Shown here piece by piece: positions 1-38,083 of a DNA stretch of 38,083 bases (the first letter of the stretch is position 1; each line of letters starts with the position of its first letter). The stretch covers positions 1-38,083 of the forward strand of contig JARLHR010000127.1 of the NCBI GenBank assembly GCA_031292145.1, written 5' to 3'. This DNA comes from Clostridium sp. Lineage in GTDB: Bacteria; Bacillota; Clostridia; Clostridiales; Clostridiaceae. Under the pieces are notes generated by a model. It was not told where the DNA came from, did not search any database, and worked only from the letters and a program-made list of their open reading frames with translations. A program made the position numbers and the translations under genes.

Positions 1-560
1 AAATTGAAAAAGATTTAAAAGAACAAGTAATCAGAGCTGTTGTTCCATCTGAATTATTAGATGGTGAAACTAGATATTTCATAAATCCAACTGGAAGATT
101 TGTTGTTGGAGGACCTCAAGGGGATTCGGGATTAACTGGAAGAAAAATCATAGTTGATACTTATGGTGGATACGGAAGACATGGTGGTGGAGCTTTCTCA
201 GGAAAAGATCCAACTAAGGTAGATAGATCAGCAGCATATGCAGCAAGATGGGTAGCAAAAAATCTAGTTGCAGCAGGAGTTGCTGATAAATTAGAAATCC
301 AAGTAGCTTATGCTATAGGTGTAGCTAAACCAGTTTCAATTGAAGTAGAAACTTTTGGAACAGGAAAAGTAAGTGAAGATAAGATTGTTGAAATAGTGGA
401 AAAAGTATTTGATTTAAGACCAGGAGCTATAATTAGAGATCTTGACTTAAGAAGACCTCTTTATAAGCAAACAGCTGCTTATGGACATTTTGGAAGAAAC
501 GATCTTAATTTACCATGGGAACAATTAAATAAAGTAGATGAAATAAAGAAACATTTATAA
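1..560 (+). CDS. metK: S-adenosylmethionine synthetase, C-terminal part (5' end outside window)
   Basis: The gene enters from the left edge; the first full codon is at 3 and the stop is TAA at 558-560, giving about 185 residues. The enzyme makes S-adenosylmethionine from methionine and ATP in the cytosol. The visible part has the conserved stretches [20 protein letters not shown], the glycine-rich loop [25 protein letters not shown] (written here only to mark residues 50-75 of the fragment, binding ATP phosphates), and the C-terminal [18 protein letters not shown] block. These are diagnostic for the family. A strong terminator follows directly, so it ends its own transcript. The upstream control region, where a SAM or T-box riboswitch might lie, is not in the window. 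Confidence 0.97.
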
Positions 561-570
561 TTCGTTAAAA

Positions 571-605
571 AAGCTATCTCAAAGTTATTTTGAGATAGTT
601 TTTTT
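571..605 (+). terminator. Rho-independent terminator of metK
   Basis: A 10-bp perfect stem (CTATCTCAAA at 574-583 with TTTGAGATAG at 589-598), a 5-base loop and a run of T from 599 to 605, lying 13 bases after the metK stop. Confidence 0.9.
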
Positions 606-613
606 GGCTTTTA

Positions 614-622
614 TGATATAAT
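614..622 (+). promoter_or_regulatory. Probable extended -10 promoter of recD2 operon
   Basis: TGATATAAT (TGn plus TATAAT at 617-622) lies between the metK terminator and recD2. No good -35 is seen, as expected for some extended -10 promoters. The leader would be about 85 bases. Confidence 0.4.
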
Positions 623-711
623 TAAAAGAAAAAATGTAATTATGGTTTCAAAACTAAGTTTTATTCTTGATAAACTTAAACAAGGAATATGAAAGATTTG
701 GAGAGATTTTA

Positions 712-2940
712 ATGGAAGTTCTAAATGGTTTTGTCGAAAATATAGTTTTCAAAAGTGAGGACACTGGTTATGTAGTTTGCAAAATCAGAAGTGATAAAAA
801 TTTAATTAATGCTGTAGGTACAGTACCTTTTTTAAAGGAAGGGCAAAATGTAAAATTAACAGGTTATTTTACGTTACATAAGCAGTTTGGAAATCAATTT
901 AATATTCAAGATTATGAAGAACTTCTTCCGACTTCATTAGATGGAATAGAGAAATATTTAAGTGCAGGAATAATACATGGAATAGGACCTGTTACAGCGA
1001 AGAAGATAATAGAGAAGTTTGGTGAAGAAACTTTAGATATAATGCAGAATAACATTGAAAGACTTATGGAGATAGAAGGCATAGGAGAAAAAAAATTTCA
1101 AATCATATATGAGTCTTATATTGAACAACAAGGGTTAAAGGACATAATTTTATATTTTCATAAGCATGGAGTAACCAATAACCAATGTATTAAAATCTAT
1201 AAGAAATTTGGGCCGAACGCAAGGCGAATAGTATCAGATAATCCGTACATATTATGTGATGAAATTTCGGGGATTGGATTTAAAACAGCTGACAGAATTG
1301 CCATGAGCATTGGAATCCAAAATGATTCTGATTTTAGAATTCAAAGCGCAATTAAGTATATAATGAACCAATTTTGTGCTGCAGGGAACACTTTTATGCC
1401 TAAAAGTAATATAATAGAACAGTGTGAAGTGAATTTGCTAATATCTAAAGAATTGATTGAAAAGAATATATATGATATGGCAGCACAGCAGAAAATAATT
1501 GTTGAAATAATTGATGGCATAGAAGCTGGATTTTTACTCCAATATTATTATTGTGAACTTGGAGTAACAAGTAAAATAATAACCTTAGGGTTACAACAAA
1601 TACAAACCATAAACTCAGATATTGATTTTGAAATTGATGTTTTTGAAAAGGAACAGAAAATAAAATTTGCACCATCCCAAAGAGAAGCAATAGCAGGTGC
1701 CTTTAATAATGGAATAGAGATAATAACAGGTGGACCAGGAACGGGGAAGACTACAATCATAAAAGCAATAATTCATATTTATGAAAATAATGGCATGAAA
1801 GTAATACTCGGTGCTCCAACAGGAAGAGCAGCAAAAAGAATGACTGAATCAACAGGAAGAGAAGCAAAAACCATACATAGGCTCTTAGAAATGGGTGTTT
1901 CAGAAGATGATGAATCAGTTTTTGAAAGAGGTGAATCTTCACCATTAGATTGCGACGTAATTATAATCGATGAAGCTTCTATGATTGATACAATCTTAAT
2001 GCAAAGTTTACTTAAGGCTATTAATTTAGGCACAAGGTTAATAATAGTTGGAGATGTTGATCAACTGCCGTCTGTTGGACCGGGAAATGTATTAAGGGAT
2101 CTTATAGAAAGTGAATATATAAAAGTTGTAAGGTTAAAGGAGATATTCAGGCAGGGATCAGAAAGCTTAATTATAGTAAATGCACATAGAATTAATGAAG
2201 GGCAGATGCCAGTGCTTAATCAAAAGGATAAAGATTTTTTCTTTATTAATGAAGAAAATCAGGATAGAATTGTAAATACAATAATAGACTTAATTAGCAG
2301 GAGACTACCTAGATTTAATAAGTCATGGGATATACTTAAGGATATGCAAGTGTTGACGCCTATGAGAAAAGGAGTACTTGGAGTCACTAATTTAAATATT
2401 AAGCTTCAGGAAATATTTAATGCACCATCAAAAGATAAAAAAGAAAAGACTTCTCGAGATATAGTATTTAGAGAAGGTGATAAAGTAATGCAGACTAAGA
2501 ATAACTACACATTAAAATGGCTTAGAGTTAACGGGCATGGAGAAAGTGAAGGCGTTGGAGTTTTTAATGGTGATTTAGGCTTTATTGAAAGTATTGATGA
2601 GGAAAGAAAAGTTTTAACAATTGTATTCGATGAAGAAAGAAAAATTATTTACGATTTTAATTTTCTAGATGAATTAGATTTAGCATATGCAACTACAATT
2701 CATAAAAGCCAGGGAAGTGAATTTAAAGTCGTTATTATGCCTGCATTCATGGGTTCACCTTTTCTAATGAACCGTAATTTGCTTTATACAGGAATCACAA
2801 GGGCAAAACAATTGGTTGTTGTGGTTGGCTTTCAAAAGGCATTAATGCATATGATTAATAATACAAATAGTATAGAACGATATTCAGCTTTAAAATATAG
2901 AATTAGAGACATAATAACTAAAGAAGAGTTTGAAGAGTAA
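712..2940 (+). CDS. recD2: RecD2-type ATP-dependent DNA helicase (SF1B)
   Basis: Cytosolic 5'-3' DNA helicase of the stand-alone RecD2/RecD-like family, found in bacteria without needing RecBC and linked to DNA repair and replication. The ATG at 712 is chosen because GGAGAG sits at 700-705; a longer reading from TTG at 667 has no such site. The protein is 742 aa, normal for the family. It has an N-terminal OB-like region beginning MEVLNGFVENIVFKSEDTGY, helix-hairpin-helix repeats (GIGPVTAKKI, EIEGIGEKKF), Walker A GGPGTGKT at residues 340-347, Walker B IIIDEASM, and late motifs ATTIHKSQGSEF and LLYTGITRAK. It starts an operon with the ComFA-like and comFC genes (20-base gap). Identity is firm; the exact repair role here is inferred from the family. 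Confidence 0.95.
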   Translation: MEVLNGFVENIVFKSEDTGYVVCKIRSDKNLINAVGTVPFLKEGQNVKLTGYFTLHKQFGNQFNIQDYEELLPTSLDGIEKYLSAGIIHGIGPVTAKKIIEKFGEETLDIMQNNIERLMEIEGIGEKKFQIIYESYIEQQGLKDIILYFHKHGVTNNQCIKIYKKFGPNARRIVSDNPYILCDEISGIGFKTADRIAMSIGIQNDSDFRIQSAIKYIMNQFCAAGNTFMPKSNIIEQCEVNLLISKELIEKNIYDMAAQQKIIVEIIDGIEAGFLLQYYYCELGVTSKIITLGLQQIQTINSDIDFEIDVFEKEQKIKFAPSQREAIAGAFNNGIEIITGGPGTGKTTIIKAIIHIYENNGMKVILGAPTGRAAKRMTESTGREAKTIHRLLEMGVSEDDESVFERGESSPLDCDVIIIDEASMIDTILMQSLLKAINLGTRLIIVGDVDQLPSVGPGNVLRDLIESEYIKVVRLKEIFRQGSESLIIVNAHRINEGQMPVLNQKDKDFFFINEENQDRIVNTIIDLISRRLPRFNKSWDILKDMQVLTPMRKGVLGVTNLNIKLQEIFNAPSKDKKEKTSRDIVFREGDKVMQTKNNYTLKWLRVNGHGESEGVGVFNGDLGFIESIDEERKVLTIVFDEERKIIYDFNFLDELDLAYATTIHKSQGSEFKVVIMPAFMGSPFLMNRNLLYTGITRAKQLVVVVGFQKALMHMINNTNSIERYSALKYRIRDIITKEEFEE

Positions 2941-2960
2941 TTGAAAGGAGACAGAGATGC

Positions 2961-3977
2961 GTGAGAAATGAATGTAAGGTAACTCAGCAAGATTTAAAAT
3001 ATGCATTTGATAAAATAGATTACTGGTATAAAAAAAATATTAAATTTTTAACAATAGTTACAGTTCCATTTAATACATCATGTGTTTTTTCAAATATAAT
3101 AAGTAAGATTTGTAATGATAATTGTAGGGTATTGTATGTATGGGGGAAGAATGGAGAGAATAAGGAATTAATTAGTGTAATTAGGGAAAGTAATTTCAAT
3201 ATAACTCACTGTTATATTGAAAAAGGAACATCGACTAAAGATCTTACATTTGTACATCACAATAATTTATTTAAGGTTGAGGAACAATATGATTTGGTTA
3301 TTTTTGATGATATAACATCCTTTTCAAATTTAAGTAGTGGAAATGTAAGAGAATTGTTAGATGTTTGCGCTGAACTAGGAGAAAGGGTTTTATTATATAG
3401 TATAGAAAAAATGGCATTAGTAGGGGAAAGATTTGAACTTGCAGCATACAATTATAAAAAGCCTTTTGTAGAACCTAGAATATTGTCAACTAGAATAGAT
3501 TTAAATATAGATATTCCATTTACTCTTTACGATTACATTAAATGGTTTAAAGAAAATAACCATAAAGTTGCTATTTATGTGCCAAGTAAAGAAAAAATTA
3601 ATATTGTTTATGACTACTTTTTGAATAAATTAAAAATTTCAGATGTTAGAATTATGAAAGCGTCTAGAAGTGATGAAATAAAGGTATGTGAAAAGGTATC
3701 AAAATACAAGGATAAGGCAATATTTGTAATAACTAATAAAATTGAGGAGTTACTTGAATATTGCAATATGGATGATGCTGTAGTATTATTTTCTGATAAT
3801 GAGAGATACACTTATAAAAAAATATTATATATATGTGGGCAAATAAGAAATATGAATCTGAAATTACCAGAAGTTCTTTTAGTATCAAATGATGAATCAG
3901 AAGATATGGAAAAAGCAAAAAATATGGCAAGAGATTTCAATAAAAAAGTATGGGAAAAACGTTTAAGAGAATTGTAA
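2961..3977 (+). CDS. Degenerate ComFA-like protein (probably not an active helicase)
   Basis: A 338-aa protein starting at GTG 2961, with AGGAG about ten bases upstream. It lies between recD2 and comFC, overlapping comFC by 28 bases, which is where comFA, the DNA-uptake helicase, sits in Firmicutes. The outline resembles ComFA: FLTIVTVPFNTSC where Walker A would be, YDLVIFDDITSF where the DEAD-like Walker B would be, KVAIYVPSKEKINIVYDYF as the start of the second helicase domain, ILYICGQIRN where the arginine-finger GRVGR motif VI would be, and a C-terminal PEVLLVSNDESED strand. The Walker A lysine and GKT are missing, as are the motif VI arginines and an N-terminal zinc-cysteine cluster. I therefore see a ComFA relative that has lost ATPase residues. 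The homology is inferred from fold order and gene position, not from strong identity. Confidence 0.6.
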   Translation: MRNECKVTQQDLKYAFDKIDYWYKKNIKFLTIVTVPFNTSCVFSNIISKICNDNCRVLYVWGKNGENKELISVIRESNFNITHCYIEKGTSTKDLTFVHHNNLFKVEEQYDLVIFDDITSFSNLSSGNVRELLDVCAELGERVLLYSIEKMALVGERFELAAYNYKKPFVEPRILSTRIDLNIDIPFTLYDYIKWFKENNHKVAIYVPSKEKINIVYDYFLNKLKISDVRIMKASRSDEIKVCEKVSKYKDKAIFVITNKIEELLEYCNMDDAVVLFSDNERYTYKKILYICGQIRNMNLKLPEVLLVSNDESEDMEKAKNMARDFNKKVWEKRLREL

Positions 3978-4606
3978 AAAGGCTTTGGGAAGGATTAATT
4001 GAGATAATATATCCACGAGAAAATTATTGTATCATTTGCAAAGAAGAAGATTGCTTTGGGATTTGTGAATCTTGTATAAAAAGTATAAAAACTATAAGTG
4101 ATTTATATCAAGATAAAATAATAAGCTATGGATATTATGGAGGAGTATTAAAAGAATTAATACTTAAGTTTAAATACAAAAATAACTTCACAGCTGGGGA
4201 TATATTAACAGAGTTTTTAGAGGAATATATTATTAATAATTTAAATTATAAAGGATACATAGTAACATATATACCTTTATCAAAAAAATCTAAAAAAATT
4301 AGAGGTTTTAATCAATGTGAATATATTGCAAAGAAGATAGCAAGAGACCTATCAATTGAAGTTTTAGAAATTTTAATTAAGCAAAGAGAAACTAAAGAAC
4401 AAAAAACACTAAAAAAGGATGAACGGCATGAAAATATAAAAGATGCTTTCAAATTGAAAAATGAGATAAACTTAGAAAATTGTAGAATTATATTAATTGA
4501 TGATGTAACAACTACAGGTGCAACTCTTGGTGAAGCATATAAATTATTAAAAAAATATAACGCAAAAGACATAAAACTCTTGACCTTAGCGAAAAGTCAT
4601 ATATAA
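3950..4606 (+). CDS. comFC: ComF family protein (ComFC), phosphoribosyltransferase-like
   Basis: A 218-aa cytosolic protein of the ComFC/GntX type, associated with natural transformation and handling of single-stranded DNA in competent bacteria. The N-terminus has a small zinc-ribbon cysteine set (CIIC at about 25-28, then CFGICESC). The C-terminus has the PRPP-binding signature RIILIDDVTTTGATL of type I phosphoribosyltransferases. KSKKIRGFNQCEYIAK and KQRETKEQKTLKKDER are also typical ComF segments. The ATG at 3950 lies inside the preceding gene, so translation is probably coupled. The stop codon TAA (4604-4606) is part of the -10 box of the next transcription unit. Clostridia often carry comF genes without proven competence, so the physiological role is uncertain. 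Confidence 0.9.
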   Translation: MGKTFKRIVKRLWEGLIEIIYPRENYCIICKEEDCFGICESCIKSIKTISDLYQDKIISYGYYGGVLKELILKFKYKNNFTAGDILTEFLEEYIINNLNYKGYIVTYIPLSKKSKKIRGFNQCEYIAKKIARDLSIEVLEILIKQRETKEQKTLKKDERHENIKDAFKLKNEINLENCRIILIDDVTTTGATLGEAYKLLKKYNAKDIKLLTLAKSHI

Positions 4607-4607
4607 T
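4580..4607 (+). promoter_or_regulatory. SigA-type promoter of the raiA-motif RNA
   Basis: TTGACC at 4580-4585, a 16-base spacer, and a perfect TATAAT at 4602-4607. The expected start, about 7 bases later, falls at 4614, exactly the first base of the closing stem of the RNA. The -35 lies in the last codons of comFC, and the -10 contains its stop codon. Confidence 0.75.
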
Positions 4608-4613
4608 ATTAAT

Positions 4614-4823
4614 GTAAAGCTAGGTTTGTGGTTGAAAGTCGAAGCTAGTCGCAGGCAAAACGATCCACGTAATTTAGACAAAATGTCTAAGGAGCATGGT
4701 GCGGTATAGAAGTAAGTCCTGCCAGTTTATAAACTGAGAGGGTTAGTAGTGAGGGATTAAATTCTATTAGCAAAAGCTCCAGCAGGCGAGTGTGGGGTCA
4801 AAAACCAGGTCAACTAGCTTTAC
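4614..4823 (+). ncRNA. raiA-motif noncoding RNA
   Basis: About 210 bases upstream of hpf (also called raiA), much richer in G and C than the flanks and without a useful reading frame. The ends pair perfectly: GTAAAGCTAG at 4614-4623 with CTAGCTTTAC at 4814-4823. Inside are a hairpin TTAGACA/TGTCTAA (4674-4680 with 4684-4690), a palindromic hairpin CAGTTTATAAACTG (4723-4736), GCAGG at 4651 and 4782 either of which could pair with CCTGC at 4718-4722, and GTGTGGGGTC near the 3' end. Size, location next to hpf, and multi-branched fold with a possible pseudoknot fit the raiA RNA motif known from Firmicutes, which has been linked in Clostridium to sporulation and aggregation. It has its own promoter and a terminator before hpf, so it is a separate RNA rather than an hpf leader. 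The assignment is from memory of the motif, not a covariance-model search. Confidence 0.85.
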
Positions 4824-4857
4824 CTTATATAATATAAAATAGTTATTTGAATTTTTT

Positions 4858-4892
4858 AAACTAACCGACGATTGTTGACGGTTAGTTTTTTT
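4858..4892 (+). terminator. Terminator after the raiA-motif RNA
   Basis: AAACTAACCG at 4858-4867 pairs with CGGTTAGTTT at 4879-4888, loop of 11 bases, T run 4886-4892. It separates the RNA from the hpf promoter, giving a transcript of roughly 275 bases before any trimming. Confidence 0.85.
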
Positions 4893-4967
4893 AGGTATGT
4901 AAAAGAAAAAGATAAGTTTTATGAATCTTCCTAATATATAAATTTTCAGAATTGACTGATAATTCTC

Positions 4968-4996
4968 TTGTTAAGTTCGATAAAAAGTGATAGAAT
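4968..4996 (+). promoter_or_regulatory. Promoter of hpf
   Basis: TTGTTA at 4968-4973, 17-base spacer, TAGAAT at 4991-4996 preceded by TGA (extended -10). It lies downstream of the RNA terminator, so hpf has independent transcription. A SigH or SigB promoter, as used for hpf in Bacillus, was not evident. Confidence 0.6.
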
Positions 4997-5055
4997 ATTA
5001 ATAACTTAAAACATATTAAGTTGCAAACTTTTTCAAATGAGAGGGGCTGGATTTA

Positions 5056-5589
5056 ATGAGAGTCACAGTTATAGCTAAAAATATGGAACTTACAGATGCG
5101 CTAAAGGAGATAGTACAAAAAAAGATAAGCAAATTGGAAAAGTATTTCGAAATCGATGTGAATGCAAAAGCTACATTGAGTGTTCAAAAAAATAGACATA
5201 AAATAGAAGTGACTATCCCATTTAATGGAGTCATATTAAGAGGAGAAGAATCAACATCCGACATGTACAAGTCTTTAGACTTGGTTGAAGATAAATTAGA
5301 AAGACAAATCAGAAAACAAAAAACTAGATTATCAAGAAAGCAAGGCGGTTCATTAAAATTTGGTGAAATTAATAATATAGAACTTAGTCCGTCAGATGAA
5401 GAACATGGTAAGCTAGTTAAAGTAAAAAAATTTGGTGTAAAACCAATGAATTCCGAAGAAGCTATTCTTCAAATGGATTTACTAGGACATAATTTCTTTG
5501 TATATGAAGATGCTGATAGTGGGAAAGTAAATGTAATTTATAAAAGAAAAGATGGAGATTATGGTTTATTAGAACCTGAATTTATTTAA
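5056..5589 (+). CDS. hpf: Ribosome hibernation promoting factor, long form
   Basis: A 177-aa cytosolic protein that binds the 30S decoding region and drives 70S dimerisation into inactive 100S ribosomes in stationary phase. The N-terminal domain (about 1-100) starts MRVTVIAKNMELTDALKEIV and carries a basic stretch RQIRKQKTRLSRKQ. The C-terminal domain (about 120-177, KVKKFGVKPMNSEEAILQM through YKRKDGDYGLLEPEF) is the dimerisation module found only in long HPF. The start at ATG 5056 has GAGGGG nine bases upstream. The upstream neighbour is the raiA-motif RNA, an association seen in many Firmicutes, but promoter and terminator placement suggest separate transcripts. A terminator follows. Confidence 0.96.
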   Translation: MRVTVIAKNMELTDALKEIVQKKISKLEKYFEIDVNAKATLSVQKNRHKIEVTIPFNGVILRGEESTSDMYKSLDLVEDKLERQIRKQKTRLSRKQGGSLKFGEINNIELSPSDEEHGKLVKVKKFGVKPMNSEEAILQMDLLGHNFFVYEDADSGKVNVIYKRKDGDYGLLEPEFI

Positions 5590-5599
5590 TATGAAAAAT

Positions 5600-5647
5600 A
5601 GCTGCCCAATAATGTATATTAAATTGCATTTTGGGCAGTTATTTTTT
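5600..5647 (+). terminator. Terminator of hpf
   Basis: CTGCCCAA at 5602-5609 pairs with TTGGGCAG at 5631-5638, with a long AT-rich loop, then a T run at 5642-5647. Confidence 0.8.
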
Positions 5648-5848
5648 GAAATGAAAAATTATTAATATATTTATGGTATTATAATCATAAATTATGTTCA
5701 TATTTTAAATAAATATAATTATATGCCTTAATAGGGTAGAATTATATTTATATGTTATAGGAGTATAAGATTTTTAAGTGTAATTTGTTGTTTGGTCTTG
5801 ATAATTTATGATTAAAATATTAAGATTAAGTTAATATTAGACGTTTTA

Positions 5849-5910
5849 TATAGCATTTAAAACAAAAATCATTACTTTTCTTGAAAATAAGCTACGTAAA
5901 ATGCTATAAT
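5849..5910 (+). promoter_or_regulatory. secA promoter with overlapping inverted repeat
   Basis: TTGAAA at 5881-5886, 18-base spacer, TATAAT at 5905-5910 with TGC before it (extended -10). A 10-base inverted repeat, TATAGCATTT at 5849-5858 and AAATGCTATA at 5899-5908, spans the promoter and ends inside the -10, so it could be an operator or simply chance in AT-rich DNA. I see no other feature in the AT-rich 5650-5848 or in the leader to secA. Confidence 0.6.
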
Positions 5911-5994
5911 AATAGAATGCGTTATTTATAAAATAAAATAATAAAAATATATTAGAAATTAATATGAAATATAGAATTTCGAAAGGATGACATT

Positions 5995-8568
5995 ATGGGA
6001 CTATTAAATGCCGTATTTGGAACATATAGTGAAAGAGAAGTCAAGAGACTTAGACCTACTATACAAAAAATAAATGATTTAGAAGAGTCAATGCAAAAAC
6101 TTTCAGATGAAGAGTTAAAAGCAAAGACTACAGAATTTAAAGAGAGATTAGCAAATGGAGAAACTTTAGATGATATTTTATCAGAAGCATTTGCTGCTGT
6201 AAGAGAAGCATCAGTAAGAGTATTTGGAAAGAGACATTTTGATGAGCAACTTATGGGTGGAATGATACTCCATCAAGGTAGAATTTCAGAAATGAAGACA
6301 GGGGAAGGTAAATCTTTAACTGCTACATTACCAGCATACTTAAATGCTTTAAGTGGAAATGGGGTTCATATAGTAACAGTAAATGATTACCTTGCTAAAA
6401 GAGATACTGAAGAAATGGGTGAATTATATGGTTTCTTAGGATTAACTACAGGCGTTATTGTACACGAATTAAATAATGACCAGAGAAGAGAATCATATGG
6501 TTCAGATATTACTTATGGAACTAATAATGAATTTGGATTTGACTATTTAAGAGACAACATGGTTGTATATAAAGAGGAAAGAGTTCAAAGATCATTAAAT
6601 TTTGCAATAGTCGATGAAGTTGACTCAATTTTAATAGATGAGGCTAGAACTCCACTTATAATTTCCGGTCAAGGGGAAAAATCTACTGAATTCTATAAAG
6701 TCGCAGATTATTTTGCAAAGAAATTAGTGGTAGAAAGAGATTTCACAAGGGATGAAAAAGCTAATGCTGTTATGTTAACTGATGAAGGTGTTAGAAAGGC
6801 AGAAGCAACTTTTAAAGTAGAAAATTATGCTGATGCTGATAATATAGAATTGCAACATTATGTAACTCAAGCATTAAAAGCAAACTTTGCCATGAGAAGA
6901 GATAAAGATTACATGGTTAAAGATGGAGAAGTAATAATTGTTGATGAATTTACAGGAAGACTTATGGAAGGTAGGAGATATTCAGATGGTCTTCACCAAG
7001 CAATAGAAGCAAAAGAAGGAGTTAAGATTGCAAGAGAATCAAAGACTTTAGCTACTATTACATTCCAAAATTACTTCAGAATGTATAAGAAATTAGCAGG
7101 TATGACTGGTACTGCATTAACTGAAGAAAATGAATTTAGAGAAATTTATGGATTAGATGTTATTGTTATTCCAACACATAGACCAATTGCAAGAAAAGAT
7201 AATCCAGATTTAGTATTCAGTACTGAAATTGGAAAGATTAAAGCAGTTGCTTCAGAAGTAGAAAAGGCTCATGCTAAAGGCCAACCAGTATTAGTTGGTA
7301 CAGTAAGTATTGAAAAATCAGAACTTGTTTCAAGCATGCTTAAGAACAAAGGAATACCGCATCAAGTATTAAATGCTAAGTTCCATGAACAAGAAGCAGA
7401 AATAATAAGTCATGCAGGTGAATTAGGTATGGTTACTATTGCTACTAATATGGCTGGTAGAGGTACTGATATTAAGCTTGGTGAAGGTGTTGTTGAAGTT
7501 GGCGGTCTTAAGATAATAGGTACTGAAAGACATGAATCAAGAAGAATAGATAACCAATTAAGAGGACGTTCAGGAAGACAAGGAGATCCAGGGGAATCAA
7601 CATTCTTTATTTCATTAGAAGATGATTTAATGAGGATATTTGGATCAGAAAAGATTCAAGGTGTTGTTGAAAAATTAGGACTTCAAGAAGAAGAAGCTAT
7701 TGAAAGTAAAATGGTTTCAAAAGCTATAGAAAATGCTCAAAAGAAGGTTGAAGGTAATAACTTTGACATAAGAAAAACATTATTAGGTTATGATGATGTT
7801 ATGAATATACAAAGAGAAGTTATCTATAAGCAAAGAGCAGAGGTTCTTGAGGGTGAAGATGTAAAAGAAGAAGTATTAGCAATGACAAAAGAAGTTATAG
7901 CAGATGCTGTTAATATTCATATTACAGGTGAAACTGAAAATTATAGAGAAGAATTCCTGCACTTAATGGTAGCGTTACAAGAAATATGTATAGCGCCAGG
8001 TACAGTTCACTTGCCTAGCCTTGAAAACTTAGCAAATGAAGAGATCGTAGAAAGTCTCTATGAGTCTGCGCTTAAATTCTATGAACAAAAAGAAGAAGAA
8101 TTTACACCAGAAAGATTAAGAGAAATTGAAAGAGTTGTTGTTTTAAGAGCTGTTGATACTAACTGGATGAGTCATATAGATAATATGGATCACTTAAAAC
8201 AAGGTATTGGTTTACAATCATTTAAGCAAATTGATCCAGTTCAAGCATATCAAATGGAAGGTAGCGAAATGTTTAATGAAATGATCAGAAAGATTAAGGA
8301 AGAAACAGTTAAACTATTATTCCATGTTAAGATTGAAAGAGCACCTGAAAGAGTGAGAGTTGCACAAGAAACGGCTGCAATACATGAAGATTCATCAAGC
8401 ACAGCAGTAGGGCCAGGAGCACATCCATCAACAAGCCCAAGCGCAGGGCCAGCAGCAAATACACCAGGTCCAGGGCCGGTTAGAAATCTTGATAAGCATG
8501 GCAGAAATGACTTATGTTCATGTGGAAGTGGAAAGAAATTTAAAAATTGTTGTGGAAGAGAAGCTTAA
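5995..8568 (+). CDS. secA: Preprotein translocase ATPase SecA
   Basis: An 857-aa motor ATPase that pushes unfolded preproteins through SecYEG. The start at ATG 5995 has AAAGGATG eight bases upstream. Walker A is [10 protein letters not shown] at residues 101-110. Other marks are [15 protein letters not shown] (Walker B and start of the crosslinking region), [29 protein letters not shown], and [12 protein letters not shown] (motif VI). The helical scaffold and wing follow, then a flexible linker rich in Pro, Ala, Gly and Ser (about 800-828), then the zinc-binding tail [14 protein letters not shown] with cysteines 841, 843, 852 and 853, used for SecB/phospholipid contact. The linker is coded by unusually GC-rich DNA for this genome. 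The stop codon lies inside the terminal repeat of the adjacent MITE-like element. It is full-length and looks like the housekeeping copy. Confidence 0.98.
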
Positions 8569-8888
8569 TTCAGTTAACAGTTAGGAATTAAGTCTTATAA
8601 TAAAAATTATGTTTTTATTATGATTTTCTATTAAGCAGATACTAACACTTAGTTTAAGAAGGAAAACTCTAAGGAGTTTTTGTATAATATATATATGATA
8701 TAATAAATTCCGTAGAGATTTTATAAGATATTGTTTACTTGGAGAAGCAATTATAATAAATTTTCTACGGAATTCTATTAAATAAAGCTAATTATTTAAT
8801 ATGATTATAAAATACAAATTTAAAGAAATCCTGAAAGGATTTCATTATAAACTGTTAACTCTTACTTGTTAATTGTTAACTGAATTAA
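8565..8888. mobile_element. MITE-like inverted-repeat element between secA and prfB
   Basis: About 324 bases bounded by terminal inverted repeats: TTAATTCAGTTAACA at 8565-8579 and TGTTAACTGAATTAA at 8874-8888, a perfect 15-bp match. With mismatches, pairing continues for about 28 bases. A nested inverted repeat, AATTCCGTAGA at 8706-8716 and TCTACGGAATT at 8764-8774, lies inside. So do short hairpins, among them AAAACTC/GAGTTTT (8663-8669 with 8674-8680) followed by T, which may end the secA transcript. There is no reading frame of use. The left repeat contains the secA stop codon; the right repeat abuts the prfB ribosome site AAAGGGGTGG. No clear target duplication is visible. It could also be a folded intergenic RNA rather than a transposon relic. 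Confidence 0.5.
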
Positions 8889-8901
8889 AGGGGTGGAATA
8901 G

Positions 8902-9997
8902 ATGATTATCGAGCTTGAAAAGGAATTAGCAAAGCTTCCTAATATAAAAAAATCTATAGAAGAAATGGGGGCTTCACTTTGACAGGGGAGGTTTGGAGAA
9001 AGAACTTCATGAATTAGAATGTCAAATGCAAGAACCTGGATTTTGGGATAATACCAAAAGAGCAGAAGAAATTACTAAGAAGAGTAAGTCCATAAAAGAT
9101 AAAATTGAGAACTTTGATAAACTAAAATCAAAAATCGAAGATATTGAAGTGTTAAAAGAAATTATGGAAGAGGATGATGAAGAATCTGCAAATGAAATAA
9201 TACAAACAATGAAAGAGATAGAAGTTCAAATTGACGATTATAATATGAAAGTGCTTTTATGTGGAGAATATGATAAGAATAATGTTATTTTGACCCTACA
9301 TGTTGGAGTAGGAGGCACTGATGCTAACGACTGGACAGAAATGCTTTTGAGAATGTATACACGATGGTGTGAAAAGCAAGGGTATAATGTTGAAACTTTA
9401 GATTTACTTCCGGGAGATGAAGCAGGAATCAAGAGTGTTACACTAAAGATTACTGGAGAATATGCATACGGATATCTAAAAGCAGAAAAGGGAATTCATA
9501 GATTAGTTAGAATTTCACCATTCAATGCTAATGGTAAGAGACAGACATCTTTTGCGTCAATGGAAGTACTTCCGGAGCTTACAAAAGAGCAAGATATAGA
9601 TATAAGACCAGATGATCTTAAAATAGATACCTATAGATCAGGGGGAGCTGGAGGACAGCACGTTAATAAAACGGATTCAGCAGTAAGAATTACACATATT
9701 CCTACAGGGATAGTTGTACAGTGTCAAAATGAAAGAAGCCAATTTTCAAATAAAGATACAGCTATGGAAATGTTAAAGTCAAAATTGGTTGAGCTAAAAG
9801 AAAGAGCTCATAAAGAAAAAATTGAAGATCTAACTGGAGATTTAAAAGATATGGGATGGGGAAGTCAAATAAGATCATATGTATTCCACCCATATAGCAT
9901 GGTTAAAGATCATAGAACTAATGTAGAGACATCCAACGTTACAGCAGTAATGGATGGTCAAATAGATATGTTTATAAATGCATATTTAAAGCAATAA
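8902..9997 (+). CDS. prfB: Peptide chain release factor 2, with +1 programmed frameshift
   Basis: RF2 releases finished proteins at UGA and UAA. Translation starts at ATG 8902 (AAAGGGGTGG just upstream) and reads 26 codons, MIIELEKELAKLPNIKKSIE to the leucine CTT at 8977-8979, where in-frame TGA follows. A +1 shift skips T8980 and continues with GAC at 8981, giving 364 aa in all, the family's usual length. The codon-reading tripeptide SPF lies in VRISPFNANGKRQTSF, and the catalytic GGQ in YRSGGAGGQHVNKTDSAVR. The CDS is thus 8902-8979 joined to 8981-9997. The shift gives autoregulation: low RF2 makes the ribosome pause at UGA and slip. No obvious terminator follows within 130 bases. Confidence 0.97.
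8967..8983 (+). promoter_or_regulatory. prfB +1 frameshift site with internal Shine-Dalgarno-like G run
   Basis: The slippery sequence CTTTGAC (8977-8983) is the conserved RF2 recoding site. GGGGG at 8967-8971 is the internal Shine-Dalgarno-like stimulator. Five bases separate it from CTT, compared with three in E. coli. Confidence 0.95.
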
Positions 9998-10146
9998 AAA
10001 GTATGCATGAGTAATATAAGACGCATGAAAGAAAATATCTACAAATTAATATCGTAAATTAAAGATTAGCATATATGATATTTACAAAGAAATAAAAAGA
10101 GTTAAGAAAATGAAGATAAAGTTCACTATGAAGGATGGAAATAATT

Positions 10147-10434
10147 ATGATAAAAGTAGTAGCTAAAAATTTTGTGAAAAAAGATAAGGTGGAAGAAGTT
10201 TTAAAACTTGCAAAGGAATTAGTTGAAGAAACAGTTAAGGAAAATGGATGTATAAGTTATGAAATGTATCAGGATATAAAAGAAAACAATATACTTACAA
10301 TGATAGAAACTTGGGATAATCAAGAAGCGCTAAGTATGCACTTAAAGTCAGAACATTTTCAAAGAATAATTCCAATTATGTCGACTTGTATGGAAAAAAC
10401 TGCTGAAATGAACATGTATAATAAAATATTATAA
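10147..10434 (+). CDS. Antibiotic biosynthesis monooxygenase-fold (YgiN-like) protein
   Basis: A 95-aa protein of the dimeric ferredoxin-like ABM fold, whose members include putative quinol monooxygenases and heme-degrading enzymes. The family signs are MIKVVAKNFVKKDKVEEVL at the N-terminus, then KENGCISYEMYQD, TMIETWDNQEALSMHLKSEHFQ and a short C-terminal strand. ATG 10147 is preferred over ATG 10135 because AAGGATGGA (10131-10139), the best ribosome site, overlaps the earlier ATG. There are no cofactor residues to read and members of this fold differ in substrate, so no reaction is assigned. It sits alone, with a strong terminator downstream; the 137-base gap after prfB shows no distinct signal. 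Confidence 0.8.
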   Translation: MIKVVAKNFVKKDKVEEVLKLAKELVEETVKENGCISYEMYQDIKENNILTMIETWDNQEALSMHLKSEHFQRIIPIMSTCMEKTAEMNMYNKIL

Positions 10435-10555
10435 GATGACGCAAAAAATAAATATTTTATATTATTTTTGGGAGAATATTTCTTTTGTTTTAAATGGTTA
10501 TAAGAATAATGGAATCGGGTAATGGAAAAATTAAAAGTTAGATTAAATTTTATAT

Positions 10556-10609
10556 AAAAAGATAGAAGACAAGAAGAGGTATATACAACTTCTTATCTTC
10601 TATCTTTTT
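10556..10609. terminator. Bidirectional terminator between convergent genes
   Basis: AAAAAGATAGAAG at 10556-10568 pairs with CTTCTATCTTTTT at 10597-10609, and AAGAAG (10571-10576) with CTTCTT (10589-10594). It has T on the + strand and A on the left side, so it can serve both the + gene ending at 10434 and the - gene ending at 10661. Confidence 0.85.
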
Positions 10610-10660
10610 ATTTATTTTCATGTGCCTAAATTATTAATCGAAATATATGTGCTTGAAAAT

Positions 10661-10993
10661 TTATAGTGCTTTATAAAACATATCTAGCAAGGAATATACA
10701 ACTATAAGAACTATGCAAATATATAAGGATATGTTTAAACCAGGTTTAAGTATTGACATAATACCACCAACTACTAGTGCTAATATTATTACTACACTTA
10801 CAAATTTAAAGAAGCCGGATTTATTTGTTAATAAGGTAGTTACAGAAGAGAACATTATTAAAATAAGTGTTGAAAAATAAAATATATTTTTCAGGTCATC
10901 TGAATAATTCATTATTTTAAATTCATTTAAGGCAAGAATTGCAAGGATGAACAATAATAAAAAAGAACATATCTTGCTAATATTTTTAATCAT
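10661..10993 (-). CDS. Small membrane protein of unknown function
   Basis: A 110-aa very hydrophobic protein. I count four likely membrane helices, at about 8-25, 38-55, 63-81 and 88-106, separated by short loops such as MNYSDDLKN and LTNKSGFF. AAAGGTGG lies just upstream of the ATG on the - strand. No family is recognised. It diverges from the response regulator gene at 11238, sharing a 244-base intergenic region, so shared control is possible but unproven. Confidence 0.65.
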   Translation of the reverse strand: MIKNISKICSFLLLFILAILALNEFKIMNYSDDLKNIFYFSTLILIMFSSVTTLLTNKSGFFKFVSVVIILALVVGGIMSILKPGLNISLYICIVLIVVYSLLDMFYKAL

Positions 10994-11198
10994 AAACCCA
11001 CCACCTTTGGTAAATATTTACATAATAATTATACAGTTAGATTTTTATTTGGGCAATAAAATTTTTAGGACATTTTCAAAAATGATTGATAATGTTTATA
11101 AAAATTTTTCGTCAAACAAATAACAAATTAGATAACATTATGAAAACATATAATAAAAAATATATAATGAAAATTATTCCAAAAGTAGTACAAGTTTG

Positions 11199-11207
11199 TG
11201 ATAAAAT
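11199..11207 (+). promoter_or_regulatory. Possible extended -10 promoter of the two-component operon
   Basis: TGATAAAAT (TG, one base, TAAAAT at 11202-11207) lies 30 bases before the response regulator start. A -35 candidate, TTCCAA at 11177, is poorly spaced (19 bases). Confidence 0.35.
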
Positions 11208-11237
11208 ATATTCATAATAGACAGAGGAGTTGAATTT

Positions 11238-11933
11238 ATGAATATTCTAATTGTTGAAGATGAGAAGGATATTAGAAATCTTATTTTACTACATATGAAA
11301 AAAGAGAATTATGAGGTTTTTGAAGCATTTGATGGAAGAGAAGCATTAACAATATTCGAAAATGAAAAAATAGACTTAATTTTATTAGATATAATGATGC
11401 CAAATGTTGATGGTATTTCGGTTATACAAAAGGTACGAGCTGTTTCAACCATTCCGATAATTTGTATTACTGCTATGGGAAATGATTCAGATAAAGTGTT
11501 AGCATTGGGACTCGGTGCTGATGATTACTTAGTAAAACCTATAAGTCCAATTGAATTATCAGCTAGAGTAGCTTCTAACCTCAGGAGATGCTATAAGTAT
11601 ACTGAACACAAAGATATAGTATATACAACAGGTGATTTGAAGTTATTTACTGAAACGTTTGAAGTGTATAAGAGAGATAAAAAGCTAGAGTTGAACCCAA
11701 AAGAATTTAAAATTTTAAAATTACTTATTTCTAATTTGGGTAAGGTTTTTACTAAAAAACAAATTTATGAAGAAGTATGGGAAGAGGCTTACTTTGGTGA
11801 CTCCAATAATATAATGGTTCATTTGAGTCATATAAGAGAGAAGATTGAAGATGATCCTAAGAATCCTATTTATATAAAAACTATAAGGGGAATAGGCTAT
11901 AAAATTGAAAGGGTTAACATAAATGAAAGTTAA
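11238..11933 (+). CDS. OmpR/PhoB-family response regulator (VanR-like)
   Basis: A 231-aa DNA-binding response regulator. The receiver domain (1-120) has acidic residues in VEDEKD, phospho-acceptor D51 in LILLDIMMPNVDG, and the conserved lysine in ADDYLVKPISP. The winged-helix domain (about 130-228) has LNPKEFKILKLLISNLGKVF, QIYEEVW and the C-terminal hairpin IKTIRGIGYKIE. GAGGAG precedes the ATG. It overlaps the histidine kinase gene by 11 bases, a tight pair. The sequence type resembles VanR and similar envelope-stress regulators, but without van genes nearby the signal is unknown. The convergent subtilisin gene may or may not be a target. Confidence 0.93.
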   Translation: MNILIVEDEKDIRNLILLHMKKENYEVFEAFDGREALTIFENEKIDLILLDIMMPNVDGISVIQKVRAVSTIPIICITAMGNDSDKVLALGLGADDYLVKPISPIELSARVASNLRRCYKYTEHKDIVYTTGDLKLFTETFEVYKRDKKLELNPKEFKILKLLISNLGKVFTKKQIYEEVWEEAYFGDSNNIMVHLSHIREKIEDDPKNPIYIKTIRGIGYKIERVNINES

Positions 11934-13440
11934 GAAAATAAGGAGAAGTGTTACAACTGAATTTTTCTTTACATATTTTTTAGGATATATTGCTGTTACC
12001 GTAATAATATTATTAGCTGTTTTAGGTTCAATTATATTATATGAATTTTTTTGCAATTCGCGTACATATAATTCCTACTTTGAACAGTTAGGAGATAAAT
12101 TGGTGAGAAATTACAAAGGTATAACTGATGAAGATTTATCTGTTATGCATGGGTTTATTATAAAAATAAATAGTGATAATGAAGTTTCTTATTCAAAGGG
12201 AGATATTATAGATGAGTTTAAAACTTTGAATTTAGAAAGTTATATGAATTTGTTTGGGGTATCAAAAGAAAATAGTATTTCATTAAATAATGATTTTAGA
12301 GCTTATACTATTTTATCTGAATTTAACAGTTCAATAATTGATACAAAAGACGATATTAAATATTGCATATATAGCAAATACTTAAAAGAAGATAATTCCA
12401 TGGTGATTATGGGGTGCCCATATTCTGAAATAACAAAACCAAATAAACTTACTGAAATAGTTCCACATAGTCTAATAATAAAGATTATTAGTGTACTTAA
12501 TGTATTAGCAATTCTTTTAATTGTTTATATTTTAGCAAGGGTATCATCTAAAGCTTTTATAAAACCAATAAAAACATTATTAAATGGAGTTATGGAAATA
12601 TCACAGGGTAATTATGATATACGTCTTGATATTAATACAAAGAATGAATTTCTTGAATTAGCTAATGGATTTAATATGATGGCAGAAACTATACAAAATG
12701 AAAGAAAAGAAAAAGAGAAGTTAGAAAAGGCAAGAGAAACTTTAATATTAGATATATCTCATGACCTGAAGAATCCACTTGCTTCTATTTTGGGATATAG
12801 TGAAACTTTAATAAATAATAGAGATTTAAGCGAAAGTGAAAAAGTAGAATATTTAACAATAATAAACAAAAATTCACAAAGAGCAAATAAATTGATAAAT
12901 GATTTATTTGAGTTTTCGTTATACGCTAATACTGATTATGAAATCAAAACAGTAAAAACAGATATTTGTGAATTTGTAAGGCAAACTATTGCAAGTTATA
13001 TTCCTGAATTCGACCATAAGAAGTTTCAATATGAGTTTGATATAACTGAAGAAACGTATTATGCAATGATTGATGAAGAAAAATTGTCACGAGCAATTAA
13101 TAATGTTTTAGATAATAAAGTTAAATATAACTCAGAAGGAAACAAGATAGGGATAAAGACGGGAATTGTAGGAAATTACTTTTATATTGTATTATCAGAT
13201 AATGGTGAACCTATTCCGCAAAAATATAGAGAAAATATATTTAATCCCTTTGTTAGAGTTGATAAATCAAGAAATTCTAAAACTGGTGGTACGGGACTTG
13301 GATTATCTATCACAAAGAAGATTTTGAACAAGCATAATGGAGATATAATAATTATAAATAGTGAGGAAGGAACAAGTTTTGAAATAATTTTACCTCTTGT
13401 TGGTGTTAAAAATAAGAAAGAGCATTATACTAAGACTTAA
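11923..13440 (+). CDS. Membrane sensor histidine kinase (VanS-like)
   Basis: A 505-aa kinase that pairs with the upstream regulator. It has a membrane helix at about 14-41, an extracytoplasmic region of roughly 140 residues, a second helix at about 185-207, then a HAMP domain (KAFIKPIKTLLNGVMEISQG onward). The HisKA box has H280 in LILDISHDLKNPLASIL. The ATPase domain has the N-box NVLDNKVKYNSEG, the G1 box LSDNGEPIP and the G2 box KTGGTGLGLSI. All catalytic motifs look intact. The start lies within the end of the regulator gene, so translation is probably coupled. The terminator stem begins inside its last codons. Confidence 0.93.
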   Translation: MKVKKIRRSVTTEFFFTYFLGYIAVTVIILLAVLGSIILYEFFCNSRTYNSYFEQLGDKLVRNYKGITDEDLSVMHGFIIKINSDNEVSYSKGDIIDEFKTLNLESYMNLFGVSKENSISLNNDFRAYTILSEFNSSIIDTKDDIKYCIYSKYLKEDNSMVIMGCPYSEITKPNKLTEIVPHSLIIKIISVLNVLAILLIVYILARVSSKAFIKPIKTLLNGVMEISQGNYDIRLDINTKNEFLELANGFNMMAETIQNERKEKEKLEKARETLILDISHDLKNPLASILGYSETLINNRDLSESEKVEYLTIINKNSQRANKLINDLFEFSLYANTDYEIKTVKTDICEFVRQTIASYIPEFDHKKFQYEFDITEETYYAMIDEEKLSRAINNVLDNKVKYNSEGNKIGIKTGIVGNYFYIVLSDNGEPIPQKYRENIFNPFVRVDKSRNSKTGGTGLGLSITKKILNKHNGDIIIINSEEGTSFEIILPLVGVKNKKEHYTKT

Positions 13441-13462
13441 TTTAGCATAATACTCTTTTATT
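13417..13462. terminator. Terminator overlapping the kinase gene end, between convergent genes
   Basis: Bases 13417-13428 pair with 13447-13458 with one mismatch; CTAA (13430-13433) and TTAG (13442-13445) extend the stem. T-rich on the right (13456-13465), so it acts at least for the + strand genes. Confidence 0.65.
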
Positions 13463-13517
13463 TTACTTGTTAGGTTTGAAATCTATCATAATATTAAATA
13501 GAAATTGCACGATTTTG

Positions 13518-15470
13518 TTATTTACCTATAATAATGTATTTAGAATAGGCAACCTGTGATGAATTACCAGATGAATCTATTGCTACCATGGAAAGAATTG
13601 TATTGTTTTTTATTGTTATTGGACCAGTGTATAAAGTGCTTTTAGCTGTTGGTATACTACTATTTGTAGTATAGTAAATTGACACTCCTGGTGTTTTATC
13701 ACTTAAAGTTATAGTTTGCGGTTTAAAATATATACCCTCTCTTATACTTGCTACAGGATTAGCTGGAGGTGTAACTATATTATAGGAGTTAGTTAAAACA
13801 GCTGATGTATTTCCATAATAATCAACAGCTATAGCCTTTAAGGTGCTAGTTGATGTTATTTTTATATATCCCATATATGGTACACTCTTAGTTGTTGGTG
13901 TGCTGCCATCTAAGGTATAATAAGCTTTTAAAGGTCTTGAATAACTGTCAAATAACGAAACAATTAAAGGAGCTCTATATGAACCGGATGGTATAGAAGC
14001 TATTGGTGTAGGTATTTTAAAAAGCGGTACGGTCGGTGTAGTTACTGGATTAGATATTATGTATGATACACTGAGAACCGCTGAAGAATTACCTGAACTA
14101 TTTATTGCAATAGCTTTTAATGTTTTAGTTGAGCTTATTGTAATAGGTGATGAATATAAATTACTTGCTGAAGATGGTGTAGTTCCATCTAATGTATAAT
14201 ATATAGAAACTCCTGCAGTCGTATCATTCAATGAAACAGTCTGACTTGAAGTATAAGTCCCCGCTGCTACACTTGCAGTAGGTGTTGCTGGCATAGTAAC
14301 TGCTACGGGAGTTGTAGTTATCGGTACAGATGTTGATGAGTTAGCTGGTGCTTCTATCAAACCATAACCATATAATGAATCTCTACCTGTTGATCCTAAA
14401 TCTACTACATTGTTATCAAGTAGCTGCCTTAATTGGACGTTAGTATAGCTTGGATACTTTTGCTTTAATAGTGCTAGGTCCCCAGCTACAAAAGGAGTTG
14501 CCATTGAAGTTCCACTCATTTGTTGATAGCTTCCATTTAAATATGTGCTTAATATATTAACGCCTGGTGCACTTACCTCTAGTTTGCTTCCAGTAGAAGA
14601 AAAATAAGCTCTAGTATTTGTAGAATCTACTGCACCGACAGCAATAACAGATGGATAGTTTGCAGGATATTCGATATTAGTTCCTGTTCCTGTAGAATTT
14701 CCATCATTACCAGCAGCAGCTACAACTAATATTCCGCTGTTATACGCCATATCTACAGCATTTTGAAGAGCTGTAGAGGATTGACTTGAACCAAGACTTA
14801 AGGATACAATATCCATCTTATTTTCGATAGCCCAGTCTATGCCTGCGATTATATCAGAAGTATAACCACTACCTGTAGAATCAAGTGCTTTTACTGCATA
14901 TACTGAAGCATCTGGTGCCACACCTTTAATACCACCATTCACTCCTTGTCCATCTATGATACCTGCTACATGGGTACCATGTCCATTATCATCAGAGTAT
15001 GAGTTTGTAGTTGAACCTGTTATGACATTAGTACCTCCTGAAATGTTCAAATCAGAGTGAGGACCTGCACCGGTATCTACAATTGCAATTTTTACACCTT
15101 TGCCAGTTAAGCCAGATTGCCAGGACGTTGGAGCGTTTATATCATTAACTCCCCAATTTGTTAAAGAAGTTGAGGAGACTTTTACTAAATTGTCTTCTTC
15201 AACATAATCTATATTTGGATCTTTTTTTAGATTTTCTAAACTTTGAGCTGTCATTTCAGCAGTGGCTGCATTAAAATGCTTAAATTGGTGTTTAAAGTTT
15301 CCGTTATATTTTGCTACTATTTGATTTTTATCATTAGTAGTAGTTTTGAATTTGATTATATATCTTTTTGTACCACTTTGTAATGGAGTACTAGCAAAAG
15401 CAGTTAATGTATATGACATAGTAAGTAATAAAGTTAATATTAATATACTTATATATTTCTGTAATTTCAT
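13518..15470 (-). CDS. Secreted subtilisin-like serine protease (S8) with three C-terminal beta-sandwich repeats
   Basis: A 650-aa secreted protease. The ATG at 15470 is used because AGGAGAG lies 8 bases upstream; an ATG at 15488 precedes that site. Order: signal peptide (about 1-27, ending TAFAS), inhibitor I9-type propeptide (RYIIKFKTTTND to DYVEEDNLV), then the catalytic domain with D132 (VDTGAG), H164 (NGHGTHVAG), oxyanion N255 (AAAGNDG) and S322 (SGTSMATP), all present. Three repeats of about 80 residues follow (roughly 395-475, 485-568 and 569-650), each with a YYTLDG or YYTTNS core, a LY.GPI turn and LKAIAID..GN, as in the chitobiase/hexosaminidase C-terminal fold. These may bind cell wall or substrate. 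There is no sorting signal, so it is probably released or wall-bound by the repeats. Confidence 0.95.
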   Translation of the reverse strand: MKLQKYISILILTLLLTMSYTLTAFASTPLQSGTKRYIIKFKTTTNDKNQIVAKYNGNFKHQFKHFNAATAEMTAQSLENLKKDPNIDYVEEDNLVKVSSTSLTNWGVNDINAPTSWQSGLTGKGVKIAIVDTGAGPHSDLNISGGTNVITGSTTNSYSDDNGHGTHVAGIIDGQGVNGGIKGVAPDASVYAVKALDSTGSGYTSDIIAGIDWAIENKMDIVSLSLGSSQSSTALQNAVDMAYNSGILVVAAAGNDGNSTGTGTNIEYPANYPSVIAVGAVDSTNTRAYFSSTGSKLEVSAPGVNILSTYLNGSYQQMSGTSMATPFVAGDLALLKQKYPSYTNVQLRQLLDNNVVDLGSTGRDSLYGYGLIEAPANSSTSVPITTTPVAVTMPATPTASVAAGTYTSSQTVSLNDTTAGVSIYYTLDGTTPSSASNLYSSPITISSTKTLKAIAINSSGNSSAVLSVSYIISNPVTTPTVPLFKIPTPIASIPSGSYRAPLIVSLFDSYSRPLKAYYTLDGSTPTTKSVPYMGYIKITSTSTLKAIAVDYYGNTSAVLTNSYNIVTPPANPVASIREGIYFKPQTITLSDKTPGVSIYYTTNSSIPTAKSTLYTGPITIKNNTILSMVAIDSSGNSSQVAYSKYIIIGK

Positions 15471-15625
15471 TTTACCATCTCTCCTCATTTGTTATTCGTA
15501 TTGCTTTTAATTATGAATTTATAAAATAATGAAGAATCTATAAAAAGTAATATATTATTACTTATTTAATCATTTAAATCAACTCCATTCAACACTTTTA
15601 CCTAATTAATTCTATATACATCTTA

Positions 15626-15654
15626 AAATTACATCATTATATAATTTGTGTCAA
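15626..15654 (-). promoter_or_regulatory. Possible promoter of the subtilisin gene
   Basis: On the - strand TTGACA (15654-15649) is followed after 17 bases by TAATTT (15631-15626). The -35 is perfect but the -10 is weak. The leader would be about 150 bases. Confidence 0.35.
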
Positions 15655-15779
15655 TATAGGAATTGTTAAAATTGTAATTGAAATTATTGGATGGAAATAG
15701 GTTATGTTATCAAAGCCGTAATTTATGCAATAAACAATAGTAAAAATCATATATTCAATGAAGAAAAAGACTCTAAAAT

Positions 15780-15811
15780 AAATCAATAAATTACTATAAA
15801 TTTATTGATTT
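15780..15811. repeat. 13-bp perfect inverted repeat in the intergenic region
   Basis: AAATCAATAAATT at 15780-15792 and AATTTATTGATTT at 15799-15811, loop of 6. The right arm contains the -35 of the promoter at 15805-15832, so it could be an operator. The rest of the 15471-16070 gap holds the promoters and the hairpin listed separately and otherwise only AT-rich DNA. Confidence 0.6.
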
Positions 15812-15832
15812 GAAGAAAAATAAGTTTATAAT
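15805..15832 (+). promoter_or_regulatory. Orphan promoter upstream of tex
   Basis: TTGATT at 15805-15810, 16-base spacer, TATAAT at 15827-15832. No gene begins within 230 bases, and a hairpin with a T run follows at 15861-15915. Confidence 0.5.
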
Positions 15833-15838
15833 ATTAAT

Positions 15839-15915
15839 ATTAGTATAAGGCACAATCAAGAAAATAATAGGCCAATATGATTAGTTATTTTTCATATCTG
15901 TAGCCTGTTATTTTT
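15839..15915 (+). ncRNA. Candidate small RNA or attenuator upstream of tex
   Basis: From the predicted start at about 15839 the transcript would run into a hairpin: AAAATAATAGGC at 15861-15872 pairs with GCCTGTTATTTT at 15903-15914 (one G-U pair), with ATATGA/TCATAT (15875-15880 with 15892-15897) inside and a T run at 15911-15915. That is a terminator shape, which would give an RNA of about 75 bases, or an attenuator for tex. It matches no RNA family I know, and no riboswitch core is seen. Confidence 0.3.
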
Positions 15916-15975
15916 AATGTACATAATTTAGTATTATTACTAGTTTAAAAATGGTAATGTTAATGCTAAATTATG

Positions 15976-15984
15976 TGATAAAAT
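15976..15984 (+). promoter_or_regulatory. Possible extended -10 promoter of tex
   Basis: TGATAAAAT (TG at 15976-15977, TAAAAT at 15979-15984) with no clear -35. The same nine bases stand upstream of the two-component operon. Confidence 0.35.
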
Positions 15985-16070
15985 GTTATTATAAGACCTA
16001 TGAATAAAAGGTAAATATCATAGTGCACTTATTATTTTTTAATATGTTTAATATAAAGCAGGAGGAATTT

Positions 16071-18248
16071 ATGAATTCAATTGAAGAAAGAATTGCGAAA
16101 GAATTAGAAATAAAATTAAGCCAAGTTCAAAACGTTATTGGGCTTTTAGATGATGGAAATACAGTTCCTTTTATTTCTAGATATAGAAAGGAAGCAACAG
16201 GAGGACTTTCAGATGAAGTTTTAAGAAAATTATCTGAAAGACTTACGTATTTAAGAAATTTAGAAGAAAGAAAAGCTGATGTAACAAGACTTATACAAGA
16301 ACAAGAAAAGTTTACAGATGAAATAGGAAAGGCTTTAGAAAATGCAACAACTTTAACAGAAGTTGAAGATATATATAGACCTTTTAAACCTAAAAAGAGA
16401 ACAAAGGCAACAATAGCTGTAGAAAAAGGATTGAAAGCTTTTGCAGAGTTGATTTTAGAAGGTAAATTTAGTGGTAGATTAGATGAAGAAGCAGCTAAAT
16501 ATATAAGTGAAGAAAAAGGCGTAGCAAACAATGTAGAAGCCATTCAAGGAGCTTTAGATATAATTGCTGAAAATATATCAGATGAAGCTAAGTATAGAAA
16601 GTATATAAGAGAATTTGTTATAAGAGAAGGAAGTATAGAGTCAAAGGGAAGCTCTGAGGAACCAACTCCATATGAAATGTATTATGAGTATTCTGAAGCA
16701 GTAAATAAAATACCACCGCATAGAATATTAGCTATTAATAGAGGGGAAAAGGAAAAAATACTAAGTGTTAAAATTACTGCCAATGAAGATAAGATAATAC
16801 AATACTTAGAGAATCAAGCGCTAAAGGGGAATGAAGTTTTAGATGAAAAGTTAAAATTAGCAATTAAGGATTCATTGAAAAGATTAATTTATCCATCAAT
16901 AGAAAGAGAAATCAGAAACGAGCTAACTAATATTGGTGAAGAAGGCGCAATTAAGATTTTTAAAGAAAATTTAAAAGCATTATTACTTCAAGCACCAATT
17001 AAAGGAAAAGTAGTAATGGGGTATGACCCGGGTTTTAGAACAGGATGTAAGGTCGCAATATTAGATGCAACAGGTAAGTTCTTGGAAAATACAGCCGTGT
17101 ATCCAACATTACCTAAAAAGGATATTGAGGGAACAAAGAAAACCTTAAAAGCACTTATAGCTAAACATAATATTGATGTTATTTCTCTGGGAAATGGAAC
17201 TGCATCAAGAGAATCAGAAGAAGTAATTGCTGAAATGATTACCGAAATAAAAAATGAAACAGGTAAAGAATTAGCTTATGTAATTGTATCAGAAGCAGGA
17301 GCATCAGTTTATTCAGCATCAGAACTTGCAACTAAAGAGTATCCAGATTTAGATGTAACAGTTAGAGGAGCAATTTCAATAGGAAGAAGACTACAAGATC
17401 CTCTTGCTGAATTAGTTAAAATAGATCCTAAAGCAATTGGTGTTGGACAATACCAACATGACGTAACGCCTAAGAAACTAGAAGAATCTTTAGCAGGAGT
17501 CGTAGAAGATTCAGTTAATACTGTTGGAGTGGATTTAAATATAGCAACACCATCACTTTTAACACATATTTCAGGAATAAATGCAGCTATTGCTAAAAAT
17601 ATAGTTGATTATAGAGAAGAAGTTGGACGTTTTACTTCAAGAAAAGAATTGTTAAAGGTAAAGAGATTAGGACAAAAGGCATATGAGCAATGTGCAGGTT
17701 TCTTAAGAGTTGATGATAGTAAACAGCCTTTAGATAATACATCAGTTCACCCAGAATCTTATGATATAGCTAAAAAGTTAATTGAGGTTCTTGGCTATAA
17801 TAAAGAAGATCTTAAAAACAACAAATTAGGAGATATTGATGAAAGGGCAGAAGCACAAGGTCTAAAGAAATTAAGTGAAACTTTAGAAGCTGGTGAGCTT
17901 ACTTTAAAGGATATAATAAAGGAATTAAAGAAACCAGGCAGAGATCCTAGAGAAGAAATGCCAAAGCCAATACTTAAAACAGGAATAATTGAGCTTAAAG
18001 ACTTAAAGCCAGGAATGGTTTTAGCTGGAACAGTTAGAAATGTATCGGATTTTGGTGCTTTTGTAGATATTGGAGTTCACCAAGATGGATTGGTTCATAA
18101 GAGTCAAATGGCAAATAGATTTGTAAAGCATCCTTTAGATATTGTTAAGGTTGGAGATATAGTAAAAGTAGCTATATTAGAAGTTGATGAAAAGAGAAAG
18201 AGAATATCATTAACTATGAAGGATATCGATGAATCTGTAGAAGTATAA
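16071..18248 (+). CDS. tex: Tex family RNA-binding transcription accessory protein
   Basis: A 725-aa cytosolic nucleic-acid-binding protein of the Tex family, related to eukaryotic Spt6 and linked to transcription and RNA handling. AGGAGG at 16060-16065 sets the ATG at 16071. Order: Tex N-terminal helical domain (LLDDGNTVPFISRYRKEATGGLSDE, EDIYRPFKPKKRTKATIA), YqgF/RNase H-like domain (VMGYDPGFRTGCKVAILD, ISLGNGTASRESEE, SEAGASVYSASELA), helix-hairpin-helix pair (HISGINAAIAKNIVDYREEV, RLGQKAYEQCAGFLR), and a C-terminal S1 domain (GMVLAGTVRNVSDFGAFVDIG to KRISLTMK). Full length. A strong terminator follows, so it is transcribed alone. Confidence 0.96.
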   Translation: MNSIEERIAKELEIKLSQVQNVIGLLDDGNTVPFISRYRKEATGGLSDEVLRKLSERLTYLRNLEERKADVTRLIQEQEKFTDEIGKALENATTLTEVEDIYRPFKPKKRTKATIAVEKGLKAFAELILEGKFSGRLDEEAAKYISEEKGVANNVEAIQGALDIIAENISDEAKYRKYIREFVIREGSIESKGSSEEPTPYEMYYEYSEAVNKIPPHRILAINRGEKEKILSVKITANEDKIIQYLENQALKGNEVLDEKLKLAIKDSLKRLIYPSIEREIRNELTNIGEEGAIKIFKENLKALLLQAPIKGKVVMGYDPGFRTGCKVAILDATGKFLENTAVYPTLPKKDIEGTKKTLKALIAKHNIDVISLGNGTASRESEEVIAEMITEIKNETGKELAYVIVSEAGASVYSASELATKEYPDLDVTVRGAISIGRRLQDPLAELVKIDPKAIGVGQYQHDVTPKKLEESLAGVVEDSVNTVGVDLNIATPSLLTHISGINAAIAKNIVDYREEVGRFTSRKELLKVKRLGQKAYEQCAGFLRVDDSKQPLDNTSVHPESYDIAKKLIEVLGYNKEDLKNNKLGDIDERAEAQGLKKLSETLEAGELTLKDIIKELKKPGRDPREEMPKPILKTGIIELKDLKPGMVLAGTVRNVSDFGAFVDIGVHQDGLVHKSQMANRFVKHPLDIVKVGDIVKVAILEVDEKRKRISLTMKDIDESVEV

Positions 18249-18268
18249 TTCATAATATAGATTTTGAT

Positions 18269-18315
18269 AAAAGTCTTAAGAATAAAGGTGCATTTATTCT
18301 TAAGACTTTTTATTG
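18269..18315 (+). terminator. Terminator of tex
   Basis: An 18-bp perfect stem, 18269-18286 with 18293-18310, loop GGTGCA, and T from 18307 onward. Confidence 0.95.
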
Positions 18316-18497
18316 ATAATATTTTGAATCACAAAAATATTAAATTAGTATTTTTGTCTGTTATTTTCTTTCGTGTGCCTAATATAATATCAAAAATCTA
18401 ATACTATTAGTAATAAAGACTTAGATAAATGTGTTATAGTTAATATAATATTGAGAAAAATTAATTGTTCTATATAAATTATAGGAGGAAAATAACA

Positions 18498-19460
18498 ATG
18501 ATTAGATGGGGTATTATCGGACTTGGAAATATGGCTATGCGCTTTGCAAAGAGTTTATCTTATTCAAAGGAAGGAGAACTATATGCTATTGCTTCTAAGA
18601 CAAAAGAAAAACGTAATGCATTTTATGAAAAATATAATTGTGAGAAGGTTTATGAAGATTACGATAAATTGTTAAATGATGAAAAATTAGATACTGTGTA
18701 TATTGCACTGCCTCATGGGTTACATAAATATTGGTCAATAAAAGCACTAAGAAAGAATAAAGCAGTATTATGCGAAAAACCTGTAGGGTTAAACTCAGAA
18801 GAAATGAAAGAAATAAAAGAAGAAGCAATATTGAATAATAAATTTTTCATGGAAGCTATGAAAACTAGATTTATTCCACTAATTCAGGATATTAAAAGGA
18901 TAATAAGGAGTAATGAAATTGGTGAAATTACAACTATTGAAGCCAGTTTTTGTAATAGTGTAACAGAAATTAAAGATGGATCCTATTTATTAGATAAAAA
19001 GCAAGGCGGGGCATTACTAGATGTTGGAATTTACCCATTATCATTTATTATGGATATGATTGATTCAGAGGTTAAGGCTGTTAAATCCAATATGGAAATC
19101 AATCAAGCAGGGGTAGATTCATATTTTAAAGCAATATTAACTTTTCAAAATGGAGTGACAGGAACTGTAGAAGGTGCATTTGATAGAAACAAAGAAAGAA
19201 CTGCTATTATTAAAGGGACAAAAGGATGTATAGAGATTCCTATATACAATAGACCTAGCAAAGTTATTGTCCATTTAAATGAAAGTAAGCCTTATACAAT
19301 TGAAAAAGAATTGGAATTTGATGATATGTATGCAGAAATTGAAGAAGTGCATCAATGTTTAAAAAAATCAAAATTACAAAGTGATTACTTATCTTTAGAT
19401 GAGTCAATTCGTGTTATGGAAGTATTAGATGAAATTAGAAAGGTTGCATTACTAAATTAA
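18498..19460 (+). CDS. Gfo/Idh/MocA family oxidoreductase
   Basis: A 320-aa cytosolic NAD(P)-dependent sugar or polyol dehydrogenase of this large family; the substrate cannot be read from the sequence. AGGAGG at 18483-18488 precedes ATG 18498. The Rossmann fold starts MIRWGIIGLGNMAMRFAKSL. The catalytic-loop motif is LCEKPVGLN with the family's EKP lysine. GGALLDVGIYPLSF in the second domain has the conserved aspartate and the position of the usual histidine filled by tyrosine-proline. That is a common variant. The EamA transporter gene follows after 33 bases and is likely cotranscribed, which hints at handling and export of one metabolite. Confidence 0.88.
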   Translation: MIRWGIIGLGNMAMRFAKSLSYSKEGELYAIASKTKEKRNAFYEKYNCEKVYEDYDKLLNDEKLDTVYIALPHGLHKYWSIKALRKNKAVLCEKPVGLNSEEMKEIKEEAILNNKFFMEAMKTRFIPLIQDIKRIIRSNEIGEITTIEASFCNSVTEIKDGSYLLDKKQGGALLDVGIYPLSFIMDMIDSEVKAVKSNMEINQAGVDSYFKAILTFQNGVTGTVEGAFDRNKERTAIIKGTKGCIEIPIYNRPSKVIVHLNESKPYTIEKELEFDDMYAEIEEVHQCLKKSKLQSDYLSLDESIRVMEVLDEIRKVALLN

Positions 19461-19493
19461 TGGTGTAGCCTAGCGAGGAGAGAATTTGAAAAT

Positions 19494-20417
19494 ATGGATA
19501 AAACGAAATTTTATACTAATAGAAAAAATATTGTTATTTTAGCAACTTTATGTTGTCTTTTATGGGGGAGTGCATATCCATCTATTAAAGTAGGATATTC
19601 ATTATTTAATGTAAATGATTTAGGCGCTAAATTAGTTTTTGCAGGATACAGATTTACGCTTGCGGGTATTTTTATATTGGTATTGGAGCTTATTGTAAAG
19701 AAGAGTGTAATTAGTTTTACTAGGAAACAATTTGGACAAGTAACATTATTAGGTTTAACTCAAACTGCCCTTCAATACATATTTTTTTACGTAGGATTGT
19801 CATATACTACTGGAGTAAGGGGGGCAATAATAAATGGAACTGGGACTTTTGTTAGTATAATATTAGCTCATTTTATTTATAAAAATGATAAGCTTAATTT
19901 TAATAAGATAATTGGGTGCATAATTGGATTTTTAGGTGTGATAATTGTTAATTTGAATGGAGATTCATTAGTCAGAAGCTCTTTTACATTTAGAGGAGAA
20001 GGCTTTATAATGATTGCAGCAATTATATTTGCAGCTTCAGCTATATATGGGAAGAAAATAACCCAAAGCCTGCAGCCATCAATAGTTACTGGTTCTCAAT
20101 TGTTTATAGGTGGAATTATATTAACAATTTTAGGGTTTATTTTAGGGGGCAGCTTAAAAGGATTTACAGTGGAATCTACTTTACTTTTAATTTATATGGC
20201 ATTACTATCTTCGGTAGCGTTTACTATATGGACTCAATTATTAAAATATAATAAAGTTGGAATAATATCGGTGTTTAATTTCTTAATACCTGTCTTTGGA
20301 ACATTATTATCAGCTATATTTTTAGGTGAAAATATATTTGATATTAAAATTTTAATAGCTTTAATATTAGTTTGTTATGGAATTTTTTTAGTTTATAGAG
20401 TTAAAAAAGCAATCTGA
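19494..20417 (+). CDS. EamA/DMT-family transporter
   Basis: A 307-aa inner-membrane protein with about ten membrane helices in two EamA halves. The first half opens LATLCCLLWGSAYPSIKVGY, the family's signature WGS.YP segment; the second opens GEGFIMIAAIIFAASAIYGKK. GAGGAGAG lies about 13 bases before the ATG. Members export amino acids or other metabolites, or take up nucleotides or sugars, and the substrate is not readable. It follows the Gfo/Idh/MocA gene closely and ends at a clear terminator, so the two likely form one operon. Confidence 0.9.
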   Translation: MDKTKFYTNRKNIVILATLCCLLWGSAYPSIKVGYSLFNVNDLGAKLVFAGYRFTLAGIFILVLELIVKKSVISFTRKQFGQVTLLGLTQTALQYIFFYVGLSYTTGVRGAIINGTGTFVSIILAHFIYKNDKLNFNKIIGCIIGFLGVIIVNLNGDSLVRSSFTFRGEGFIMIAAIIFAASAIYGKKITQSLQPSIVTGSQLFIGGIILTILGFILGGSLKGFTVESTLLLIYMALLSSVAFTIWTQLLKYNKVGIISVFNFLIPVFGTLLSAIFLGENIFDIKILIALILVCYGIFLVYRVKKAI

Positions 20418-20475
20418 AGTTACTGTAAAAAATAAAGAATAAAAAGTTTTTTGAAAAAATTCATGAATGGTTATT

Positions 20476-20521
20476 ATATTGATATAAAGTGATATGTATA
20501 CGCTTTATATCAATATTTTTA
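20476..20521 (+). terminator. Terminator after the EamA gene
   Basis: A 14-bp perfect stem, 20476-20489 with 20503-20516, then T 20516-20520. Confidence 0.85.
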
Positions 20522-20692
20522 TACTTAAAAGTAAATTGAGTTTTCTACTATATTAAGGTAAACTGACTAGTAGTTTAAAATTTAATTTATAGTTAGTTTT
20601 GAGAATATGAGGATTAAGCACTTAATATAAAAGTTATTATAAGTAAATGCTTTTCTAATTTCAAAAGTAAATTGCAAAGTAAAAGGAGAATT

Positions 20693-21346
20693 ATGTGGAA
20701 GATATTAGGTCTTATAATTAGAATAACATTAGGATTTTTGTTATGTGCATGTGGAACTGTAATGGCTCTTGATTCCAACTTGGGATTAAGTCCATGGGAT
20801 GTATTTCATCAAGGATTAACGCATATAACTAGCTTAAGTATGGGACAAGCTAGCATTATAGTTGGAATAGTCATAGTAATAATTACTAGCATACTTGGAC
20901 TTAAGGTAGGATTAGGCACTATAGCTAATATGATAGTAATAGGATGTTTTATAGATCTTATAATGTATGCAAAAATTATTCCTGTTTGCAATAATTTACT
21001 CACAGGGATACTTATGATGATAGGAAGTCTATTTGCATCAGCTATAGGCAGTTATTTATATATAGGATGCGAAATGGGCTGCGGTCCTAGAGATGGACTT
21101 ATGATTGCATTAGTAAAGATTACAGGTAAACCAATAAGCTTAATAAGATTTTGCATAGAAATGGGAGCTTTAATCATAGGGTGGATATTAGGTGGATTTG
21201 TTGGAATTGGAACGTTAGTTACTGCAATTGGAATAGGATATTGTGTTCAAATCATTTATAAAGTATTTAAATCTGATGTGAAGTTGCTAAAACATAGAAA
21301 CATAAGAGAAGGTCTTAATTTTATGAGTGAGTGTATAACTAATTAA
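20693..21346 (+). CDS. YczE/YyaS/YitT-type integral membrane protein
   Basis: A 217-aa membrane protein starting at ATG 20693, with AAAGGAG at 20682-20688. An upstream TTG in frame lies before that site and is not used. About five or six helices are seen. Family features are ALDSNLGLSPWDVFHQGL after the first helix, GLKVGLGTIANMIVIGCFIDL in the middle, and GCEMGCGPRDGLMIALVK. These belong to the YczE/YitT-like group, for which no biochemical function is established. It stands alone. The 270-base gap after it has only the promoter-like site listed next. Confidence 0.85.
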   Translation: MWKILGLIIRITLGFLLCACGTVMALDSNLGLSPWDVFHQGLTHITSLSMGQASIIVGIVIVIITSILGLKVGLGTIANMIVIGCFIDLIMYAKIIPVCNNLLTGILMMIGSLFASAIGSYLYIGCEMGCGPRDGLMIALVKITGKPISLIRFCIEMGALIIGWILGGFVGIGTLVTAIGIGYCVQIIYKVFKSDVKLLKHRNIREGLNFMSECITN

Positions 21347-21427
21347 CTCATAAGATAAGCTAGCTTAATTGAGAATATATAAATATACATAACTAATAAC
21401 TTCAAATTAATTGATATTTTGAAAAAC

Positions 21428-21470
21428 TTAGACTACAAAACAATTACATCTATAATAGATATAGTGTAAT
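21428..21470 (+). promoter_or_regulatory. Possible promoter with dyad for the 101-aa protein gene
   Basis: TTAGAC at 21428-21433, 17-base spacer, TATAAT at 21451-21456. An inverted ATTACA (21443-21448) and TGTAAT (21465-21470) straddle the -10. The leader would be about 155 bases. Confidence 0.35.
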
Positions 21471-21616
21471 CTTAAAATATGGACTAATTTGGTAAGTCAT
21501 AAAATTGAAAGAATTCTTCAGATGAAGTATTATTAAGTTGAAAGTAAAAAGATAATATGAAATATCTAATGGAAAAAATATTTTTGTTAGATGAATTCAT
21601 AAAATGGAGGTAATAA

Positions 21617-21922
21617 ATGAAAATAAGATGTATTGATAATAATTTATGCTCAACATTAACTTTAAATAAGGAATATATAGTCCTTGAAGAAGCACCAGAA
21701 TATTATGTAATCCTTGATGATAAGAATGATGAGACAACTTGTAGAAAAACAAGATTCGAAGTAGTTGAAGATGGTGGAATAACTAAGAAAGCAAAAGCTA
21801 CTATTACAGAATTAAATTATCAATTAGAAAACGAATTTAGAGATATAAGGAAATTCGATATAAGAAAAAACTCTAAAGGTGAAATAAAAGAAATATCTAT
21901 AAAATTTAAATATAACTTATAA
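21617..21922 (+). CDS. Hypothetical 101-aa protein, possible SH3-like N-terminus
   Basis: A cytosolic protein of unknown function. GGAGG lies at the usual distance upstream of the ATG. Residues 1-50 (MKIRCIDNNLCSTLTLNKEY, then YYVILDDKNDETTCRKTRFEVVED) resemble the small SH3-like beta-barrel proteins often seen in phages and clostridial chromosomes, which begin with K-x-R-C-I-D. Residues 55-101 are charged and end in a beta-rich KEISIKFKYNL. No catalytic motif is seen. A strong bidirectional terminator follows. Confidence 0.7.
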   Translation: MKIRCIDNNLCSTLTLNKEYIVLEEAPEYYVILDDKNDETTCRKTRFEVVEDGGITKKAKATITELNYQLENEFRDIRKFDIRKNSKGEIKEISIKFKYNL

Positions 21923-21924
21923 TT

Positions 21925-21981
21925 TATACTTAGGCGTATATCTAACTATTTTGTTTGGATATACGCTTAAGTATACTTTTT
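21925..21981. terminator. Bidirectional terminator between convergent genes
   Basis: An 18-bp stem with one G-U pair, 21925-21942 with 21958-21975, then T 21977-21981. It serves the 101-aa protein gene and, in reverse, padR, whose stop lies at the stem's edge. Confidence 0.9.
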
Positions 21982-22525
21982 ATTGGCATATTCTTTTTAT
22001 ACAATCCTCAAGCCAATCTATGTAATTTTTTTCTCTCATAATAGCACCATTTAAAATTATATAATCCCCAAAACTTGGAGAAGACACTTTAGATATATCT
22101 TTAGTTTTAAAAAGTTCTTCCATAGAATTTTCTAGGTATTCTAATCTTTCAGAATGTTTATTCAATGCACTTTTAAATTGCTTTAATAAAGTATCAATAT
22201 CCATTTCATCACAGAAATAGGCTTTTAATTTAAAAATATCTTTTGGAGTTGGTTCTAAAGGATCATCCTTTGCAAGCCATTTTTGCAAGCATTTTCTTCC
22301 CTTTTCAGTAATAGTATATAATTTTTTTTCTAACTTTTCTCCTTGTATAATTGTTTCGTATGAAATAAGGTCTTCATCTGTCAATTTTTTTAATTCTGGA
22401 TATATTTGACTATGCTTTGCATACCAAAATTCTACTAACCCTTCATTAAATGCTTTTGTTATATCATATCCTGTTAATGGATTTCTATTAATAAGCCCTA
22501 AAATTGCGTATTTTAAAGTTCTCAT
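21980..22525 (-). CDS. PadR-family transcriptional regulator
   Basis: A 181-aa dimeric winged-helix repressor. The N-terminal PadR domain runs MRTLKYAILGLINRNPLTGY, then QIYPELKKLTDEDLI and KLYTITEKGRKCLQKWL. The C-terminal helical dimerisation domain (about 95-180) has QFKSALNKHSERLEYLENSM. GAGGTG precedes the ATG on the - strand. It diverges from the Old Yellow Enzyme gene, and the intergenic region holds a perfect ATGT-N8-ACAT site over that gene's -35. The layout is the usual one for a PadR that represses a detoxification or reductase gene and is released by a small aromatic or related compound. The inducer is not known. Confidence 0.93.
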   Translation of the reverse strand: MRTLKYAILGLINRNPLTGYDITKAFNEGLVEFWYAKHSQIYPELKKLTDEDLISYETIIQGEKLEKKLYTITEKGRKCLQKWLAKDDPLEPTPKDIFKLKAYFCDEMDIDTLLKQFKSALNKHSERLEYLENSMEELFKTKDISKVSSPSFGDYIILNGAIMREKNYIDWLEDCIKRICQ

Positions 22526-22607
22526 ATATTATTAGCACCTCGTTATTTTTATATTGTTATTTTATCATGATTAAACTTAAAGTAAAATAGAGTGTGAAAA
22601 AATAAAC

Positions 22608-22623
22608 ATGTAAGTATTGACAT
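22608..22623. promoter_or_regulatory. Probable PadR operator
   Basis: ATGT at 22608-22611 and ACAT at 22620-22623 separated by exactly eight bases, the consensus described for PadR regulators. The site covers the -35 hexamer of the reductase promoter. Confidence 0.6.
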
Positions 22624-22646
22624 ATTTTGATTTTGAATATTATAAT
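22617..22646 (+). promoter_or_regulatory. Promoter of the Old Yellow Enzyme gene
   Basis: Perfect TTGACA at 22617-22622, 18-base spacer, perfect TATAAT at 22641-22646. The strength of the boxes fits a promoter kept off by a repressor. Confidence 0.75.
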
Positions 22647-22723
22647 AATGATAACGTAACCGAGAACGAGTATGTTTATGTTTGTTAAATGGTTAACGAT
22701 TATGTAAATTGAGGATGGTGTTT

Positions 22724-24718
22724 ATGAACAAGTATAAAAAGTTATTTGAACCAATTAAAATTGGTAACTGCGAAATAAAAAATCGTTTTGCATTGGCACC
22801 AATGGGACCACTTGGATTAGCTGACAGCGAAGGCGGATTTAACCAAAGAGGAATTGATTATTATACCGAAAGAGCTAAAGGTGGTACAGGCTTAATTATT
22901 ACGGGAGTAACTTTTGTAGATAATGTAGTTGAAGAACATGGTATGCCAAATGTTCCATGCCCTACACATAATCCAGTGCAATTTGTTAGAACAGGAAGAG
23001 AAATGACTGAGAGAATACATGCTTATAATGCAAAAGTATTTTTACAAATGTCAGGTGGATTTGGTAGAGTTACTATCCCAACTAACCTTGGAGAATTTCC
23101 ACCAGTAGCACCATCACCAATTCAACATAGATGGCTTGATAAAACTTGTCGTGAACTTACAGTAGATGAAATTAAATCAATAATTAAAAAGTTCGGAGAC
23201 GGAGCTTTCAATGCAAAGAGAGCTGGCTTTGATGGAGTACAAATTCATGCAGTTCATGAAGGATACCTTATAGATCAGTTTGCTATTTCATTATTTAACC
23301 ACAGGACTGATGAATATGGTGGAAGCTTAGAAAACAGACTTCGCTTTGCACGTGAAATAGTTGAAGAAATTAAAAATAGATGTGGGGAAGATTTCCCAGT
23401 AACACTTAGATATTCACCAAAGAGTTTCATTAAAGATTTAAGAGATGGAGCACTTCCAGGAGAAGAATTTGTTGAAAAGGGAAGAGATTTAGATGAAGGA
23501 ATTGAAGTTGCTAAGTTACTTGTATCCTATGGATATGATTCATTAGATACAGATGTTGGGTCTTATGATTCATGGTGGTGGAGTCATCCGCCAATGTACC
23601 AAGAAAAAGGATTGTACAGACCATATGCTAAATTAATGAAAGAAACTGTAGATGTACCTATCATATGCGCAGGAAGAATGGATGATCCAGATATGGCTCT
23701 TGAGGCTATTGAAAATGGTACCTGCGATATAATAAGTCTTGGTAGACCATTACTTGCAGATCCTGATTATGTAAATAAATTAAGAAGCAATAGATGTAAA
23801 GCAATTAGACCATGTATTTCATGTCAAGAAGGATGTATGGGACGTATTCAACATTATTCAATGCTTAATTGTGCAGTAAATCCTCAAGCATGTAAAGAAA
23901 AAGACAATGCACTTACACCTATATTAAAAAAGAAAAAAGTTATAATAGTTGGTGGTGGAGTAGCAGGATGTGAAGCTGCAAGAGTATTAGCACTTAGAGG
24001 TCATGAACCAGTGATTTATGAAAAGAGTGATAGATTAGGCGGAAACCTTATTCCAGGTGGAGCACCAGACTTTAAGGAAGATGATATTGCTTTAGCTGAC
24101 TGGTTTGCTAATACATTAGAAGAATTAAAGGTTGAAGTACATTTAAATAGTGAAGTAACAAAAGAACAAATACTAAAAACCAATGCTGACAGCGTAATAA
24201 TAGCTACAGGATCTATTCCAAAGGTATTTTCACTTGGAGATGATGATAAGGTATTTACAGCAGCAGATGTTTTATTAAGAAAGAAAGAGTCAGGAAACAG
24301 CACTATTGTAGTTGGTGGTGGCTTAGTTGGCTGCGAATTAGCTCTTGATCTTGCTAAAAAAGGTAAAAAAGTTACTATAGTAGAAGCATTACATAAAATT
24401 CTTGCATTAAATGGACCTTTATGTTCTGCAAACAGTGACATGCTTGAAAAATTAATTCCATTTAACAATATTGATGTTAAGACAAATTCAAAAGTTAAAG
24501 CATATAAAGATGGAGTATTAGAAGTAGAAACAGAAAATGGAATAGAAAAACTTGAATGTGATTCAGTAATACTTTCAGTAGGATACAAAGAAGAAAATTC
24601 TTTATATAAAGAATTAGAATTTGAAATTCCGGAAATTCATCTTTTAGGAGATGCGCGTAAGGTTTCTAATATTATGTATGCTATTTGGGATGCTTATGAG
24701 GTTGCAAACCATATGTAG
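22724..24718 (+). CDS. Old Yellow Enzyme-type FMN/Fe-S/FAD reductase (2-enoate or 2,4-dienoyl-CoA reductase-like)
   Basis: A 664-aa NAD(P)H-dependent reductase of activated C=C bonds. ATG 22724 has GAGG at 22711-22714. The N-terminal TIM barrel (about 1-350) binds FMN: FEPIKIGNCEIKNRFALAPM, then HAVHEGYLIDQFAISLFNHR and RTDEYGGSLENRL. A 4Fe-4S site follows with cysteines 364, 367, 371 and 383 (CISCQEGC and LNCAVNP). The C-terminal part has two dinucleotide folds, VIIVGGGVAGCEAARVLA with E/K downstream, and IVVGGGLVGCELALDLA. Length and order match 2-enoate reductases, FadH and BaiCD/BaiH-type enzymes; EGYL at the active-site helix favours the enoate reductase branch. The natural substrate is not fixed by sequence. 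Expression is probably governed by the divergent PadR. Confidence 0.93.
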   Translation: MNKYKKLFEPIKIGNCEIKNRFALAPMGPLGLADSEGGFNQRGIDYYTERAKGGTGLIITGVTFVDNVVEEHGMPNVPCPTHNPVQFVRTGREMTERIHAYNAKVFLQMSGGFGRVTIPTNLGEFPPVAPSPIQHRWLDKTCRELTVDEIKSIIKKFGDGAFNAKRAGFDGVQIHAVHEGYLIDQFAISLFNHRTDEYGGSLENRLRFAREIVEEIKNRCGEDFPVTLRYSPKSFIKDLRDGALPGEEFVEKGRDLDEGIEVAKLLVSYGYDSLDTDVGSYDSWWWSHPPMYQEKGLYRPYAKLMKETVDVPIICAGRMDDPDMALEAIENGTCDIISLGRPLLADPDYVNKLRSNRCKAIRPCISCQEGCMGRIQHYSMLNCAVNPQACKEKDNALTPILKKKKVIIVGGGVAGCEAARVLALRGHEPVIYEKSDRLGGNLIPGGAPDFKEDDIALADWFANTLEELKVEVHLNSEVTKEQILKTNADSVIIATGSIPKVFSLGDDDKVFTAADVLLRKKESGNSTIVVGGGLVGCELALDLAKKGKKVTIVEALHKILALNGPLCSANSDMLEKLIPFNNIDVKTNSKVKAYKDGVLEVETENGIEKLECDSVILSVGYKEENSLYKELEFEIPEIHLLGDARKVSNIMYAIWDAYEVANHM

Positions 24719-24736
24719 TTATTAAGTTAATATTAG

Positions 24737-24771
24737 TAAAGTGTCATGTAGATTATTTTCATGACACTTTA
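24737..24771 (+). terminator. Hairpin, probable terminator after the reductase gene
   Basis: A 12-bp stem, TAAAGTGTCATG at 24737-24748 with CATGACACTTTA at 24760-24771. The T tract is short, so it may be leaky towards the hydrolase gene. Confidence 0.65.
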
Positions 24772-24842
24772 TTAGCAATTTGGATTAAAGCACATTCGAT
24801 ATTTTCATGTGCATAAGGTGTATGAAAGGAGAATTTTAATTT

Positions 24843-25712
24843 ATGAGTAATGAAGATACAGCTTTAGAAATTGTAAAGAATATGAGAAAAGAAAGTGAAT
24901 TAAGGGCAAAAGAATCAACAATTTTAGGAGAAGAAATTTTTATTAAAACAAGAGATGGTAAAACTCGTTGCTTAATTTATAAAGCTAAGAATAATAATTC
25001 TATGGTGCCAGTATTTTTTGATGTTCATGGTGGCGGTTTTGTAACTGGATTGCCAGAAGATGATGATAAGTTTTGTGGCTTAGTCAGAAACGAATTAGAT
25101 ATAACTATTATTTCAATTGATTATAGACTTGCTCCTGAATATAAATGTCCAACAGATAAAAATGATGTTTATGATGTAGTAAGTTATGTAAGTTCACATA
25201 ATGATGAATTTGGAATTGACCCTAGTAAAATGGCAATTGGGGGACATAGCGCAGGTGCTAATATTTCAACAGTAGTATGTATGATGGCAAAAGAAATGAG
25301 AGAATTTTCATTTAAGTGCCAAATTTTAGATTATCCTCCACTAGATTTAGCAACGCCAGCCACAGAAAAATTTTATACAGAAGGTGCAATCCCACCAGAA
25401 ATAGCTGCCATGTTTGATAAGTGTTATAGAATAGAGGAATATGCTAAAAATCCATATTGTTCACCGGTTTATGCAACTAGTGACGAACTTAAAAATTTAT
25501 CACCAGCAATTGTGTTAACTTGTGAAATAGATTCACTTAGAGATGAAGGGGAAGATTATGCACAGAAATTAGTAAGGGCAGGAGTTGAAACAACTGCTAA
25601 ACGATTTTATGGAGTAAGGCACGGCTTTTCAATTTCAGATTTTGAATTACAAGAAAGTAAGGAAGCTCATAAGATGATGATTGATGGATTAAGGAAATAC
25701 TTATTAAGCTAG
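24843..25712 (+). CDS. Alpha/beta-hydrolase, hormone-sensitive lipase (HSL) family esterase
   Basis: A 289-aa cytosolic carboxylesterase-like enzyme. Marks of the HSL family are the oxyanion motif VHGGGF at 61-66, SIDYRLAPEYKCP, nucleophile S136 in GGHSAGAN, the acid D230 in CEIDSLRDEG, and H260 in GVRHGFS, a complete triad. AAAGGAG lies about ten bases before ATG 24843. No signal peptide. It follows the PadR-controlled reductase after a hairpin, so partial read-through could join the two in response to the same compound, for example an unsaturated ester. That link is inference. The substrate is unknown. Confidence 0.92.
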   Translation: MSNEDTALEIVKNMRKESELRAKESTILGEEIFIKTRDGKTRCLIYKAKNNNSMVPVFFDVHGGGFVTGLPEDDDKFCGLVRNELDITIISIDYRLAPEYKCPTDKNDVYDVVSYVSSHNDEFGIDPSKMAIGGHSAGANISTVVCMMAKEMREFSFKCQILDYPPLDLATPATEKFYTEGAIPPEIAAMFDKCYRIEEYAKNPYCSPVYATSDELKNLSPAIVLTCEIDSLRDEGEDYAQKLVRAGVETTAKRFYGVRHGFSISDFELQESKEAHKMMIDGLRKYLLS

Positions 25713-25930
25713 TTTTTAATAATTTTGCATTTTACAAATTGTAATTAACCTACAGGCAAATTAGAAAATGAATTTAATTTGAATAAATTATATAAAAATC
25801 GAGAAATATGTATTATAATGTAATTATGATGCATATTTTGTTTTTTTATTTATAATTAATTATTTATTATAAATAAATTTACTTATAAGTTTTAAATTAA
25901 TTAAAATTAAGGGTTAAGGGGATTTGAATT

Positions 25931-27928
25931 ATGAAAAGCATAAAAACAAAATTGTCTGTGTATTTTGGTATATTAATAGCATGTGCATGCTTGGCACTGG
26001 GGGTAATAGCATATTACTCAGCTAATTACGCATTAGCAAATAATGCTAAGGAATCGTTAGCTGCTATTTCTGGTGAATCTGCTAGAATAGTGGAAAGCCG
26101 TATTGATAGTTATTATAATGTCTTGGAAACAATAAGTGAGAGAAGTGAAATAAAAGACCCAAGTGTTTCACCTCAGGACAAGGCTGAAATATTAAAAGCA
26201 GAAGCAAAGAGGACAGGTTTCACAAGTCTTGGTTTTGGAGATGTAAATGGAGATGTTTATACTATGGCACTTGATCATATTGTATTAAAGGACAGGCCTT
26301 ATTATCAAGAAGCTTTAAAAGGTAACAAGGTAATTACAGATCCTATAATTAGTAAAGATAATGGAAATCTAGTAATTAATATGGCAGTTCCAATTAAAGA
26401 TAAGGATGGAAAAGTAATTGGTGTATTAATTGGAAATAGGGATGCAGCTGAACTAAGCGATATTATAAGTGATTTAACAGTTGGAAAAACTGGCAAGAGT
26501 TTTATTATTAACAATACAGGACTTACGGTAGCACATTACGATAAGGATGCAGTAATTAATGGGGATAATATGATTGAGGCAGCAAAAAATGATCCTTCAC
26601 TTCAAGGAATAGCAAATGTAGAAAAAGAAATGATAAAAGGAAATCGTGGAACTGGAGAATATACATATAATGGCGTTTCAAGATATATAGGATATGCACC
26701 TATAAAAGATACAAATTGGTATATAGGTGTTTTAGTTCCTAAAAGCGAAATTTTATCTCAATTAAATATATTGAAGATATCAATTTTTGTAGCATCTTTT
26801 ATTATTTTGTTAATTGGATTAATATCAGTTTATATGGTAGCGAGACTAATTTCAGTTGGAATTAGTAAAATCTCATCTCATTTACAGGTTATTTCAAAGG
26901 GAGATTTTACAAAGGAAGTTTTGACTAGAGAATTAAAGTATAGTGATGAAATCGGACAAGCATTTAAATCAATAAAAATAATGCAGGAGTCAATAGCTGA
27001 AACAATTGCAACAATAAAAGAAAATTCCAATAATATTGATTTAAAAGCCAATAGCTTATCAAAAGTTGCTGAACAGATGACATATACAGCTGAAAATGTT
27101 TCTACGGCAACTCATGAAACAGCAGTTGGTGTAAGTAGTCAGGCAACAAATTTAATGGAAATTACAAATGTATTGGATACATTTGGAAATAAATTGGATT
27201 TAGTAGTTAAAGAAATAGAAACTATAAATTTAAAGTCAAATGGAATTAATAAAATGGCTGGTAATAGTAATGAAAATATGAAACAGCTAATAGAGTCTGT
27301 TAACCTTGTAGGTTCATCATTTAAAGAGTTTATTAAGAAAATTCAAAATTTAAATAAGAATATAAATCAAATATCAGAAATAACCACATTAATAAATGAT
27401 ATATCAGAACAAACAAATCTGTTAGCTTTAAATGCGGCTATAGAAGCTGCAAGGGCTGGGGAATCTGGAAAAGGATTTGCGGTGGTTGCTGAGGAAATTA
27501 GAACACTAGCAGAGCAATCTCAAGAATCTTCAAAAAATATAGATTCACTAATAAAGGGTATATCAAATGAGGCAGATGAAATCATAGGAAATACAGATGG
27601 TCTGAATAATGAATTAGATACTCAAGTTGGAGTTATAAATACAGCGCTTCAATCTTATGAAAATATAATATCTGAAATTAATGATATTGTGTTAAAGATT
27701 AAATCAGCAAACTCTGCCGTTACAGAGATAAACACTGAAAAAGATATCATTTCAGACAAAATAGAGAATACGTCTGCTGTGGCAGAGGAGGTTTCAGCAT
27801 CATCTGAAGAAATTGCAGCTTCGACAGAAGAAATGAAAACAGCTTCCTCGGAAGTTTCATCAGCAGCAGAGATGCTAAACAATATGACACAAGAAATGAT
27901 TGTACATGTTGATAAATTTAAAATATAA
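25931..27928 (+). CDS. Methyl-accepting chemotaxis protein with dCache sensor
   Basis: A 665-aa membrane receptor for chemotaxis. Membrane helix 1 is at about 9-30. An extracellular dCache-type domain follows (about 35-275; [44 protein letters not shown] and [15 protein letters not shown] are typical). Helix 2 is at about 283-305, then HAMP ([20 protein letters not shown]) and a long coiled-coil signalling domain whose hairpin tip is [21 protein letters not shown], continuing [16 protein letters not shown]. All parts are present. No ligand can be named. It lies alone, convergent with the yesL-like gene; its own promoter was not clearly seen in the 218-base AT-rich gap upstream, although TATAAT stands at 25814. 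Confidence 0.96.
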
Positions 27929-27930
27929 CT

Positions 27931-27992
27931 AAAAAGAAAGCTCCTTAGATTATAACTTATCTATATGTTATAATCTAAGGAGCTTTCTTTTT
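27931..27992. terminator. Very strong bidirectional terminator
   Basis: A 26-bp perfect stem, 27931-27956 with 27967-27992, loop of 10, A-rich on the left and T-rich on the right. It starts 2 bases after the chemotaxis gene stop and serves the convergent yesN-M-L operon too. Confidence 0.95.
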
Positions 27993-28044
27993 ATAAGAAT
28001 TTTATTGTTTTATTCACTTACAAAGTCATCTGAATGTTTTTGAG

Positions 28045-28722
28045 TTACTTTGAGAGAAACTTATTTTCTAGTTCATCTAACATCTTTTTATCATAATAGA
28101 AGAATATTAAGCAAATTATGGCAGGCATAAAGATTATAAAAATAATTGAAATATATTTTAGAAGATAATATGATAAAGCAATAACAGCAGCTTTTAATAT
28201 TGTAATGTGGAACTTCTTAAGAGTGTAGTATACAGATAAAATCAACAAATCCTTAAATTTAATTTCGAATCTAGAGTAAATTGGGAAACTATAGAGGCCT
28301 ATAAGTAGGCATATTATAATTAATGTAGCAAAAACTATATGAATACCCATTTGATACTTATTAAAATAAAAGTATTGAAAATCAATAGATAAAACAGCAA
28401 GTAGAATTAGCTCAATTAACCAAAGTTTTAAATAGGATACGAAGTTATTTTTATAAAAACTCCAAAAGTGAGAATGAAAATATATATCCTTTTCACGAAT
28501 TATTCTTCCAACCGAAGAATATAAGGATCCTAGGGATGGACCTAAAGGTATTAAACAAAGGAATAAAAATAACAAGTTAAAGTTATCAGGGGATATTGCA
28601 GTAAAAAGCAAAAATAATATAATAGGAATATTAGCTATAGCTAAATAGAGACTGATTAGGAAAAATCCCATAATATAATTGGGTATTGTATAGAGTGGTC
28701 TGTCATAAAATTCTTTTTTCAT
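28045..28722 (-). CDS. yesL: YesL-like DUF624 membrane protein
   Basis: A 225-aa membrane protein with about five helices, of the DUF624 family, which is nearly always encoded with YesM/YesN-type two-component systems and oligosaccharide ABC transporters. Typical features are the N-terminal YTIPNYIMGFFLISLYLAI segment and the middle PLGPSLGSLYSSVGRIIREKD, where P-A-L/x-A-L-x-S is common. Its role is unknown; transport of sugars or assistance to the sensor are the usual guesses. The ATG overlaps the end of the kinase gene by 4 bases (ATGA type), so it is the last gene of a yesN-yesM-yesL operon. Confidence 0.85.
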   Translation of the reverse strand: MKKEFYDRPLYTIPNYIMGFFLISLYLAIANIPIILFLLFTAISPDNFNLLFLFLCLIPLGPSLGSLYSSVGRIIREKDIYFHSHFWSFYKNNFVSYLKLWLIELILLAVLSIDFQYFYFNKYQMGIHIVFATLIIICLLIGLYSFPIYSRFEIKFKDLLILSVYYTLKKFHITILKAAVIALSYYLLKYISIIFIIFMPAIICLIFFYYDKKMLDELENKFLSK

Positions 28723-30518
28723 AGTGCCTCCTGTGTCATAGGTATTTTAATAGTAACTGTAGTACCTTGTCCATAAATACTGCTAAAAGAAAGTCCGCAA
28801 TCTTCACCGTAGTAAAGTTTTAATCGCTCATTTATATTATTAATTCCATAGCCACTTCCTTTCGAGTTAGCATTACTAGGTTTAATTTTGTCTGGTGATA
28901 AAATCGTAGATAAGTCATTTTCTTTAATTCCAATACCATCATCACAAACTTTCAAATAAATATAATCATCATTTATAGAACCTGTAATAAGTATTTTTCC
29001 TTTCACATCACCTTTTGCAAAAATTCCATGAGTTATAGAATTTTCAACAATTGGTTGAAGGGTGATTTTAGGAATTGAGCAATTTTTAATAGAATCATCA
29101 ACGTTAATTTCTAAGAAGAGTCTATTACTATATCTCATATTTTGAATTTCAACATATAAAGAAACGTGATTTAATTCATCTTCTATAGAGATTACATCTT
29201 TCCCTTTATTTAAAGATAGCTTGTAAAACTTGGCTAAATTTTTTACAGCTGAACTTATTTGAGAATTCATATTTTTATAAGCCATCCAATTTATCATATC
29301 TAAAGTATTATATAAAAAGTGAGGATTAATTTGAGATTGAAGAGCTTTTAATTCAGCATTTTTAACTGCTTTTCCAGATTTATATTGTTCATCAACTAAT
29401 ATTGACATTTTGGATATCATGTAATTATAGTTATCAATAAGTTCCCCAAGCTCATCATCGCTATCATTTTCGATAAAATTATTAAGGGTGTCTGTATGCA
29501 CTTCTTTCATACCTTTAATAACTTTAGATAAGCGCTTATTTATATTATTAAAAAAATAAAACCCAGCCCAAAGAGATGCTCCTCCAAATATTAAAACAAT
29601 AATTATTAGAATTATTCTTTGAGTATTTATTTTGGAGCTTACAGTGCTATATGGAACAATATTAATAATTTGCCAATCTGATTTATCTATATATGCACTT
29701 TGAATAAAATAGGTATTATGATTAATATGAAACTCATTTAGTTCAGTATTGCCGTTTGGTTTTATATTACTTACAATATCTTTATATTTATCATAGATAT
29801 CATTATCTGAAGAAGCAATTAAATTACCATCAGAATTTACTATGCAGCTTACACTTCCATCAATTGAATTAATCTTTTTTAATATATCTTCTAAATCACT
29901 TTTTTTAAAATTAATAACAAGATATCCAATGTTTTCAGAGAAGTCATCGGGACTTAAAATAGTTTTTCCTAGAGAGAGAAAGTCAGGGGAGACAGAATTT
30001 AAATAATATGATGGACACCAAAAGAAATTTTCATGTTCTTTATTAATTTTGTCTAACCATTTTGAGCCTTCTAACTGTTTCATAGGAAAAATATCTTGAC
30101 CTTCATGAGAATAAATGAAGCTATTATTCACATAAATATGTATATTAAAAATATCAATATTATCTTGGTAAGCGGATACCGTAGCACGTAAAGTATATAA
30201 ATCACTAATTTGTTCATTAAGTGGGTAATTATTAGGATTCCTTTTGAGTATAGAGGTCAAATTATTATTTAGAATTAGAGAATTTGATGAATTTAAAATT
30301 CTATACAACTTATATTTAATAAATGATGAAGATTGATCAAAAGCTTGTTCGGTTGATGTTATGATGCTATTTTCAATCATTGTAGACATTTTAGTATAGG
30401 TATAAGTAAACAATATTGTCAATGGAATTATAATAAGTATTGAATACATAAATAAAAATTGATTAATCAGTTTAGATTTAAAGGTTCTAATTAACTTAGA
30501 AATCAAATTTAGTTTCAT
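28719..30518 (-). CDS. yesM: YesM-like sensor histidine kinase
   Basis: A 599-aa membrane kinase of the His_kinase (LytS/YesM) class. It has a membrane helix at about 18-38, a large extracellular Cache-like domain to about 300, a second helix at about 302-323, HAMP, then the kinase box QINPHFLYNTLDMINWMA with the phosphorylated histidine, N-box LQPIVENSITHGI, DDGIG and the end motif SGYGINNINERLKLYYG. All intact. It overlaps yesN upstream and yesL downstream by 4 bases each. With the divergent ABC transporter, the likely signal is an extracellular oligosaccharide, perhaps delivered by the binding protein. That is inference from the YesMN/LytS class. Confidence 0.93.
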   Translation of the reverse strand: MKLNLISKLIRTFKSKLINQFLFMYSILIIIPLTILFTYTYTKMSTMIENSIITSTEQAFDQSSSFIKYKLYRILNSSNSLILNNNLTSILKRNPNNYPLNEQISDLYTLRATVSAYQDNIDIFNIHIYVNNSFIYSHEGQDIFPMKQLEGSKWLDKINKEHENFFWCPSYYLNSVSPDFLSLGKTILSPDDFSENIGYLVINFKKSDLEDILKKINSIDGSVSCIVNSDGNLIASSDNDIYDKYKDIVSNIKPNGNTELNEFHINHNTYFIQSAYIDKSDWQIINIVPYSTVSSKINTQRIILIIIVLIFGGASLWAGFYFFNNINKRLSKVIKGMKEVHTDTLNNFIENDSDDELGELIDNYNYMISKMSILVDEQYKSGKAVKNAELKALQSQINPHFLYNTLDMINWMAYKNMNSQISSAVKNLAKFYKLSLNKGKDVISIEDELNHVSLYVEIQNMRYSNRLFLEINVDDSIKNCSIPKITLQPIVENSITHGIFAKGDVKGKILITGSINDDYIYLKVCDDGIGIKENDLSTILSPDKIKPSNANSKGSGYGINNINERLKLYYGEDCGLSFSSIYGQGTTVTIKIPMTQEAL

Positions 30519-32050
30519 TTACAAAATTTCCTCCTATATTCAGATGGAGTATAGGATGTTGCCTTACGGAAACTTTTGGAAAAATAATTCCCATCACTGT
30601 ATCCTACTTTTGTAGCAATATCACTCATACTGATATTAGAATCCATTAAAAAGAGCTTGGCCTTTTCGATTCTGTACTCATTAATATACTTATTTACTGT
30701 AGTAGAAGTATAATCCTTGAAAATAACACAAATATATGCTGGTGTAAGGAATGTGTTTTTACTAATTTGTTCTAAGCATAAATTAGAATCAGAATAATTA
30801 CTATGAATATATTCCAAAACAGACAAAGCAGGATTACTTTTTGAAGTCTTGTCTTTTAAAATAACAAAGAATTCATTAATTTTATTTATTAAAAAATTCT
30901 CAAGAATAAAAATATTAGAGCATTTTAAGATTTCTTCAAAAACACTATTAGAATTTATATATTTATCAATATCTAAATTTCGCTTAACAGCAAAATCAAA
31001 TATTTTCAGGAATAATCTATAGTATATATCTTTAATATACGAAATTGGCGTATCAGAAAACTTTCTAATTTCAGAAGTTAAATTTTTTATAATTAATATA
31101 AGTTCTTGATTATCTTCAGAATTAAGAAATCTATCAAATTCAGAGTAAATATCTTCATTTAATGTATAACTACCAGTAACAGTTTTTAATGGAAGTATTA
31201 TAGAGTTATAGTCATAAAAGAAAGAAATATTTAATGTTTTACAAGCTGATTTATATGAGTTTGGAATATTATTCAGATTGGAAACAATTTCACCAATACA
31301 AATATAGTAGTTTGCATCTCTACCTAAACATTCTCCAATTGATATAAATAAAGAATTAAATATATCTGATGTAAGACCTTTATAAATATTATCTTTAGCA
31401 AAAAAAAGTTGAATAATAAGTTCATTTTCATCTTTTGATGAAATAAAGTTACTAAAATTATATAAAGAGCAAACATTTTTTATATTTTTAATAGTTGAAC
31501 TATTAATTTGAACTTGTGTTTTTACCAAAACGGTTACAAATGATGAGTTATGAATATCTTTTTTCAACTCATTAGATATCAAGGAGTCTATAATATTTTC
31601 TACAGTTGAACTATTATTTTCATTAATCATCTCTAGAGCAATATTATTTTCAATATTTTCTTTTAAAGCTTTGAATTTTGAATTTTCTAAAATTGCTGTT
31701 TTAATGGCAGCTTCAAGTTCATCTAATTCAATTGGCTTTTCAACGTATGTAATTGCCTTAAGGGAAATTGCTGACTTTAAATATTCTTTATCAGAATAAC
31801 CGCTCATAAAAATTATGGAACATTCAGGATAGAGTTTTCGTATTTCAAAAGCTAATTCGATGCCATTCATTCTTGGCATTCTAACATCAGTTAGTAGTAT
31901 ATTAGGTTCAAAGTCATTAACTATATTTAAAGCATCAATTCCATCAAATGCTTGCATAGTATTAGTTATGCCAAGTTGCTCTAAAGGAAGCATTTCAATA
32001 AGACCTTCACGAGTAAAAATTTCATCATCTACAATTAATAAATTTATCAT
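30515..32050 (-). CDS. yesN: YesN-like AraC-type response regulator
   Basis: A 511-aa response regulator. ATG 32050 on the - strand is selected by a perfect GGAGGT six bases upstream (complement of 32057-32062); a longer reading to 32131 lacks support. The receiver domain (1-120) has MINLLIVDDE, the phospho-acceptor aspartate in NILLTDVRMPRMNG, MSGYSDKEY and the lysine in TYVEKPIEL. A middle region of about 250 residues has no recognised motif. The C-terminal AraC double helix-turn-helix has LEQISKNTFLTPAYICVIF and VGYSDGNYFSKSFRKATSY. First gene of the yesNML operon, divergent from the sugar ABC operon, whose promoter region it probably binds. The repeated block at 32152 and 37200 is the candidate target. 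Confidence 0.94.
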   Translation of the reverse strand: MINLLIVDDEIFTREGLIEMLPLEQLGITNTMQAFDGIDALNIVNDFEPNILLTDVRMPRMNGIELAFEIRKLYPECSIIFMSGYSDKEYLKSAISLKAITYVEKPIELDELEAAIKTAILENSKFKALKENIENNIALEMINENNSSTVENIIDSLISNELKKDIHNSSFVTVLVKTQVQINSSTIKNIKNVCSLYNFSNFISSKDENELIIQLFFAKDNIYKGLTSDIFNSLFISIGECLGRDANYYICIGEIVSNLNNIPNSYKSACKTLNISFFYDYNSIILPLKTVTGSYTLNEDIYSEFDRFLNSEDNQELILIIKNLTSEIRKFSDTPISYIKDIYYRLFLKIFDFAVKRNLDIDKYINSNSVFEEILKCSNIFILENFLINKINEFFVILKDKTSKSNPALSVLEYIHSNYSDSNLCLEQISKNTFLTPAYICVIFKDYTSTTVNKYINEYRIEKAKLFLMDSNISMSDIATKVGYSDGNYFSKSFRKATSYTPSEYRRKFCK

Positions 32051-32151
32051 TAGATTACCTCCGTATAGTGAATTGATATTGTATATTTTGTGGAAAGGTA
32101 CACCAGTATTGTTTATATTGATAGTATACACTAAAAAAATAAAAATAAAAA

Positions 32152-32234
32152 AATATTTTACTAAAAGTAAATAAAATTACCAAAAAAGATTTTTTTTGAG
32201 ATGCTATTATTATATTGTAAGTGAAAACGTATAA
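32152..32234 (+). promoter_or_regulatory. Shared control block upstream of the ABC operon (copy 1)
   Basis: Bases 32152-32180 (29 bases) recur without change at 37200-37228 before the GH42 gene. The block holds a perfect 6-3-6 dyad, TTTACT AAA AGTAAA (32157-32171). Fifty bases on, TGAAAACGTATAA (32222-32234) is also shared. ATGCTA and ATTAT in between are kept at matching positions. The second element begins like a CcpA cre box (TGAAAACG) but its right half does not fit. The block is a candidate YesN site plus core promoter. Confidence 0.7.
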
Positions 32235-32250
32235 CAAGAGGAGGATATAA

Positions 32251-33234
32251 ATGGAGAAAGGAATTAATCAGAATTTAATTGGTGATGAATACGTAGTAAA
32301 AGATATGACCAAAAGCAAAAGTGCTAATTTTCTTAATGAACTTAAAAAAAATAAAGTATTATTAATAATGTTATTACCAGCATTTCTTTATTTTTTTATA
32401 TTTAGCTACATACCTATGGTTGGAACAGTATTAGCATTTAAAAATTATAACTTTAGAGATGGAATCTTTGGAAGTCCATTTGTAGGCTTTGATAACTTTA
32501 AATATTTCTTTATGTCTGGACAGGCGTTTGAAGTAACAAGAAATACTATTCTTTATAATGCAGCTTTTATAATAGTTAATACAATATTACAAATGGGAAT
32601 GGCAATATTAATTTCAGAAGCATCTAGAAAATATTTTAAAAAGTTTACTCAAACAGCAATGTTTTTACCATACTTTATTTCTTGGGTTGTAGTTGGTGTA
32701 ATCGCATACAATATTTTAAATGTTGAAAATGGAACAATAAATGGTTTATTAAGTAAAATAGGATTAGAAAAATTTAATTTTTACAGCAATCCATATGTAT
32801 GGCCATTTATATTGATATTTGCCTCAGCTTGGAAAAATGTTGGATATGGTACTGTATTATATTTGGCAGCGATAATGGGAATAGATGCAGAAATTTATGA
32901 GGCAGCAAAAATTGATGGAGCGAATATTTTCCAAAGAATTTTTAAGGTTACAATACCTTGTTTATTCCCAACGATGATAATACTTACGTTGCTTGCAATA
33001 GGTAATATATTTAGAGGGGATTTCCAAATGTTCTATCAACTTGTTGGTAATAACGGACCATTATTTCATGCGACAGATGTTATTGATACATTTACTTTTA
33101 GATCATTAATTCAATCAGGTGAAGTTGGAATGTCAGCAGCAGCTGGTTTATATCAATCAGTATTTTGTTTTGTAACAATAATGATAACTAATTATTTAGT
33201 TAAACGTTACGATAGCGAAAGTTCATTATTTTAA
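32251..33234 (+). CDS. Sugar ABC transporter permease, LplB/YteP type
   Basis: A 327-aa inner-membrane permease with six helices, the first of two forming the translocation pore of a CUT1-type oligosaccharide importer. Family marks are LLPAFLYFFIFSYIPMVG at helix 1, FKNYNFRDGIFGSPFVGFDN, and the EAA loop EAAKIDGANIFQRIFKVTIP that contacts the ATPase. AGGAGG lies just upstream of the ATG. A basic N-terminal extension (about 30 residues) precedes the first helix. First gene of the operon with the second permease (17-base gap) and the binding protein; no ATP-binding gene is in the cluster, as usual for systems that borrow an MsmX-type ATPase. Confidence 0.93.
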   Translation: MEKGINQNLIGDEYVVKDMTKSKSANFLNELKKNKVLLIMLLPAFLYFFIFSYIPMVGTVLAFKNYNFRDGIFGSPFVGFDNFKYFFMSGQAFEVTRNTILYNAAFIIVNTILQMGMAILISEASRKYFKKFTQTAMFLPYFISWVVVGVIAYNILNVENGTINGLLSKIGLEKFNFYSNPYVWPFILIFASAWKNVGYGTVLYLAAIMGIDAEIYEAAKIDGANIFQRIFKVTIPCLFPTMIILTLLAIGNIFRGDFQMFYQLVGNNGPLFHATDVIDTFTFRSLIQSGEVGMSAAAGLYQSVFCFVTIMITNYLVKRYDSESSLF

Positions 33235-33251
33235 TAGGAGGTGAGATTAAG

Positions 33252-34142
33252 ATGAAAAAATCGTCAGATGTAAAAATATTTAATGGAATAAGTTACACAT
33301 TAATCACAATAATAGCTCTACTTTGTTTAATACCTTTCTTATTAGTTGTAATGGGATCAATTACTGATGAAAAAGAAATTATTGCTAATGGTTTCTCACT
33401 TTTCCCACATCAGTTTTCATTAGAAGCTTATAGAACTGCATTAAAAGATCCTATGGCTATATTAAGAGCTTATGGTGTTACGATAAGTTTAACAGCTATA
33501 GGTACAGCCCTTGGATTGTTTACCGTAGCAATGACAGCATATGTACTTCAAAGAAAAGACTTTAAGTGGAGAAATAAATTTTCATTCTTCTTTTACTTTA
33601 CTACATTGTTTAGTGGTGGACTTGTACCATGGTATATACTAATGGTTAGATACCTTGATTTAAAAGATAGTTATTTAGCATTATTATTGCCACCGATGTT
33701 AAGTGCATTTAATATTATTCTTATGAAAAGTTATCTAGGCGGCATACCAAAAGCACTTACTGAAGCAGCTAAAATTGATGGTGCAGGAGATTTTGAAATA
33801 TTTTGGAAGATAATATTGCCTTTATCAAAACCAGCATTAGCAACAGTAGGATTATTTATAGCAATAGGGTACTGGAATGATTGGTACAATTGTATGTTAT
33901 TTATTAACAATGAAAATCTATATTCACTACAATATTACTTATATAAGATAGTAAATAATGTAGAAGCATATAAGACAATTATAGCTCAAACAGGAGGCAG
34001 TGTAGGTAATGCTATAAGTATGCCTAGTGAATCCTTAAAGATGGCACTTACAGTTATAGTAACTGGACCAATATTATTATTATATCCTTTCATACAAAAA
34101 TACTTTGTATCAGGTATAACTATAGGAGCAGTTAAAGAATAA
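33252..34142 (+). CDS. Sugar ABC transporter permease, LplC/YtcP type
   Basis: A 296-aa permease with six helices, partner of the preceding gene. YTLITIIALLCLIPFLLVVMGS is the first helix region, FSGGLVPWYILMVRYLDLKDS the typical LplC loop, and EAAKIDGAGDFEIFWKIILP the EAA loop. The ATG at 33252 follows AGGAGGTGAG. It is separated from the binding protein gene by 128 bases that contain a repeat vestige but no clear terminator or promoter. Confidence 0.93.
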   Translation: MKKSSDVKIFNGISYTLITIIALLCLIPFLLVVMGSITDEKEIIANGFSLFPHQFSLEAYRTALKDPMAILRAYGVTISLTAIGTALGLFTVAMTAYVLQRKDFKWRNKFSFFFYFTTLFSGGLVPWYILMVRYLDLKDSYLALLLPPMLSAFNIILMKSYLGGIPKALTEAAKIDGAGDFEIFWKIILPLSKPALATVGLFIAIGYWNDWYNCMLFINNENLYSLQYYLYKIVNNVEAYKTIIAQTGGSVGNAISMPSESLKMALTVIVTGPILLLYPFIQKYFVSGITIGAVKE

Positions 34143-34175
34143 TTAGTTCAGTTAAGAGTTAAGAGTTATAGGAGA
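34143..34175. repeat. Vestige related to the MITE-like repeat end
   Basis: TTAGTTCAGTTAAGAGTTAA and the following GAGTTA resemble the left end of the element at 8565 (TTAATTCAGTTAACAGTTA) with a few changes. No matching right end is seen, so it is a solo fragment or an abundant clostridial intergenic motif. Confidence 0.4.
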
Positions 34176-34270
34176 ATTAACTTAGTTGAAAGTTCATAAT
34201 TAAGGATTAGAAGTAATGCTCATAATTAAAAATTTTAATAAATAAAAATATATTAACAGGGGGAAAAATA

Positions 34271-35809
34271 ATGATTATTAAGAAAACCATTAAAAAAATG
34301 ATTGCAGCTGGATTAACAACTGTACTTGCTGCCTCAATTATGATGGGGTGTGGAAGCTCTAGTAGTAAAAGTGCTGATGCTTCAGATCCATCTAAACTAC
34401 AAGAAGTAAAATTAAAAATGTATCTTATAGGCGATAAACCAAAAGATTTTGATACTGTATATGGCAAAGTAAATGAAATAATGAAGAAAAAAATTAATGC
34501 AACATTAGATGTTAGCTTTTTACCATGGTCTGATATGACTACTAAATATCAATTATTATTCCAATCAGGTGAAAATTTTGATTTAATTTTTACAGCAGCA
34601 GGATGGGGATATTATAGCCAAGTAGCAACAAAAAATGGTTTTTATGAATTAACAGACGATATGCTTCAAAAGTATGCGCCAAACACATATAAGAATGAAC
34701 CCAAAGAAGCATGGAAACAAGCAAAAGTAAATGGAAAAGTTTATATGGTACCAAGTGATAGAGAAGAATATGGTACTAATGTATACGGAGTCAGAGGCGA
34801 CTTAATGAAAAAATATGGAATAGATAAAATTAAGAGCTATGATGACTTAGAAAAATACATGGATGCAGCATCAAAGGATACAGGAGTTAAGGTAATTGCA
34901 AATGGTGGAGGTCAAAATCTTCAGTGGCCATATATGCTAGAGAAGTATGGATTTACAACAATTAATGGAGCTCCATCACCATCAATTGGATTCAAAGCAA
35001 CAGATACATCAGGAAATGTATTTGCATTTGTAGATTCTCCTGAATATAAAGAGTATGCAACGAAGATGAAAGAATTCGCTAAAAAAGGATACTGGGCAAG
35101 TGATGCTATCTCAAGTAAGGCAACAAGAGATGACGATTTTAAAGCTGGTAAGACTGCTACTATGGTTTGGAATACAGGAAGTGTAGCTAATGCAGTTCAA
35201 CAAATGAATAAATCTAATCCAACATGGGACGCTCAAGTTGTTGATTTAAGTGCAGGAACAAAGAGAACAGTTCAACCTTATGTAAATAACGGTGTGGCTA
35301 TCAATGCGATTTCTAAAAATCCAGAAAGAGCACTTATGGCAATAGACTTATTAAAATATGACAAAGATATTAATGCATTAACTTGGTATGGTGTTGAAGG
35401 AACTCATTGGCAAGCAGATGGAGACAAGAAATATAAAACATTAGATGCAACTGCAAACTTCCCTGCTACAAACGTATGTCCATGGGGATGGTATAATACA
35501 GAATATGCTCGTACATCTTCAGATGAACCAGCTATAGTTCAAGAAATACTTAACAACTGGAAAAAGAATGATACTGTTACTAATCCATTATCATCATTCT
35601 CATTTGATGATTCTAAATTGAAAAATGAAATGGCAGCAGTAGGAAATGTTATAACTCAATATGGAGTTCCTATAGATTTAGGAATGGAAGATGATGTGGA
35701 TGCTGCAATAAAGCAATATAGAGCAAAGTTAACAGAAGCAGGATTTGATAAGATATTAGAAGAATGTCAAAAGCAAGCAAAAGCTTATGTAGAACAATAT
35801 AACAAATAA
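34271..35809 (+). CDS. Extracellular sugar-binding lipoprotein, LplA/YtcQ type
   Basis: A 512-aa lipoprotein that captures oligosaccharides for the two permeases. It has a basic start and hydrophobic helix, then a lipobox ending MMGC with Cys27 as the lipid anchor, then a Ser/Gly/Ala-rich tether. The mature part has the binding-protein fold signs LYIG-like KMYLIGDKPKDFDTVYGKVNE, LPWSDMTTKYQLLFQSGENFD, FYELTDDMLQKYAPNTY and a calcium-loop-like GMEDDVDAAIKQYRAKL near the end. GGGGG lies ten bases upstream of ATG 34271. The size, above 500 residues, is typical of the LplA/AlgQ group that takes longer oligosaccharides. The specific sugar is inferred from the galactan enzymes downstream. Confidence 0.93.
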   Translation: MIIKKTIKKMIAAGLTTVLAASIMMGCGSSSSKSADASDPSKLQEVKLKMYLIGDKPKDFDTVYGKVNEIMKKKINATLDVSFLPWSDMTTKYQLLFQSGENFDLIFTAAGWGYYSQVATKNGFYELTDDMLQKYAPNTYKNEPKEAWKQAKVNGKVYMVPSDREEYGTNVYGVRGDLMKKYGIDKIKSYDDLEKYMDAASKDTGVKVIANGGGQNLQWPYMLEKYGFTTINGAPSPSIGFKATDTSGNVFAFVDSPEYKEYATKMKEFAKKGYWASDAISSKATRDDDFKAGKTATMVWNTGSVANAVQQMNKSNPTWDAQVVDLSAGTKRTVQPYVNNGVAINAISKNPERALMAIDLLKYDKDINALTWYGVEGTHWQADGDKKYKTLDATANFPATNVCPWGWYNTEYARTSSDEPAIVQEILNNWKKNDTVTNPLSSFSFDDSKLKNEMAAVGNVITQYGVPIDLGMEDDVDAAIKQYRAKLTEAGFDKILEECQKQAKAYVEQYNK

Positions 35810-35841
35810 TTAAATACTCTACATTTATGTGGGGATTCACC

Positions 35842-36028
35842 GAAATAAGTGACATGTTGCGTGACCGTTTCTAAGGAATTTAGATGGGTGATTCTAAGAA
35901 CAGAAGTTGTACCCAAAATGCTTGCTTCAAAGACAAGCTTTGAACAAGTATTTTGGAACAACTTCTGTTCAAGGATCACTCCATCTAGATTCCTAATGAA
36001 ACACTCAACACAACATGCCACTTATTTC
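35842..36028. repeat. 187-nt near-perfect palindrome (hairpin element)
   Basis: The left arm (35842-35932) and right arm (35938-36028) are about 80 percent complementary by eye over some 91 bases around the loop ACAAG. Best paired parts are GAAATAAGTG at the outer end with CACTTATTTC, GAACAGAAGTTGT with ACAACTTCTGTTC, and TTCAAAG with CTTTGAA at the tip. It is richer in GC than its flanks. Both strands show open frames of 60-78 codons, but these are a by-product of the symmetry. There is no T run, so it is not a simple terminator. A non-autonomous transposon or palindromic repeat is likeliest; a folded RNA stabilising or dividing the operon mRNA is possible. The remainder of the 35810-36209 gap shows nothing else. 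Confidence 0.8.
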
Positions 36029-36209
36029 TAGTGTAGGAATACATATAAATTTAATAGATATAGTTATTTTATAAGTAAATGGTATGACATGGTTGGAGCA
36101 TATAAAGGGAAAGAAATTATAAAATTGATTTCCCAAAGCAGGCTGTGTATGGGATTTAGAAGCAATTTACAATTATGATATAGAGGAATGTATGATAGGA
36201 GAAATAAAA

Positions 36210-37181
36210 ATGGTAAACAAAAAACATGATGAAGAAACAAGTTTTGCAAAAGGTGCAGATATTGGCTGGTTACAGCAGATGGAGGCAACAGGATTTAAGT
36301 TTTATAATGCTAATGGAGAAGAAGAGGATTGTCTTCAGATTTTGAAGGATCATGGAATTAATTCAATACGATTGAGAGTCTGGGTAAACCCTTCAGATGA
36401 TCCTGCTAGCGGTCATTGCAGCACTGCTGAAGTAGTGGATATGGCAGTACGTGCGAAAAGAATGGGATTTAGATTGATGATAGATCTTCATTATAGTGAC
36501 AGTTGGGCAGATCCTGAAAAGCAAAAGAAACCTGTTGCTTGGGAAAATCACAGTTTTGATCAATTAATATTAGATGTTTATGATTACACTTTGGAAGTCA
36601 TGAATGCGTTGAAGGCTAAGGGGGCCAATCCAGAATGGGTGCAGGTAGGTAATGAAATTCCTAATGGTATGTTGTGGCCTGAGGGCAGCACTAAGAACTT
36701 TGGGCAATTATCGCAGTTATTAAATAGCGGTTATGAAGCAGTAAAAGCCGTATACAATGAAGCAAAGGTCATTATTCACTTGGATCAAGGAGATGACAGA
36801 AAGAGGTTTATTAGTTTTTTTGACAATCATAAGGCTAATGGAGGGAAATATGATGTGATTGGTGTGTCTTATTATCCATACTGGATAAAAAAGGATTATA
36901 CAGAAACCATAAATACTTTGAGCAATAATTTAATTGAATTTGCAACCAGATATGGCAAAGAAGTAATGGTATGTGAGATTGGTGGAGAAGATACCAATAT
37001 AATTAATAATTATGATATGCTTAAAGAAGTTATAATGAGAGTAAAGGCTATTCCAGAAGAAAAAGGATTAGGCGTGTTTTATTGGGAACCGCAAGGAGCA
37101 TACAGTTGGAGCAAATATAAATTAAGTGCTTGGGGTGAGGATGGAAGACCTACAGTAGCTCTTAATGCCTTTTTACTTTGA
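36210..37181 (+). CDS. GH53 arabinogalactan endo-beta-1,4-galactanase, no signal peptide
   Basis: A 323-aa glycoside hydrolase of family 53, cutting beta-1,4-galactan and its oligomers. ATG 36210 has AGGAG eight bases upstream; ATG 36192 has a poorer site. Family motifs are KGADIGWLQQME, NSIRLRVWVNPSDDP, FRLMIDLHYSDSWADPEKQ, the acid/base E149 in VGNEIPNGMLWPEG, GVSYYPYW, and the nucleophile E256 in VMVCEIGGED, then FYWEP. The N-terminus is polar, without secretion signal, so the enzyme should work inside the cell, unlike the usual secreted GanB. It is shorter than secreted relatives by about the signal length. Codon use looks more GC-rich than the neighbours, which together with the palindrome just upstream suggests later acquisition. 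No terminator is clear after it. Confidence 0.93.
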   Translation: MVNKKHDEETSFAKGADIGWLQQMEATGFKFYNANGEEEDCLQILKDHGINSIRLRVWVNPSDDPASGHCSTAEVVDMAVRAKRMGFRLMIDLHYSDSWADPEKQKKPVAWENHSFDQLILDVYDYTLEVMNALKAKGANPEWVQVGNEIPNGMLWPEGSTKNFGQLSQLLNSGYEAVKAVYNEAKVIIHLDQGDDRKRFISFFDNHKANGGKYDVIGVSYYPYWIKKDYTETINTLSNNLIEFATRYGKEVMVCEIGGEDTNIINNYDMLKEVIMRVKAIPEEKGLGVFYWEPQGAYSWSKYKLSAWGEDGRPTVALNAFLL

Positions 37182-37199
37182 TTTTTAAATATAAAAAAT

Positions 37200-37283
37200 A
37201 ATATTTTACTAAAAGTAAATAAAATTACTACATAAAGATATCGATAATAATGCTAACATTATGTTATTGATGAAAACGTATAA
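37200..37283 (+). promoter_or_regulatory. Shared control block upstream of the GH42 gene (copy 2)
   Basis: Bases 37200-37228 equal 32152-32180. The dyad TTTACT AAA AGTAAA is at 37205-37219, and TGAAAACGTATAA at 37271-37283, 51 bases on (50 in copy 1). The middle differs except for ATGCTA and ATTAT. It gives the GH42 gene its own promoter under the same control as the ABC operon. Confidence 0.7.
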
Positions 37284-37375
37284 ATAAAGTATATATTTAT
37301 TGGTTTAAATTAAGAAAGCTGTGTTTAAGTATTTTATAAAATTAAGTATGTGAAAAATTGTAGGAGGAATTATTT

Positions 37376-38083
37376 ATGAAAAAAGTATCTTCAGCACTAA
37401 GAAGCAAAGTGACTGGACTTTTGCATGGAGGAGATTATAATCCAGATCAATGGCTTAAGTATCCAGAAGTTTTAAAAGAAGATGTCCGCCTTTTAAAATT
37501 GGCAAATTGTAATTGTGTTTCTATAAATATATTTGGCTGGAGCGCAATAGAGCCTGAAGAAGGTAAGTATACCTTTGAGTGGTTAGATAAAATTATGGAG
37601 GATATGGCGGCAAATAATATTCATGTTATTTTAGCTACACCAAGTGGTGCAAGACCTGCATGGATGTCTGAAAAATATCCAGAAGTTTTAAGAGTAAATG
37701 GAGATAGAAGCAAAAATCTTCATGGACAAAGACATAATCATTGTTTCACTTCCCCCGTATACAGAAACAAAACTTATGAAATTAATGAGATTTTAGCAAA
37801 AAGATATAAAGATCATCCAGCTTTGATAATGTGGCATATCTCCAATGAATATGGCGGAGAATGCCATTGTGAACTTTGTCAAGAGGCTTTTAGAACTTGG
37901 CTTAAGAAAAAATATGATAATGATTTAGAAAAATTAAATGAGGCATGGTGGACAGGTTTTTGGAGTCATAAATTTACTAGCTGGTCGCAAATAGAGAGTC
38001 CATCTGAAAAAGGTGAAATATATGTCCATGGACATAATTTAGATTGGAAGAGATTTGTTACAGATCAAACGATAGATTTTTAC
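37376..38083 (+). CDS. GH42 beta-galactosidase, N-terminal part (3' end outside window)
   Basis: The first 236 codons are present and the window edge cuts the gene. The enzyme releases galactose from beta-galactosides inside the cell. AGGAGG sits 8 bases before ATG 37376. GH42 motifs are LLHGGDYNPDQWL at the start of the barrel, CVSINIFGWSAIEPEEGKY, DKIMEDMAANNIHVILATPS, ARPAWMSEKYPEVLRV, the acid/base E158 in MWHISNEYGG, and the metal-site cysteines ECHCELCQ. The nucleophile lies beyond the edge. No signal peptide. It would finish the digestion of the galacto-oligosaccharides made by GH53. It carries its own copy of the shared control block. Confidence 0.95.
   Translation, partial: MKKVSSALRSKVTGLLHGGDYNPDQWLKYPEVLKEDVRLLKLANCNCVSINIFGWSAIEPEEGKYTFEWLDKIMEDMAANNIHVILATPSGARPAWMSEKYPEVLRVNGDRSKNLHGQRHNHCFTSPVYRNKTYEINEILAKRYKDHPALIMWHISNEYGGECHCELCQEAFRTWLKKKYDNDLEKLNEAWWTGFWSHKFTSWSQIESPSEKGEIYVHGHNLDWKRFVTDQTIDFY

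Follow-up and report, generated by a model that had tools for sequence, protein, structure and literature searches.

The window, by which we mean the whole 38,083-nucleotide stretch of DNA that was analysed, carries comFC, a structured RNA and hpf in that order on the plus strand (Table 1). The RNA belongs to the raiA (ModT) family, and hpf encodes a ribosome hibernation factor of the HPF/YfiA family. The comFC frame matches NCBIfam TIGR00201 comF with an E of 4.8e-34 and 118 bits, which is under the curated cut-off of 233.55. Elsewhere in the window, at 8902-8983, the ATG of prfB opens one frame, which runs into CTTTGAC (8977-8983), presumably the usual release-factor-2 frameshift site; the listed open reading frame starts after it.

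Table 1. Features of the comFC-raiA-hpf region of the window, and loci in other genomes grouped by arrangement
Feature	Position or loci	Strand	Remarks
comFC	3950..4606	+	Open reading frame; final codons contain the raiA promoter; stop TAA at 4604-4606, within the -10 box
-35 box TTGACC	4580..4585	+	In frame with comFC (Leu-Thr codons); TTGACN in 55/55 genus loci
-10 box TATAAT	4602..4607	+	Same in 55/55 genus loci
raiA (ModT) RNA body	4614..4823	+	Start 4614 predicted; RF03072 match 4615-4822
P1 closing stem, 5' arm	4614..4623	+	Pairs with 4814-4823; sequence and fold
Pseudoknot pk-1, P3 loop half	4648..4653	+	Can pair with 4700-4705; by eye; Rfam long-range helix
Pseudoknot pk-1, pk-loop half	4700..4705	+	Can pair with 4648-4653; by eye; Rfam long-range helix
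P1 closing stem, 3' arm	4814..4823	+	Pairs with 4614-4623; sequence and fold
Intrinsic terminator (predicted)	4858..4892	+	Hairpin 4858-4888, T run to 4892
Candidate hpf promoter TTGTTA-17-TAGAAT	4968..4996	+	TG before the -10 (extended -10); promoter scan, relatives
hpf	5056..5589	+	NCBIfam TIGR00741, E 3.1e-26
raiA without the consensus promoter	L004, L005, L015, L023, L029, L098, L102, L105, L108, L111, L112, L119, L128, L137
Full-length raiA ~34-42 nt before zf_Tbcl	L061, L063, L065, L066, L068, L069, L071-L074, L076, L078, L092, L232
Cold-shock-type gene between raiA and hpf	L053-L056, L070, L077, L095
mini-raiA	L079-L091, L141-L153		Families f66 and f111; P1, P3 and pk-1 kept; zf_Tbcl leader

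Judged by its sequence, the segment is a genuine copy of an already known structured RNA. The first-pass annotation had called it a raiA-motif RNA and had set a covariance search as the check beforehand. When the Rfam library was run against the window, RF03072 matched at 200.3 bits (E 1e-51), where the gathering score is 101.3 bits, and the match covers the full length of the model (positions 1-209). This is the sole Rfam match above threshold in the window, and a search of the 6.34 Mb genome finds raiA in single copy. The G+C enrichment and the perfect closing stem described in that annotation are also borne out. The match has 42.8% G+C against 20-32% in 200-base windows that do not touch raiA, and P1 has 10 bp with zero mismatches and is recovered by the computed fold too. 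The fold of 4614-4900 is equalled or bettered in stability by 1 of 200 dinucleotide shuffles (z -3.65). Six consecutive pairs of pseudoknot pk-1 can be drawn by eye, two of them G-U; the name comes from the accessible part of PMC11751092, which reports a solved raiA structure with 7 pk-1 pairs. The window copy therefore combines a score above the gathering threshold, the full model, the P1 stem and pk-1 pairing, and at sequence level it has its own SigA promoter and its own terminator.

The raiA promoter, TTGACC-16-TATAAT, has 11 of 12 consensus bases, making it a near-consensus SigA promoter, and the predicted start falls 7 bases after the -10 box on the first base of P1, as had been proposed. 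A promoter scan of one sequence proves little by itself, with 11 promoter-like sites in 1.4 kb versus 8.1 in shuffles. Our comparison set has 119 loci that match raiA or mini-raiA, 55 of them from the window's own genus. Full raiA is carried by 73 of 98 relatives, including 55 of 59 genomes of the genus; these 55 loci are related, so counts over them are not independent. A 39-position search just upstream of raiA finds a SigA promoter scoring 11-12 of 12 in 55/55 genus loci, whereas 8 of 1351 control searches drawn from 73 raiA loci score 11 or more. All 55 copies have TTGACN-16-TATAAT. The alignment rows were picked by their -35 and -10 words, and none of the 55 failed. The first five positions of the -35 box and all six of the -10 box are invariant, while several spacer positions vary.

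This promoter lies inside a gene. In 53 of the 55 genus loci it is in the comFC reading frame, with the comFC stop codon TAA inside TATAAT. The -35 box is read as Leu-Thr (TTG ACN), and the free sixth base is the wobble base of the Thr codon. The Leu codon at the -35 box is TTG in 53/53 cases versus 82 of 1001 (8.2%) among the other Leu codons of the same comFC matches. The two exceptions keep the promoter beside raiA. At L120 comFC ends 56 bp before raiA and the promoter sits in a second comFC-like tail; the two tails form a tandem pair (L120:1729-1928, minus strand), with the raiA promoter in the distal one. At L008 comFC ends 889 bp before raiA with other sequence between them, and the promoter still adjoins raiA. 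The intervening ~0.85 kb (L008:610-1464, plus strand) has a long open frame on the opposite strand that resembles a membrane transporter.

The genomes that do not have raiA are worth considering too. In the four such genomes of the genus a repeat search in which all candidates were scored gave nothing above the cut-off and a single match at 10.4 bits. Two of the four are 99% complete, and both keep comFC followed by hpf. The raiA promoter is absent from these two, which read GTGACT...TATAAG in one case and TTAGTT...TATAAC in the other. Their comFC still ends in ATA TAA.

What does the constant comFC neighbour mean? One can imagine that the linkage is functional and that raiA has a role in competence. 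A comFC match is upstream of raiA in 55/55 genus loci, and a figure of 74% comes from a published survey quoted in the accessible text of PMC11706538. We argue that the simplest reading is different. The neighbourhood of raiA is constant because its promoter sits inside comFC, so the embedded promoter by itself can explain the synteny and no functional link is needed. Each partner also occurs without the other. There is comFC without raiA (L033, L034), and raiA without a nearby comFC match in Acetoanaerobium noterae, where the 6.2 kb around raiA that we examined has neither a comFC nor an hpf match, and at further loci. We therefore regard the functional linkage as highly unlikely, and a constant comFC neighbour does not imply a role in competence. 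The embedded arrangement is not universal either: 14 loci from another family of the same order differ in having no site scoring at least 10 at the usual promoter place (Table 1). In several of these 14 an AAGG(N)TAT-like stretch lies before raiA.

The downstream end has a predicted terminator of its own. Its hairpin is A/U-rich (-11.7 kcal/mol) and begins 36 nt after P1. A simple terminator scanner found none in the region, probably because its loop-length limits do not fit this hairpin. A terminator within 150 nt of raiA is found in 46 of 55 genus loci versus 16 of 220 shuffles; at the other 9 none was found by the criterion used. The hairpin starts no more than 10 nt from P1 in 26 of the 46 and farther away in 20, including the window. 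Both position and sequence of the terminator vary among relatives, with starts from +1 to +109.

hpf is found downstream of raiA in 54 of 55 genus loci, starting 134-474 nt after it. The best site upstream of hpf scores at least 9 in 49 of 54 relatives versus 224 of 540 resampled sequences. An own promoter for hpf, which the first-pass annotation had asserted, is thus plausible from the sequence, but the candidate is weaker than the raiA promoter and is the least certain part of the unit. Rfam types RF03072 as 'Cis-reg; riboswitch', though published knockouts report trans action. That type line would make raiA a cis-acting riboswitch leader of hpf. The near-constant hpf neighbour fits this, as do the loci elsewhere in which raiA leads a zf_Tbcl gene and a terminator is not found beyond chance. 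However, an hpf leader would be a continuous 5' UTR, and here a predicted terminator and a promoter candidate intervene. There is a terminator in most of the genus loci as well as in the window, hpf starts at a distance and has its own promoter candidate, and ModT is complemented in trans according to the available part of PMC11706538. The hpf leader is very improbable on this evidence. A compromise would be a conditional terminator, with raiA acting as a free RNA and, where regulated read-through occurs, also as a 5' leader of hpf. An A/U-rich hairpin of -11.7 kcal/mol set 36 nt from P1 could be read in this way, and long and short isoforms are described in other clostridia in the same partly available source. 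The varying position and sequence of the terminator are unlike a conserved expression platform, and we think the compromise unlikely. Since raiA has its own promoter and its own terminator, and hpf has a promoter candidate, a free transcript is the best reading. The proposal of a complete unit between comFC and hpf, with a separate terminator and a free structured RNA that is not an hpf leader, holds in every part when judged by sequence.

We argue that the window, from a Clostridium-type genome, holds the noncoding RNA raiA/ModT as its own unit, expressed from an embedded promoter and most likely acting in trans as a timer of growth exit. We give this reading a probability of roughly 0.85. 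RNA polymerase with SigA would start at 4614 from the promoter in the final comFC codons, and the transcript would form the compact raiA fold of ~210 nt. Transcription would stop near 4890, at the intrinsic terminator. The primary transcript would measure ~275-280 nt, like the 'long' isoforms, and trimming to ~210 nt may follow. hpf would be read separately from its own promoter. Its most likely mode of action, by analogy with C. difficile and C. acetobutylicum, is in trans, timing the exit from exponential growth, and it would probably be the RNA part of a ribonucleoprotein.

The sources of these statements differ. Family membership, the promoter and terminator sequences, the embedding of the promoter and its absence from two raiA-less genomes were computed here. 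Trans action, abundance and phenotypes are taken from print (PMC11706538, as far as its text was available), and we infer their extension to the window organism. The accessible portion of that paper describes a SigA promoter and two isoforms for ModT/raiA, and a discrete transcript with trans action and high exponential-phase abundance in other clostridia. It reports complementation in trans for C. difficile ModT and states the same for C. acetobutylicum; DMS probing differs between native and deproteinated ModT. The RNA is abundant there, and its conservation extends to more than 2,500 species. Published work includes knockout phenotypes, cryo-EM structures and c-di-GMP effects, so the RNA is better studied than the first-pass annotation implied; its statement that the biochemical function is still unsolved is still right. 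Family, promoter type and free nature were already known, and the window copy is a further, ordinary member. For the embedded promoter, the zf_Tbcl leader and the short form described below we found no description in the literature covered, parts of which were accessible, and we do not claim that they are unpublished.

Outside the genus raiA is arranged differently. In a phylum-wide sample raiA is above the cut-off in 35 of 398 genomes; when a search covered more than 40 genomes the filters were stricter and few candidates were scored in each, which may have left weak copies unfound. In 13 of the 35 (families f52, f34, f132 and f57) raiA ends ~34-42 nt before the start of a small zinc-finger gene of the zf_Tbcl type. 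The zf_Tbcl assignment rests on PF13451 and PF23477 for one mini-raiA neighbour and on PF13451 across genomes. Terminators after these full-length copies are not beyond chance, at 2 of 13 loci versus 19 of 52 shuffles; the test covered 13 of the 14 such loci in Table 1, all but L232. In 7 of the 35 the gene ~100 nt after raiA is of the cold-shock type, a name given on the basis of sequence and not by a family search, and hpf comes next in 7/7. At L053 and L056 a T run follows P1, which makes the stem itself a possible built-in terminator. A terminator-like hairpin can also be seen by eye after the A. noterae raiA. raiA thus seems to form a free unit of its own in some lineages, whereas in others it seems to belong to a leader. 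Since the leaders of other lineages have no terminator beyond chance, a cis role is possible for the family as a whole.

Two stronger versions of the zf_Tbcl connection were rejected. zf_Tbcl is not an obligate partner of raiA: PF13451 has a match in 21 of the 35 full-raiA genomes and none in 14. Overall it has a match in 259 of 398 genomes, including 13/13 with mini-raiA. Nor is the zf-leader motif part of raiA, for zf_Tbcl also has a similar GUGAGGG leader in two genomes with no raiA match (L226, L287).

The short form, for which we coined the name mini-raiA, is found in 13 further genomes of the 398. It is uniform, with 113-120 nt and 38.9-58.9 bits. A zf_Tbcl gene lies downstream in 13/13, and a terminator was found after it in 0 of 13 versus 8 of 52 shuffles. 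A gap-pattern search of named genomes gave 13 contigs with the short form, and the carriers include Thermosediminibacter litoriperuensis, Fervidicola ferrireducens, Thermovorax subterraneus and Tepidanaerobacter. Among 26 genomes searched in the class of the mini-raiA genomes, the short form (110-121 nt) occurs in 19 and the full form in 3, and there is no match in 4. All 19 short copies score below the RF03072 cut-off (38.9-58.9 versus 101.3 bits), and the middle of the model is deleted in the four alignments inspected. The 3 full forms in this class also precede zf_Tbcl. Since full raiA is widespread outside the class too, the short form is most simply a reduction. On this sequence evidence mini-raiA is treated as a reduced derivative of raiA and not as a member of RF03072. 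With a model of the short form built without structure (R1), the strong matches (E below 1e-27) among the 398 genomes are the same 13 mini-raiA genomes, and the other 33 genomes with a match are full raiA carriers.

We aligned 18 distinct mini-raiA sequences with MAFFT. Because the exact pattern used to collect them includes the P1 core, this core is constant in the 18 by construction, but it is also held by 13/13 copies that the Rfam model found without the pattern. P3 varies in one of the 18. Because MAFFT puts the 3' strand of pk-1 in the wrong place for some sequences, we counted pairs by segment parsing. By this count four pairs of pk-1 never change; at the fifth, 14 of 18 sequences have C-G, U-A or U-G and the pair is broken in the other 4, and at the sixth 12 of 18 have a standard pair. 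There is also a new helix, in which three C-G pairs are followed by U-A or A-U in 18/18 and by a further pair in 18/18, with one outer pair in 16/18 and the next in 0/18; the parsing took the best-fit register for this helix and so leans towards pairing there. Compared with full raiA, then, mini-raiA has a nearly identical P1 core and P3 and keeps pk-1 with a compensatory change at its fifth pair, but it is 110-121 nt long without P4 and P6-P8, leads zf_Tbcl and has no terminator that we found.

Two pairings that could act on translation were considered and are not claimed. Sequestration of the start codon in mini-raiA (AAUGCC of the P1 3' arm against GGCAUU at the zf start) could occur in some families, but full-length zf-type loci with another P1 sequence have no such complementarity by eye. 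Pairing of CUCCC with a GAGGGG ribosome site is good by eye in part of the group only. Two zf_Tbcl leaders without a model match are apparent relics of raiA when inspected by eye. One (G171, L252), from the same class, has an outer stem and a P3-like hairpin; the other (G129, L224), from another lineage, retains a P1-like stem and ACCAGGUC.

One can imagine from this that raiA has two lives: in several Bacillota lineages a zf_Tbcl leader, whole or (in one class) minimal with P1, P3 and pk-1, that could gauge a ligand or the zinc-finger protein itself, and in Clostridium a free trans-acting RNA with its promoter inside comFC and a terminator at its end. We consider this doubtful. If it is true, the minimal form would mark out the functional core of raiA, and a reporter placed behind the leader form would be a simple way to assay the signal of raiA.

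A presence of raiA in viruses or plasmids was considered and rejected. There is no raiA match in 50,697 phage records and one in 72,556 plasmid records (NZ_CP154629.1, L269, A. noterae). That record is 2.63 Mb long and labelled a plasmid, and it reads like a chromosome. No viral contig has the 19-base raiA core pattern or the mini pattern. The 68 viral contigs with a 15-base core look like chance, with a further short raiA word nearby in 2 of 68.

These results matter in several ways. With the promoter embedded in it, comFC becomes a weaker synteny clue to what raiA does, and the last codons of ComFC are predicted to be constrained by raiA. Together, mini-raiA and the zf_Tbcl leader amount to a deletion series made by nature and a cis context for reporters, in which a direct search for a ligand or protein partner could be made.

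The window raiA is like RF03072, ModT and the C. acetobutylicum raiA in its full-length match, its P1 and its possible P3/pk-1 pairing. It is also like ModT/raiA in having a SigA promoter, a downstream terminator and comFC upstream. The downstream gene differs, for hpf follows raiA here and a PTS operon follows ModT in C. difficile. With its terminator 36 nt after P1 the expected primary transcript is that of the long isoform. Likened by description only, raiA resembles OLE, ROOL and GOLLD as a large and highly structured bacterial RNA. According to the available part of PMC12286853, OLE, ROOL and GOLLD form multimers, whereas raiA was resolved as a monomer.
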